Below, piece by piece: positions 1 through 64,000 of a stretch of 64,000 nt of DNA (positions are counted from its first letter, which is position 1; every line of letters starts with the position of its first letter). This DNA is from Acanthococcus lagerstroemiae (lineage: Eukaryota; Arthropoda; Insecta; Hemiptera; Eriococcidae), in NCBI GenBank assembly GCA_031841125.1, contig CM063110.1:21385626-21449625 (forward strand), read 5' to 3'. The notes under the pieces were generated by a model. The model was not told the DNA's origin and ran no database searches. It saw only the letters and a program-made list of their open reading frames with translations. A program made the translations under genes and the position numbers.

Positions 1-1800
1 AAGGCGATCTTCTTTTTAATATATGGAGAGATTAAAGTTCAACTTAAATTAGATTTTTGTCTCGTCCAATTTCGATTCGACTTCGCAGTCTTCGGATATT
101 CAAATGGGCCCATTTCTTGGAACATCCTGTGTGCCTATGTCTTGCTTCTTTATATGCATCTAACGTCTTTATGATTGAGTCGTCCATGTCACCTGTCTTC
201 ACATCATATTGGTCGTGTCTTCGTCACGGAATTTTTCTCTTTCAGAGAAACGGGGGGGGGGCACATTCTTAACACAGAGAGAGAATCGTTCGCAGTGTTG
301 ACGCTCAACATCACGATCTCATACATTAAACAAAATAAAACTTGGATCTACGTGAACGTACGTATCGCAGTTTCGCAGTGTCACGGTATCGCAGATAACC
401 ATAAAATTGATTTTCCAGGCTCTCGCCCATGGATATTTGATGTCATCACAGGCTCGTAAAAACTGATTAACCCTGTCAGTGAAAACGGTGCCGATGTCGA
501 CGTGCTCTTTCAGGGCGCCCTTCTCGCTCTTGAACGCCGTAGGGGGCTGCAGGGCTGCACGGATCATTCGTTTGCACCGAGATGAGCGTCGACCAGCGCG
601 CGGTACAGATAAACGCGCGTGTTAATAGATAGAGCGTCAAATTGTTGTTGTTGTTTTTTTTTGTTTTTTTCCGCCGTCGCTAATTGATGCTAATATATCG
701 AAACAGGTGTAGCCTTTTGTACATCGGACGACGCACACGTTACAATATGGACCCGAGTTCATAAATTCAATTAACCTTCGTCGTTTATTTTGATTTTCAA
801 CATTGTGCCGCTTCGGCCGCCTGCTCTTTTCTGCGTTATTAAACTGACACCTCGCGTCATATTTTTATTTGTCCGTTTCACGCCGCGCTTTGGCGGCGAT
901 CATTTTTTGCGAAAAACGATTTTCCGCCCTATTATCGAAGCTATTAGCCCCCCTTGCCGGCCCGATCGTGTTTCGTTGGCGCGCGGACTCCATGTTTTCG
1001 CCGTCTAATTTACATCTAGTGCGGGGAATTGGTCCATAATTTTGTACGGATTGTATACATTATCACACAAACATGAAATTCAGTATGTGAGTTCGGAAGG
1101 GTATCGAAGATTAGCGCCCGTCGAAATCCCCTCATGACGCCTAAGCAGCGGAACTGGAGGACGCAAGGGGACAACTTACCTCCTCGCGATTTTTGAGAGG
1201 AAACTGTGCCCCTTAGTATTCTCCTTTTTTTAATCTTTTATTTTTTCGTTTTTCTTCCAACTTACAGCACACTTACGTGAGTTCTAATATTGTCTCAGTG
1301 GAACGATTTCCTGTTTTTCAACTTTTATTGGCAATGTGAAAACAATGTCAAAAATATGTACAATAATAAAACAGTGTACTACGTAACACAGTATGCTGAT
1401 TAAGCATAACTCTTCCGGACCCGAGAAAGATGCAAGTTGTGTTTGCAAAACACGAGTCTGAATATACTAGAAATGCATTTCACATTCCTAGTACAAAATC
1501 TGATACGGAATACTTTTTTTTTTTTTTGTCTGATAGTTTTACTAGTCAAGGCAAATTACACAGACCTGTATGGAAGTGATGGAAAGAATTTTTGCAAGCA
1601 AGGGTTTTGTCAACTGATTTCTTACCTCACCTTCGCCGTCGATTCGACCTCACAGATTGTATCTATGATTTCATATTTTCGCCTGTATGCTAAATTGTTA
1701 AGTCAATTGCCGTAAATGTTTTATGTCGTCTTGTTTTCTCTTTTTTCTCACACAGTTAAAAGGTTAAAAAAAAATGAAATAGCACATTTTGATTTTCAAA
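1..1800. other. Non-coding stretch, no gene recognised
   Basis: The reading frames here are short and resemble no family I know. Visible features are a run of G near 249-258, T-rich tracts near 650-670 and 1510-1528, and a CpG-rich, more GC-rich section at about 480-1200 that looks like unique host DNA. From about 1200 to 1800 the sequence is AT-rich and featureless. Confidence 0.5.
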
Positions 1801-1802
1801 TA

Positions 1803-2347
1803 CAGTAAAACTCCGATTATTCGGAGCCCGGTCTTCCGGAAACCCAATTAACCGTGGAACCTGATAATTGGAACATGGTATCGCTCAGAAATCTTCGAAA
1901 CGCACGGAATAAATTGTTTAGAAGAGAATGTTGAAAGTGACTATAACCTTGAGAAGGACTTGGTCGAAATTGTTACGCTGTTTCCCAAAATTCCTGGATT
2001 TTCCGAATGTGATATGCAGGATGCTGAAGAATGGTTAGAAGCTGACAATGATCCAGGCTTTCAAATTTCGGATGACGACGAAATTGTGACTTTGGTACAA
2101 GAAGATGTGATGACTGATGAGGTGAGTGAGGAAGATGAGACTGGAATTTCAAATGAAGATGAGGGCCCAAATTACAATGAGGCCTTTTCTGCAGCCGAAA
2201 ATAATTTTCAAAAAAAATAGTGTATATACTTTATTATGTATTCTGTACGCATTTTTCAGTCAAAATAATCAGTTTTCGATTAACCGGAAATCTCAATATC
2301 CGGAAAACTGTGGGTCCCAATTGTTCCGGATAATCGGAGTTTTACTG
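1803..2347 (+). mobile_element. Tigger/pogo-type DNA transposon, internally deleted
   Basis: The 545-bp element starts CAGTAAAACTCCGATTATTC and ends with the inverted counterpart GGATAATCGGAGTTTTACTG. It is flanked by TA on both sides (1801-1802 and 2348-2349), the target-site duplication of the Tc1/mariner superfamily. Inside, only the acidic C-terminus of a Tigger/jerky-like transposase survives at 1960-2220, so most of the gene has been lost by internal deletion. The inverted repeats are well preserved but the element cannot be autonomous. Two related elements lie at 40957-41666 and 58383-58714. Confidence 0.88.
1960..2220 (+). pseudogene. Tigger-like transposase, C-terminal remnant
   Basis: An 86-codon open stretch encodes a hydrophobic segment (LFPKIPGF), then an acidic tail with GFQISDDDEIV. 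This pattern is typical of the end of Tigger/jerky transposases, after the DDE catalytic core. The DNA-binding CENPB-like domain and the DDE domain are absent, so no activity is expected. It lies inside the element at 1803-2347 in the sense orientation. The family assignment is from recalled motif similarity; the nested position between pogo-type inverted repeats supports it independently. Confidence 0.75.
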
Positions 2348-2349
2348 TA

Positions 2350-2949
2350 CGTGTTACACATTATGATCCTCCGTTTATTAGTACATCGTAGCACTCGTTT
2401 TTTCGCGGAAAATTGTCAAGGATAGCTACCTGACTAACATATTAAAATTTCCTCCCCAACAGGTGGTGCTAATTTTTTTAAGGGTGTCAAAACCCTCAAA
2501 ATCGTTTTTTTGCAAAATTATTGAAAACTATCAAATTTACGAGAAAAAGCTTCAAACAAAAATTGTTTGTCGTGAAATTTTACAGAACAAAGGTTATTAT
2601 CAATTTTTCCCACATCGTTCACAAATGCACTGATAAGCGGGGGGTTAAAATTATCCTTCTTAATCCCATGCCCTCACAAAGGCCTCGTAGGAGACAATGT
2701 TTTTCGTCATTTCTACAGTGTGTCATGAAGTTTATGAGAAGCTAGGTTGCTAATTACCCTCAAACCTATACTGATCCCTGAAATTTATTCTCCTCCCTTT
2801 CCCCATCCACAGATACCACATTTTCAAAGTTGTGATTTTTCGTGTTTCATTGCGTTAGGACATCGGAAATGGTAAATTCCACGAGTCTTAAAAACGCAGT
2901 CAGAGGAAAATGGCACATCAACTATTGGAGTTTTGGGTTCACTGTGCAA
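2350..2949. other. No feature recognised
   Basis: AT-rich sequence with short unrelated reading frames. I see no repeats, motifs or inverted ends. Confidence 0.4.
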
Positions 2950-3720
2950 ATATCAATAAGGTAAAGGAATATGCAAATATTTGAGGCAAACGATGAGTTT
3001 CAATAAAAATAGATTAGAGAAAGAAAGAAGTCTCAGAATTACTAACTCGTGGAAAGCCTTTAGGGCAAATGAGCATATCTTTAAAGAAAAATTCAGTATA
3101 AAAACCAAAATTAAAATTCGGAATAGTGTAATGTTACCAGTGCTAACATACAGTGTTCAAACCTGGGCCTTGCCGCTTAAGCTGAAAAAAAGGTTGGAGT
3201 TGACCCAGTTCTCCATGATTCATAGTATCCTAGGCATCAAACTGAAGGATAAAATTAATAAAATGGAAATTGTAAGGAGGTCTGGGCTGACCGATATAAA
3301 TTATATATCACAAAAAAACTAAAATTTAAATATGCTGGGCGTATGTGCAGGGGCAATGGGGATAAATGGAACATCACAGCTACGAATTGGGTCCTCAGAG
3401 ACCATAAGAGGAGGAAGGGGTGTCCCTCGATAAAGTGGCTCGATGGAATCTCCGGGGCAGTCGGTCCAAACTGAGCAAGCCTGGCACAAGATAGAAGAAG
3501 ATGGGAACAAGGTGACAGAGGCACATGCCCCACGTGGGTGACATAGTCGAGGACTTGGCGTAGGATCCGAAGGATCATATTTACTTTTAATAAGTCTAGT
3601 TTACTGCTAAGAAATCTAATTTCACTTGTTAATAATCGCGATGTTACCATGATGTCTACCATGCTTAGCATGTATACTATGACGTGATGTAAAATACAAA
3701 AAAAATAAAAACTCTCTCTC
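2950..3720 (+). pseudogene. Non-LTR retrotransposon ORF2, 3' end (RTE/Jockey-like)
   Basis: The frame at 2981-3322 has the C-terminal RT signature of arthropod endonuclease-reverse transcriptases: a run ending VMLPVLTYSVQTWAL, then the basic segment with SMIHSILGIKLKDKI. After a stop at about 3320 the homology resumes to about 3530 with AGRMCRGNGDKW and IKWLDGI, matching the usual tail of these proteins. An in-frame stop occurs near 3472. The 3' flank ends in an A-rich stretch and a CT microsatellite near 3690-3730. The catalytic YADD region and the endonuclease are missing. Related minus-strand fragments lie at 42975-43720 and 51895-52740. Confidence 0.78.
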
Positions 3721-3920
3721 TCTGCTCTCTTTATTTACAGTTTATATTTTATTATTTTTAAATAGTTCCCCTACTTTTGTATCCCCCTAGTCTCCCATAA
3801 GTGGCCATATGGCCGTGTGGAGTAAAATAAATACATAATAAAATACGTTCTTCAAAATTCCCTACAAACTGATACCAAAAACATGACCCCTTTCACTCGA
3901 ACAGGAACGTCATGAGGGTT

Positions 3921-4455
3921 CACTCAAAAAGTAGGTAGTTTTCGTTTTTGTATTTTTTTACAAGGGGATAATTATGCGAGATAGGAGGAACATTTATTGG
4001 ACTAGAAAGTTTCTGTTTCCTACAAAATTATCAAAATATGGTGACCCTAACATAACGGAAACCACCCCAGTATTTCGTTTTTCTAATTTTTCTTAGAGAA
4101 GTGGAAAATTATGGACATAGGAGAAACATTTATTGGATTTGAACGATTTTGTGTATAATTTCTTACATAACGATCCGAATAATATGATGCCCTAACATGC
4201 CAGGAACCACAACATTAGGCCATCAAAAAGTAGGATTCCTTTTTTCTCCGCGTTTCTGTAAAAATCTTATAAATTATTAAATATTTTGGCAAATCTTGCT
4301 TTAATGACGGACCCCCATGGTTCTTATGGCACCACATTTTGTATCATTATAAACAGAATCTTTTTAGTGAGTCTTATGTTTTCCTTATATGCTACACAAA
4401 TTCCCATTCATTTGATGAGAACAAACGAAAATGAAATATACCTACTTTTTGAGTG
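3921..4455. mobile_element. Candidate MITE with 17-bp terminal inverted repeats
   Basis: CACTCAAAAAGTAGGTA at 3921-3937 is repeated perfectly inverted at 4439-4455, and weaker matching extends inward. A partial internal copy of the motif (CAAAAAGTAGG) lies near 4224. No clear target-site duplication is visible, so the outer limits are uncertain. No coding capacity was recognised. Confidence 0.55.
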
Positions 4456-4850
4456 GTCCCCTGCGGCGCTCCCCTCTGAGTTAAAAGAATCAAGTTTGAT
4501 ATCATTTTGTTCGTTATTTTGAAGAGCGTATTTTGGATTTAATGAACCATTCCAATATCTTTCATACTTTTCGAGTTATTTGTACAAAACTGACGAAAGA
4601 GGCACATTTGCCGAAAAAGCATACGGGTTTGGGGATGGGTTTTTCATGGCTCATTTAATGGACCGCGTCGATTGCAATTTTTTCCAGTTTAAATGCTAAT
4701 TTTATTGAACTAGAATTTTTCCGTTTCTACCAGAATTTCCAAATTCATCGTTGTTTTCGTACTACCTTTTTATCCTAAACCGGTATGCGGTTCGCTGGAA
4801 TTTGTGAGATAGGAAAACTATCGAGTATTTTCTCCAATAAAGCCTCCGAT
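4456..4850. other. No feature recognised
   Basis: AT-rich non-coding DNA between the candidate MITE and the truncated SINE. Confidence 0.4.
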
Positions 4851-4862
4851 AACACTTGCTGC

Positions 4863-5050
4863 CACTGGTCTCAGAATCCGGAGGTCCCGAGTTCGAGCCC
4901 GCAGCCACTCACTATATTTCGACCCAGGCCGGTATTTCAGCAAGAAGAGTAGAGGACTAAGACAGCCCCAACAGCCTCCGCGGCGTCTCTGAAGTAATGC
5001 TCGAAAGTGCGGATGCCAGGGCTCTGGTTGAGAGGAAAATTAGAAAAGAG
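4863..5050 (+). mobile_element. tRNA-derived SINE, 5'-truncated
   Basis: The element keeps the B box (GAGTTCGAGCCC) and the body that follows, but starts after the A box. A perfect 12-bp target-site duplication AACACTTGCTGC brackets it (4851-4862 and 5051-5062), so the truncation happened at insertion. The body, with GACCCAGGCCGG and GACTAAGACAGCCC, matches the longer minus-strand copy at 34380-34608. The tail is AAAATTAGAAAAGAG. Confidence 0.85.
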
Positions 5051-5322
5051 AACACTTGCTGCAGCTGCTGTAGATCCCCCTAGCAGGGTCCACCCCACCA
5101 TCACCATCTTTCTGCGTCGCCACTCGTACAAAGGCGAGGAGGTAAGGAGTGAAGGAAGGAAGTGCAGACCGACTGTGGACCACCCGATTCCAGATTAACG
5201 CTGAGTGAGCGTTGCCTCGGTCAGTAGAGTGTCGCATAGTGGCCCTGGAAGACAGCGCGAATCTGAAGCAAAGAGAGGCGAAACAGGGATCCGGCCCAGT
5301 CTCAAAACATACGTCTGGTCAT

Positions 5323-5416
5323 CGATGTGATACTCGAAAGCGTAGTTTCCGGGGCCAGGGTTACGGTGTCTGGGGAGTCACTTTAGCGCATCGCCATACG
5401 CTCCACCAAGTGAAAG
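5323..5416 (+). repeat. Short dispersed repeat, about 85-95 bp
   Basis: This stretch (TGATACTCGAAAG, then TTTCCGGGGCCAG, then CATCGCCATACGCTCCACCA) recurs at 14838-14918 and 48843-48926, with a weaker partial match near 24085-24130. At 48843 the same unit is flanked by a 13-bp direct duplication, so it appears to move by itself. No poly(A) tail or polymerase III boxes are visible. The surrounding 5063-5570 holds no recognisable gene. Confidence 0.6.
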
Positions 5417-5569
5417 GTTACTTTGAACCTCCATTCTCCGACAGTCCTGAGACAACTGGAAAGAAATTGTAAAGATCCTTCCTTATATGACGTTTGGTAA
5501 AAAAAAAAACATAGTTGTTTGAAGTCTTTTTACTAAATTTGATATTGACATTTATATGTCTTTACTTTG

Positions 5570-5960
5570 GCACACAACGGAAAACAGTGTTACTTTGGAG
5601 CGTGACGAAAATAGCGTTACGGGCTGGCTAGGTTGGCTGGCTAGACTGGCGTCACAACCTCCCCCCCCCCCACATCATCAGAAACCACCATATTATATAT
5701 AAGATGTATTAAATATGAGACGTGTTATATATTAGATTTATTAAATAATATTTATCCGAAAACGAAATGAACCATCCCATCGGACATCGAAGAAAGGAGA
5801 AAAGAGAAAAGAAGACCACAGGGAAGAGTGATTGGGATTATGGGGGAGACTGTTGAGAAGCCACCAGGCACTACAGCCTCCCCTCCCCCTCATCACAGAG
5901 ATAAACACCGTCGTGCAGATATATTTGTAAGATGTACTTAATACTTATACAGAGAGAAGA
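5570..5960. repeat. Partial module copies of the foldback family
   Basis: The block at 5576-5645 (CAACGGAAAACAGTGTTACT, GGAGCGTGACGAAAATAGCG, then GGCTGGCT repeats) is repeated at 6087-6150 inside the foldback element. A C-run followed by an AAGATGTA-TTAA segment also occurs twice (about 5650-5720 and 5877-5950). This suggests local duplication or recombination between family members next to the element at 5968-7131. Confidence 0.5.
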
Positions 5961-5967
5961 AGAAAAA

Positions 5968-7131
5968 AATCCATCTCCTGGAAGGCAACGCCTTCTCCAC
6001 GTGGACTAGCCTGGCAATGGGCCCTGCTTGGCTTAAGGGTCCAGCCAAGTGCGTAGGGAGTTGGGGGGGGGGGAGGCTGGCTGGCAACGGAAAAGAGCGT
6101 TACTCTGGAGCGTGACGAAAATAGCGGGACGGGCTGGCTAGCAGGCTGACTGATCGACTTGTTCTTATTGACATTTTCATTTCTCTACTTCGGCGCCCGA
6201 AAGGAAAAAACGTTACATTTTGCGCGTTACGTTTCTGACTGACCGGCGGAATGACTGACCCGACTGGCCTGACTAACCTGATTGACCGCGCAGGGCCATG
6301 AATACACGAGCCTATGTATCGTACTTCTTCCAACCATCCTCATCTTCAGCATTAAACATTTCCATGGAATTAACTACAAGGCTGCAGACTGCAGTTGCGC
6401 AGTAGTTGCGCAGGGCGCAGCAAAGTTAAATTCTGGACATGGAAATGCTCTCCCGTGACGAAAATAAATAAAACACTCGGCGTCCAGACGTTTCATTGCT
6501 TCTTCACTTGGAACAAATTTGGGCTCCAAAGCAGAAGAATTAGGCCATGCATTTCGGTACATTTCAAATGGACGGGGTCAACGTACTCCATATTTCTACT
6601 CTACTTACTTTAGCAACAAAAAACCGTTTTACTTCGTTCTTAGTCTTTGAGCTATGCGCCCTACGCAACTACATTCTGCAGCCGTGTTGTTGCTGCACAA
6701 CTGCAGTCTGCAGCCTTGTTAATTCCATGGAAATTTATAAAGCTGAGGATGGTTGGAAGAAGTACGATACATAGGCTCGCGTATGAATGGCCCTGCGCGG
6801 TCAGTCAGGTCAGTCAGGTCAGTCGGGTCAGTCGGGCCAGTCGGGTCAGTCATTCAGTCAGTCAGAAACGTAACGCGCCAAATGTAAAATTTTTTCCTTT
6901 TGGGTGCCGAAGAGTAAAGACATGAAAATGTCAATAAGAAAAAAGTCAGTCAGCCAGCCAGCCAGCTAACTAGCCAGCCCGTAACGCTATTTTCGTCACG
7001 TTCCAGAGTAACGCTGTTTTCCGTTGCCAGCCATCCTAACCAGTCAACCTTTTTTTCCCGACTCCCCATGCACTTGGCCGGACCTTTAAGCGAAGCAGGG
7101 CCCGTTGCCCAGGCTAGTCCACGTGAAGGAG
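5968..7131. mobile_element. Foldback-type element with long imperfect inverted arms
   Basis: The left arm (about 5968-6418) pairs with the right arm (about 6656-7131) across a spacer of about 237 bp. Matching landmarks run outside to inside. CCACGTGGACTAGCCTGG (left) pairs with CCAGGCTAGTCCACGTG (right). Then come the GTGACGAAAATAGCG block, the GGCTGGCT repeats, the short TCAG-type repeats, GTATCGTACTTCTTCCAACC against its reverse complement, and finally GTAGTTGCGCAGGGCGC. Arms differ in length through tandem-repeat expansion. Pairing may resume at about 7240-7265 after a right-arm insertion. No transposase was seen. Related copies are at 24560-25440 and 58985-59670. Confidence 0.8.
6797..6868 (+). 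repeat. TCAG/TCAGG-type tandem repeat
   Basis: About 70 bp of GTCAGTCAGG, GTCAGTCGGG and GTCAG units lie inside the right arm of the foldback element. The left-arm counterpart at about 6232-6285 is shorter and more diverged (GACTGAC, GACTGGCCTGAC). Confidence 0.8.
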
Positions 7132-7269
7132 GCGTTACAAGTAGCTGGTGGTCACTACTCCAGTCTTTTCCTGGTTTCCCAATATTTTTGCAAAAGACCA
7201 ATTATAGGGCGCTCTCTCTCCCCACAACTACGGAAGCAGCAGGGTTGAGGAGGTGGATTTTTCTATCCA

Positions 7270-8690
7270 AAGAGAGGCCCAAACACAACAACTATAATAA
7301 AACCTTCGATGGTGATTATTTCTTTTTCGTTCACACCAATGTCTTATACTAAATGAAATGTACTATTTTTAGTCAGTTCCAAGTAACTACCTAATTGGTT
7401 AGAGTTGGCGTAACTGAAAATAATTTCCGCGAGAATTTCGCCGCTGGCGAATCTAATATAAATATTGAAAACTTTCATTATAATTTCTTTTTTCATTGTA
7501 TAAAGTGAAAGAGAGAGAAAGAACGGAGAGAAAAGGGATGGGGGGATGGAGGAAGGGAGAAGATAGAAAGAGAGAGAGAGAGAAGTTGAAATAATAGAAA
7601 TGCGAGGGAAAGAAAGAAAAATGCTATAATAGAATATAAGAGGAGAAAAAGTAAGAAAAAAAAGGAAAAAACAAACGAAGGAAAAGAGATAGACTGTTAA
7701 GTTCATTTAAAGTCGCAAATTATTCGGGTACGAATGTCAGAATCAAGCGGTAGCGACTGTGGTGGTCGACCCTACTGAATTATGGGCACACGGCGGAGTC
7801 GTCTATAAATTTACAGTTAGGGCGTCTTTTATTGCTTTTATGGCCAGGAAATGTCGGGATTGTGATGACAGAGGTGAAGGGTATGAGCTTTAAATTTCAT
7901 CACGGCCAGCCAGTAATGTTATAAGCGTCACTGGTATGAAAAACACTCCTCCCTTTCTCTTTTCTCTTTTCACGCTTCCTCCGCTTCGACGGTCTCGCTT
8001 GTGCGGCCGCTCTTTCCTTTTTCTTCTCTATCTTGTTACCTTATCTTTCACACAATAACGTTAACTTCACTATATATACACACTTTTCTGAACAACGAAC
8101 GCTCTACCATAACAATACACCGAGTTTTTTCCTACCCTCCCACTTTTCGGTTCCACCCTACCATATAATGTTCTCGACGCGAAAACCCCTTCAAAAAGAT
8201 GGACAAACGAAATTTATGCACGCGAATTAAAATAAGTTATTTACGATCCGAATTCCACCAGCATGATCGTAATTCACGTTTGTGCTACTAAAAAGAAACT
8301 TTGAAAGGGAATTCGAAGAGAAGTTACCGCCTCGATTTATTCCCAAATAACGAACTTATACATCTTGTTGACATTTTTGTGTGCGCTAAATAAAGCTATC
8401 ACATAGTCAAGTATTTTGTAAGTTTCGTATGACCTCTTTCTTTTCTTTTTTTTTTCTGCTCTTTCGTCCGAGAATTTTAATGCCATTAAATGATATTCCT
8501 CTTCTATGTGTGCTACCATGGCGCGGTGAGGGGGCTTAAAGAAAAAACTAAAAGCACATAGGAGAAGGAAAACTCCGACAGATAAGCCCTGATGAAAGCA
8601 AGGGCGAACTACATCAGCATTTTTCCCTGGAGATGCGTCTCATCCACAACAATTATGATAGTAAATCACAAAGTAAATGAGTATTCCGTA
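7270..8690. other. Non-coding stretch with a polypurine tract
   Basis: From about 7500 to 7690 the plus strand is almost pure purine (GAGAGA and GAAAG units), which can form triplex-like structure. The minus-strand frame across it is only a low-complexity S/L/F translation. The rest is AT-rich and shows no recognisable gene. Confidence 0.5.
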
Positions 8691-8699
8691 TTAACCAAG

Positions 8700-9290
8700 C
8701 AAAATAGAATTCACGATGTTCCAGCATCGAACAAACAATCTAACTTTCCCACCTATTCTACTCAACTCACAATCGATTCCTCGGTCCAATTCAGTCAAAT
8801 TTCTCGGCCTTTATCTTTACGCTCGCCTCTCCTTGTCACCTCATATAAAACACATAAAAGCCAAATGTATGCGCTCACTCAATGTTCTGAAGTGCCTCTC
8901 GCATCCTTCCAACGGATGTAGCAGAGAACTACTCATTCAGTTATAGCAGACTCTGACCCGAACTATCATGGATTACGAATCACCCATATATGGACTTGCC
9001 CCTCCCTCATATTTAACGCTTCTTGATGCTGTTCAAAATGCGGGTTTACGTATCGCCATTGGCGCCTTTCGCACTAGCCCAGCTTTGAGTACGTGTGCCG
9101 ATGCTGGAATTCCTCCTCTCTCTTACCGTCGAATGCAACTCCCTGCTAAACTTCTCGTTACAATAGCATACAACCCTGATCTTCCTGCCTACGAGTATCT
9201 CTTTAACCCTTCAAACTACACCCTTGTTCCTAAATTCTCACTGCACTTAAGTTATCACTTTGAAGGGACACTATCCGGTACCTTTTCTAT
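8700..9290 (+). pseudogene. I/Jockey-like reverse transcriptase fragment
   Basis: Two overlapping frames (about 8716-8945 and 8968-9270) together show the post-catalytic part of an I/Jockey-type RT: VKFLGLYLYARLSLSPHIKH, then MDYESPIYGLAPPSYLTLLD, VQNAGLRIAIGAFRTSP and a GIPPLSYRR segment. The order and spacing are those of the thumb region, which follows YADD. A stop near 8944 separates the halves. The polymerase core, endonuclease and RNase H are absent here. It ends where the mariner fragment begins at about 9311. Confidence 0.8.
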
Positions 9291-9310
9291 AATTCACTAC
9301 CATGTACACG

Positions 9311-10640
9311 TCCGTTTCGCGCGGAATTCAAGCTCCATCTGAAAGATCTCGTGCCGTTGCGAAACACACTGAAACTATGGGTGAAAAATTTCGATGCTAG
9401 AGGCTCTGTGTCGAAAAGAAAGCCAAAAAGATTATTCCCAATCGTCAGAATTCCAGAAAACCTTGATTGTGTACGCGCTGTGTTATTGAAAAGTCCGGTA
9501 AGGTCTGGAAGGAAACATGCGTTGGCTTCTTCATACCCAAACTGAAGCGGAGAAGGCGTCTCAGTCGTACATGGTTTCAACAGGATGGCGCCACATGCCA
9601 CACCACCACCAAAACAATCACCCTGCTGCGAAACTCGTTTGGCAATCCGATATCATCTCGCGCAACTCCGGTTTTCCCTGGTCGTCGCGTTCGCCCGATC
9701 TTTCCAGCTGCGACTATTTCTTGGGGGGATTTTTGAAGTCTTGTGTGTATGCCAACAAGCTGCATATGTGGCAGTTTCTATACAAAACGGGGTAACTTTG
9801 TCGATTCGACGAATTTTGAGTAAGGCATAGTACGTAATAGAGGAATGAATACCTGTTTCAAGGAGCTATCGGCGAGATCTGTAGCGTTTTTCTTTGCGGA
9901 GATATAAGCGGTCAAAGATGAGTGTAACAAGAATGCGCAAAAACACGCGTTTTGAGAAAAACGCGTCTAAAGTTAGACACACCTTTTTCTCCCACTCCTT
10001 CAAGTGGCCGTAACTCGCCACGGAGTCACATTACCAGCCTCGACGAGGATTTGTTGGAAAGGTAATTTTTCGCTCTTCTACGTGGTAACATCGGATTTAT
10101 TCGTGAGCTCCGAAAAACCGCGAAGAAGCGACGCAGACATTCGCATTCTATTTTCATTCTCTTTCATAATTCTCTTTCTCTCTCTCCCTCTTCTCTCTCG
10201 CACCCGTAAATTTAGTCTCTTCGTTATTGCGATGTTTTTTCTATAGAAATCGGCCAAATCTCAAAATTGATTGTTTCAACCAAAAAAATTTGTTTTTCTT
10301 TTTTCGCATTTTCTGAGACTTCAATCGATCAACAAAGTTACCCCTTTTTATAGAAACTACCACATATTATGTTGGAAGCTTTACGTGTGAATATTCGAAA
10401 TAAAATCACCGCAATTTCGCCCAAAACTTTTAAAAAAAGGATGAAAATTTTGTAAAACGCCTTGAAAACAGTATCGATAATACTGGCCGCCATTTGAACT
10501 GTATTGTTTTTAAAAAATAAATAAATATTAATTTTCAACCGTCTAGTCTCTCATTTCAATTTGCGTAAAGCCATAAACATCAGTAGTTCCAGTGTTACCG
10601 CGAAAAGAAATGTGTCAGATTTCTCTGCGCCACCCTGTAC
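9311..10640 (+). pseudogene. Mariner-like transposase pseudogene, split by a MITE
   Basis: The N-terminal helix-turn-helix region is at about 9311-9541 (LRNTLKLWVKNFDARGSVS, RIPENLDCVRAVLLKSP). The catalytic region follows at about 9560-9765 in shifting frames (WFQQDGATCHTTT, then SPDLSSCDYFLGG), which carries the second catalytic aspartate. The C-terminus resumes after the MITE at about 10371-10515 (LEALRVNIRNKI, then after a frameshift RLENSIDNTGRHLN) and ends with a stop. The segment carrying the first catalytic Asp is missing. CACCCTGTAC at 10631-10640 probably marks the 3' end; the left end was not found. The family is recalled as the Tc1/mariner-type transposase common in arthropods. 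Confidence 0.82.
9768..10363 (+). mobile_element. GTGGCAG-family MITE, copy A (596 bp)
   Basis: Imperfect inverted ends of about 40 bp begin GTGGCAGTTTCTAT and contain GGGTAACTTTGT. ATAT flanks both ends (9764-9767 and 10364-10367). The element interrupts the mariner reading frame between the catalytic region and the C-terminus. Copies B (36687-37290, 604 bp) and C (61609-62644, 604 bp once its inner insertion is removed) share the whole length, so it is a defined family. No coding potential seen. Confidence 0.88.
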
Positions 10641-11240
10641 ATGTGAAAAAGCTCAGAAGATGAAAAAATATATCAAGGTACCTGTCGGTAACTACACAAG
10701 GGCAGGTAACTATATGCCAGTTTGTTAGAAAACATATGTATTAGTGCATGGTGTAGCCGCTAGGTGACGCTTGTATCGTGTGGGCAATGTCTAATATCTA
10801 TGGAAATAACTTTGCCAACTTTGAGCATAAAAAAATAGTTTGAGTTTGTAATAAGACAAAAATTAAAAATTGACTTTCGTGATATCGTTCATTTTGTAAT
10901 TATCACAGTCTTGCGGCAAAGTTTCAACCATGTGACACGTGGATGGCAACCAAAGCTATGTATATGGCACCACTAACTAAAAAGTCTTGATTTTGCCAAT
11001 AGGTCACTTTTGGAAGTGGGCTCCTCAAATGTAACTTTCGAGGCCAAACATGAAGTTTCACAACAATGAAAGAATAAGTCGTTATTTTCTCCCCACTTAA
11101 TTGTCCCTAGGAATAAGTGAGGCTTAAAACTGTTCTCGTCATTTTTCAGTCGTTTTCTTATTTATACTTGTTTTAATATTTATTTATTTACTTATTTATA
11201 TTTTTTTCGATGTTTGATGAGTACCTAGCTACCTACCTAT
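10641..11240. other. Mostly unrecognised, with one MITE half-end
   Basis: AT-rich sequence. At about 10996-11031 a segment with CACTTTTGGAAGTGGGCTCC resembles the right inverted repeat of the MITE at 51311-51570. I could not find a left end here. Confidence 0.4.
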
Positions 11241-11405
11241 CAGTGGCGTAGCGTCGGGGGCACAGGGGGGCACGTGCCCCCATTATTTTTACATAGTCCT
11301 CTAATATTGTCGATTTTTTAAAAATACCGCAATATTCGACTTTTCATCCTTTGAAAACCGTATTGTGCCCCCCCCCCCTTTGGGAAACCCCTAGATACGC
11401 CACTG
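11241..11405. mobile_element. hAT-type MITE (165 bp)
   Basis: Ends CAGTGGCGTA and TACGCCACTG are inverted repeats, flanked by a perfect 8-bp duplication CTACCTAT (11233-11240 and 11406-11413). Eight-bp duplications and CAG...CTG ends are the hAT superfamily signature. Internally it has a G-rich left and a C-run right section. A similar element lies at 33455-33615. Confidence 0.92.
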
Positions 11406-12050
11406 CTACCTATCTTACTTATCATGACTGAAGAGTTTTGTTTATTGTGTTTGAAGACGAAAATACTCGTACTCATACATTTACTCACTTTCTTGATTTG
11501 TTTTGTTGTTTCTTTATTTTAACATAGAAAATTCAGCAAAAAATGAAAAATAAATGCCATAAAGTGAAGGGAGGATTAAATTTTTTAAAATAAAGGTACG
11601 AGGCTTGCAATGTCTACATATTCTAACTTTCCTCGCTTATTCCAGTCATCAGTGTACATTAATAAGGTCATACATATGAGCTTTCTATTCACATAAACAT
11701 AGCATTGAAAGTGTATGGCGTAGTTACCCAACGGTCGGGTAACTCCGCCAACAAAGACTTTATTGTTACAAGCTGTTGGGCCATCACTAAGGCCCCTCTC
11801 CCCATTTCGGGGGCTTGAGATTGAAGCAAAAGCATTACCCTTTCGAGTACCATGTTTCGTTTCACTGTAGAGCCATCAGGAAGGAAGGGAGAACAGTTCT
11901 CGCTTAGCATGGCGTAAGAACCTGCACGTGCCTTATTATAACGAGAAGAATATATACAAAAATCAAATACTGGATTATAAGACATACCCATGAACGGATG
12001 TAGATAGTGACCATAATCTAGCAGTAATGAAATAATATAGGTTTATATTT
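11406..12050. other. Unrecognised, with a minus-strand open frame and a small hairpin
   Basis: A 100-codon minus-strand frame (11689-11991) resembles no family I know. Close to its 3' end is the hairpin GTTACCC-loop-GGGTAAC at about 11726-11746. On the minus strand AATAAAG precedes it by about 20 bases. It could be the 3' end of an old retroposed transcript, but nothing confirms this. Confidence 0.3.
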
Positions 12051-12119
12051 TTAAAAATGAATAAGAAGAAAGTAAAAACAAAATAGGATTTGGAGTTATT
12101 AAAAGAGGTAAAGAAAAGA

Positions 12120-12646
12120 GAAGAATGTGAAAAAGAAAAAAAAAGTAAGAACTTTCGGAGACGGTTAGAATTATAAGGTTTGCACATGACATTGCAATAG
12201 TGGAAGAAAGTAAAGAAGCACTATAGAAAACACTAAAGAAGTTGGATGAAAGATTAAAAGTTGAATATAAAATGAAGATGAATAAAAATAAAACGAAAGT
12301 GATGGTAGTCAGTATGTGGAAACAAAATCCCATAAGTATGGAAATAAAATATGAAAAAATAAAGGCGGTAGAGAAATTTAAATTCTTAGGTAGTCTGACA
12401 ACGCAAGATGGTAGAAGTAAAATAGAAATAAAGAGTAGCATGGAACAAGCTAAGAGAGCTTTTATTCAAAAAGGAGACATGTTTAGGGAAAATATAGATT
12501 TAAAAGTGAGACTGAGATTTCTTCAAACGTATATTTGGAGTATAGCATTGTATGGATGTGAGACCTGGACAATAGGAATACAAGAAAAAGGATAGAAGCT
12601 TTTGAAATGTGGTGTTATCGGAGAATTTTCAAAATGAAGCCACTGA
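12120..12646 (+). pseudogene. Non-LTR reverse transcriptase fragment
   Basis: The frame passes through RFAHDIAIVEES near 12176-12210, a mutated form of the RT catalytic motif F/Y-A-D-D, so the active site is lost. It continues with KMNKNKTKVMVV, KFKFLGSLTTQDGR, and then SIALYGCETWT near 12540-12570 and RIEAFEMWCYRRIF. This is the palm-thumb order of arthropod endonuclease-RT proteins. A stop occurs near 12221 and another near 12593, so the copy is dead. The 3' part is interrupted by the hAT MITE starting at 12647. Confidence 0.82.
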
Positions 12647-12823
12647 CAGGAGCGGATTAACCCTTTCTGGCGTAGGAAGTAAGATCAAAATTGACGCCCT
12701 CAGAAAGCCTTATCGGCGCACACACCCCTGTGTATGTGTTGAGAATTTTTTCGCCCCCTGATGGCTCTCTTCTCTTCTCCGCGCCCTGAGCAAATGCTAT
12801 GCTTGCGTGTTAATCCGCCCCTG
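12647..12823. mobile_element. hAT-type MITE (177 bp) inside an RT pseudogene
   Basis: The ends CAGGAGCGGATTAAC and GTTAATCCGCCCCTG form the inverted repeats. Flanks GCCACTGA (12639-12646) and GCTATTGA (12824-12831) match at 6 of 8 positions, as expected of an old 8-bp duplication. No coding potential. Confidence 0.8.
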
Positions 12824-13357
12824 GCTATTGAGCTGATCCTTAATAGTAACCTGAGGAACAGTGCAGTGGACAACAAAATATACACACAGTTGGAATGTTT
12901 TAAACATGTTTTAAAACAATGAAAAAACAATCTTTGTTTTAAAACAAATATGTTTCAAAACTTTTTTTTTTGTTTAAAACGTGTTTTTAACCATGTTTTT
13001 TATTTTCTTTGAGATTTTCTCACCCAGAACTTACAGGGACCAAAATAATTTGTCAAGCACAAATAAATTTCAGAATTTCACGCCAAAATTTCCAGAATGA
13101 TTTGATATCAGTGATAATTGGACCCTGTTTAATAAGATGGAACTAACCCACAAAATCCGCTTTTTGAGAACACGTGATTCGAACAGTGGCGTCCTGTCTG
13201 GGTGTTCAAGGTGTTCACTGCACACCCACTTAATTTTTGTCGTACAACAAAAATCCCAGAAACAAGGAAAGATTTTAAAATTTTGATTAAAATACAAAAT
13301 ATAACCTCAAAAAATTGAAAAATAGCCCGAATATTTCTCTTTGCGCTTCGTATGGTT

Positions 13358-13928
13358 CTTATCTTTGTCACATACCACAGGAATCACGTAGGATGCTCTC
13401 ACTAGCAACATTACACACTCTTGTCAGTCTTGTCGCAGTGGCGTTATCTTTGTTGCATACTATGGGAATCGCATAGGATGTTCACTAGCAACATTGCACA
13501 CTCTTGTCGGTCTTAATGCACTGGCGTAAAGCCGCGTATACACAATTGAACCGAACCGTTCGCGAACACACCGCGTACCAGTGTGGACGGCAAAAACGCC
13601 GCGACACTTAACGTCTGGCAGACGATTCGCGAACCGTCTCTCACGAACCGAATTTTGTCCGTCTTTTCAACGAACATAAAGGAATGTTCGCGAGTAGTGT
13701 GGACGCGTTCAAGGTACGTCCGTAAGTTTTTCGTTTGGTTTGATAGTGTATACGCGGCTTTATCTTTGTCACATACTATGGGAATTGCGTACGATGTTTC
13801 ACTAGCAACATTGCACACTCTTGTTGGTCTGAAGGCAGTGGCGTTATCCTTGTCACTCTTACTATGGGAATTGCGTAGGATGTTCACTAGCAACATTGCA
13901 CAATCTTGTCGGCCTTGTCGCAGTGGCG
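13358..13928 (+). repeat. Minisatellite, four units of about 85-90 bp
   Basis: Each unit contains TTATCTTTGTCACATACTAT, then GGGAATTGCGTAGGATGTTC, then ACTAGCAACATTGCACACTC, and ends GCAGTGGCG. Units begin at about 13358, 13446, 13761 and 13846. The gap between units two and three is exactly the MITE at 13529-13760. Confidence 0.85.
13529..13760. mobile_element. MITE inserted at a minisatellite unit junction (232 bp)
   Basis: The ends AAGCCGCGTATACAC and GTGTATACGCGGCTT are perfect inverted repeats, and pairing continues more loosely inward. TA lies on each side (13527-13528 and 13761-13762), consistent with a TA duplication. Removing the element nearly restores the junction GGCGTTATCTTTG seen between the other units. 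The interior is GC-rich with no reading frame of note. Confidence 0.8.
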
Positions 13929-14300
13929 TTTGCAACAAAGACCGCGAAGAGTGAAGCGGGGACTTCGTTAATTTAAATGGCAGGGTGTTCACCAGCAAAA
14001 ATGAACGTTCCAGAAGTGCATGCGCATGCTATATGATGAGTGGGTGGATGCAACTTCATTCTTCATTGATTCTCATTATTTATACCTACATACTGATACT
14101 TATCATAAGCTTTTGATACTACTGATTTTTTGTGGAGGGGAGGGGGGGGGAGAGAAGGCGCAGACCCGCCAGTTGAACACCCGAGAAAAAGCACCTCGCG
14201 GCGCCACTGGATTCGAAGTTCAAGAGCCAAGTAGAAACTATATGGCATTGCGTTTACTGATAAGCTGTTCCCAATGTGAGTACACATTTTTGAATCGGAG

Positions 14301-14377
14301 GCCCAATTTTGAAAAATTCTACATTTTATGCTCTTTCCAACGATACTAATAACTCATTTTATTTACAAATGTGGGTT
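14301..14377 (-). repeat. Dispersed repeat shared with the window's right edge
   Basis: This 77-bp stretch (with GCCCAATTTTGAAAAATTCT and TTTCCAACGATACTAATAAC) is nearly identical, inverted, to 63922-64000. A third partial match is at about 60845-60905. The flanking DNA differs. The superfamily is unknown. Confidence 0.75.
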
Positions 14378-14837
14378 AGTTCCCTTTTGTTAAACAGCAT
14401 CCAATTATCAATACATTTGTTGGCCCAACGACGGGTATTCTTGCTAACAGTAACTCACTGTGTGACGTCAGAGTTGGAGGTCGAATAACGGAACAAAAAG
14501 GTAAGACAAAAGGTCGAAAATAGAGGGGGAAAAACAAACAAAAAACACGTTTTAAAACAAAAAAAACAGTTATTTTGTTCTTTTTTTTTTTGAAAAAAAA
14601 ACAAAAAACAAAAACAGTTTTTCTTTTCAACTCTGCGCATACAGCGCCACCTCACACAAATGTAATGGGTTCTGCAGAGTCTTGGTGAATTTAAATAAAC
14701 TTTCGAAGCGATTCAAAGTCTCAGTCAAAGTTGGAATGATCTTAAAGAGGCTTAAGCGAGTCTAGAGGAATAATTTTACGTTTTTAGTCTAGCTGACGAA
14801 AACCCTCAGTTATACGTTCGCACCCTGTCCCACTGGT

Positions 14838-14918
14838 CACTGATACAATACTCAAAAGGGTAGTTTCCGAGACCAGCGGTGCGGTGTCGTGCATCGCCAT
14901 ACGCTCTACCAAACATCA
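14838..14918 (+). repeat. Short dispersed repeat, second copy
   Basis: It aligns with 5323-5416 and 48843-48926: GGTCACTGATACAATACTC, then TAGTTTCCGAGACCAG, then CATCGCCATACGCTCTACCA. Flanking duplications are not evident here. Confidence 0.6.
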
Positions 14919-16380
14919 TTAAACCCCGCGCCTCCCCCTATCAGCATTTTATGCCACTGACAGATCTTATGAATACATTTTACTTCGGCAATTTTAAAAA
15001 TTACCAAGAATAGTAACTATTCTGCACCCAAAAATAACGTTGATACGTCAGATGACCAGATCACGTAATTACAGGCAATCTACTTACCTGTGTATTTCCA
15101 TATTCAGGTAAATTGAGGTACACTGTAAATTAGTACGAGATGTCAATTGCTTCGCTTTCTCTGTCTCTCAACCGCTGATTCATCTCGAATGGCCACTGAT
15201 CAGGACCGGAACATGAAGCAGACCAATTCACGTCCACCTTAATCTGTCCAACAAACAGAAAACGAGCAAATGATGATGATACAAATGCATATAATGATAA
15301 TCGTAAACATTTCCCACTTTACACCTCTTTAAACGTCGCAACCGTGTGACAATAAAATAGTGGTTAGGTACTTTAAGAGATCGAGGATAAAGACGGAATA
15401 TCCGATATGCGTGTCAAGTGAGTTTCATTGATCACAATTCAATGGCGTGAATTGTTTCAACTCAAGTCACTGGACAAGGCTCTGGTATAGTATCGTGCTG
15501 TCGTGGGTGTCTAAAGTATACGAGAATTTCAACAACATCCGTGAAATATTAGATTACCGCGGTTATTATTTCGGTGATCAAATCGACACCGTCGGGGCGT
15601 CAGTTCTGTCGTATAACTTTCTCGTTCAGCTGAATGAATAAATCCTACGATCTCGATGAAGTCTAGTCGATGGTCGATGCCTTCTTAGGCTCTTTTCAAT
15701 CGTTTTACATAGTTTGATTAATGAATGGAGAAAATTACCCGAGTTTCCGTCGTTCGTACTTGGAATGTAGACGTACAGCGAGCCGTGGCAGGTTCGTAGC
15801 CAGAATTCTTTGCCGGGGGCTCTCAAAGGAAACCAAACTTATGAATTTTTTCTAACAAGGAGAAAAAGGGAGTAAGTGGAATTCATTCGAAAGGAACGTT
15901 TTCTTGGAGTTTTTTAGTATGTAGAGAAAAAATTTTTATTGGAGCTTTGTACTCTGAAAAGGGGCCACTGACTTCAGTACATGCATGTGTTTATCTGTAA
16001 AGATTAACCTCTAATTCTATTTTACTTTGTCTGCTAGAACTCGGATTCAATATCAAGAAACAAACAATATTACAATATGAGTTACCTACTATTTTTTTCA
16101 ATTTCTTTTCTCTCAATTTTTCTTTAGGTTTTGAACATTTTCTTTTGAAGTTCGAAACAAAACAATTGAAAACATCGTTGGACAGGGGCTCAGAGTGATC
16201 AAACGCCTGCGCCTCCCCCCCCCCCCTTACCAATCCACTATGGATTTAGAAAATTCTAAAGAGATGGAGGGATCCGGGGAATTCTCTTGTCTCCGTTGCT
16301 ATATACCGATTTTTCAGACTATAAGTCTGCAGCTTATGCTTTCAAAGACCGACTGGAAGAGTGGGGGAAGAGGATGAAAA
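14919..16380. other. No gene recognised
   Basis: Non-coding DNA. A possible hAT-like scar lies at about 15790-15974 (a CGTAGCCAG start and a GGGGCCACTG end) with no matching duplication. A run of C is at about 16216-16227. The short frames resemble nothing known to me. Confidence 0.4.
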
Positions 16381-16605
16381 ACGTGGCGCCTACTAGTTTG
16401 AAAATTACTCGGCAAAGATCTTCCGCAGAAACCCACCCACCTTTTCTTCACTGCCCTCCTCCTAACATACGTGATTGTTTAGCTTTCCTGCTTCTTTATA
16501 ATTTTTTCTGAACACTGCAAACCTCCCACTCGCTTGACCACCCACCCACCGACCACAAACGTTCTCGGCATCTACCGAAAACTTGACCAATGGTGGGGGC
16601 CACTG
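16381..16605. mobile_element. hAT-like MITE (about 225 bp)
   Basis: The left end ACGTGGCGCC and right end GGGGGCCACTG approximate the inverted repeats of the copy at 22403-22621. Both copies share C-rich interior sequence (CCTCCTAAC, GACCACCCACC-type motifs). No matching 8-bp duplication was found. Its right end directly abuts the bacterial-like miaB fragment. Confidence 0.5.
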
Positions 16606-16833
16606 CTGCAAGTTCTCACAAATCAGGCTGAATGTCGTATTCACTCTCTGCGGACCAACAACAATATCCACAAATGGAGCCCTTCTGAACACTTCTTCTC
16701 CCTCTGCTTGCGCTACACACCCAGCCACCACTATAGTCATTTCTTTTCGTGACGAATGAATCTTCCCGAGCTCAGAATAAAGCTTTTCTGCTGCCTTCTC
16801 TCTAATGTGACAAGTAATACAACAAACTAGGTT
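16606..16833 (-). pseudogene. miaB: Fragment of a bacterial-type tRNA methylthiotransferase (MiaB)
   Basis: MiaB is a radical-SAM enzyme that adds a methylthio group to i6A37 of tRNAs. The minus-strand frame open from 16860 carries a block of about 75 residues matching the N-terminal MTTase domain. It includes [19 protein letters not shown], then [18 protein letters not shown], and VDIVVGPQ. The cysteines of TCHIREK and AGCVAQ are two of the three that bind the auxiliary iron-sulfur cluster. The GCQMN cysteine and the radical-SAM CxxxCxxC domain are missing, so it is a non-functional fragment of a protein usually near 440 residues. There are no stops in the homologous part. The wording ([19 protein letters not shown]) is that of alphaproteobacteria such as Wolbachia or Rickettsia. 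The animal homologue CDK5RAP1 differs at these places (CSIREKAE). Flanks are host repeats, so I infer a nuclear insertion of endosymbiont DNA. Confidence 0.85.
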
Positions 16834-16839
16834 CATTTT

Positions 16840-18440
16840 CAACTTTCTCGAATTTTTCAAATTTTGAGATTTTCCATTTTCAAAATTGTTGTTGTAACCC
16901 TTCGATCATTCTTCAAAAATTAATACAATGTTCCACGAAGCTTGATCAATTTTCGCACACGTTCTTTTTTAAAGAATTATAATTTCGAATTAAGTTTAAT
17001 TTCCATTTCCGACAAATTTACCTATTTTCTCCCAAGATTTTTATTACAATCCTTTGATTATTTTGTTCCCTAGCTGACCCCGAATCTTACGCAAATTTGG
17101 TATAATAATTGCTTGAAGACTTAAAATTAATATTAATCAGGGTTCAATACATCATTTTACTGAATTATTCGAATTTCAAAATATTTTCCCGTTCCAAAAT
17201 TTTGTCTGAACTTATTGATAATTTTCCCAGGGTGATTGCAATTTCCCTCGAATCAGGTACAATTTTTCTTTTTGGTTTGATTGGAAAAGTCTGATATAGA
17301 ATTAATTTAAATTTTCAGATTTATCGAATTTCTTTTCTCCGAAATCGTTCTCATTACTCTTTAATAACTTTTTCAGAATGTTATAACAGTTTTTCATGAA
17401 TCTTACTCAGTTTTGTATACAAATCTTTTCGACTCATCAATTTCCAATTTTGTCAACTTTTTCGAATTTTGTTCTTCAAAATTTTGTATTATAACGCTTG
17501 GATTGTTTTTTCCTATGTGACAGTTTTCCACATACCTCACTAAAATGTCGTGTACAACTTTTCTGAAGACCTTATTGAATCAAGTTCAATTTTCTATGTT
17601 ATCGAATTACTCAAATTTCAAAATATTTTCTTCTTCCAAAATCTTGTCTGAACATATTGTATAGCTTTCTCAAGATGATTGCCATTCTCCACGAATCAAG
17701 CTGAATTTCCCAAATCGGGTTGCTTGAAAACTCTCGATATCAAATCAATTAAAATTGTTCTAATTTATTGAATTTGCTCGAATCTTGTCGTAGTGTGTCC
17801 AAGAGGTAACGAGTTCGCTTCGCAATCCTCGCGTCTCGTGTTCGAGTCCACCAACACCGAAGAGCTACTAATGATATTCGAATACTCCCCACTAACATCC
17901 TATAGTGAACACAGCGACCACAGTATCAGTTAAGATGGAAATATAGCGCGTCCTGTAACTCCCGCCAGTTCACACGAACAAGACATGACAAATTGCAAGG
18001 CGTGTAACCACCAGATCAGAAAGATTGGTACTGTGCGTGTGCAGGACAGCTTACTCAACTTCGTGAAACTTGTGGCTAGTAAACGAACTGCGGCTGCACA
18101 CTCTTCGGTAACGAGAAGAAAAATTCTAACGCACTAAAACCGAGGGGGAGGCAGCAACGGCAAACTAACCCGACTAACCTGTCCAAGAGAATCGTTCGTC
18201 AGGAACCGCAACCGCCATCAACATCTGGCATCGGATACGGCGCCTGAAGAAGTTCGAATTTCGAGTTTCTTTTCTCAAAAATCGTTGTCATAACTCTCCT
18301 ATCATTTTTCCAAAATGTGACTACAATTTTTCATGACTCTTCTTCAATTTTCACGTACGAGTTTTTTGAAGAGTTATGATCCCGAATTAAATTCGACTTC
18401 TAATTTTGTCCAATTTTTCGTTTCCTTATTTCCTTTTATT
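16840..18440 (+). repeat. Degenerate satellite-like array, unit about 140-160 bp
   Basis: A recurring sentence is visible: TTGAAGACT, a GATATTGAATCAAGTTCAAT core, TATCGAATTATTCGAATTTC, then CAAAATTTTGTCTGAAC. Equivalent points fall near 16969, 17113, 17270, 17428, 17565 and 17725, and again near 18370 after an interrupting SINE. Another diverged unit is at about 18770-18900. The copies are very diverged, so the array is old. It has no coding signal. Confidence 0.7.
17788..18250 (+). mobile_element. tRNA-derived SINE inside the satellite array
   Basis: The head resembles a tRNA gene, with an A-box-like TGTCCAAGAGG near 17796 and a B-box-like GTGTTCGAGTCC near 17840. A GC-richer body of about 400 bp of different composition follows. 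Array sequence stands on both sides, which sets the limits. The body has no match to the other SINEs here, so this is a separate family. Flanking CGAATCTTG and CGAATTTCG are similar but may be array sequence, so the duplication is unproven. Confidence 0.65.
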
Positions 18441-19449
18441 GTAATTGGCTTCGAATAGGCGGACAGAAAGAACATAAAATTAGTACATATTCACGGCTAT
18501 AATGATAGTATTAATTTGCACTCCATGTAAGTCGTCACCTATTCCACTTACTGTAAAGCATGAACCTCCATCACTCGCTTCTAACGTTTTCTTGTGCCAG
18601 CTGTGGTCCTCCATCTGGACCCCATATAATAAAATTTCGTCGCACTACCTGGTGGCCCATTTCCTCTTCCTGTCCAATGGTACATATAAAGTACTCGTTC
18701 GGCGCCATTTCTCCCTCCCCCTCTGGATATATAGTGTAAGCTATATTTTTAGTACCAATTCTACATGTGTGAAATCAATTTTACAGAATCTCACTCAAAT
18801 GACATATACGAGTTGTTTGAAGACTCTCGATATTGAATCAAGTTCAATATTTAATTTTATCGAATTATTCGAATTTCAGGATTTTTTATTTCTTTCAACT
18901 TCGAGTCACTCGTTGATACCGAAACCAACATATGAATCGTGTGTTGAGAAGGCTTTCGATCGACATCTACCCACAACAATACTAGATGCTATACGGAGCC
19001 TTGGCCTGTTGGAAAATATCCTACACGTTGTACATAATTTTCTTAGACAGCATTTCTTTCGTGTGCAAATAGGTCAAACACTTTCTACCTCAAGGTTCCA
19101 GGAAACAGGCACACCTCAAGGATTCGTATTAAGCCCAGTCTTTTTCATCTAGGCGTTAAATTCCATCTCGGAAGTCCTACTCCGTACCATCCAGCACCTA
19201 TGCAGATGATCTTGTTGCGTTTTTACTACACAAGAATCCAGTCACAGCTGCCCAACAACTACAGAACACCATAAACTGTCTTACTCAATGGGGAGCTAAA
19301 TGTTTACCGACCATAACAAAGGTGACGAATTTTATTAGAAAGCGGATCCAAATAAACTTGCAACCAATCTTCTATAACAAACCTCTAGATCAAGTAAATG
19401 AGACCACTCTGCTTGGATTGAACTTCGACAGCAAACTTAGACGGACCTC

Positions 19450-19858
19450 GTCGCCTCGGTGGCGTAGCGGTAAGAATGACGGCTTTTGAAATCCAAAGGT
19501 CCCGAGTCCGAATACAGCTACAGCCAGCGTTTCAGGTAATGTCTACGTGCATTGTACAACTATTACCTGGGACGTACCGAGGCGCAACAGTTAGCAGCAG
19601 AGGTAATGGAAAAGCACGCAATCTGTTACCAGTATCTAAACGCTGTTAACTGGCCGGAGCGTCGGTGGGAGTGCTCCAACGGAACTCAGGGTTGTAATAA
19701 CCCGGCTAGTGAAGTTGGCGTAGTACTACACGGACAATGTAGAAAGCAACCTGGCGCTATTACATATGGCTCAACACGTTAGAGGCATAGTGCAATGGAC
19801 ATTAAAAGTCTGAGCACTCGGTGTAACCACCACCTCTCCCACAACATTTAACATTTTT
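19450..19858 (+). mobile_element. tRNA-derived SINE (409 bp) inside the Jockey-like pseudogene
   Basis: The tRNA-like head has an A-box-like TGGCGTAGCGGTAAG and a B-box-like GGTCCCGAGTCCGAAT. A 13-bp target-site duplication TTAGACGGACCTC / TTAGATGGACCTC (19437-19449 and 19859-19871) shows one mismatch. The 3' end is T-rich (AACATTTTTTT) rather than a poly(A) tail. The body of about 330 bp matches no other SINE in this window. Confidence 0.85.
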
Positions 19859-20066
19859 TTAGATGGACCTCACACACACGCCAACTCAAGAAAAAGTGCT
19901 TCTAAAGATTGAACATCCTCAAAGTTCTCAATGGTAATTCATGGAGCTCAGATAGAAAATGCTTTCTCCGACTTTACACATGCTACATTCGCTCACTTCT
20001 GGATTTCTGGATTATGGCAGCATCGTATACTCCACCGCCTCGCAAAGCACACTCCAGCAGCTGAAT

Positions 20067-20458
20067 CAGGGACGCACCCATAGGGAGGCAGAGAGCAACT
20101 TGCCCCCCCCCCCTCCCTGTAGGAATTTCTCTCTCAGCAGTTGGGAAAATTTACCATTTCAGTCAGGCGAGTTGGGAAAATCCAACAAATTAAGTGTTTT
20201 TTTTTTCTTTCTTTCTTTCTGTCTTTGATACTTGGGAATTGAGTTGAGAAGTTGGGAAAACCCAACGAGTCAAAAGGTTTTCTTCTTTTGCTTTGATACT
20301 TGGGAATTCTGAGTTGAGTCAGGTGGAAAAATCCAACAGATCAAAAGTTTTTTTTTTGCTTTGATACTTACTTGGGAATTTTGAGTTGAGTCAGTTAGGA
20401 CTCTTACAATTTTTACCCCCCCCCCCCCCCGCAAGAAAAACTCTTCGGTGCGTCCCTG
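20067..20458. mobile_element. hAT-type MITE (392 bp) inside the Jockey-like pseudogene
   Basis: Ends CAGGGACGCACC and GGTGCGTCCCTG are perfect 12-bp inverted repeats, flanked by a perfect 8-bp duplication AGCTGAAT (20059-20066 and 20459-20466). The interior has two C-runs and three or four copies of a block with TTGATACTTGGGAATT and GAGTTGGGAAAATCCAAC. Removing it rejoins the RT reading frame. Confidence 0.93.
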
Positions 20459-21139
20459 AGCTGAATACTATTCAGAACACCGTTCTCTGTCTGGCAACAG
20501 GAGTACTACGCTCCACTCCCATTACCAGCCTACATGCGGAGTCCAACATTGTACCTCTCCATCGCCACAGAAATTTAGCCTGCAATCATCGACTATTTCC
20601 GAGTTCACGCGATTCCACTCCACATAAATGCCTTCCGACTAACGTCTAGTGCTACATCATTTTCCAACTTCCATCATCATCGTCAGAAATTACTGCAGAA
20701 ATACGACTTACAGGCACACGTCACTAGAATCAATCTCATTTTTGCAGTTCCAGCATAATGGCAACAAGAATGGGCAACGTGCCCTCCAACCCGCCTCCAT
20801 CCAGTCGAGCCCATATTAGCTGACTGAACCACATTTTACCATGTAGATGGTAAAAAGAAGAAAATATTCGCTCGTGTACGAATAGGCCACACCATCCTGA
20901 TGCGCATTTTTTATTACAAACGGCTACCACCCCCGACTTGTAAGACTTTCAACACTCGGCTAGATGTACTTCATATCCTAATACCTGTCCTGATCCTACA
21001 CACCTACTATAAGGCTTACTCTTTTCTCGTCTCTGAGACACTTATTGATTCACCAGCAGAGGTAACTCAATTTCTTTCTTTTCTACGGGACTGTAATTTC
21101 AAATCTTCACCAGTAACAAAGTAGGTACATGTCACAGCC

Positions 21140-22290
21140 GGTAAAAGTGTTACGGATAAGTTCGAGTACTGGCTCCACTACTCTTCAACGCTTTCATGAC
21201 TGCCTTCCTTATCTGTGTGAACCACAAACTTCAAGACCGTGTAATAAAAATAAACTACCGCACCGATGATGGCCTACACAACCTGGCCAGATTCAAAAGC
21301 CAGAAGAAAGTAAGAACCCGCTTCATCTCTGAGCTACAGTATACAGACGATGCAGTGATACTCGGTCACACAGCGGAAGAAACTCACAGAATGACGGATG
21401 TATTCGTGGACATCTATCTAGATCTGGGAATGGAGATCAATCATGCGAAGGCCAAACTGCTGATTATGAGATATTATGCACCCGCAGCCCCGGTCACTAC
21501 CATCAACATTGCCGGAAATACTATAGAAACTGCAAAACAGTTCAGCAACCTGGGTTGTCTTGTGGCCAATAACTGTCACCTGAACTCCGAGATAAACCAC
21601 CGAATTGAGTGACACTGTGTTTAAACTAAAGCGCAGAGTACTAAACTGTAATGGTCTCAAGATCGAAACCAACATCGCGGTCAACAAAGCTGTAGTATTG
21701 CCCACCCTATTATACGGATCTGAATGCTGGGCAGTAAACAAGAAGCATGATTGTGAAATCACTCGAAAAGTTCCAACAGAGGCAACTCCGGAACGTCTTT
21801 CATATCAAGTGGCAAGACTACGTGTCCAACAAAAGAGTGCTCGAACTAGCAAAGTGCAACCCAATAGAGTAGATCTAGCTAGAGCCTAGTGAAGGAGAAT
21901 TGGGCATGTTGGGACAATGCCTCACGAACAATTCCCGAAGCAGACACTCTACGAGGAGATTGGGCAGGGCTGGAGAGCTTAAGACGAGCAAATAAAGAAA
22001 TACACAGACATGCTACACATGACGTTGAAGAATGCCAATTTACACGATAATTGGGAACAGTTGTTCAAGGACCGAAGCGCTTGGAGAGCAGTAGCCCACC
22101 AAAGTTACAGAATTTTCGGCTGTCAACACCAAGAACTGAAAAACCCGAAGACACACCTAGCACTTGCCCTGACTGTGGTCGACTGATTGAGTCCAACATC
22201 GAGATGATCAGCCAGAGGAGTGTGCATGGACGGCAAACCTGATGGGCAGGGATCCTCAAGGACGAGGCCTGACGACGACGACGAATTTAA
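21140..22290 (+). pseudogene. CR1/L2-like non-LTR retrotransposon, 3' half
   Basis: An RT block (21196-21612) contains ELQYTDDAVILGHT, a variant of the catalytic A-D-D motif with T in place of A. NHAKAKLLIM and AKQFSNLGCLVANNC follow. After a frameshift near 21612 come VNKAVVLPTLLYGSECWAV and, in a third frame, FHIKWQDYVSNKRVLELAK. The C-terminus near 22020-22130 (LKNANLHDNWEQLFKDRSAW, then SYRIFG) fits the usual ending of this RT group. A GAC-rich microsatellite (about 22270-22285) closes the element, as in many CR1/L2-type copies. Several frameshifts and stops mean it is dead. Confidence 0.8.
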
Positions 22291-22402
22291 GATCACAGCT
22301 ATAACTCCTATCATCGTTACTCGTCGCCTAAGATGATAATGGTCAAAAGTGGCGTTAAATATAAAATACTCATTGATCGATTTTCATCGCGTTATTGAAA
22401 TT

Positions 22403-22621
22403 CAGTGGCACCTTCTTGTTTACAAAATCACCCGGAGAAACCTTCCAGCGAGATCCACTCAGCCTTTGTTCTTTCTCCCCCCCCCTCCCAAGAAAAAAAT
22501 ACTTTTCAGCTTTTATGGTTCTTTGTAATTGTTTGTGGACAATGCCAACCTCCTAACCTCCTCCCCAATTCACACGTCACCCACCTACCCACATCAGAAG
22601 TTCCCACGGTGGGCGCCACTG
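22403..22621. mobile_element. hAT-like MITE (219 bp)
   Basis: The start CAGTGGCACC and end GGGCGCCACTG are inverted ends. The interior is C-rich and resembles 16381-16605. The flanking octamers do not match, so the duplication has decayed or the limits are slightly off. Confidence 0.5.
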
Positions 22622-22849
22622 GAAAGAACCGAGAAGTAGAAGATCACGAGTTATACGGGTGGCTGAATTAGTTTCCAACATCAGTTTCTTTTACCGAATG
22701 CGAAAATTGAACCACCTACGGTGCGAAAAAGAGCTGACAATGAAAAAACAGCAGGTTCAACAGAGTATCAACTTCTGGGTTTTAAGGATCACTAAATCCA
22801 ATTTTGATATTGACTCTACTGAAAAGTGAAAGCTCAGATACTTATAACT

Positions 22850-24060
22850 TATAGGGTTGGATGGTGGCTGATAATAGGCAATGGCAGATTTACCATTGTG
22901 CTAGAGTGTGCTTAAGCACAGAGCTGCTGTCGACGGTACAACCCCCCCCTTCCTTTTGCCCAACGGGAGCAGTGATTGCGCCCTGCAAAGCCCTGAAGTA
23001 CCTCGGGCTGTGGTTCGACGGGAAGCTGTCGTTTAGAGATCATGCGAAGAAGACAGCGCAGAAGGCGGAGTGAGTCGCTGCCAGATTAAGCCGACGCATG
23101 TTGAACCTAGGGGAGCCGACAAAGAAGAAACATAAGCTGCTGGCGAACGTCGCCATACATGGGACTCTAATCTGGTCCGAGGCCATCGGTGCCAGGGAGC
23201 ACAGAAGAACCGATCTGGTAGAGTCCAACGGAAGGCTGTGCTAAGGTGTGTCAGCGCCTATCGCAATGTCTCCACAGAGGCAGTTTGCGTGCTAGCAGGT
23301 ATACCACCGGGGTGGAATTAGCCGCCAACGAGCGGAAGAGGGTGTACACAGCGCGACGTGGAAGATGCCACCGAAGAGCAGAGCGGCGCTACGAGCCAAG
23401 CGGGATTGCATGTGAGAAGAGCGGCTCTCCCGAAGTACTAAGGGGGAGTGAACCCATCTGCTAGTACTCAGCCTCGACACGTGGCTGGGCAGACGCCATG
23501 GCCAGATGAACTTTTATCTGACGCAGGTGATAAGCGGCCATGGTGTTTTCAACAAATACCAGCATCGGATGGGCATAGCCGAGAGTCCGCGGTGCTCCTA
23601 CTGCGCTGGAGGAGGGCGTGATGATGCTTGGTACACACTGTTCGAGTATCCGGCATTCGACCGAGAGAGGGAAGAAGCGGTGGCCGCCTTTCGAAACGCT
23701 GGCGTTGAGCCGTCTACACCCAAGAACCTGGTGCTGACAATAATGAAGAGTAGAGCGGGGTGGGATCAGGACCTTTGTCAAGAAGACATTGAACCGCAAG
23801 GTGGAAATGAAGTAGCAAAGACAAAGGGTGTGGTTACAGCAAGCAATGCCGGTATTCGCCATCCCACCAACATCGACGACGACGACGACAACGTCGATGT
23901 CGCTGCTGCAGACAGAAGATGAAGACGATCTGGCGCAACTCGACACTGAAGAAGACGAATAAGACACCGTAGACTCGCCGCCGAGGAAAAGCGAGAGGAG
24001 AAATGGTGTAGGAGGGTAGCCTACCTCAAAGCTTCCCCCTCTATCCTGATGCAGGCTCAA
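22850..24060 (+). pseudogene. R1-like retrotransposon ORF2, 3' region
   Basis: CKALKYLGLWFDGKLSFRDH (about 22980-23040) is the R1-type RT thumb motif. Downstream, through frameshifts, are ARLSRRMLNLGEPTKKKHKL, SAYRNVSTEAVCVLAGIPP near 23245-23305, and HGVFNKYQHRMGIAESPRCSYC (about 23535-23600). The last is the C-terminal CxxC region typical of the R1 clade. Several stops (for example near 23071) show decay. A short GAC repeat near 23875-23890 and a GC-rich tail follow. R1 elements usually sit in 28S rDNA; there is no rDNA here, so this is a dispersed copy or relative. Confidence 0.82.
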
Positions 24061-24139
24061 TCGGGGTAATTCCAGGATAGGGTGTGCGGTGTCCCGGGGC
24101 CATGTTGGCGTGCGTGCACCGCCACGCGCCCCACTATCA

Positions 24140-24530
24140 TCGAAGCACAGAGCTGCAAAAGTTTGAGGGTAGCAAAATTCATCATAGGACAAAACTCGAA
24201 AGTGGTAGTACATTTTTGGGAGCGGCACCACCGAAATGTCTAACTTGCAACGAACAATTAACAGTAAGACATATACTACTTGATTGCAGAAAGTATACAA
24301 AAATACGAACGAACTTACAACTACCAAACAACCTCCAAATGATACTAACTGACAATCAGACTGCCCTTAACCTCGTCCACGAATTCATAACCCAAACCGG
24401 AGTCAACTTTAGCGTGTCTCCGTAACCAGAATATGTTATACCTACTCGTATTTACTACACATAAGTTAAATTTAAGATTATAATCCTACTTCTAGGATAT
24501 TAAAAATCTTTAATAATAAAAAAAAAAAAT
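24140..24530 (+). pseudogene. Jockey-like ORF2 C-terminus with 3' tail
   Basis: The frame ending at 24425 contains PPKCLTCNEQLTVRHILLDC then RKYTKIRTNL, the C-x2-C...H...C knuckle that ends Jockey/I-type ORF2 proteins. A 3' UTR of about 100 bp and an A-rich tail (about 24510-24532) follow, marking the retrotransposon's true 3' end. The copy is strongly 5'-truncated. A comparable end is at 56960-57345. Confidence 0.8.
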
Positions 24531-24559
24531 TAACACATAGCGGCAAATCAGGTATATCC

Positions 24560-24884
24560 GGCCTTGGAAATAGGACCAGTCATGTGCATAGTTTGACATT
24601 ATTTTCATAACCGGAAAAACGTTACTTTCACGCGTTACGTGTCACATTTGAGGAGGAATGAAATAATCCCTTCCATGGAAATGTATTTTGACATTTTCTT
24701 GTCTTTACTTTGGCACATTCCAGTCATGGGTATAACACCAACGGGAAAAGCGTTACATTTGAGGAGTAACGAAAAGGAATTATCATTTCCATGGAAATCG
24801 TGTTGACATTTTTATATCTTTAATTTGGCACACAACAGGAAAAAGCGTTACTACAGAGCGTGACAAAAAGATCGTAACGAAAAA

Positions 24885-24921
<37 letters not shown>

Positions 24922-25440
24922 CTACTGACTGACTGGACTGACTGACTGGACTAACTGGACTGACTGGACTGACTGACTGCTGACTGACTGGACTGACTGA
25001 CTGGACTGACTGACTGGACTGACTGACTGACTGGACTGACTGACTGGACTGACTGACTGACTGGACTGACTGACTGAACTGACTGACTCAACACTTGATT
25101 TGCCTGCAAGCACTACGCTCGGCTAATGCATCATCTTGCAGACAAGTATGCAACCACAGAAGAGCATTTTCATGGCTGCTTCGCGGACTGCGTCGACATG
25201 AGAATGTCATCGTCCAGCGAACGTAGCGCCCAAAAAATGAGCGCGCCAAAAAATATAGAGCGCAACGTGCACTGCAGAGTGTAGCGGACAACGACATTCT
25301 CATGTTGCGCAGTCCGCGAAGCAGACATGAAAATACTCTCCCGTGGTTGCAGACTCGTGATGCACTAGCAGAGTGCTTGCAGGCTGGTACAAGGAACGTG
25401 ATGCTTGCATGCGAAAACAGTTTCTTCTCAGATGACTCTA
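24560..25440 (+). mobile_element. Composite foldback-type repeat, copy 2
   Basis: The order is unique modules (GGAAAAACGTTAC-type blocks, TTTCCATGGAAAT, CTTTACTTTGGCACA), an AAT microsatellite, a GACT array, then an imperfect hairpin. In the hairpin the arm at about 25104-25215 pairs with about 25290-25405. TGCTTCGCGGACTGCG on the left faces CGCAGTCCGCGAAGCA on the right, and GCACTACGCTCGGCTAATGC faces GCACTAGCAGAGTGCTTGC. The same order occurs reversed at 58985-59670, and the first modules also occur at 5570-7131. No coding sequence recognised. Confidence 0.75.
24874..25085 (+). repeat. AAT microsatellite followed by a GACT/GGACT array
   Basis: About 14 AAT units (24878-24919) are followed by about 160 bp of GACTGACTGGACT units (24923-25085). 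The minus-strand frame across it (a V/S/Q repeat) is a low-complexity artefact. Confidence 0.9.
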
Positions 25441-25717
25441 CCAGGCTGTTTCGGGATTGATCTTCCCCAACACGAACACCACTGTTATCCCGCAAAATGA
25501 CTGAGAAGCGAAGAATTTGGCCTTGTTAAGCAAAACGTGTACAATAATAATTAAATGTCGGACCAAAAACCGATTTACGGATCTCCACATAAATCCAATT
25601 TGCCGGAACGAGTTGGCTTTCCTGATGAACACCATTAATTGTCGCACAGTTTTCAAAGCCATCCCACGCAGGCTTATGCGCGTCAATAGGGTTGAATGAT
25701 TTTTATTTGTCCAACAT

Positions 25718-25762
25718 TATGAAGAGAGAGAGAGAGAGAGAAAGAGAAAGAGAGCGGGAGGG
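25718..25762 (+). repeat. GA microsatellite
   Basis: A run of AGAGAG units with a few AAAG variants. The overlapping RERERE frame is a by-product. Confidence 0.9.
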
Positions 25763-25879
25763 GGAAAACGAGCATACAGAGTGCGACAGAGTGAGAAAGA
25801 TTGCTAGAAGGAGAGAGGCGGACAGAAAATGTGACATATCGAAAAGAGGAAAGGTATTTCGTAAAACACGAATGTAAAA

Positions 25880-26450
25880 CTAGTTGATTTACAGTAATGG
25901 ACGATTATCGGATGTATTGGTGCGCCGCTAATGTTAACGATGCCGAGGTTGGCGCATAATTTCCATCATTATTTTATTATTACTATTATCACATTTATTA
26001 ACGGGGCAAAAGATTCTCTGGTATTTATTAAAAGCCGAAACCGAGGAGACGGTCGTTCGCACTCGTTTAATTACTTACATGAAGCGTGTTATATATAGTA
26101 TGACCAGAGAGCAAAAATGATGGCGCTCGTAATTTTAAAACTACTATATCGAATATTTTGGCGGCGGTGGTAGTGGCCATGATAGGACAGAGGAGTGAGA
26201 GAGAGAGAGCTTTTTACGAAACACGAAATATTATATCGCGCGCAGTTATCGCATTCGAGGGCGACGGTTGTTAGTTCTGTTATACCAGCGCGTAATAATT
26301 TGTAAAAAGATTAGTTACCATCTGTTAGCGAGCTGTTTTCGTTAATGGATTCGTCGCTACTCGATAATGTTGCTGTGTTAGCTGCCTTTTCTCTATTTAT
26401 TTCTATTACTAGCCAAAAGTCGCGCACCCCGGACACGCCAACTATTAATT
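25880..26450. other. CpG-containing unique non-coding island
   Basis: Mixed-composition sequence with many CpG, no repeats and no extended frame (for example GGCGGCGGTGGTAGTGG near 26160). It contrasts with the surrounding transposon debris and could be host regulatory or intronic DNA. I can name no specific element. Confidence 0.3.
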
Positions 26451-26571
26451 AATGCGTTGTTTAATCAATAATAATACGCAATATCGCCGCTGCGAAACAC
26501 TCCGAATGAATCTTCTCTACATAAATTTATTTATAATATTACAATCGGTATTCACCAAGACCAAGCAAACG

Positions 26572-26720
26572 CAGGGGCGAAACTATAGGGGTGTGGGGGT
26601 TGAAACACCCCCCCCCAATAATTTGGCAGACTGCAAATTTTAAGACTGTTCACTTGACCTCCCCTCTCCCAATAATTTGACAGTCGGCAAATTTTGAAAC
26701 CGTTCATTTGAATTTTCATT
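26572..26720. mobile_element. Possible hAT-type left end
   Basis: CAGGGGCGAAACTATAGGGG followed by G- and C-runs resembles the left ends of hAT MITEs. A unit of about 53 bp (CCCAATAATTTGGCAGACTG, then TTCACTTGACC) is tandemly duplicated. No right end was found. The 26720-27360 stretch that follows shows nothing else. Confidence 0.35.
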
Positions 26721-27360
26721 TTTTTATGCGTGTCTGTTTGTTTATTTATTTTCTTTTTCAATTAAGAAATATTTTGATTACAAAATTGGCAAATTTTTAG
26801 TTTATTAAACATTTTGTCCACGAATTTTTAGTTATCAAAAAATATTTGTCGGCAAATTTTCCTTCTCCACCTTTCCAAACTGAAAGTCAAATTTCGTTTC
26901 TGAAAATGGAGTACCCTGGACCTTTGTTAGAGACTAGTCAGTCAAAAGCAGAAGGTTTCAAGCTGAGAATCGAACGTTCTTTGAAAGTTTGAAACAAAGC
27001 TGAAATGTGGAAGACATTTCGAAAATCTGAAAGTCCGTAGCAAACGATAAATTTCAAAATTCAATGACTATTCGGACTGCCAGTGCGAAAGAGTCGCCCT
27101 CTATAATTTTAGGCAGGTGAAAAAAAGGAACATTTTAGAAAAATTCATCAGTCTGACATGAAAATGGTCACAATGGAAGAAAAATTTTACGTACTATAAA
27201 TTTTGTCCTAATCAATTTTTCGATCGACGCTTTCGTTTTCATAATATATACCTATTTTGAGATTTCTTAGTTCGCCTGTAAATGAAATATTCTCCTAGAT
27301 CAGGGTTACAAGGTAAATAACTACAGTGCGCCACCGCTTTGAGCAGCCCGAAAACTGTTC

Positions 27361-27745
27361 ACTTCGTCACTCCGTCACTCACTGAGTCAGTGATTCACTC
27401 AGTCACTCGCTTATTTATTGAGTTATTCACTCAGTTACTCCGTCACTCACTCAATGAGTCAGTGATTCACTCAGTCACTCGCTTACTCATTTAGTGATTC
27501 ACCAAGTTACTCACTCACTTACTCAGTGATTCAGTGATTCACTCACTTACTTAGTTATTCACTCATTCTGTAATGTAGTTATTCATTCGCTTCCTCACTC
27601 CGCCACTCACTCAATAAGTCAGTGATTCACTCAGTCACACAGTCATTCGCTTACTTACTCAGTGATTCACTCAGTCATTCAACCACTACCTTAGTGACTC
27701 ACTCAATCACTCAGTCACTCGCTCACGCATTCAGTGACTTACTAA
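27361..27745 (+). repeat. Degenerate CACTCAGT-type tandem array
   Basis: About 385 bp of CACTCAGT, CACTCGCTTA and GTGATTCACTCA-like units, strongly diverged. It stops just before the large palindrome starting at 27768. The composition recalls the TCAG arrays of the foldback family, but the unit order differs. Confidence 0.85.
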
Positions 27746-27767
27746 CTGTCTTATGTAAGTTCACTCG

Positions 27768-30700
27768 GTACTGAATGTCCTTAGACGATCAAAAAGGATT
27801 AGTCTTCTATCTGTCTTCGATAATTCAATGTAGCCTCTACAGCCAAGAATAGTACCGGCCTGTCTTATGTAAGTTCACTCGTTGGCTATATGAGATTGTC
27901 TCAGTGCCTACCTATCTTAGATACGTCCGCCTTTTGACCGTATAGAATTTTTGATGACCAAGTGGGAACATAACTTTTGGAAGAAATATTGCGAACAGGG
28001 CTGTATAGCGACAGTATCATTGATTCGGTCCAACATTTTCCTACTGCATGACAACATAAATGAACGCCTGTGGTAAGTCCGCGACAAGTCTTTCAAGAGT
28101 TATCTAGGATGAATGAAGTCACCATTTGGCTTCGATTTTTGTCTATAGAGAGCTAATATTACATTACATCCATTAATTCCTATCTCAACAAGCTTATGTT
28201 TGTCGTATTTTTTAAAATAAAAATTTCAGTTGATCTAGCCAGTCAATGTACACAAAATATAATTTAATGTACCAGGCTTTTGCGTCTATCATTGTCCGGG
28301 TGGCAAGCCGTTGCTTACAAACTTGTAATAAGTTGCCTAACATTCACTTGCAAAAATGTCTATTTAACCTGAGACACCCTGTTTTTAAGTGATTAAGAAA
28401 ATAATCTATCAGCTTTTCCACATGGATATCAATATCCAGGGTGTTTTTTTTTGCAGTGACCCACCCTTCCACTTGGTAAATAGGCAACCAACCCAGACAA
28501 TATGTAGATATGTTTGCATTCTTACTTTTGAAGGGGCTGAGTTATGGTCAAATTTTGAAAAGTTTTCTATCTTTGAAATTTTTTTTCTCACAACTGGAGA
28601 TAAGCAGAGAAATAGTACCATTAGGTAATAGTAGAGGTCAGTTGTGGTAACCACAGAAAAAAAATGGTCGGAATCTGTTCGACAGGGTGTTCATAAAATC
28701 AATTGTAATACAAATTATATCAGAAGATTTTCACATTTTTTCAATGTGCCGTAAAATAAGCCCTCTTAAGCCACTGTTTTTTTGTTGTTTCTTTCGCAAT
28801 AGATTGTACATTAAATTTCCCATAAAAACAGTCCTTAGCAATTTTCTTGTATCTGGATTAAAACTGTTCAAAATGGAGTTCAAGATATCCCCGTTAAGAA
28901 TTATTATTACTTTTTGACACAGATGCACACACCTTATGAAGATAATAATCATCTTCTTCAGCTATTTTACTACTTTACAGAGTTACATCGTTTATGGGGC
29001 TTATTCACCTCCTTCCTATCATCTATTTACCCCATATTTGGAATTGAGGCCCATGAAATGGGGGGGGGGAGGAGGTTCTAGTATTTTGTAAAGCTCAATA
29101 TGGGTATCCAATAACTGGTTCCAAAGGTCGCTAAATACAGTTTTGGTAACATTTTGGCCATACGCCCCGAACTGTGGCGCATACTAATGGGAAGGAGGTG
29201 CAAGATGAAGGTTGTGGTAACCACAAAGAAAAAAAAATTAAAGTTCATGGACAGTGGTTGAACATGATGTTCATAAAATTAATTTTACTTAGTACGAGTA
29301 CAAAATTGTATTGGAAAATGTTGGTATCATTTCTATTTACTGTAACACCCGGGGGGAGGGGGAGGGTTAGTTATTAATTTAGTGATGAAATGTTATTTAT
29401 GTACTCTTAGATGAAAGAATCTAGGCCCAGCAAATTGCTGTTGACATGGATAGAAGAACCAGATAGGTCATGGTCTTATAGTTATGAATACATTGTGAAA
29501 AAAGTTCCCCCCCCCCATATTCCAGTTGATTGTGATCACACGGAAGAATTACAAAATTATTGTTAACCAACCAAATTAACGTGAAAATTTCATATATTAT
29601 TAGCTGAATGTTTTGGTTTTATTCTTGTTCTTTTCCCTTACAATTTGTTAGTTATCTTGTTTTGCAAAGAATTTTGTGAACTGAAATTTTAAAAATACTT
29701 CTAATTTCAATCATTTTTTAACCTCAATTCCAAATATGGGGTAAATAGATGAAAGGAAGGAGGTGAATAAGCCCCATAAACGATGTAACACTATGATGTA
29801 GTAAAATAACTGAAGAAGATTATTATTATCTTCATAAGGTGTGTGCATCTGTGTTAAAAAGTAATAATTCTTAACGCGGAAATCTTGAACTCCATTTTGA
29901 ACAGTTTTAATCCAGATACAAGAAAATTGCTAATGACCTTTTTTATGAGAAATTTAATGTACAATCTATTGCAAATAAAAAACCGTAGCTTACGCGGGCG
30001 AGGTTTACAGTAAATTGAAAAAATGTGAAAATCATTTAATGTAATTTGTATTAAAATTGATTTAATGAACACCCTGTCGAACCGATTCCGACCACTTATT
30101 TTCTGTGGTTACCACAACTGACCTCTACTATTACCTACTGGTACCATTTTTCTGTTCATCTCCAGTCGTGAGAAAAAAAAATTTCAAAGATAGACAACTT
30201 TTCAAAATGTGACTATAACTTGCCCCTTCAAAAGTAAGAATGCAAACATATCTACATATTGTCTGGGTTGGTTGCCTATTTACCAAGTGGAAGGGTGGGT
30301 CACTGCAAAAATTACACCCTGAATATATTGATATCTATGTGGAAAAGCTGATAGATTATTTCCTTAATCACCTGAAAACAGGGTGTCTCAGGTTAAATAG
30401 ACATCACTGCAACTGAATGTTAGGCAACTTATTACAAGTTTGTGAGTAACGGCTTGCCATGTAGATAATGATAGACGCAAAGCCTGGTATATTAAATCAT
30501 ATTTTGCGTACATTGACTGCCTAGATCAACTGAAATTTTCATTTAGAAAAATACGACAGACATAAGCGGGTTGAGATAGGAATTAATGGATGTAATGTAA
30601 TATTAGCTCTCCATAGACAAAAATCGAAGCCAAATGGTGACTTCATTCATCCTAGATAATCTTGAAAGACTTGTCGCGGACTTACCACAGGCGTTCATTT

Positions 30701-30989
30701 ACGTTGTCATGCAGTAGGAAAATGTTGGACCGAATCAATGATACTGTCGCTATACAGCACTGTTTGTAATATTTCTTCCAAAAGTTATGTTCCCACTTAG
30801 TCATCAAAAATTCTATACAGTCAAAGAAGGGCGTATCTAAGATAGGTAGGCATTGAGACAATCTCATATAGCCAACGAGTGAACTTACATAAGACAGGCC
30901 GGTACTAGTCTTGGCTGTAGAGGCTACATTGAATTATCGAAGACAGATAGAAGACTAATCCTTTTTGATCGTCTAAGGACATTCAGTAC
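27768..30989. mobile_element. Large palindrome, arms of about 1.27 kb
   Basis: The left arm 27768-29049 (1,282 bp) is the near-complete reverse complement of the right arm 29722-30989 (1,268 bp), around a 672-bp spacer. The outer ends are GTACTGAATGTCCTTAGACG and its reverse complement at 30970-30989. Inner ends are ...GGAATTGAGG and CCTCAATTCC.... Differences are scattered substitutions and small indels, so the arms are related but aged. Each arm contains GACACCCTG/CAGGGTGT-type motifs. A TGTGGTAACCACA palindrome recurs in both arms and, diverged, in the spacer near 29212-29224. No 8-bp duplication is visible outside. It may be a DNA transposon with very long inverted repeats, or an inverted duplication. 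The spacer holds a short open frame at 29411-29566. Confidence 0.88.
29411..29566 (+). other. Candidate coding remnant in the palindrome spacer (51 codons)
   Basis: The ATG at 29411 opens 51 codons ending TAA at 29564-29566. The translation is protein-like rather than low-complexity (KLLLTWIEEPDRSWSYSYEY, then CDHTEELQNYC). Immediately before it is a T-rich tract ending CTCTTAG, which could be a splice acceptor, so this may be an exon. A run of ten C in the frame is a likely indel site. I do not recognise the family. If the palindrome is a transposon, this would be the only trace of its protein. Confidence 0.3.
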
Positions 30990-33446
30990 AACAACATACG
31001 AAAGACCGAAGATATGGCTTGAATGTTCTAACACATGTATATTTCATCACTCGCGCATATACAAGTTTGTAACAAAAGCGCATAAAATACAAAATATTTT
31101 CACTGAGATCAACATAATAGATTCCTATGTTAATGTGACATATATTTTAGTATAAAACCGGCCAAAATTATTCTTGGCGCTAACTGGAAGTCCTTACGAT
31201 TTATAACTGACATTCACTTGTCCCACATCTGGCCCCATTGACCTTGCGTTTGTTGTGTATTGATTTTACATCTGATCTGCATTTACCTAAGATAATATAC
31301 AACAGACAAGCCTACACAGCCATATCCCAGGATGTTGCCGCTATATAGCCCCATGGAAATTTAAGAAAACAGACACTGTTCACGATTTGTCCACAATTTT
31401 TCTACATTTACTGGCAAATGCTGAACATCTTAAATCCTCGATTCCTGTACTCAAATGTTTAACCTCCCTGGACTAAAAGCCACTCATACCAGACAGAATC
31501 TGCTTAATCAAATCGTTTATGATGTCTCCAGAAGAATCCACATTCTAGTACTGCTCAAGGAAACTGCATTTGATTTGGAAACTCCCCCCTGACATATAAT
31601 TACAAAGGTTCAAAATTGCGATCTTTTTGGCTGCAGTCGCAGTTCCGTTCACCCAGAAATTAATAGTACCAGTTGGGCGAACTTCACATTCCAGGAAAAT
31701 TTATCTGATACTCCATTCAGCATCTTTATACAAATGTTCAACGATCATTAAAAACTTCGCCTTCGCCGTTACATTGTTATGAATGTCCGTTCTCGTTTCC
31801 CATGTTTCTAGATGTAGTTTCCACCCACTTTTCGAAAATAACTTCACCAGAAAATATGTTTTTCTTACCCGGTCCTACTTTTTTATTTATTTTTTTCCCT
31901 TAGAACTAGACTTTCCTTCATACATCGTTTATTAGTTACTATAAGAGGTGGATGTCGACCTTTTTTTTCTTTCTCTCTCCCTCTCGTTCTATACAAAACA
32001 CTAAATTTTCAATCTTCGCAAAATTATTTTCCTAAAACTCACGTTACTCCGCTGAAAATGAATATTATACATTTGCTTTTTGGCAAACGAACTTTTCGCT
32101 TTGATTTATGAATATATTTGTGGAAACTTTTTGCTTTTCTTCTCTTCTTTTTTTCTTCTTTCTATTTATTATTCGTTAAAAACTATTTTGCCCGACCCGC
32201 TGCAGCTTCGGAGATCTGAACAGGTCATTTAAGGAACTCGATTTTCAAATTCTAAATATTATTTTGCGCAATAGTTTCGCCAACCCTGTCGACATGGTTA
32301 TTCTGTAATTCGACAGAAATGCGGGTCAAGTCCGTTGCGACACACCGCGTCGAAATATAATCAATAAGAAGATACAAACTGTGACAAAATCAACATCGGA
32401 CTTCTTGATGGACATCTGTACAGCTGATTGGTATAGAAAATAAGTTCAGTTTCCATGGCGACGACATATAATCATCCCCTTCACCCGGTTACAGTTAAAA
32501 GTAAGTTCAAAACTTTCTTTCACTTTATTTTTTTATTGTCTGCGTGCAAAGATCGGTTCAATTTGCCCTGTATAGCTAGAGGTTAATTTTCTAAGGTGAA
32601 TGCATTCGAATGTTGGGACGAGTTCAACATTCATCGATTTGCCCCGCAACTGCCAACCGAGACAGAATTTCTTTTCAGATCTAATTCCTGAAAATCAGTC
32701 GTACCAAGTACGAGTGTTTGATTATTGAAATTCGAAATTAAAGCCAATTGCGTAAAAGTACGGTTGAATATTTTTACTCTGAAGTGAGGCAAATTATGTT
32801 CAAAGCGATGAACCAGAAAATAAAATTACTTTACCCTCGCCCTTGATCCTACCGGCTCCGAAACGGCTGATAGAAGCATTATTTCATGGCGAGAAGTGGG
32901 AGGGTTAAATTTTTCCAATAAAGGATCTGGTTTACTATATTATTCCAAATTATGGACACTTTCGAAATCACAACGCCCAGAAAAAAAGTCTCAAGATTAG
33001 GATCAGTTTGAGGACTAGGTGGGGGAAAATTCACTTATTAACTTCGGTGAACTCTGTATAAGATTTCTTCGAAGTTGATTTGCGGGAAAAATTGACAAGC
33101 GACAAACTTTCTTGACGCTTCTGCATCGTTGAAACATTCGAATTGTAACAATCAATATACCGGAAATTCAAGTATTTACAACTCATTGATTCAATTACCA
33201 GCAGAGAAAAGGGAATTCTGTAGTTTTTTTACCTTTTTCTTAGGAAAAATTGCTTCAATTTGCATCCAATTTGAAAGGTAGCCCTGGAAGGTACTTCGAA
33301 AAGGCAACAAATACTGTAATCGCTATTTTTGCCTATTTTTTTCATTACTCAAATGGTCAAACTTGTTTTGCCTTTTCAATAATGAAAACAGGTAACAAGT
33401 ATTTATATAAAGTATTATTACATTTCCATCATACATATGTACTACT
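30990..33446. other. Long non-coding stretch, no feature recognised
   Basis: AT-rich unique-looking sequence with T-rich tracts near 31880-31990 and 32100-32160. I find no inverted ends, RT motifs or persuasive frames. Confidence 0.4.
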
Positions 33447-33454
33447 TATTACGT

Positions 33455-33615
33455 GAGAGGCGTAGCCACCGGGGGGGGGGGGGTCTGACCCCCTGGTATT
33501 AGCCAAAAATGTGAGAAAATTAAAATTTAATCTGGTAATAGTAAGTATTACACCTGTAATGTTGTAAAAGTGAAACAACCCCCCCCCCTTCATATCAAAT
33601 CTGGCTACGCCACTG
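33455..33615. mobile_element. hAT-type MITE (161 bp)
   Basis: The right end GGCTACGCCACTG matches the inverted, slightly mutated left end GAGAGGCGTAGCC. Flanks TATTACGT (33447-33454) and CATTGCGT (33616-33623) agree at 6 of 8. A G-run near the left and a C-run near the right mirror 11241-11405, probably the same family. Confidence 0.78.
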
Positions 33616-33623
33616 CATTGCGT

Positions 33624-34369
33624 ATATCTCACAAAATGGTTGAATTAAAATTTGCTAACAGATAAATTCGCTGAGAAGATTTGCCATCTTCCGAGCTTTG
33701 GAGGCTTGCGGTCCTTTCAGTCTTCAAAATAGGCCATATTAATCTAGGCAGATTAGATTTAAGAAAGGGGTTTGAGAAGAAGAAGAGGTAGTAAACGGGA
33801 GTTTGCTGAAAATGTCTCAGGGTTATGTTCTAACTTGTATACAAAAAGCCCCATCATACCTCATCAGCTAATTTTTTATTTTTTTAATATTTTTTTAATC
33901 TCGAGTGTTGCGAGAGATGGAAAAGAATGTCAACTAAAAATTGTTCTACACTACATTCTTTATACAAATGGTCTCTAGTTTTGTTTCGTATCTACCCCAG
34001 AAACATCACAAATGGGTTGTTTAAAATTAACTTCCCGAGTAGCACAGTTTAACACAAGCCTTACTTCATGGGATTTTTCGGATAAGAGGAGATCAAATTT
34101 TGCATGCACTCAATTCCCTAATTCCGTCGTAGCTTTCCATTCATAAAACTTTTTTGCCCATCATCCCCATAACTCCCTGGATACCTCTCATTTGAAATTG
34201 GGTGTTTGTTTACTTCAGTCGTTTGGACAATGGAAATTTTCTAGCTGATAAAGTGTACAAAAATTCCATCGAATATCGGGTGTGGAATATTCACGAGCCC
34301 TGAATCAAATTTTGCATCACTTTACTACTAAGTTGAAAATTGTGTCATCGGTGGCAGGGGCCAAAGTTA
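33624..34369. other. No feature recognised
   Basis: AT-rich sequence with short unrelated frames. Confidence 0.4.
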
Positions 34370-34379
34370 ACAATGTCTT

Positions 34380-34608
34380 CTTCTTTTCTAACTTACTCTC
34401 AGCCCGTGCCCTGGATCCACCCTTTCGAGCATTACCTCAGAGAAGACGTCGGGGAGGCTGTCAGGGCTGTCTTAGCCCTCTTCCCTACAAGCCGCAAAAC
34501 CGGCCTAGGTCGAAATCTGGCGAGTTGCTACGTGGGCTCGAACCCGAGACCTCCGGATTCCGAGACCACCGCGCTATCCACTCGACCAGCCAGACCCCTA
34601 GCCAATTC
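34380..34608 (-). mobile_element. tRNA-derived SINE, complete copy
   Basis: On the minus strand the 5' head (from 34608) shows the A-box-like TGGTCGAGTGGATAGC and the B-box GGGTTCGAGCCC with tRNA spacing. A body (GACCTAGGCCGG, GGCTAAGACAGCCC) and an A-rich end follow. The target-site duplication ACAATGTCTT is perfect over 10 bp (34370-34379 and 34609-34618). At 229 bp it is the reference copy for the truncated one at 4863-5050. Confidence 0.9.
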
Positions 34609-34619
34609 ACAATGTCTTA

Positions 34620-36355
34620 AGATACAATATGGATTTCAAATATAGGCTTCTCTAGATTGCTAAATTCAAGTTTACATTGTTTTGACTCTATTTTTGATAA
34701 CTATGGCATCTGGAAGTGGAAGGAAGAGCTAAGATTGAGAATATTGAAAAATATATCGTATGCATCACTTTTAGTGTTTTTGAGGTCGCTGGATTCATTT
34801 TTCAACACATTTACGGTTTCTAGGGTCACTGAATTCATGTTTGATAGCAATTTTACCCATACTCGGGAATTGTGGTGGCAGAGGCGACGGCCATAGTCAC
34901 GAATGGCATACTGTAGGGAATACTCCAGGTCGCTGAAACATTTTAATGATCATTTAGTACTGGAGGAGGGAGCTTGGGGCTGGGAGTACAAAATGAAAAA
35001 AATTAGTAACTCCTAAATCCATCCAATACCGTGCGTAGTATTTACTTCTTCCTTAAAATTTCATTCAGTTCAGGTCTTTTAGCCCAATGCTTCACGTATA
35101 AATCAAAGGCGTAGACAGCTTCATTATAAGGGGGTATCTAAAAAAATTGTTTTCTCAGTCCTACCTCACCCTTTACACCCTTCCCTATGATTTGCACCAC
35201 ATAACTCCTGAAAATCCCTGTTTTTTTTTTTACTGAGGGTCCAGACTCTTATAGGACACCCTCCTTATCTACTCCCTTATATAAATATATGAGTCAAAAT
35301 AATGATAAAAGCGATTTCGGCTACCCTGAATACCCTACATCTTCAATGCGGCGTTTTCAACCATGGCCCCTGCTCTCGAAATTTTGAGGTCTGAGTAAAA
35401 CTGACATCGGAAATTAATTTCGCGACCCCAAAAACAGTAAAAGTGATATGAATGGGTTATTTTTAATCATCTTCACCTTCGACTTCCCCTCCCACCTCTA
35501 AGATGCCACAGTTATCCAAAACAGAGTCAATATAAAAATTAATTTAGCAACCTTAAAATCCCTATAATCGACACCAATATTATTTCTACGACAGTTTTGA
35601 CACTCTCCCCCCCCCTACCACGATTTTCAACTTAGGGGGAAACTGATACCTACACTGAATTCGGGGTTCATGAAAACTTCACATCCGATATCCCGATGTA
35701 GTGTTTGTACGCATTATCAGTTCGGAACCTACCACTAACATACTGACCAATTTCACACGTCTGTTATTTAAGGGTTGGTGGCGAGGAAAGAGGGAATCAA
35801 GTGCATTTGAAATTTGAATTCCTCCTGTTCCAAAAATCTCATAATATAAGAAGAAAATTTTAAAAAATTCGTTTTTCTCCATAAGGCCTACGTTACACAC
35901 TGTTCTAATTGAAAATGTCACTTTGACCCTCTCCCCTCCATTTGTGACGTTTCTGGAGTAGATCGATGATGGTGGGGCCGGGACACTTCACCCCTATACC
36001 GGAATTACCCCCAATTGGGCCTGGGTCAGGACAGGGGGAAACGCTTTGAGGGGTAGGCAGCCTTCCTATCCCAATTTCTCCTCTCGCCTCTTCTCGGCGG
36101 CTGTCTGGAGTAGAGACGAAAAAAGTAATACACATTTTGGTTGAAAATTTTTCCTTATGTTTTGTACTATTCAAGATTTTTGAAAAAAATTGATTTTTTG
36201 TGAGGGGGAGGTCGAACCCCCATAAGAATAAGCAGAAGGGTTGGGGACGTTTGTATATTAGTTAGGACACCGTCATAAACAATTTTGCAGACTCTCGCTT
36301 GTCATCTCCTATTTTCTTCCGAATTTCCTTATTTACCTATATTAAATAATATTAT
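34620..36355. other. Mostly non-coding, with one MITE
   Basis: Apart from the hAT-like MITE at 35104-35279 I see no gene. There is a C-run near 35608-35616. Text such as AGATCGATGATGG at 35960 and a GC-richer block near 35930-36110 are unexplained. Confidence 0.4.
35104..35279. mobile_element. hAT-type MITE, CAAGGGCGTAGA family, copy 1
   Basis: It aligns over its whole length with 40652-40818: CAAAGGCGTAGACAGC at the left, TTTACACCC and CACATAACTCCTGAAAA in the middle, GAGGGTCCAGAC, then ATCTACTCCCTTA. The flanks GTATAAAT and ATATAAAT suggest an 8-bp duplication, with a one-base uncertainty at the right edge. Confidence 0.75.
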
Positions 36356-36359
36356 GTGT

Positions 36360-38019
36360 GTGTCTCTATCAAAAGGGCCCACTTTTTCTATTACCGTTTT
36401 GGCAGTACAGCCATTTTTAGGGCCGGCTACAAGTAGCCGAACCTATTGCAATCGCTTTTTTTTTCCTTCTCCAGCTCAGTTCAGTTCACAGTTCAGTTTC
36501 CATGGAAATTATTTATTTTCGGACATATAAAACTTTTTATATAGAAGTATATGGGAGTCTTGTGCTATTATCGACGATATTACTGCAGTCTGCGTCCGTG
36601 TTGTAGCGGCGCGACAAATTTCCAATTTCCACAGAAATTATTTAATCGGGATTATCCGTTAGGATTAGGTCGATCATTGATTATTAGTGGCAGTTTCTAT
36701 AACAAGGGGGTAACTTTGTCGATCCGACGAATTTTAAGTTATGGATAGTACGTAATAAAGGAATGAATTCCTGTTCCAAGGAGCTATCGGCGAAATCTGT
36801 AGCGTTTTTCTTTGCGGAGATACAAGCGGCCAAAAATGAGTGTAACATGAACGCGCGAAAATACGTTTTCGAGAAAAACGTGTCTAAAGTTAGACACACC
36901 TTTTTCTCCCACTCCTTCAAGCGGCCGTAACTCGCCACGGTGTCACGTTACCGGCCTCGACGAGGGGTTGTTGGAAAGGTAATTTTTCGCTCTTCTACGT
37001 GGCAACAATTCAGAACATCGGATTTATTCGTGAGCTCCGAAAAACCGCGAAGAAGCGACGCAGACATTTGCATTCTTTTCTCATTCTCTTTTGTAATTCT
37101 CTTTCTCTCTCTCCCTCTTCTCTTTCACACCCGTAAATTTTGTCTCTTCGTTATTACGATGTTTTTTCTACAGAAATCGACCAAAATCTCAAAATTGATT
37201 TTTTCACCAAAAAATTTTGTTTTTCTTTTTTCGCGTTTTCTGAGACATCGATCAATCGACAAAGTTACCCCTTTTTATAGAAACTGCCACATTTATTCAT
37301 TCTTCCGCGATTTTTTTTTTTATTATTTCTTGTCGATAGTCAAGATACCTGCTTTCTTGACTGTCGAGAGTCAAGATGCGTGCCTTTTTACCGACCCTCC
37401 TCGAGTAACAAAGTTACTTGTTTAAATTTCGACCAAAAAATCGATTTCAGTGTTTTTAATGTTTAGGATGGTAGGAATCCTATTCTTTCAGTTTCACTTT
37501 ATCGTTACTTGAGATCTCATTAGTATGAAATGCGTAAAAACAGAATGGGCCTGGGCCTTTGGTTCCTCTACAAGTTAGTCCATGGTGCTTGATCTTTACA
37601 CATTTTATAACCTGTATTTTGGGTAGGTATACCTGCCAGGCTTATTACGATACAAAAAACGAGAACAAAACAAAGAAAAACCAATTTCATGTAAAAGGGC
37701 CCACTTTGTCGGCTTTTATTTTTTAGCTTTTGACACCAAAAAATGCTGCCAAAAAATCTTTATAAAGGTTCCAGTGTTTCAAAGAAATGTAAGTACACTC
37801 ATATCTACAAAAACATCCTTTTTATTCTTGATCACTTTGCTAACTTTCAAACGCGTTTTTCCTCAAAATACAAGTTCTCCAAACCTCAACTTCAAAAAAA
37901 AAAAATCGTTCTGTAACGCTACAGAGCTGATTGAGGTCTCATACAAAAGGTAATTTTGTCTAGTATAACCCCCTTCCCTTAACTTCGTACCGATAAAATG
38001 GGCCCTTTTGACAGAGACG
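36360..38019. mobile_element. Element with TCAAAAGGGCCCA inverted ends (about 1.66 kb)
   Basis: The left end (TGTCTCTATCAAAAGGGCCC, 36361 onward) and right end (GGGCCCTTTTGACAGAGACG, to about 38020) are inverted repeats. Similarity extends inward to an ATTACCG/ACCGATA segment. A third partial end (AAAGGGCCCACTTTGTCGG, 37697) lies inside in the left-end orientation, so this may be two overlapping copies. The GTGGCAG-family MITE copy B is nested at 36687-37290. No transposase recognised and no duplication visible. Confidence 0.6.
36687..37290 (+). mobile_element. GTGGCAG-family MITE, copy B (604 bp)
   Basis: A full-length match to copy A at 9768-10363, same orientation. It has the end motif GTGGCAGTTTCTAT, the shared core CTTCAAGCGGCCGTAACTCG, the polypyrimidine block CTCTTTCTCTCTCTCCCTC, and the right end AAACTGCCAC. 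The flanks are ATTA and ATTT, a weak match to the ATAT seen around copies A and C. Confidence 0.9.
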
Positions 38020-38089
38020 TACTCACAGAAGAGTCCAGGGAAGAAAGGGGCTTATAACTCTGAAAAAAAATGCAGTTAGCCTCTTTCTT

Positions 38090-38310
38090 CCCTGATAATG
38101 ACGATGATGATAAGGTTATCAGACTTACGACCGGTCTGATGCAGCTCTCCATTTCTCCCTATCTTGCGCAAGTTCTTTCATTTCGTAATAACACTTACAT
38201 TTGACATCTTTGATTATCTGCTGAACATACTGGAATCTTTGCCGACCTACCCAATTCCTTCCCTCCACTCTTCCTTCTAGCAGCTTCCCTAGACCACTTC
38301 AATGCATACC
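38090..38310 (-). pseudogene. Non-LTR retrotransposon ORF2, extreme C-terminus
   Basis: On the minus strand from about 38300 the translation reads GRVEGRNWVGRQRFQYVQQI, then EMKELAQDREKWRAASD, then a stop. This is the characteristic ending of arthropod endonuclease-RT proteins (GRxxxxW...LAxDRxxWR). An ATC/GAT-rich microsatellite (38097-38118) follows as the element's 3' terminus. Only the last 60-70 codons survive. Confidence 0.75.
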
Positions 38311-38339
38311 ATTCTCCTTGTGACGAGAACTAAAACCAG

Positions 38340-40643
38340 TTTCCTTTTTCTCCAACTAAACTGAGACATTCTCACAAATTATTTTGTAAATGTGCTCACC
38401 CATTCCCTCTCGCCACTTTCGAATCCAGCGGCTCCAAAATGATCTCGCAACTTCGAGACTAAAAATATTTACATATATCACGGACGCTCGCGAAAATCCA
38501 GCAGCGTCCCGTGCATCGCCCTCGCCAACTCGTTAGCGCCGCCGAAATTTCTTCTCCGTTCTTTTCGCAAACAGCCCCGGCGATTTGATGCGACTCGAGT
38601 CTCGCAATTTCAGCCACCATACACGGAGTAGTCCATGCACCTCCCGCCGTAATCAAAATCGCAAAATTATCGATCTCCGCTCATCAACGTCAACACCCCC
38701 GATACCCGTCGCCCCGAACGCTCGATATTGCCGCACAGATAACACCCCCTCCCCCACTCGCCGAAAAAGCGAAGACCCGATAAATACGTGGCGATGCAAA
38801 AGAGACGACGATAGCATCGGAGTGAGCGGGAAAAACTGCTTTTGACGGATGAAACGTGACAGTGACAAGAAGGAAAACTCGAAACGCGGTGCAACGAGAA
38901 AAGAATATAACCAACGCAGAAACGAACAGCAGGGGAGGAGGGGGAGTCGGAGAGATGGCTGGAATAGAAAACTCGTCGGTATCGGATCGATAAGGACATT
39001 TCATAGTTTCATTGTCCAGTCAGTCCCGAGTCCCTTTTCTCGGTACAAATTGTATATAAGTAACCGCGTAATGACTTTTTCTTTTTCCTTTCTTCTGCAC
39101 TCTTCGTGTATCCCCGGCCTCTCTGATAATCTCGACGCGGCTATCTAAATTCAACTAGAACGTCGAACCGTCTTCCCCGAACACATTTTTCCACCGGTGA
39201 CCGCAAAATTGACCTATAAAGCTCGCCCGGCCCCGGTAACGAACACTCACTCGTCAACCAATTATTTATCTGCTCGTTCGGAGGATCGAACCGAACGTTC
39301 ACTTCTCTTTTAATGCGCCCGTAAAATAAAAACAGCCGGCGGCCAAACGAGAAGAAAACAGAACCTGTAAATAAGTAAAATAATAATAATGTCGGGGGAT
39401 GGGGAGCACCGGTGGATGCGTAAAAAGTGGAACTGCGGAAGGCGCGAGAAGAAGAAGAAAAAAACGACACAGAGAAAGAGAGTAAAAAAAGAAGAAAAGC
39501 GAAGTGTCACGGAATGGTTGAAAGTCACGTGTGTGATATACGTCTTTGAAGCAATTTCGGGGGCCGTTTTCCCTCTCAGTCGGCGTTATTCTTTCGCCTG
39601 TGCGACTATAAACGTCGGGTGTCGGGTAAGACGGGGCGCGGTGCAGGATGTTACAAAATTCTCAAAGCTGATAAGTGGGTACAGGATGGTTATGTTTTCT
39701 CTTAGCGGGCCGGTGCGGCGGCGCGCGGCGAAAACGCGCCATAATATGCCGCCGCGTAGGAGAGGGACGAGGAGGCTGCACCGGCAACAGCACCCATAAC
39801 GCGAGAGAAACAGAGAGAGAGCGAGCGAGTCAGAGGGTAGTATACACGCGGAAAATAGTGGCCTGATAAGCCGTTTTCTCCCCTTAACGGTGGCCCCTCC
39901 CGTCCTCGGCGAAGGCCTAATTAGCCATAAACTCTCTGATTTATAACAGAAGAGAAAATGCAAATATGAAATATGAAAATGAAGATGGGGTATAATAAAA
40001 GTGATATACGAGGCTCCGCAGAGCCATTTTGCGAAGGCGCCCCCAGTCACTCTCGTCAGCTTTATGGGAGAACGTCCATCATTTTCTTGACAGACTTCAT
40101 TGCTTCTGCACGGCGCCCCGACCCGCCGCCCTCCATACCCGACCGTTTTCTAATCACCGAACGACGACTTATTTCAATGGTGCGTAAAGTGACGTGATAC
40201 GCGTTCGAATTCTTCTCCTTTTTTTCTCTCTTTTTCTCTCTCTCTCACGCACACACTCACACACTCACTCACTCACTCTCCCGATCCCCTAACTCGCTTT
40301 TTGATTTTACTCGAAATTTCGCGAATATATTGGCGACCCCATTTAAACCGGAGTTGAAAGTGGATCGTGGCTCGTCAAGTATTGTTTCCATTTTTCGATT
40401 TCATCGCCATCGAATGTAAACATATCGTATGCTTCGAGGCAGAATTTACTAATTCCAGAATTCCACTTACACCATTTTACAGAAGAGCGAAAACAAGGAC
40501 AATCAAGTCAGGTACTTGGTATTAGAATTGTCAAAAATTCAGGAGGACAAGGTCATCTACTCCTAAAGCAAGGCTACTGATTTGAAAACTCGTAATACAC
40601 TATTCCTTGGATTCTCAACACAGTGATAAAAAGTATGGACTGA
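38340..40643. other. CpG-rich unique island, no gene confirmed
   Basis: From about 38440 to 40330 the sequence is CpG-rich, repeat-poor and richer in GC than the rest of the window. Several open frames overlap on both strands with no codon-usage consistency, as GC-rich non-coding DNA produces. TATAAACG near 39607 followed by GGGTAAGAC near 39626 could be a TATA-like site and a splice donor, but this is weak. CT/CA microsatellites are at about 40218-40284. It could be a host promoter, enhancer or intron. Confidence 0.35.
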
Positions 40644-40651
40644 GTGAATCT

Positions 40652-40818
40652 CAAGGGCGTAGATAGCTCCGTTATGGGAGGGCGTCTAAAGAAATTTTTC
40701 TCTCTACCTGATCCTTTACACCCTCCTTCTCATGATTTGCCTCACATAACTCCTGAAAAATCCCATTTTTTGCTAGAGGGTCCAGACCCCTAAAACCTCT
40801 TCTTTATCTACGCCCTTG
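40652..40818. mobile_element. hAT-type MITE, CAAGGGCGTAGA family, copy 2
   Basis: CAAGGGCGTAGAT and ATCTACGCCCTTG are perfect inverted ends. Flanks GTGAATCT (40644-40651) and GTGAATTT (40819-40826) match at 7 of 8. Homologous over its length to 35104-35279. Confidence 0.9.
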
Positions 40819-40956
40819 GTGAATTTCACGAATTTCCTTTCCGGAATTGGACTGGTTTTGACGTTGCATTCGTGAGCTTTAGCAGTCTGTTTTTATTTCT
40901 TCTTCCAGACTTCCAACTATTTCAAATCTACATCGCTATATTCATCGTTCTAAGTA

Positions 40957-41666
40957 CAGTACAACCTCGATTATTTGAACCCCGATTATTTGAACTTCGG
41001 ATTATTTGAACCTGAAAATTTCGTCCCTATTATTTGAACTTTGGAAAAATCAAAAATTTTAATGAAAACGAGAATTTTGAGAGCAGTGAAGGTCAGGAAA
41101 AAGTGATCGATCAAGATATAGATACGGAGCTGCTTGAACTACTAGCGGACATTTCCGGAGGCAGTGAGGTTGTGCAAGGAGATATCGTCGCCTGGACGGA
41201 CGCAGATGATGAATATGATATGACCGACAATGCTACAATTGAGATTGTGAATGAAGAAAGAACCTGATAGGAATGATGATGAAGACGAAGATGAAGGCGT
41301 TCCTGAAGGAACTATCAGTCATGCCGAAGGTCAAGAAGCCATTGTGACGACGCTTGCATACATGGAGCAGGAAAGATTAATAACACTGGCCGAGAGAATC
41401 ATGCTGAGAAAGTGGCGAGATAGTGTGCTGAAAAAAATTGAACTTTTCAAAACAAGAATTAGTCACGGACTTCTTTGATAAAAATTGAAAAAAATTATAA
41501 TTACGTTATCGGTAGGCACTACCCTTGTTTTTGTGTCATTTTATGTACAGTTTAAATAAATTAATTTACATAACAAGAAAGAAGAAAAACACTCCGTATC
41601 ATTTGAACTTTTGATAATTTGAACGATCCTATTCCCCAATTAGTTCAAATAATCGAGGTTGTACTG
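40957..41666 (+). mobile_element. Tigger/pogo-type DNA transposon, internally deleted
   Basis: The ends CAGTACAACCTCGATTATTT and AAATAATCGAGGTTGTACTG are perfect inverted repeats flanked by TA (40955-40956 and 41667-41668). The subterminal motif ATTATTTGAAC is repeated several times near the left end and inverted near the right, typical of transposase-binding regions. Only the transposase C-terminus remains at 41034-41478. The 710-bp element is non-autonomous. Confidence 0.92.
41034..41478 (+). pseudogene. Tigger-like transposase, C-terminal remnant
   Basis: Two overlapping frames (41034-41267 and 41251-41478) join by a frameshift near 41260. The first holds an acidic stretch with LLELLADISGGSEVVQGDIV and WTDADDEYD. 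The second has SHAEGQEAIVTTLAYMEQE followed by IMLRKWRDSVLKKI. This alanine-rich helix ending in LRKWRD is the usual end of Tigger/jerky transposases. The DNA-binding and DDE domains are gone. It is better preserved than the copy at 1960-2220. Confidence 0.78.
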
Positions 41667-41790
41667 TATACAATAGGATATAATATCCTTTATTGGGAAC
41701 AGTTACGAAATAGGTTTACATATTATCCGTGGTTATAGGGCTTACACCCCTCCCGACCCATAGAGAGCAAAGGATTCCTGTAGGTGCTCC

Positions 41791-42629
41791 CAGTGTTGCC
41801 AATTTAGCATAATTCGAAGTCCATTTAGCACCGTGATTTTCAGATCTAGCATCAGCATAATTGCTAGCACAATCCATTTCAATTTTGGCGTAATTTTCCA
41901 AAATTAGCTTTTTTTTTTTAAATAATCCGCAGTCAGCGCTCTATACCACAAACGGTTGAACTTCGACCCATAATTACTTGGCATAATCTGTACCCGTAGT
42001 CTACACAATGACTCTGTTCACCATTCATGACTATTATCAATCACATGAATCATTAATCAGTGTCACACAAAATGCCTAGGAAAAAAGACCTCAAAGTTAT
42101 TGTTATTAAGGTCTTCTTTTCGAGGCTAGCGGATATAGATACAGTTTGAGGAATATAACATGCACGAATTGACAAATTTTATGAAAAATCAACTTAAAAA
42201 GTGTACAAGATGTAGAAAACTAAGGTCCTTTTTGATATTAAAAAAAAAGAAATTAATGCCTACATTTTTTCAAAGATAACCGGTAGTTATTTGTGCTGAG
42301 AAAATGAACTTTAAGGATGGTAGATACCACTGTAGCTGGGTCTTTATTTTGCACTACAGAGTTTATGGGCATGGTTTGGTAGCCAAAAGAAAACTTCAGC
42401 ACAATTTTTGGTATAATTTATTCACACTTTGGCATAATTTAGCACAATTTTTCGCCTACAAAATTCGCAGAAAAAACCCGTACGGTCCTCGACATTGCAA
42501 CTTAGACTAGCAAAGATTGAAGAAAAATTTTGGCATAATGAATTTAGATTTTTTTTGGCTTTCTGGCATAATCTAGAACCGATTTTACTTCAATCTAGCA
42601 CAGAGAAAACATTTTTATTGGCAACACTG
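41791..42629. mobile_element. hAT-type element (839 bp), CAGTGTTGCC family
   Basis: CAGTGTTGCCAAT at the left and ATTGGCAACACTG at the right are perfect inverted ends. Flanks GGTGCTCC (41783-41790) and GGCGCTTC (42630-42637) agree at 6 of 8. The interior repeats TTTAGCACAAT and GGCATAATTTAG motifs in both orientations, which would let it fold. No transposase recognised. A related, younger element is at 61817-62240. Confidence 0.85.
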
Positions 42630-42974
42630 GGCGCTTCCATTCTTTGTCTATTGGTAGTTATCTTTTAAAAATTTTGACTTTTAAGGAAAATATTTATGTA
42701 TAATATTATCCCCACTGGCGAAACCAGAGTTTTTGATCAGGTGTGCCACTTTTCTACCACATATGGTACAGCTTTTCACATTTGTAAAATTTCCAATGTT
42801 TACCCGCCCCCTACCCGAGAAATGTGAACGTGAAAATTCATCAATGTACAAAATATGTCACTGTCATAAATATAGAACAATGTTGTTGCTTTTTTTTTTT
42901 TTTGAAAATAAACAGGTTGTGCATATCGCTTGGTTCCGCCAGTGACCACCTGCTATTTTGTTTTTTGGTGTTCA

Positions 42975-43720
42975 CGGTTTCTTTTGTGCTCGAAAGGTTG
43001 TCAAAAAGTTGTAGAGTATGTCCATCTTTCGTCTTTTAAACGAGCCCTGTCCATCCCACTTATTTAGCCTCCTTATTGTTCTCATTTCATCTTGGTTATT
43101 TCTCAGTTTCTTTTTCATAATTTCTAGTTTTGTGTGAACCTTTTTTTTAATACCCAAAATTGATCGTTCTGTTATTTTGTGTAATTTTTATCTTATTCAG
43201 AAGTTTTTGGTTTAGTGGCCATGTTTGGCTTCCATATATTAATGTTGGGAGACACATATACCTACATTAAGAATTTCACTTCTTTGAGAGAGGGTAAAAG
43301 AGCCTTCAGAAATATTTTTAAGGGACCAATACTCTGAGCATGCTTTGTAATTCTTGCATTTATTTCTTTTTCTGTCCGATTATCAAAAGATATTAATTGG
43401 CCAAGATAAATGTTGCTTCTATTACAGCTTCTATTTTTAGATTGTCTTTTCTTACACTTTATTTCAAAGTTTCTGATTTGGTCAAAATTTTGGTTTTCTT
43501 CCATATTAATTATCAATTCTGTTTCATTTTCCAATTTATCTTTTTCATCAATTCTTCTTTTGTATTGGCAAAAAAGGGCAACATCTACTGCAAATCTCAA
43601 GTACGTGTATCTTCCATTAATATTTATCACATTTCCTCCCCAATTCATTTTCTTGCACATTTCTTGGAGAGCAGTCGTTCTAAGCATACAAGGGTAGGAA
43701 AAAAAATTAATAAGCACTTA
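42975..43720 (-). pseudogene. RTE/Jockey-like reverse transcriptase fragment
   Basis: The minus-strand frame (43717-43262) contains YLRFAVDVALFCQYKRR, where the catalytic A-D-D has become A-V-D, so the enzyme is dead. NIYLGQLISFDNRTEKEINA follows. Downstream on the minus strand, after a break near 43262, LPTLIYGSQTWPLNQKL appears, the thumb motif. Upstream, MNWGGNVININGRYTYLRF fits the segment before the catalytic site. The nearest relatives in the window are 51895-52740 and 2950-3720. Confidence 0.82.
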
Positions 43721-43772
43721 CAATAATGTGGATAAAGTGAAGTCAATCCGATTTCAATTCTTTCACTATTAT

Positions 43773-44337
43773 CAGGGTGTCTACCAAATACAGATTTGTG
43801 AAATTCATGACTTTTTTCATAGGCTCACAATACTCATGAAGGGTCCTAAAGTCCAAAAACAAAAACTAATTTTGACGTTTCAGTGATACTTATTCAATTT
43901 CTTCCTTTCGTAATATTTTGAAAGTTCACATTTAAAAATTCTTCCTTTTTTCTTTTTTTTTCGAGGAGGAAATGAAAATGAAATAATATTAATCAATGTA
44001 TTGTACTCGTAGGAATAAAGTCTAAGAAATGACTGAAAAGTAAACATATTTTTAAAACAGTATTTGGAAAATGAAAAATGAATGAAAAAAAAAACCAGAA
44101 TTATTATGATAGGTAATAATAATACACAACAATGACTTCAGATCCTCAAATAATCAACAGTTAGGCACACTATGCTACTGCTACCCTCGATTTTTCTTTT
44201 TCCAGAAGAATTTGGAAAGAATTTATCATTTTGGGGGAAAAGCAAATTAAATATATAACTACTGAATTTATGACTTTTTCGTGAGTTTCATGACCACTGA
44301 CTTCAATTCACGATTTTCATAACTGGTAGACATCCTG
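43773..44337. mobile_element. hAT-type MITE (565 bp), CAGGGTGTCTACC family
   Basis: CAGGGTGTCTACCAAATAC at the left and the matching inverted GGTAGACATCCTG at the right are the ends. The ATTCATGACTTTTTCA motif also recurs inverted or repeated inside. Flanks ACTATTAT (43765-43772) and ATTATTGT (44338-44345) agree at 6 of 8. No coding potential. Confidence 0.78.
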
Positions 44338-44345
44338 ATTATTGT

Positions 44346-45040
44346 TCGAGTCAATTATATAATCATAATTTCTGATAGCCCTGGTGCATCGAGTACGATT
44401 AAATGAAAAGCCTTTGCTTCGCTTTCCTTGATTGAGATATCAGAAAAGGAGTGAAGATACAGAAAAAAGTTCTGAGTTGAAATTTTCCACAGCTCAAAAA
44501 TAAAGGTCTGCTTTGAATCTTATCCAAAACTGCTAGTGACAAGCAAACTAAAACGTTTTATACAATTTCAAATTTTTTCATATTCCAATTTGCTGACTAA
44601 AAATGTGTTTACCTTTGATCTCGATCTCATCCTAATTGATTAAAATTAAGAAGATAAATAAATAGTTTTCCTTTCTCTTACTGAGATAGTGATACAGAAA
44701 GAGAAGAAAATTTTTAAGTATCGGCTTGCAAATAAAACAAGAGGAGCATGGTTTGATGCTCTGAATATAACATGACAGTAACACCAGTATCTTGACCTTA
44801 TTCAGGTGGAACGAAACCAGCAAAGAAAGTTTTGAATTTAGGCCCTCTGTGAAGCTGTAGGAGCAGGATTTATACTTGAAAAATTAGATAAGCGCCCCCC
44901 CCCCCCAGAAAACCAGAAATATGTGATTAAAGTTATTACATGTTAGTTTATCAAGTTTGGCAGGTCACAGCCCTTTGTGGCAACATCAGGGTATGAGTTA
45001 CAATCAAAATAATATCTAAAACGAATTTAGGGACCTAACC
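44346..45040. other. No feature recognised
   Basis: AT-rich non-coding sequence with a C-run at about 44896-44907. Confidence 0.4.
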
Positions 45041-45196
45041 ATAAGCGCAAATAGCCGACCTTGTGTAGGGGGTGGGGCAACAAGAACAAAATACCGCTGA
45101 GAATTCTTTCGCTTGTATAAATTTTGTTTCTTTTGGTGACTTTAAGAGGAATTGAAGGGGAATAGTCCTCTAAGCCCTTCATTTATTTGCGCCTAT
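45041..45196. mobile_element. Short MITE (156 bp) with ATAAGCGCAAATAGCC ends
   Basis: ATAAGCGCAAATAG at the left is mirrored by TTATTTGCGCCTAT at the right. A 20-bp partial copy of the left end occurs at about 56739-56758. A flanking match CCTAACC / CCCAACC is suggestive only. Confidence 0.55.
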
Positions 45197-46225
45197 CCAC
45201 CCAACCCCCTCTCAAGATATAAAAAAAACTAATTTTGCTCATTTATAAATATTTATAAATGAAAATAACTACGATAATCAAACTATCAAGTTAATTACAA
45301 GTACAGCTGCAATTAAAACCTTATTCACATAGGGCCACGGAAAAATTTCAGTATCTTTCAATGAAATTTTGCACACTTTATTTTTATCCCGAAACACAAC
45401 TTTTTCGTCCTATGACTTCCGAATTCCATTTTTATTCATTTTCATAGTTTTCGTTCCACCCTAATGACCAAGTAAATATCTGTTTTGGACGGGTTTTCAT
45501 GTTTTCCATCCTTGGGACAAAGTCTGAAATTTAACATTTTGATACTGACCAACTTAAAGAAGCAAAACTTCAGCAATATGTCGAGTGCATTTTAGTGGCA
45601 TAATCCTAAAGTATACCGCAAAGTAATAATATTATTTTATATAAACCTCCTGAATCGAGCATGGAGGTCAGGGACATAGTACATCAAATTCATTAAGGGG
45701 ACAAGAATTCAAAATATTCCAACTGTTATAGCGATAAAATCTTAAGTTTCCCAACTCCTAAACAAAAAAAAGCACAAAAAATAATTCATAAGATGGGTAA
45801 ATTTCCCAACTCAGAACCAGAAATTACCAATTTGCCAACTGTGAAAGATGATTGAGGCAACCCCGCTGTACCATGTCTCCCATAGTTCCGACCCCAGTGG
45901 CGGTGTATTGAATATGTGCACCACTTCTACAGGTATATTAGGAAAAAAATCAACCCTTTCATGATATTCTCAACTCTTACACACGTCCCTTATAAGTAAT
46001 GGACGTCGCCTTAGCTATTCGGACCTACAAATCATTTAGGCCATACCAAATTTGGGGTCAAAACCCAAAACTTTTTAATAACGACAAAGTACTACCAAAG
46101 GCCAAACGATCCGCAAAGCATTCCGGAAAAAAAAAATTTTGAAGCACCCTACTATATAAACTTGTAATACATTCTTATAGATGTTAAGTTGTAATGTTTT
46201 ATGACTTACAAAACTCCTGAACTAG
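45197..46225. other. Non-coding, with one possible hAT left end
   Basis: CAGTGGCGGTGTATTGAATA at 45896 resembles a hAT left end but no right partner was found. The rest is AT-rich and unremarkable. Confidence 0.35.
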
Positions 46226-46261
46226 GGAAAAAGCTTTTTTGGTCATACACAAACCGGATTT

Positions 46262-46420
46262 ATGCAGAGGTTCAACGACACTGAGGCCAGGGAATGTAAA
46301 TTGGAAAATGATACTGAAATAATGAAGTTCAAAAGAGGAAACAGAAAAGACAAAGAGAGAAGAATGACTGTGCGAAATCAGATTGAAACTTTTCTAGGGG
46401 AAGAGTGCCCTTTTCAATAA
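46262..46420 (+). other. Short open frame of unknown origin (52 codons)
   Basis: The frame is open from 46226, just after CTGAACTAG (a possible splice acceptor), with an ATG at 46262 and a TAA at 46418-46420. The translation is charged and non-repetitive (ENDTEIMKFKRGNRKDKERR, then RNQIETFLGEECPFQ). CAATAAA overlaps the stop codon and could serve as a polyadenylation signal. It may be the last exon of a gene or of a retroposed copy. I recognise no family; chance is a real alternative. Confidence 0.25.
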
Positions 46421-46479
46421 ACAGTCTACCCTGGTTCAATTATTTCTTGTTTTGTTTTTGCATTAGTGCGTTGCTCAAT

Positions 46480-46700
46480 TTTAGTCAGATTTAACGTTTG
46501 GTTATATCTATTAATCTTGATCATGTTTGATCATATTTGCTTTAAATTGTTTTCATTGATCCTTATTAGTCACTTTTGATCAAATTTAGTTGTTTTTGGT
46601 ATTTTGTTTAGCTTCATTTACTTTTAGTCAAATTTGGTCGTATTTAAACGTATTTGATCATTTTTGGTAATTGTTATCATCCTTGAGAATGTAACGGATA
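46480..46700 (+). repeat. Degenerate TTTGATCATATTTAGT-type tandem repeat
   Basis: Units of about 20 bp resembling TTTTTGATCAAATTTGGTCG recur with heavy divergence; a few more occur near 47060-47150. No coding signal. Confidence 0.55.
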
Positions 46701-46709
46701 CATTTGTTT

Positions 46710-48829
46710 CTGTTCGTTTTTGATTAGCTTTGTTGTGCGACCACTTTTCCTGAGGACTCAGGCGACTTAGAATTCAGGTAACAATTCAGACCTATAAATT
46801 TCAAGAAACGAGATCACGAAAGAGAAAAACCTTTTTTTCTTTAATTTTTATCTCTGAATTTGGGAAATGAATCCTTCCGCGGAGCAAATCGTTGGCACGG
46901 GAGGAGAAGTACTTCCCATGACATTACAACCAGTTTTTAACCCTGTTTAAATTTTTTTTAACATGATTATTTCTATCAGATATCTAGGAACAAAAATTAT
47001 AGAATTTCCTTTTAATTTAATTAATTTAATTATAATAATTATATTTTTTTATGTCATTTAGTCGTTTCTTACAATTTTTAGCTCAAGTTCCAGTTGATGT
47101 TTTCGGGTAATTTTCGTTTGATTTAATCGTTTTTAATCTAACAACAGAGCACAAAGGGCAGAAACTGCAGATATAAACTGAAAAGTGACGGGCAGGAAAG
47201 GGGGGAAAAGAAAAAAGAAAGAAAAACATCAGAGACAATAAATTAGAAACAACGTCCTACTTCTTTCTTACTTTCTTTTGTTGATTAATATGACCGTTTA
47301 GGGATTTACCAAAGCGACTACTCCAAGGGAGAAGAAAACTTAATTTTGCCCAACATTTTCAAAATTGACATGCAAAATGAAAAAACTCAACATTTTGGAA
47401 ATTTTGCCGCCCGCCGAAATCCGATTTAAGTAATTGAGAATAGGTTTTACTAAATTTCCCAACCCTGAAAAACGCTCGGACGGAAGGCTTTCTGTTTACC
47501 CCATCGGCCGTTCCTGAAACATTCATTTTGTAATAAAGGAAAATAGAATTTGTATTTCCCCTTCCCTTATAAAAATTGTATCAGTACGCCCTTGATTCGG
47601 TGTGTTTTCGATGATTAAGCAATTCTTCAGTCAGTACACTCGAAGTAGGATGGTGTTAGTCCCCCATAACAATGTTCCATCATCGCGGACTACAAATTAA
47701 GCTCGAGTTATTGACCCAGCGTGTTGCTCCTTTCCCCTCACCCACGCCTAATTTAAACTGTTGAAAAATAAACTGCGGGAAAATATCTTAACGTGAAATG
47801 AAGAAAATATTCGAGGTAACGTCCTCGATTTAATATTTTCCACGGTTTAATGTACAAAAAAAGTAAAATTTGCAAGGGGCTCCCTCGTTCTCTATTTTTC
47901 ATACTTTCCACGTAAAAAGGGATTCTAATTTTTGTCGCGATTCAACAGCACAGTGTTTGAACACAGAAAGGATCCCAAAATGGTTCCGAAAGAAAAAACG
48001 TGTAGGCCAGTGTAGTATCCAGTTCTTTGATTCGAAAAATATAAACCAGTATCGCACCCCTCCCCCATCTCATTTCTCTTGAATAAACCGCATAACAGTT
48101 CAAAATTCGTGATGAGTTTTAAAAACAGTCTTTGAATCTGTCTCATTATATCTTATTCAGTCTTAACGAACCACGGTGTGAGGTTGTCCTATCATGTAAG
48201 CTCATAATGAGATGTGATAATGGCAAATACATAAAGCCATTCTGGGTGGGGAATCCAAAATATGTGAGATTTGGATGATGTTCCCTAAAGTATTTGGATG
48301 ATTTTGACACTTTCAATACGGTAAATTAGTAAATGGATAAGAGAATTGCATACAATTTGTGCTATTCTCTTTCCTTATTAATGGTAGAAATACAAATACC
48401 ATCCAAGTGGTGTGCTATCAAATTTTTTCAAATCTCTCCAGATTTCGAACTTAATGTTTCCTAAAATACCAATAATTGGATTTAGCTTAATTTTTCATAA
48501 ATTAAAGTCAAAAACCTTTCCAACTCTCTGTGAACTTTGAAGAGAGTAATAATTTCCTTCAGAAAGAAATAGTATTTTGAAGATTGATAGCAAGTTTGGA
48601 AAAATTGATGGGAGTAAAAATTAGCACAGGTGGTCGAAAATTATATTAATCAACATTCTGAAAATCTCCACCAATGTGAATCTTTGTCCTTCAGAGCAGA
48701 CAAGACAGCAACCAAAAATCAAACTAACTCATTATATTTTACTGTTTTTTTTAATCGAATGTATCAAATAGCATGGTTACTCAAACTTTCTCACAGAATA
48801 CGATGCAAAAAAGTTTTGGAAGCGGCATG
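46710..48829. other. No gene recognised
   Basis: AT-rich sequence with short frames only. A 70-codon frame at 47870-48082 resembles nothing I know. Confidence 0.4.
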
Positions 48830-48842
48830 CACCCAAGTCTGA

Positions 48843-48926
48843 TACCCTCTGATCACTGATGCGATACTCCGCGGTGTCTGGGTAGCCACCCCGGCGTGCA
48901 TGCACCGCCATATGCTCCACCAAACA
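48843..48926 (+). mobile_element. 84-bp retroposed short element with 13-bp duplication
   Basis: The unit (GATCACTGATGCGATACTC through CACCGCCATATGCTCCACCA) is flanked by the perfect direct duplication CACCCAAGTCTGA (48830-48842 and 48927-48939). Related units stand at 5323-5416 and 14838-14918. A duplication of this length suggests target-primed insertion, as for SINEs, yet there is no A-rich tail and no A or B box. Confidence 0.75.
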
Positions 48927-48939
48927 CACCCAAGTCTGA

Positions 48940-49846
48940 GTCAATATTCGGTCCTTGAAGGATGAAGGACCTCTTAGGCTGATGAAGACTTTTAGTATGT
49001 TGATCAATACAGAAACTTGAGCACTTATCCGTTGAAGTTGTTCTTATTTTCGAAAAGTGGGAATCCTTTTCGAGCCACCCCTAATTTGGGTTTCGGTGTA
49101 GAAAAACAGTCTCCGTTAACGTACTTCCGATATTTATTATATTTTAAGGGTTGCTACCACAGGGTGACATTCAACACGTAATTTGCATAAGGGTTTGAGC
49201 TCGAATTAGAGAAAATTGAAAGCCGAAAAGAAAAAAGTATTAAAAATACAAATTTAGCTTAAAAAAATTAAAAGGGTCACTTCATAAAACCTCTCTGGAC
49301 CTTCTCGACTCTTCGTAAAGTGATTCAAGAATAGGGGAAGGAAAAATAATTCGAGTTGGGAGTTGATCTATAGATTTCTGAAATCGCTGAGTTCAATTTT
49401 GGAATTATTTTTTGAGTCTAATCCCTTCGAGTACCACTAAAGGGAGCTGAGCTTAAATAATAGTCGGTTCTCCAAGAATTAAATGTAAGACTTTATCGTT
49501 CGATAGCAATTTATAAAATGTAATAACCTAGGTAATAAAAATCAAAAATATTCTAATTGTGACTCTCTTTTTTATAATGAAGACGGAAAACAGAAATTTT
49601 TTACACCTTATGCATACTTGCAAATTATTATTTCTTTCTTGACCAAAAAATTCCTTCGCAAAATCTTGACAGAGAGCTGGCAAAGTCTCGGACATTATTC
49701 TGCAGAAAATTAGGCTAAATATGAATACAGGTATTTTGGGAAACATTAGGTTAAGAATTTGAAATGATTTCAAAAATTGTACAGAAATTTAAGAAAATGT
49801 TAAATTAAAAAGTATGATTTTGTACATTCAAATCTTCCCAACGAGT
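48940..49846. other. No feature recognised
   Basis: AT-rich non-coding DNA. Confidence 0.4.
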
Positions 49847-49854
49847 GTTCTTAC

Positions 49855-51034
49855 TAGTGGCGTCAAAAAAGTACGATAGTATCGATACTTTGACTGGAGT
49901 ATCGATACTATAATAATTTTTTTAATGCTATGACAATTTTGCACATTTAAATTAAATCGGTAATATTTTCTTCGTTGGTTCCTTCAAGTGTTTCATTATT
50001 CTAGTTTTTAGTCTCTCGAAGATCTGGTAGACAGAGTGAACAACGAGGGACAGAAATATGGACTGGAGATCAACGTGGCGAAAACGAAGTTAATGATAAT
50101 TAGCCGAAATGAACACCCAGAAGCTCATTTAATAATAGACGGCAAACATGTAGAACGAGTACGAGAATTCAAATATCTAGGAATGTATATAAGCGAGCAA
50201 CTAGAACCAGAAATTGAAACGAAGAGGAATAGCTACGCCAAATGCAACATTCGGGAAAATGAAAAGCTATCTTACCAACACCATCAACTTGAAGAGAGGC
50301 AACGAATGCTTAAGTGTTACGTACACTCAGTGCTCCTGTATGGAACGGAACGATGACTTATACCGCGCAGACAATCCCACGAATGAAGCGTGTGAAAGTG
50401 GTTTAAGATATGCTCGGATACGTGGATAGGAAGTGACAAAGTGGAATACTGAAAAAGGCGATGCTGAACGGACTTTTGAGACGGAAAAAGAAATCATTAT
50501 CTGGATGATATGAAGAACCAAAATACGAACTCCTCGCTTAAAAAGGGAAAATAGAAGACGAGGGGAAACAAGAAAATATGTGCTGAACAACATCAGGAAA
50601 TGGACGGGAATAAAGTCTGCCGCGATCTGATGGCGCACTGAGATCGTATGTGCAAATCAACTATATAATCATATAATAATTAATAGGTAAATGTTGTTGT
50701 TTGATCCATCATGTCTACCCAGATTGTAAGCAACAAAAATCTTATATGGTAATTTATTTAAATTTTCATATTTAAAAAAAAAATTGATTCGTTCTCGTTA
50801 GTTCCTTCGCGTATTCTAGTTTTTAGTTTATAATTCTTACCATTTTACCTCACGGTTTTGAACCAAAAAATTAAATTTTATGAAGCAAGAAATAGATTAC
50901 TAGATGATTTTGATTCTTCAGTTTTTTTTTTTCAAAATCTTTTGACTTTGCCTGGCAAGGTGAACTTATCGATACTTTTGAACACTCAATCGATACTAAT
51001 CGATACATTTTTTATTCGATACTTGACGCCCCTA
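49855..51034. mobile_element. hAT-type element with TATCGATA-rich ends, carrying a LINE fragment
   Basis: The left end TAGTGGCGTCAAAAAAGTAC and the right end ACTTGACGCCCCTA are inverted repeats. Both are followed inward by several TATCGATAC motifs. Flanks GTTCTTAC (49847-49854) and TTTTTTAC (51035-51042) agree at 6 of 8. The central part is an inserted RT fragment (about 50011-50785); without it the hAT element would be about 380 bp. Confidence 0.78.
50011..50785 (+). pseudogene. Non-LTR reverse transcriptase fragment nested in a hAT element
   Basis: The frame from about 50011 encodes EDLVDRVNNEGQKYGLEINV, AKTKLMIISR and then VREFKYLGMYISEQLEPEIE, with YVHSVLLYGTER at its end. This is the segment after YADD in arthropod endonuclease-RTs. 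Frameshifts follow, and the 3' end is A-rich near 50773-50782. The flanking text TTCCTTC...ATTCTAGTTTTTAG appears on both sides (about 49979-50010 and 50802-50831), suggesting a long target-site duplication with later indels. The catalytic aspartates are upstream and missing. Confidence 0.8.
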
Positions 51035-51310
51035 TTTTTTACACCTGTAGTTCGATTATTCCACGAGATACAGCGAGCATTTCATTGTATAACAGGAAAA
51101 TACCAATTTTACAAAAACATCGAAAACTCGAAAACGAATGGATATTTTGCCATATTGTGGCGGATCTAGGGAGTAATAGAAACTTCAGCCCTCTCTCCCT
51201 CCGAGTCATCGAGCTCACACTAAATATTATGATATTCAAATCAAAATACAATTTTCAGAGTGCTCTGAACAGGGAAGGGAATTTTTCAGATCAAAAATTG
51301 CATTCTCCTA

Positions 51311-51570
51311 TTGAGGACACCACTTCCAAAATGTGCTAACTGCCTTTTTGGACAAATTGAATTAGCAGCGCCATAAATATAGTTGTCAAGGGTGGTCCCC
51401 ATCACCCTACAAAATCGTACCAAAGAAAACATCAGCCCAAATCCATAGAGCTAGTTACCTCAATTCAGTGGGCAGTAATGATAACATGTGCAAAAGTTGC
51501 TACATTTTTCTCATCTTTTCTCGAAAATACCATTTTTGCAATTAGCACGTTTTGGAAGTGAGATCCTCAG
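51311..51570. mobile_element. MITE (260 bp) with about 33-bp inverted ends
   Basis: The left end TTGAGGACACCACTTCCAAA pairs with the right end TTTGGAAGTGAGATCCTCAG with few mismatches, extending inward to GTGCTAACTGC / GCAATTAGCAC. A related right end is near 10996-11031. No flanking duplication is clear. Confidence 0.7.
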
Positions 51571-51894
51571 TTTATTTTCGGTTTAAAATTTAGAAATTTT
51601 TCCATCTCTATGCACGCGAATAGTCAATTTTTTGTCGTTTCCATGAGGTGACCCCCTCCCTTTCGGCAATTTCTGGTACGTTTTCATTCTAAAAGCCATG
51701 ATTATTTCTCCCGATATTTTCTTCAAGCTAAGCCCCTTTCATAACGAAATCTTGGATCTACTTCTGGTTCTCCAAGCAAATTCGAAGAACAGCCTCAGGC
51801 CTTTCCAGCCAATTTGGTAAACTCGGAGAGATCGAGGGCCACGTCTGCTAAGCCTGGAAGTCCGGAAGAATTTTATGAAGCCTTGAAACTATTT
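51571..51894. other. No feature recognised
   Basis: Non-coding sequence between the MITE and the minus-strand LINE tail. Confidence 0.4.
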
Positions 51895-52740
51895 TTCTTC
51901 TTCTTTTATTATTTATTTACAGCATAATATTGGTTAACAAATTTTATTATTATATTTAACTTTTATCAGACTCTATTCCCCCAATATTGGCCCACTTCTG
52001 GGCAAATGCCGTTCCCCACCCTTCCATATTTTCCTCTCTCGAGTTTCTCTTTCCCATGTTGGTCCCCACTCATGAACTGTCTCCGTCTTGTTGTGGTCTT
52101 CCCCCGCCGTTGCGCTTTCCTTCCCTTGGTATCCAGTCCGAAATTTTCCTCCCCCATCTACCCTCTTGCCTAATTACATGTCCTGCATGTTTTGCTTTCA
52201 ACTTTTTGATCGTGTACCTTATGTTCTTTAGTCCTGATTTTCCCCTGATTTCCGTGTTTTTGATTTTGTCCCGCTTTTTGATTCCTAAAATACTTCTTTC
52301 CATTGCTTTTTGGGCAGTCTGAATTTTTTCCACACTGGCTTTTGTTGCCGCCCATGTATGACACCCGTATGTTAGTAATGGTAAGATACAACTCTCCCAG
52401 ATTTTGAATTTCAGTTTCTTCGCTATTTTCCCTTTATAGAATTCCTTTTTTGTCCAATAGTTTTTCCATCCTCCCTTTATTCTTTTGGACATTTCTTTTT
52501 TGTTCCCATTTTGAAATGAAATTGTTTGTCCTAAATATTCAGTCAGTCCTGCTATTTTGCTTTCGTTTATGAGGTCATTTGCCACATTTTGGAGTTTTTT
52601 TTTTTTTTACTTTCTGTTATAATTACAATGTCATCCGCGCATCTTAGGTTTGTCAGCCTTTCCCCATACATTTTTCCTCCCCGCTGTTTACAGTTAGGTT
52701 CCTAAAAATCTGTTCAACTACACAATTAAATAAGTTCGTG
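51895..52740 (-). pseudogene. RTE/Jockey-like retrotransposon ORF2, 3' part
   Basis: Read on the minus strand, LTNLRCADDIVIITES near 52660-52610 keeps an intact A-D-D catalytic core. After a frameshift at an A-run (about 52600) a 171-codon frame follows (52585-52070): ANDLINESKIAGLTEYLGQT, then KIWESCILPLLTYGCHTWAA, AMERSILGIKKRDKI and AGHVIRQEGRWGRKISDW. The tail near 51895-51960 is rich in A on the sense strand. This is the best-preserved LINE in the window, lacking the N-terminal endonuclease and fingers. Confidence 0.85.
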
Positions 52741-52749
52741 GATAGTCAT

Positions 52750-53160
52750 TCTACGCTCGTTTAAATCGAGTCTAAAAGAGTCTCCAGGATGGAATGTTAA
52801 AAAAGTCGTGAAAAATCTTGAAACAAGTTTAGAAAAGCTCTGGGGTTGGACCCGCTTGATGAGTTTCAAAAAGTCTGAAACGAATGTACGAGTAGAGTCT
52901 TAAACAGGTAACAATTAAAAAAAAAAAAAAAAGTCTTAGTAAGACCGAAAGAATTTTCAAAGAATTCCAAGAGTGTCTAATAAATTTAAAAGATTTTTCA
53001 AAAAATACTTCAATACGCCTAATATAGCCTTAAACGAGTTCGAAAGAGTATTAGAAGACTGAAACATTACTGCGAGAGTATTAAATAAGTTTTGCAGAGT
53101 CTTGAACAACGTGTGAGAGTCTCGAATTTATTTACCTGAGCTAGTAAGAGTCTAAGCACT
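52750..53160 (+). repeat. Degenerate AGAGTCTTAAACAAG-type tandem repeat
   Basis: Units of roughly 25-30 bp containing GAGTCTTAAA, GAGTCTGAAAC and GAAAGAGTATTAG-like text recur. An A-run is at about 52918-52932. A small patch of similar text is at about 14678-14770. Very diverged. Confidence 0.55.
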
Positions 53161-53164
53161 TAAT

Positions 53165-54400
53165 CTTCCAAAATGATCAGCTCATCGAGTGAAATTTGAA
53201 CATGAATATTAATTTTCAGCATTCAACAACATTTTATGTGAAAATGCAATTCTTGTTAGGGTTCTCGTCAGATTTCAGAAAACGATCCTTCGTGATCCGT
53301 CGTAGTACTCAAACAACAAAATTCAAAAACTTCGATCCCAGAAAAAGGGGTTAGAGCTCCACTCCTCACTTGTGCCCATCGTTTTATGCTATAAAAAAAA
53401 CCTCTCATGTAATAGGCACAAGGCCTCGCGAACGCCAACCCCGCCTTTGGACTACATCCGAATTCGACGATCGGCTTCAGATCACAACCCGTAAGAATGT
53501 GGACCGAGATACAGTCCGAAACCAGCGAGCAATTAAACGATCATCCGGTCCTAATTTCATATACCAGTTGCTTTATGCTGGGATCCAACATAGTACTTTT
53601 TTTGGTTAATCAATCAATCCGCAATTTCACACCCTTTCTCACAAAGTCATTGGCTGGAAATTCGATACGATGATAAGTTGCAGTCAATAACGCCCGAAGT
53701 TAATTTCTCGAACGCGATGGTTATAATTAATAAAAAAATAAATAATTACGGCGCGAGCGAAACCGGCCGATATCCATCGAGCGTGTGAATTGTGCGCCGG
53801 ATCGCCGGATAATTACCGGCTTCGCCGGCGGCCAGAAAGCGCCTGGCCGCGCCGCGTCGGAGAAATAGAATACGCGCGCTTTCGAAGGCGATTCCGGCGG
53901 GAAAAACGGGCGCGATGCCGCAACGGGTGACCGTGCATGGCCGACATTGGGAAACCCTGTTCGGCGGAAAAGCTATATAGAAAACATTGAGCGAACTATA
54001 ACTGGCAGAAACGACGGTTTTTCTTCTTTACAACCCTTTTTCTACAGAAATGCCAACTCGGCGATAATGAAAATTTAACCCTTTCCATTTTGCACTTTAA
54101 ATCTTCATTTAATTTATTTTTATAACGGCATTAATTTCTTTGACCAGTATTTCACGTTTTTAAATGTTCAAAAAAGAAACGTATTATTTTCTCTCGTTTA
54201 ATTACCCTGCTGCCCCGTCGCCGTTCCGTTTACAACTGTTTTACATTTGTACCTTTTTGTGAGAATTTTAATTAAAAATAAAGAAAATATTTGAAAAGAA
54301 ATTACTATCCGTCATGCGCGGTTCTGTTTTGGGAGCTTTTTTCTGTCTGTTTTAGCTTTTTTCCCCTTTTTTTATTTTTATTTATTTAAATTTCATTCCT
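53165..54400. other. Non-coding, with a CpG-rich island
   Basis: About 53640-54250 contains a CpG-rich block (GCGCCGGATCGCCGG, GGCTTCGCCGGCGGCC) unlike the surrounding AT-rich DNA. No open frame of note crosses it. A short self-complementary stretch CCGGCTTCGCCGG is present near 53816-53828. This is probably unique host DNA. Confidence 0.35.
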
Positions 54401-54419
54401 GGGTTTCAAAATATTGGAA

Positions 54420-55210
54420 TTATTTCGAGCCGCCAGATGGCCGGACTGAAAGGGTCTTAAATCCATTTCGGTGTCGTGGCTTTGTAAAGCGCTGATTTGA
54501 TAGTCGCCTGCTGCGGTTATAGAACTTTCGAAACCTTTACAGCTACGTTTTCCACCTGACTGGAATTCTTTGATAATTCCGAACACTACTGAAGTTAAAG
54601 GGTTACAAATTTGAGAACTCAAAATGGTCATTGTCAGAGTTATAATTTCGGGGGAGTACAAAATCTGGAGAGTCCACGATTCTAAGGACTCGGAATTTAA
54701 GGATTCCTCGTTTGTAGGGTTTACAAGTGGTATTATATTACACCATTAACTTGATCTAGGGTACAATTTCCAAGTGTTCACAAAGTTGAGGGTTAACAAT
54801 TTTGATAGCATGTACAATTTCTTGGTTTCATCACTTCTAAAGCTTACCAAGCATTATCAGGATGTAAAGGAACTACAATAACCTGTGTCGACAGTTCCGA
54901 AGATTCACAATTTTAAGGGTATATTATTCCTACGGTTCATTATTATCGTGGTCTAGGTCAGGGACAAGTAAGATCATTTGACTTCAAGGTCACAAAGCTC
55001 GGGAGCTGAGAACCATTAAATTGTTGATTTAAATGGTCGTGATCTCTTACCTGAATTCTAGGCGATTTCAAGGTCATAGTATATGATCAAAAGATCGCGA
55101 AAATGGTCTCAATCCAAATGACTGCAGACTCCTGAAGTGTTCCAGCTTTCTTGCGGACCGGTCGTGGCGAAACATTCTAAAATTACAAGAGCAGAAATTG
55201 GAAAGTTAGA
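54420..55210 (+). repeat. Very degenerate short-period repetitive sequence
   Basis: Phrases such as GGGTTTACAA, GGGTTAACAATTTT, GGGTACAATTTCC and AAGGTCACAAAG recur at irregular intervals of about 25-40 bp. This may be a decayed minisatellite; the evidence is by eye only. Confidence 0.35.
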
Positions 55211-55439
55211 AGGTAAGAAAATTTAATAAATAAATAAAACTTTACAAATTTTTCAACTAGACGTCTCCGATTTCGCGAATGGAGCGAGCGAAAACATGTT
55301 TGAGAGGTTCTATTCGGTAGTTCTCAGAAAATCGGCATATTTCAGTAACTGGTATACAGAGTTAGTCGGTTTTCCTTCCGCCATAAGAAAACTAGTTTTT
55401 CACGAAACTAGGTGCACGTTGTTTCGCCAGGCGAGCGAT

Positions 55440-55925
55440 CTCTTTGACAAGAATTTTATGGGAAATATTCGAGGGAAATCTCCTATTTAGGAAAAATTTG
55501 CGATAATTTTCAAAGAATTTCATCGGACATCATTGAGAAACGCGAATTTTGTCAGACATTTTAGGAAAAATCGCCAATGATTCCAAACAGTTTAACAAGA
55601 ATTATCGAGAAGTATCTCTGATGATTTTGAAAGGATATCCTCAGAAAAAATGTTGATGCTTTTCGTCAAAAATGTTCGGGGAAAATCTCCAATGATTTCT
55701 AAGAAATTAATCAGAAATCTTGGAGAAAAAATGTCATGATTTCCGGAGAATTTCATCGGAAATATTCAGAAAAAAGTCCAGTGTTTTCCAAAGAATTTCC
55801 TCGAAAAACTTCGGGAAAATTTTCCGATAATTTTTAAAGAATTGCATCGAAAATTTTTCGAAAAACAACTCCGACAGTTTCCGAAGAATCTCATCAAAAA
55901 TTTTTCGATGGAAAAGTCTGGTTGC
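55440..55925 (+). repeat. Degenerate minisatellite, unit about 46 bp
   Basis: The repeated sentence is GAATTTCATCGGAAATATTC followed by GGGAAAATCTCCGATGATTT and a short CCAAA link. Equivalent points fall near 55710, 55751, 55797, 55843 and 55889, with older units upstream. About ten units in total. Confidence 0.75.
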
Positions 55926-55978
55926 TTATCTGATTTCAAGAAAAGAGGATTTGGGTGGTAACCCTCCTACCTCATGGC

Positions 55979-56653
55979 CAGTGGTGGATCCAGGAGGCAT
56001 GTGGTACATGCTCCCGGTTGAATATTTTTAACGCAATAATAGGAAAAAAGGAATAAAACGATAAATGATGCACTCATTACACGCCACAAAGGTACAATAA
56101 CGCATCTATAAAGTGTTTCCAATACAAACAGAAATGAGGTTCAGTTTTCCAAAATTTGAGCAATCCACACTATTTTCATTCAGAAATTTTGAATATCAAG
56201 AAAACGAAAACGCCTTCTGGCCATCAAACAGAGACATCCTTTTAGAAATTTGTGAACTTGCTGATATCTTTATAAAAAGTAACTAAATCCAGGCGTATAG
56301 CCATGAGTGACTGAAGTGAGAATTAATCTAAGGATCAGGTGCATTATATGTTAGTATGTATCCATTGTAATCTATTATACAATGTTTTGATTTTGTAAGA
56401 AAATGTGAAAATTGAATTAATTAGGGGCCTGCTGAAAATGTATATCATATAATACATATATTATGAGTATACCATAATGTTATTATTCCAGGCTATAAGC
56501 GATATATTCCATTACGTATATCCCACATTGCATTAAATATTTTTCCGAAAGCATCCCCCACATCCCTGCAAACATGAAAGCAACAGCTAATCAATATGCA
56601 CCGTCGCTACTGTACCACCCCTCCCCCATCTCCTTTTTCTAAATCCGTGCCTG
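55979..56653. mobile_element. hAT-type element (675 bp)
   Basis: The left end CAGTGGTGGATCC and right end TAAATCCGTGCCTG are imperfect inverted repeats. Flanks CTCATGGC (55971-55978) and CTCATGAC (56654-56661) agree at 7 of 8. A polypyrimidine block CACCCCTCCCCCATCTCC lies near the right end. No transposase recognised. Confidence 0.8.
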
Positions 56654-56780
56654 CTCATGACCGCCAAGGATGAAGCTTTCCACAGAAATCCTCCTGAAAG
56701 TTAAAACGAAGTTTTTGACTGTGTTCAGTTCTAAGAACATAAGCGCAAATAGCCGATCTGGAGTGACAGACTCTCGGAGG

Positions 56781-57421
56781 CAGCGATGGATTTCCCAATA
56801 GGCATACTAGGCAAGAACCTAGGACGGCAGATTTCGAGGGGCGGCAGATTTTTGTACAATAACACTGGGAAAAACATGAAGGAAATTCGGAAAAAGAGAA
56901 AAAGAAGAAGAGACAGAGAGAAAATAGAAAAATATTGTAGTAGTTGCAGAAAACACAACTGGGAAATAATTATCAATTTTTGGCCTGTAGCTAACACACC
57001 GCACTGTGACTCATGTCAAACACCATCTTCACTTCTACATCCCCTTAAAGACTGCACCAAATACACTCTCCAACGGCAACAAATTTATGGCCAATCACCC
57101 CATAACGTGTACGGAGCACTTCAGGATGATAAGGAACAAGTAAAGCTCCTAATCTCCTTCCTTGAGAGCTCGCGGATATTGTCAGAGATTTAGCATACAA
57201 TTACCTTTTTTCCATACATCTCGATAATTTTATGATATAATAATTAAGTTCACAATGTTGATCCGCTAAGTTAATAATGTACTCACGGACGTAAAAAGCC
57301 ACAGCTGCTAAACTACGTCGATAAATAAAACATTTCAGTATTTAGGAGGTTACGGAGTGGTGTGGTGAGGGGGACATTTCATTGAGTACCTATAACGACT
57401 TAGCTTCTAAATCCGCCACTG
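56781..57421. mobile_element. hAT-type element (641 bp) hosting a Jockey-like 3' end
   Basis: The left end CAGCGATGGATTTCCCAATA and right end TTCTAAATCCGCCACTG are inverted. Flanks CTCGGAGG (56773-56780) and CTCGGATG (57422-57429) agree at 7 of 8. The centre is a LINE fragment (56960-57345), so a retrotransposon inserted into an existing hAT element. A 20-bp scrap of another MITE's end lies just upstream at about 56739. Confidence 0.85.
56960..57345 (+). pseudogene. Jockey-like ORF2 C-terminus with 3' UTR
   Basis: The frame ending at 57193 contains INFWPVANTPHCDSCQTPSS, then LLHPLKDCTKYTLQRQQIYG. This is the C-x2-C...H...C knuckle and adjacent tyrosine/arginine block at the end of Jockey-type ORF2. 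The 3' UTR of about 150 bp ends CGATAAATAAAACATTTC, resembling known Jockey 3' ends. It is a heavily 5'-truncated copy inside the hAT element at 56781-57421. It is related to, but not the same as, the copy at 24140-24530. Confidence 0.8.
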
Positions 57422-57429
57422 CTCGGATG

Positions 57430-58380
57430 GCTGATAAACATAAGAATTCGTCGATTCATACAATCCTCAGTCAAAGTTGACCTGAAATAATCTGCCCAAT
57501 TATACGATTTCATAGTTTTCCCTATAGCTACAAATTACAAATTGAAGAGACCGGCTGTTCTTCCTTCTCAACTTTCGATTGTGTTCAACTCATAATATTT
57601 ACCTGCCTTCACCACGCTTTTCCGCCTCCCTCTACTGTCCAGCACATTTTGCTTTCATTTCCAGGTTGCAGTTTCTATCAACTAGTACGAACCAGGGTTC
57701 TCAAGATTGGACCATTTAGCAGCGCACAAAGACGCCAACGACCACTGAAGTGCCAATCACACAGGCCGCTTATGGGAATACAGTTTTTTCCGATCTTTGC
57801 TCATAATTGGTGACCTCAACATATTTTTCTATTATTTTTACGATGTACAACATTTAATTGGCTACTGTTTAAGAAAGAAAAAAACTGCAACAAAAATTCA
57901 ATTTTCCCACTACTTTTTCATGAAGTGGATTCTGGCGGGGGTGAGACGGGAAGAATTGTTGCGGGGTGCCTACCTGAATGAGCCAACCTTTTCTAGTTAT
58001 AAGAACCTTGAGTACGAACTATATTGAGTTAATCATACAAGTGCTTGAAAAGCACAGAAATTAATAATCCTCAAGTAGCTGTTTTTTCTTCGAGTACAAA
58101 CTTTATTCTTGAAAACCATCGGAATGAGCAAATGCGTTCATGTATATATTTTAGGAAAGGCGCCAAATATCGAATAGGCGACTAATATTGTTGAACAGTG
58201 GCTTTTCTTCGACGGTATGCAGCGCACCAGAGCGTTTTTTCGTGGAACTAATGTAGAATCAATCCAAATGACCAGGTCTAATGTGAACGGGGTGGCATCA
58301 ATCGACAACGAAGTTGTAAACAATAAAACTTACTTTTGAAAATTTCGAAACAGTTTTTGGCGTTTTCGTTAAATTAGAAT
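57430..58380. other. No gene recognised
   Basis: Non-coding DNA with short frames only. Confidence 0.4.
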
Positions 58381-58382
58381 TA

Positions 58383-58714
58383 CAGTAGACACTCGTTTAT
58401 CTAACACAATTGGGGAATGGAGACTGTCGGATAACGAAAAAGTCGGATAATACGAATGTGTTTTTTTTTGTTTTTTTGATGCGGTAGGCCTGAATAGTGG
58501 TAGTAGATTTATAAAGGAAGTACAGAACAGCAATGTTTGAACAAAATTTTATTATAAAATTGCAAAATGCATACAACGTTAGTCGGTTTGTTACTGTCGG
58601 ATAATACGGAGAATTGTCCGATAATCGGAGTGCCGCATAATAGGGAGAAAAGTTTTACTGTCGGATAAGCGGGAGTGTCGGATAAAGAGGTGTCGGATAA
58701 TCGAGTGCCTACTG
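58383..58714. mobile_element. Tigger/pogo-type MITE (332 bp)
   Basis: CAGTAGACACTCGTTTATCT and ATAATCGAGTGCCTACTG are imperfect inverted ends flanked by TA (58381-58382 and 58715-58716). GTCGGATAA motifs recur six or more times near both ends, as in pogo-type transposase-binding regions. No coding remnant was found, unlike the two larger relatives. Confidence 0.9.
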
Positions 58715-58984
58715 TACAAAGCGAAAAATTGTCGAATGGACGGGAATATAATTTTCTCATAATCAGGTAAGTCTCTTCTTTCACATGATTCATTAGGATT
58801 TTGCTAAAATGTTTCATACGTTGCAAAGAAATTTAATTTGGTCATCAGAAGTGAATTTTCATGAAGGTGATAAATATGGACTAGATACATTTGGTGTAGA
58901 AATTTCATCAGAATTTCTTATGTAATGTTACAGATTTTTGTATTCTATCAAAATGGCGATAGAATGGAAGTTGAAATTTAAGCA

Positions 58985-59670
58985 GTACTTTCTTACAATG
59001 ATGACAGGGGCGATCAGAGCAGCACGGAGCAATAACTGCGAGCATCACGTTCCTTGTACCAGCCTGCGAGCACTACGCTCTGCTAGTGCATCATCTTGCA
59101 GACTTGTCTCCAACCACGGGAGAGCATTTTCATGTCTGCTTTGCGGACTGCGCCGACCTGAGAATGTCGTCGTCTCCTACGCTCCGCAGAACACGTTGCG
59201 CTCCGTATTTTTTGGCGCGCTCATTTTTTGTACGCTACGCTCGCTGGACAATGACATTTACTAGCAGAGCGGATTGCTCGCAACCTGGTACAAGGAACGT
59301 GATGCTCGCAAGGGACTGCAGGCTGATACGAGGAGTGTGGTACTCGCAGGTGAATGAAGTATTGAGTCAGTCAGTCCGTCCAGTGAGTCAGTCCAATGAG
59401 TGAGTGAGTCAGTGAGTCAGTAGTTTTATTATTATTATTATTTTTCGCTCAAAAGTAACGTTTTTTTCTTCGTGTGCCGAAGTAACGACATGAAAATGAA
59501 TTTCCATGCAAATGATAATTACTTTTCGTTACTCATTTTCGTTCCTCCTCAAATGTAACGTTTTTCCCGTTTGTGTTATACCCATGGCTGGAATGTGCCA
59601 AAGTAAAGATAAGAAAATGTCAATATAAATTTCCATGGAAATGATTATTAGCTCAGTGAAGTTGTGTCAA
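58985..59670 (-). mobile_element. Composite foldback-type repeat, copy 3 (reversed)
   Basis: It mirrors 24560-25440 in reverse order: hairpin part (GAGCATCACGTTCCTTGTAC, TGCTTTGCGGACTGCG), TCAG-type array (59360-59425), ATT microsatellite (59428-59446), then the unique modules (TTTCCATG, GTTATACCCATGGCTGGAAT). Compared with copy 2 the second hairpin arm is shortened. The overlapping frames are not coding in any recognisable way. Confidence 0.75.
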
Positions 59671-60250
59671 AAATAGGATCAGAAGGGGAAAAATTCGTAA
59701 TCAAAGGTTTCTCTTCACGATTGTATAGGTACTGGTCTCCAAAATATGGGGTGAAAATGCACAACCCCTACCGTGAGTCAGTCCGCATCCACAGGGGGAA
59801 ACAACATTCAAAATGCAGTTTTCCCGCTTTATCTCGAAAATGAAGCAAGAAACGGAAAAAAGTAAACAGTAACAAATAATTATACATAAAATTTCCTATA
59901 AGAAATGTTTTATACATTTTTCTGTAAAACGCTTATTACGCCCACCGCGGAACATTGTAATTTGTTATTACTTATAAATTATGTGTAAAACTGCTGTAAC
60001 TACTACGAATGTACGCCGCAGTCGTTTCAAAATATGACATGTCCGACTGACGACTTATATTTTGATTAAACCATAAACACGCTAATTAATATAATTTTGT
60101 GGCGTGCTGTATTTCGAACATTATTAAAAGCATAAATTTTTGAATCTACATGCACTGCTGTTATCATGTAATCATAATTTTCTTCAAATTTGTGTGAATT
60201 CATGAGTGGTAGCATACAATGGAAGGGAAAGTTACAGAATAGCGAAAATG
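59671..60250. other. No feature recognised
   Basis: AT-rich non-coding DNA. Confidence 0.4.
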
Positions 60251-60449
60251 GTCTTCAAATGGACGCTGTTCAACAAAAGGGAACCAACACACACGGACTG
60301 GCTAAGCGAGAAACCGGGAAATTTCCCGGTGCGCCCCAGTGCCTATTTACGCCCCAAATTCGTAAATATCAATTTGTTTAAACGTAAAAGCCCAGGAGAA
60401 TTGCAATCAAGAAACAGGTTCGATTGGAAAAAAATCGCACAAAGGTTTG

Positions 60450-60705
60450 ACTGCTGAAAAATGTTGAAGAAGGTGTCTATAATAAGTGGTGAAAAATCAT
60501 CGCTCTCACAATGACGCTTCCACCATTATTAACGAAGGGGCTACACAAAATTGAGTTTTCAACGGTTTTCTTAATTTTTCTCAAATTCATGACATTCTAG
60601 GAAGAAAATACCTCAATTAAAAAATGTTCGTTGTAAAATTTTCTACAAAAAAGCCTATTACAAGAATTTACTCACAAGTCATATTTGAGGAGCTACAGCC
60701 TTATC
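60450..60705. repeat. Left copy of a 255-bp inverted repeat pair
   Basis: This stretch is the diverged reverse complement of about 63400-63660. Shared text includes AATAAGTGGTGAAAA, ATTCTAGGAAGAAAATACCT and TTACAAGAATTTACTCA against their complements. The pair brackets 2.7 kb that contains the MITEs at 60811-61068 and 61609-62644. Whether it marks the ends of one large element is open. Confidence 0.7.
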
Positions 60706-60810
60706 GAAATTCGGAATAATTCTACATTTATGCATTCTCAAATCCGAAATAAATTCTTCATGCGTTATTCTTACCGCGTACTCACCGATACGCATACGTC
60801 GGACTATAAT

Positions 60811-61068
60811 GGACGCTGTTAAGCAGAAAGTGATTAAGCGACATTTTTTAACAAAATGAGTTATTATTCGTAGTATCGTTGGAAAGCGCATAAAAATATA
60901 ATTTTTTTAATATAGGGTTCTCGAATCAAAAATGCATACCTACCCATTTTGAAGAGCTTATTAGTAAACACTATGTCATATAGTTTCTATATGGCTCTTG
61001 AACTTGGAATCGCATGTTCCCGAAAAACAGATTTGGTCGTTTGGTCGCTTTTTGCTTAACAGCGTCCA
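60811..61068. mobile_element. MITE with TGGACGCTGTTAAGCA ends (258 bp)
   Basis: The left end TGGACGCTGTTAAGCAGAAA is matched by the inverted right end TTTTTGCTTAACAGCGTCCA, with similarity over about 30 bp. A further left-end-like copy (TGGACGCTGTTCAACAAAAG) is at 60260. The flanks are AT-rich (TATAA and TATTA) without a clear duplication. Confidence 0.7.
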
Positions 61069-61608
61069 TATTAGGACGATGTCGCTACGGTAACGCCACA
61101 TGAAGCTGCCGAAAAACTTGAGTCATTTCCAGTACGGAAAAGCGGCACAGTTATACCTACAAGATATGACTAATTTGAGCAAGAGAAAATGACCGCGAAA
61201 GAATTTTCCTTGATTACATCTGTAGGATATTCCAGCGTTCGTCACGCAAAAAAGTTCTTTAGTGAAACCTAGACAGACATGGTGATCGAACAAATCTTGA
61301 TGCGATAACTGAAAGTTTCTGGCGGTATAACAAATGGTCGAGGTAGGTACATCTGAAAGTGCTCGATCTCAATGAATCCAAGGAAGTATAAAGTTGCTCG
61401 GAATGACGCTGACAGCTGCACTATGTTCGGGAAGTCGTGAGGCTGTGAGAAAGTGGGCAGTTGACAACTGTTGTTGGTGAAGACATCGACCTCCTTATTT
61501 TAGTAATGGCCTTGGCAAATCCACACATCAAGGAGCTATTATTTATAAAATCCAGTAGAGAAAAGTGGCTCAGAAAATATTCTCTAGCTTGGACAATCAA
61601 ATACATAT
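61069..61608. other. No feature recognised
   Basis: Non-coding sequence up to the left end of MITE copy C. Confidence 0.4.
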
Positions 61609-62644
61609 GTGGCAGTTTCTATAAAAAGGGGCAACTTTGTCGATCGATCGAAGTCTCAGAAAACGCGAAAAAAGAAAAACAAAATCTTTTGATCGAAAAA
61701 ATCAATTTTGAGATTCTGGTTGATTTCTACAGAAAAAACATCGCAATAACGAAAAGACAACATTTATGCGCATAAGAGAGAAGATGGAGAGAGACAAAGG
61801 GAATCATGAAAGAGGACAGTGTTGTCAATTAAAGCAAGTCGCCAATATTGAAACATAAAAATCGCCACTTTTCCCCACTGCAATTTTCCTCGTCCACTGA
61901 CTACAATGAGACCTGGAAAAAGAACCTAATTTACATGTAGTTTTAGGTCTTTTTTCTCAGAACAGTTGTGCTGGCATAAATTTCAGAGATCTGGAGAGCC
62001 AAGAGTCACTTCAACAATTTGAGACCAGAAAAAGTACCTTATTGAAGAAATATGATGTTTTATGAACTATTTTAGAGATCCAGAGAGCTGAGAGCCGTTG
62101 ATTTCTTTGAGATTGAAAAGGAACTCCACATTACAATTAGGCGCCACTAAAATCGCCACTCGCCTTCACCCAGTTTCAGTCACCCAGCAGGGTTCAAAAA
62201 TCGCCACTTTGGCGACTTTTCTCGCCACTTGGCAACACTGAAAGAGGATGAGAAAAGAATGCGAATGTCAGCATTCGCTTCTTCGTGGTTTTTCGGAGCT
62301 TACAAATAAATCCGATGTTCTGAAATGTTGCCACGTAGAAGAGCGAAAAATTACCTTTCCAACAAGCCCTCGTCAAGGCTGGTAACGTGATCCCGCGGTG
62401 AGTTATGGCCGCTTGACGGAGTGAGGGAAAAAGGGGTGTCTAACTTTAAACGCATTTTTCCCGAAAACGTGTTTTCGCGCGTTCTCGTTACACTCATCTT
62501 TGACCGCTTGTATCTCCGGAACAAAAAACACTACAAATCTCGCCGATAGCTCGTTGGAATGGGCATTCATTCCTCTATTATGTACTGTCCTACTCAAAAT
62601 TCGTCGGATCAACAAAGTTACCCCTTTTTTATAGAAACTGCCAC
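61609..62644 (-). mobile_element. GTGGCAG-family MITE, copy C, split by a hAT MITE
   Basis: A full-length member in reverse orientation relative to copies A and B. ATAT flanks both sides (61605-61608 and 62645-62648). The nested element at 61817-62240 interrupts it; without that element and one duplication copy the length is 604 bp, equal to copy B. The end reads GTGGCAGTTTCTATAAAAAG. Confidence 0.92.
61817..62240. mobile_element. hAT-type MITE (424 bp) nested in MITE copy C
   Basis: CAGTGTTGTCAA and TTGGCAACACTG are inverted ends with one mismatch. The 8-bp duplication AAAGAGGA is perfect (61809-61816 and 62241-62248). The interior repeats AAATCGCCACT and GCGACTTTTCTCGCCACTT text. It belongs with the CAGTGTTGCC element at 41791-42629. 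Confidence 0.95.
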
Positions 62645-62769
62645 ATATATCTTGACAAAGCAATTTTTTTAACATGTCTTTACAGGTTGTGATACAACCC
62701 TGGGGCTCTCTTGAATAAAAGTAAAATTACCAGCTGGGCAACATTGAACTTGACTCCCACAATAACACA

Positions 62770-63305
62770 CATATCGTAAATCTTCGACTGTCACGACAGT
62801 ACAAAAGAAGATGTTGCCGCAGCGGGTGAAAAGACCATGAAAATATTGTATGGATGAGCAAATGAGAATGAATCTTGAAGCGCGCTTTGATTTCAGAAGT
62901 TTTGCAGCATGGGGAGGAGAATGAAGGTGGAATTACGTTCGCTTCCACCGACTGAGGCCGCAACTGAAGAGCACTCTTACCGAGTGTACGCTCAGATTCA
63001 GTCTTCGCCGGATCGTGAAGTCTCTCCAATTGAACAGGGCTGGATGGAAACTGAATCAGGTTTACACTTTACAGCCAGCCAAAATAAAAGCTCCACAGAA
63101 GCTGATGGCGAGAATCTTCTGCGGCTGTAAGAAAGGATGTGGGCATAAATGAGACTGTTGTTCTTTAAGTTTGCACGCATTGCATTCAGATAAACTTAAA
63201 CTACAAAATATTTGAAAGAGTACTGTCTCTTTCCTTTTTCCAGGAAAACCTTGTGCAGACGCTTGCAAGTCCTGTCACGGCCTGTTCTGCCCCAATGCCG
63301 GGTAA
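62770..63305 (+). pseudogene. Decayed copy of a multicopy cysteine-rich (CXC-like) protein family
   Basis: Through several frameshifts the plus strand reads STKEDVAAAGEKTMKILYG (about 62797-62852), then LRSLPPTEAATEEHSYRVYA (about 62937-62996), a GWMETESG segment, LMARIFCGCKKGCGHK near 63095-63145, and finally GKPCADACKSCHGLFCPNAG near 63242-63301. The order LPPT...H..R.Y.Q...GW...CxCKKGC...C..C..C is one I recall from a multicopy protein family in invertebrate genomes. It has a C-terminal CXC-like zinc domain and is often transposon-associated. TTTTTCCAG just before GKPC would suit a splice acceptor, and about 95 bp of intron-like sequence separates the two cysteine blocks. In-frame breaks make it a pseudogene. 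The function of the family is unknown to me. Confidence 0.6.
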
Positions 63306-63309
63306 CGCT

Positions 63310-64000
63310 GTTCACAGTTAGATGGTGTAGACGAGTCTGATGATAATGATGAATGATTAACACGTATATGCAGTATTTTATACAAAACAATTAACTTTTC
63401 TAAGCCTGTAACTCCTCAAATATGACTTCTGAGTAAATTCTTGTAATAGACTGTTTTGTAGAAAATCTTACAAGGAACATTTTTTAACTGAAGTATTTTC
63501 TTCCTAGAATGTTATAATTTTGAGAAAAATCAAGAAACCCGTTTAAAATTCATTTTTCTGTAGCCCCCTTTGTCAATAATGGTGGGATGCTCACAGAGTA
63601 GTGGCGGTGGGTTTTCACCACTTATTATAGACCCCTTCCCCAACATTTTTCAGCAGTCAAAATTTTTTTACGAATTATTTTCAATCAAAATTAGTAATTC
63701 ACTTGGGCTATGTGGCTAATGTAATCATTTATCAATCAAATATGAATATGTAATACTTGGACGCGAAAAAATTGTAGTATCAACGCGCCTTTGCTGCGAA
63801 ATTCCTTTAAAAAACTAGTCGTTAAAAAAAGTCCCTATTGCCGCCTCTCTTCAGTGAAGCGCCCTCTCAGTTCTTCTCAGATTTCCCGGAGCGCCCTAAA
63901 AAGCCAGTCCGTGTGTGGGAACCAATCTACATTTGTAAACAAAATGAGTTATTAGTATCGTTGGAAAGAGCGTAAAACGTAGAATTTTTCAAAATTGGGC
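63310..64000. other. Repeat copies at the window edge, no gene
   Basis: Contains the right partner of the inverted repeat pair (about 63400-63660) and, at 63922-64000, a copy of the dispersed repeat seen inverted at 14301-14377. The latter runs off the window edge. Nothing else recognised. Confidence 0.6.

Follow-up and report, generated by a model that had tools for sequence, protein, structure and literature searches.

A probable nuclear insert of Wolbachia miaB within degenerate satellite DNA

A short piece of the Wolbachia gene miaB has very probably been joined into host nuclear DNA, within a degenerate satellite. The piece measures about 171 bp, out of a gene of roughly 440 codons, and was found in a window of 64,000 nucleotides, by which we mean the whole stretch of DNA that was analyzed. 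In the sequence as given, both ends of the fragment join host-type repeats (Table 1). On the right this is satellite DNA, and on the left it is a weak satellite match followed by a hAT-like end. The nuclear insert is probably a neutral, non-functional scrap and would be inherited through the germline.

Table 1. Position of the miaB fragment, the open frame that crosses it and the neighboring repeats in the window.
Feature	Position	Strand	Remarks
miaB fragment	16646..16816	-	57 codons of Wolbachia-type miaB; N-terminal MTTase (UPF0004) domain, TCHIREK...VVGPQ
Open frame, 147 codons	16462..16905	-	ATG at 16836; continues past both fragment ends into repeats
Left satellite remnant, 36 bp	16607..16642	+	model positions 101-137; weak by itself
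Degenerate ~160-bp satellite array	16824..17791	+	about six units; model match starts at monomer position 2 (16825)
Partial satellite units	18253-18440 and 18768-18906	+	match to the satellite model
hAT-like (MITE-type) element end	16383..16605		terminal CAGTGGCCCCCACC on minus strand

The identity of the fragment is established by protein family profiles. The minus-strand ORF matches the NCBIfam profiles TIGR00089 (MiaB/RimO; E = 8.4e-17) and TIGR01574 (MiaB; E = 3.7e-16) as well as Pfam PF00919 (E = 9.5e-14). The MiaB-family profile scores are far above chance level, and together the three profiles bear out the MTTase domain of MiaB that the original prediction had read on this strand. Solved structures match the ORF weakly, the best of them (E = 0.0017) being a MiaB-type enzyme. 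At the DNA level, the blastn homology to miaB has sharp ends, with a left limit at 16646 and a right limit at 16815-16819 depending on the relative. An apparent upstream NLV and a tblastn extension to residue 74 were considered as homology past the two ends and rejected, as they fall outside the DNA match, in satellite-like sequence. The length had been put at about 75 codons. This proved too long: DNA homology covers 57 codons, and the remainder of the proposed interval (16606..16833) is not miaB. A few bases at 16643-16645 and 16817-16823 were assigned to neither the fragment nor its flanks.

Judged from its sequence, the fragment originates from Wolbachia. Relatives were gathered in a scan at one genome per prokaryote species, which gave 463 pattern matches, 305 of them encoding relatives, and 80 were kept. 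The original prediction had named the alphaproteobacterial form (Rickettsiales such as Wolbachia) and proposed a search against Rickettsiales together with a tree. The search agrees with this assignment, as the top relative among the 80 kept is Wolbachia wOc with 80% protein identity. By blastn against the same 80 loci, which hold miaB neighborhoods only, the closest DNA belongs to a MAG labeled Rickettsiales (L002; 85% over 176 columns), followed by Wolbachia wOc (L001; 84%) and the Wolbachia of Fragariocoptes setiger (83%). DNA identity is 77-85% for the nine Wolbachia-type loci and about 71-73% over similar lengths for Mesenet, Ehrlichia and Anaplasma. A few more distant alphaproteobacteria show comparable DNA identity, but over about 45-100 bases only. 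The phage collection returned six records, all below 60% identity, and the viral contigs returned seven pattern matches with one locus at 56% identity.

Protein comparison points to the same donor. With the MiaB of L002 as query, 8000 candidates were scored, the best 120 were listed and the first 60 were aligned with the fragment. The closest among these 60 is P0031, a partial protein that represents 11 sequences and whose name begins "Wolbachia endo..."; it is identical to the fragment at 55 of 57 residues. Moreover, the fragment and P0031 have in common a two-codon deletion in a length-variable loop that is found in no other of the 60 aligned sequences. Because P0031 carries it too, the deletion is bacterial in origin. 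Several mite-type and other sequences have deletions in the same loop that differ from that of the fragment. The two residues that distinguish P0031 from the fragment are the junction codon and an I-to-M change, and the M residue is also present in P0029 (Callosobruchus chinensis) and P0123. The tree, run on DNA with 14 rows, strongly supports one of its 11 inner branches, the Ehrlichia pair, and does not settle the place of the fragment. Hence, the label "Wolbachia-type" rests on identity and the two-codon deletion.

The satellite was described with a 161-column monomer model built from the first six right-hand units, so that the scores of these units follow by construction. The left remnant scores 5.1 bits, with an E value of 0.22 for the window as a whole, and an unrelated site at 28548 scores equally; with a single monomer as query, the E value of the remnant is 9.4. 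Evaluated as a 60-mer, the left match reaches 3.8 bits. None of 2000 dinucleotide shuffles scores as high, nor does any of the 3076 other plus-strand 60-mers of the window, the best of which comes close at 3.7 bits. The position of the left match coincides exactly with the junction to the insert. Furthermore, the satellite phase is compatible across the insert, with about 25 monomer positions missing. Satellite on the left side is supported but weaker.

Further to the left lies the end of a repeat element that we presume to be hAT-like from its terminal motif. An old second copy of this element has its end at 22621: positions 16383-16526 and 22405-22553 form a 150-column block with 70% identity (E = 3e-7), and a terminal 14-mer, CAGTGGC[C/G]CCCACC, is common to the ends at 16605 and 22621 with one mismatch. 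The other end of the element and an 8-bp target duplication were sought to the left, and neither was clear. The fragment had been placed between a hAT-like MITE end and an old satellite. The right-hand part of this description stands, with about six units of ~160 bp, whereas on the left the immediate neighbor is the 36-bp satellite match and the hAT-like end follows beyond it at 16605.

Third codon positions hold most of the differences between the fragment and Wolbachia, the same pattern as between Wolbachia strains. Counted by codon position, there are 2, 2 and 20 differences from L002 and 7, 5 and 21 from L013, the most divergent-looking locus. Four bases of the fragment are private, that is, absent from nine relatives, and three of them lie in the length-variable loop, whose bases can be aligned in more than one way. 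Outside the loop, private bases amount to 1 of 156 in the fragment and to 0 to 8 in the nine Wolbachia-type relatives, suggesting little decay after transfer. A Poisson estimate from the one private base places a rough upper bound on post-transfer divergence near 3%, a coarse value that draws on nine relatives only. Most of the divergence would have arisen in bacteria under selection, with little or none added since the transfer. The insert is young relative to the surrounding repeats. So little decay points to a recent event, and the insert may be polymorphic or species-specific. A recent transfer and a short neutral fragment, the two options given in the original prediction, both fit these data.

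We propose that ~171 bp of Wolbachia miaB entered an already degenerate ~160-bp satellite, taking the place of about 25 bp within a single monomer. The bacterial DNA scrap would most likely have been captured as filler during end-joining repair of a germline double-strand break. This route is suggested by analogy, since insertions of mitochondrial DNA have been attributed to end joining in break repair (PMC3798261).

A different origin would be a chimera of the library or assembly, in which DNA of a Wolbachia symbiont sequenced along with the host was misjoined into a host satellite contig. We regard this as unlikely. Such an error requires two joins in the order host-Wolbachia-host around a bacterial piece of merely ~171 bp, and the satellite units to either side (weakly supported on the left) would have to end up in compatible register, with only about 25 monomer positions lost. 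These features weigh against a chimera even though the fragment has nearly no private changes, as would be seen in a chimera, the site lies within repeats, where assembly is error-prone, and P0031-type strains are present in public data. The fragment might also be of animal origin, since CDK5RAP1 is a relative of MiaB, or stem from a transposon protein. Either source seems barely credible given the level of DNA identity to the nine Wolbachia-type loci, the sharp ends of this homology and the best protein match, which is the Wolbachia protein P0031 in collections that were bacterial or mixed.

The remaining alternative is a domesticated or newborn chimeric gene expressed in the host, encoded by the 147-codon frame or by the 124 codons that start at the ATG at 16836. 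The frame is open over both junctions, and the earlier statement that about 75 codons have no internal stop agrees with this. When each flank was shuffled 5000 times with dinucleotides preserved, 10.6% and 5.1% of the shuffles lacked a stop, or about 0.5% for both flanks jointly, which is mildly against pure chance. In addition, nuclear Wolbachia fragments are reported to be transcribed in nematodes (PMC2882956). However, the frame ranks 11th in length among the 198 stop-to-stop ORFs of at least 70 aa in the window, and a search with all 147 residues identified no relative of the flanking peptides among the best 120 hits, four of which were inspected; the top query coverage was 76%. Two of the three listed hits with at least 73% coverage, P0160 and P0203, look like ordinary bacterial MiaB. 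The best match to the MiaB profile spans positions 37-140 of 437. A functional MiaB can be rejected, as the fragment is truncated and lacks the gene start with the GCQMN segment of relatives and the whole radical-SAM part; it therefore cannot make the tRNA modification enzyme, and the same losses count against a chimeric gene. Expression as a domesticated or newborn gene is thus very improbable. The more specific version, a transcribed 124-codon newborn gene whose start comes from the satellite, whose core is the Wolbachia MTTase piece and whose tail stems from a transposon, would likewise come as a great surprise. The 147-codon frame is probably fortuitous.

A nuclear insert of Wolbachia miaB would add to an already known class of small Wolbachia transfers. 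Nuclear Wolbachia insertions (NUWTs) occur in arthropods as well as nematodes; most are described as neutrally evolving fossils (PMC5541319), in which Wolbachia DNA is joined to host DNA (PMC5541319, PMC9894559). The present case resembles NUWTs in this joining and differs from them in that it consists of one very short, nearly undecayed piece in satellite DNA, known from assembled sequence alone. One nematode case involves 2-methylthioadenine synthase, a name formerly given to an enzyme of the MiaB family. In the Wolbachia-free filarial nematodes Acanthocheilonema viteae and Onchocerca flexuosa, fragments wholly inside contigs are reported to average 146 and 183 bp (PMC2882956), the same size class as the ~171 bp found here. 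One of the nematode fragments is described in the same report as a 2-methylthioadenine synthase pseudogene with a frameshift, from which transcripts were detected and for which a 321-bp probe was 83% identical to wBm (PMC2882956). It probably represents the same gene as the present fragment. As reported, the copy is frameshifted and transcribed and its host is a nematode, whereas the fragment described here is nearly undecayed.

A Wolbachia-type MiaB is also present in a beetle record, that of P0029 from Callosobruchus chinensis, which has the M residue in common with the fragment. This protein is 364 aa long, compared with 57 codons here, and is without the two-codon deletion. It is missing an internal segment relative to other Wolbachia MiaB proteins and possibly represents a larger nuclear miaB copy in the beetle. 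C. chinensis reportedly carries a Wolbachia insertion. If real, the present insert would be a further sign that the host lineage has been infected by Wolbachia, and would illustrate on a small scale how bacterial sequence can be captured in a satellite. It leaves the overall understanding of Wolbachia-to-animal transfer as it was.

Ten neighboring ORFs matched no NCBIfam family at a threshold of 0.01, and Rfam and tRNA scans gave no hits. Two of ten ORFs scanned have weak matches to the reverse transcriptase family PF00078, below the cut-off of Pfam. These matches, together with the satellites and the dispersed old repeats, indicate a eukaryotic, animal-like genome, and the host is probably an insect. 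A search with a reverse-transcriptase ORF gave one hit from 22 candidates. A large inverted repeat occupies 27768-30989. The two arms (27768-29049 and 29722-30989), each just under 1.3 kb long, contain segments that are 86-100% complementary and flank a 672-base center; the repeat is probably a foldback or long-terminal-inverted-repeat element. A dispersed repeat family has three copies, at 9786-10365, 36704-37292 and, inverted, at 61605-62590, with listed pieces that are 80-94% alike. Finally, short-unit tandem arrays of the ACTG type and the TCACTCAG type are located at 24924-25088 and 27367-27739.
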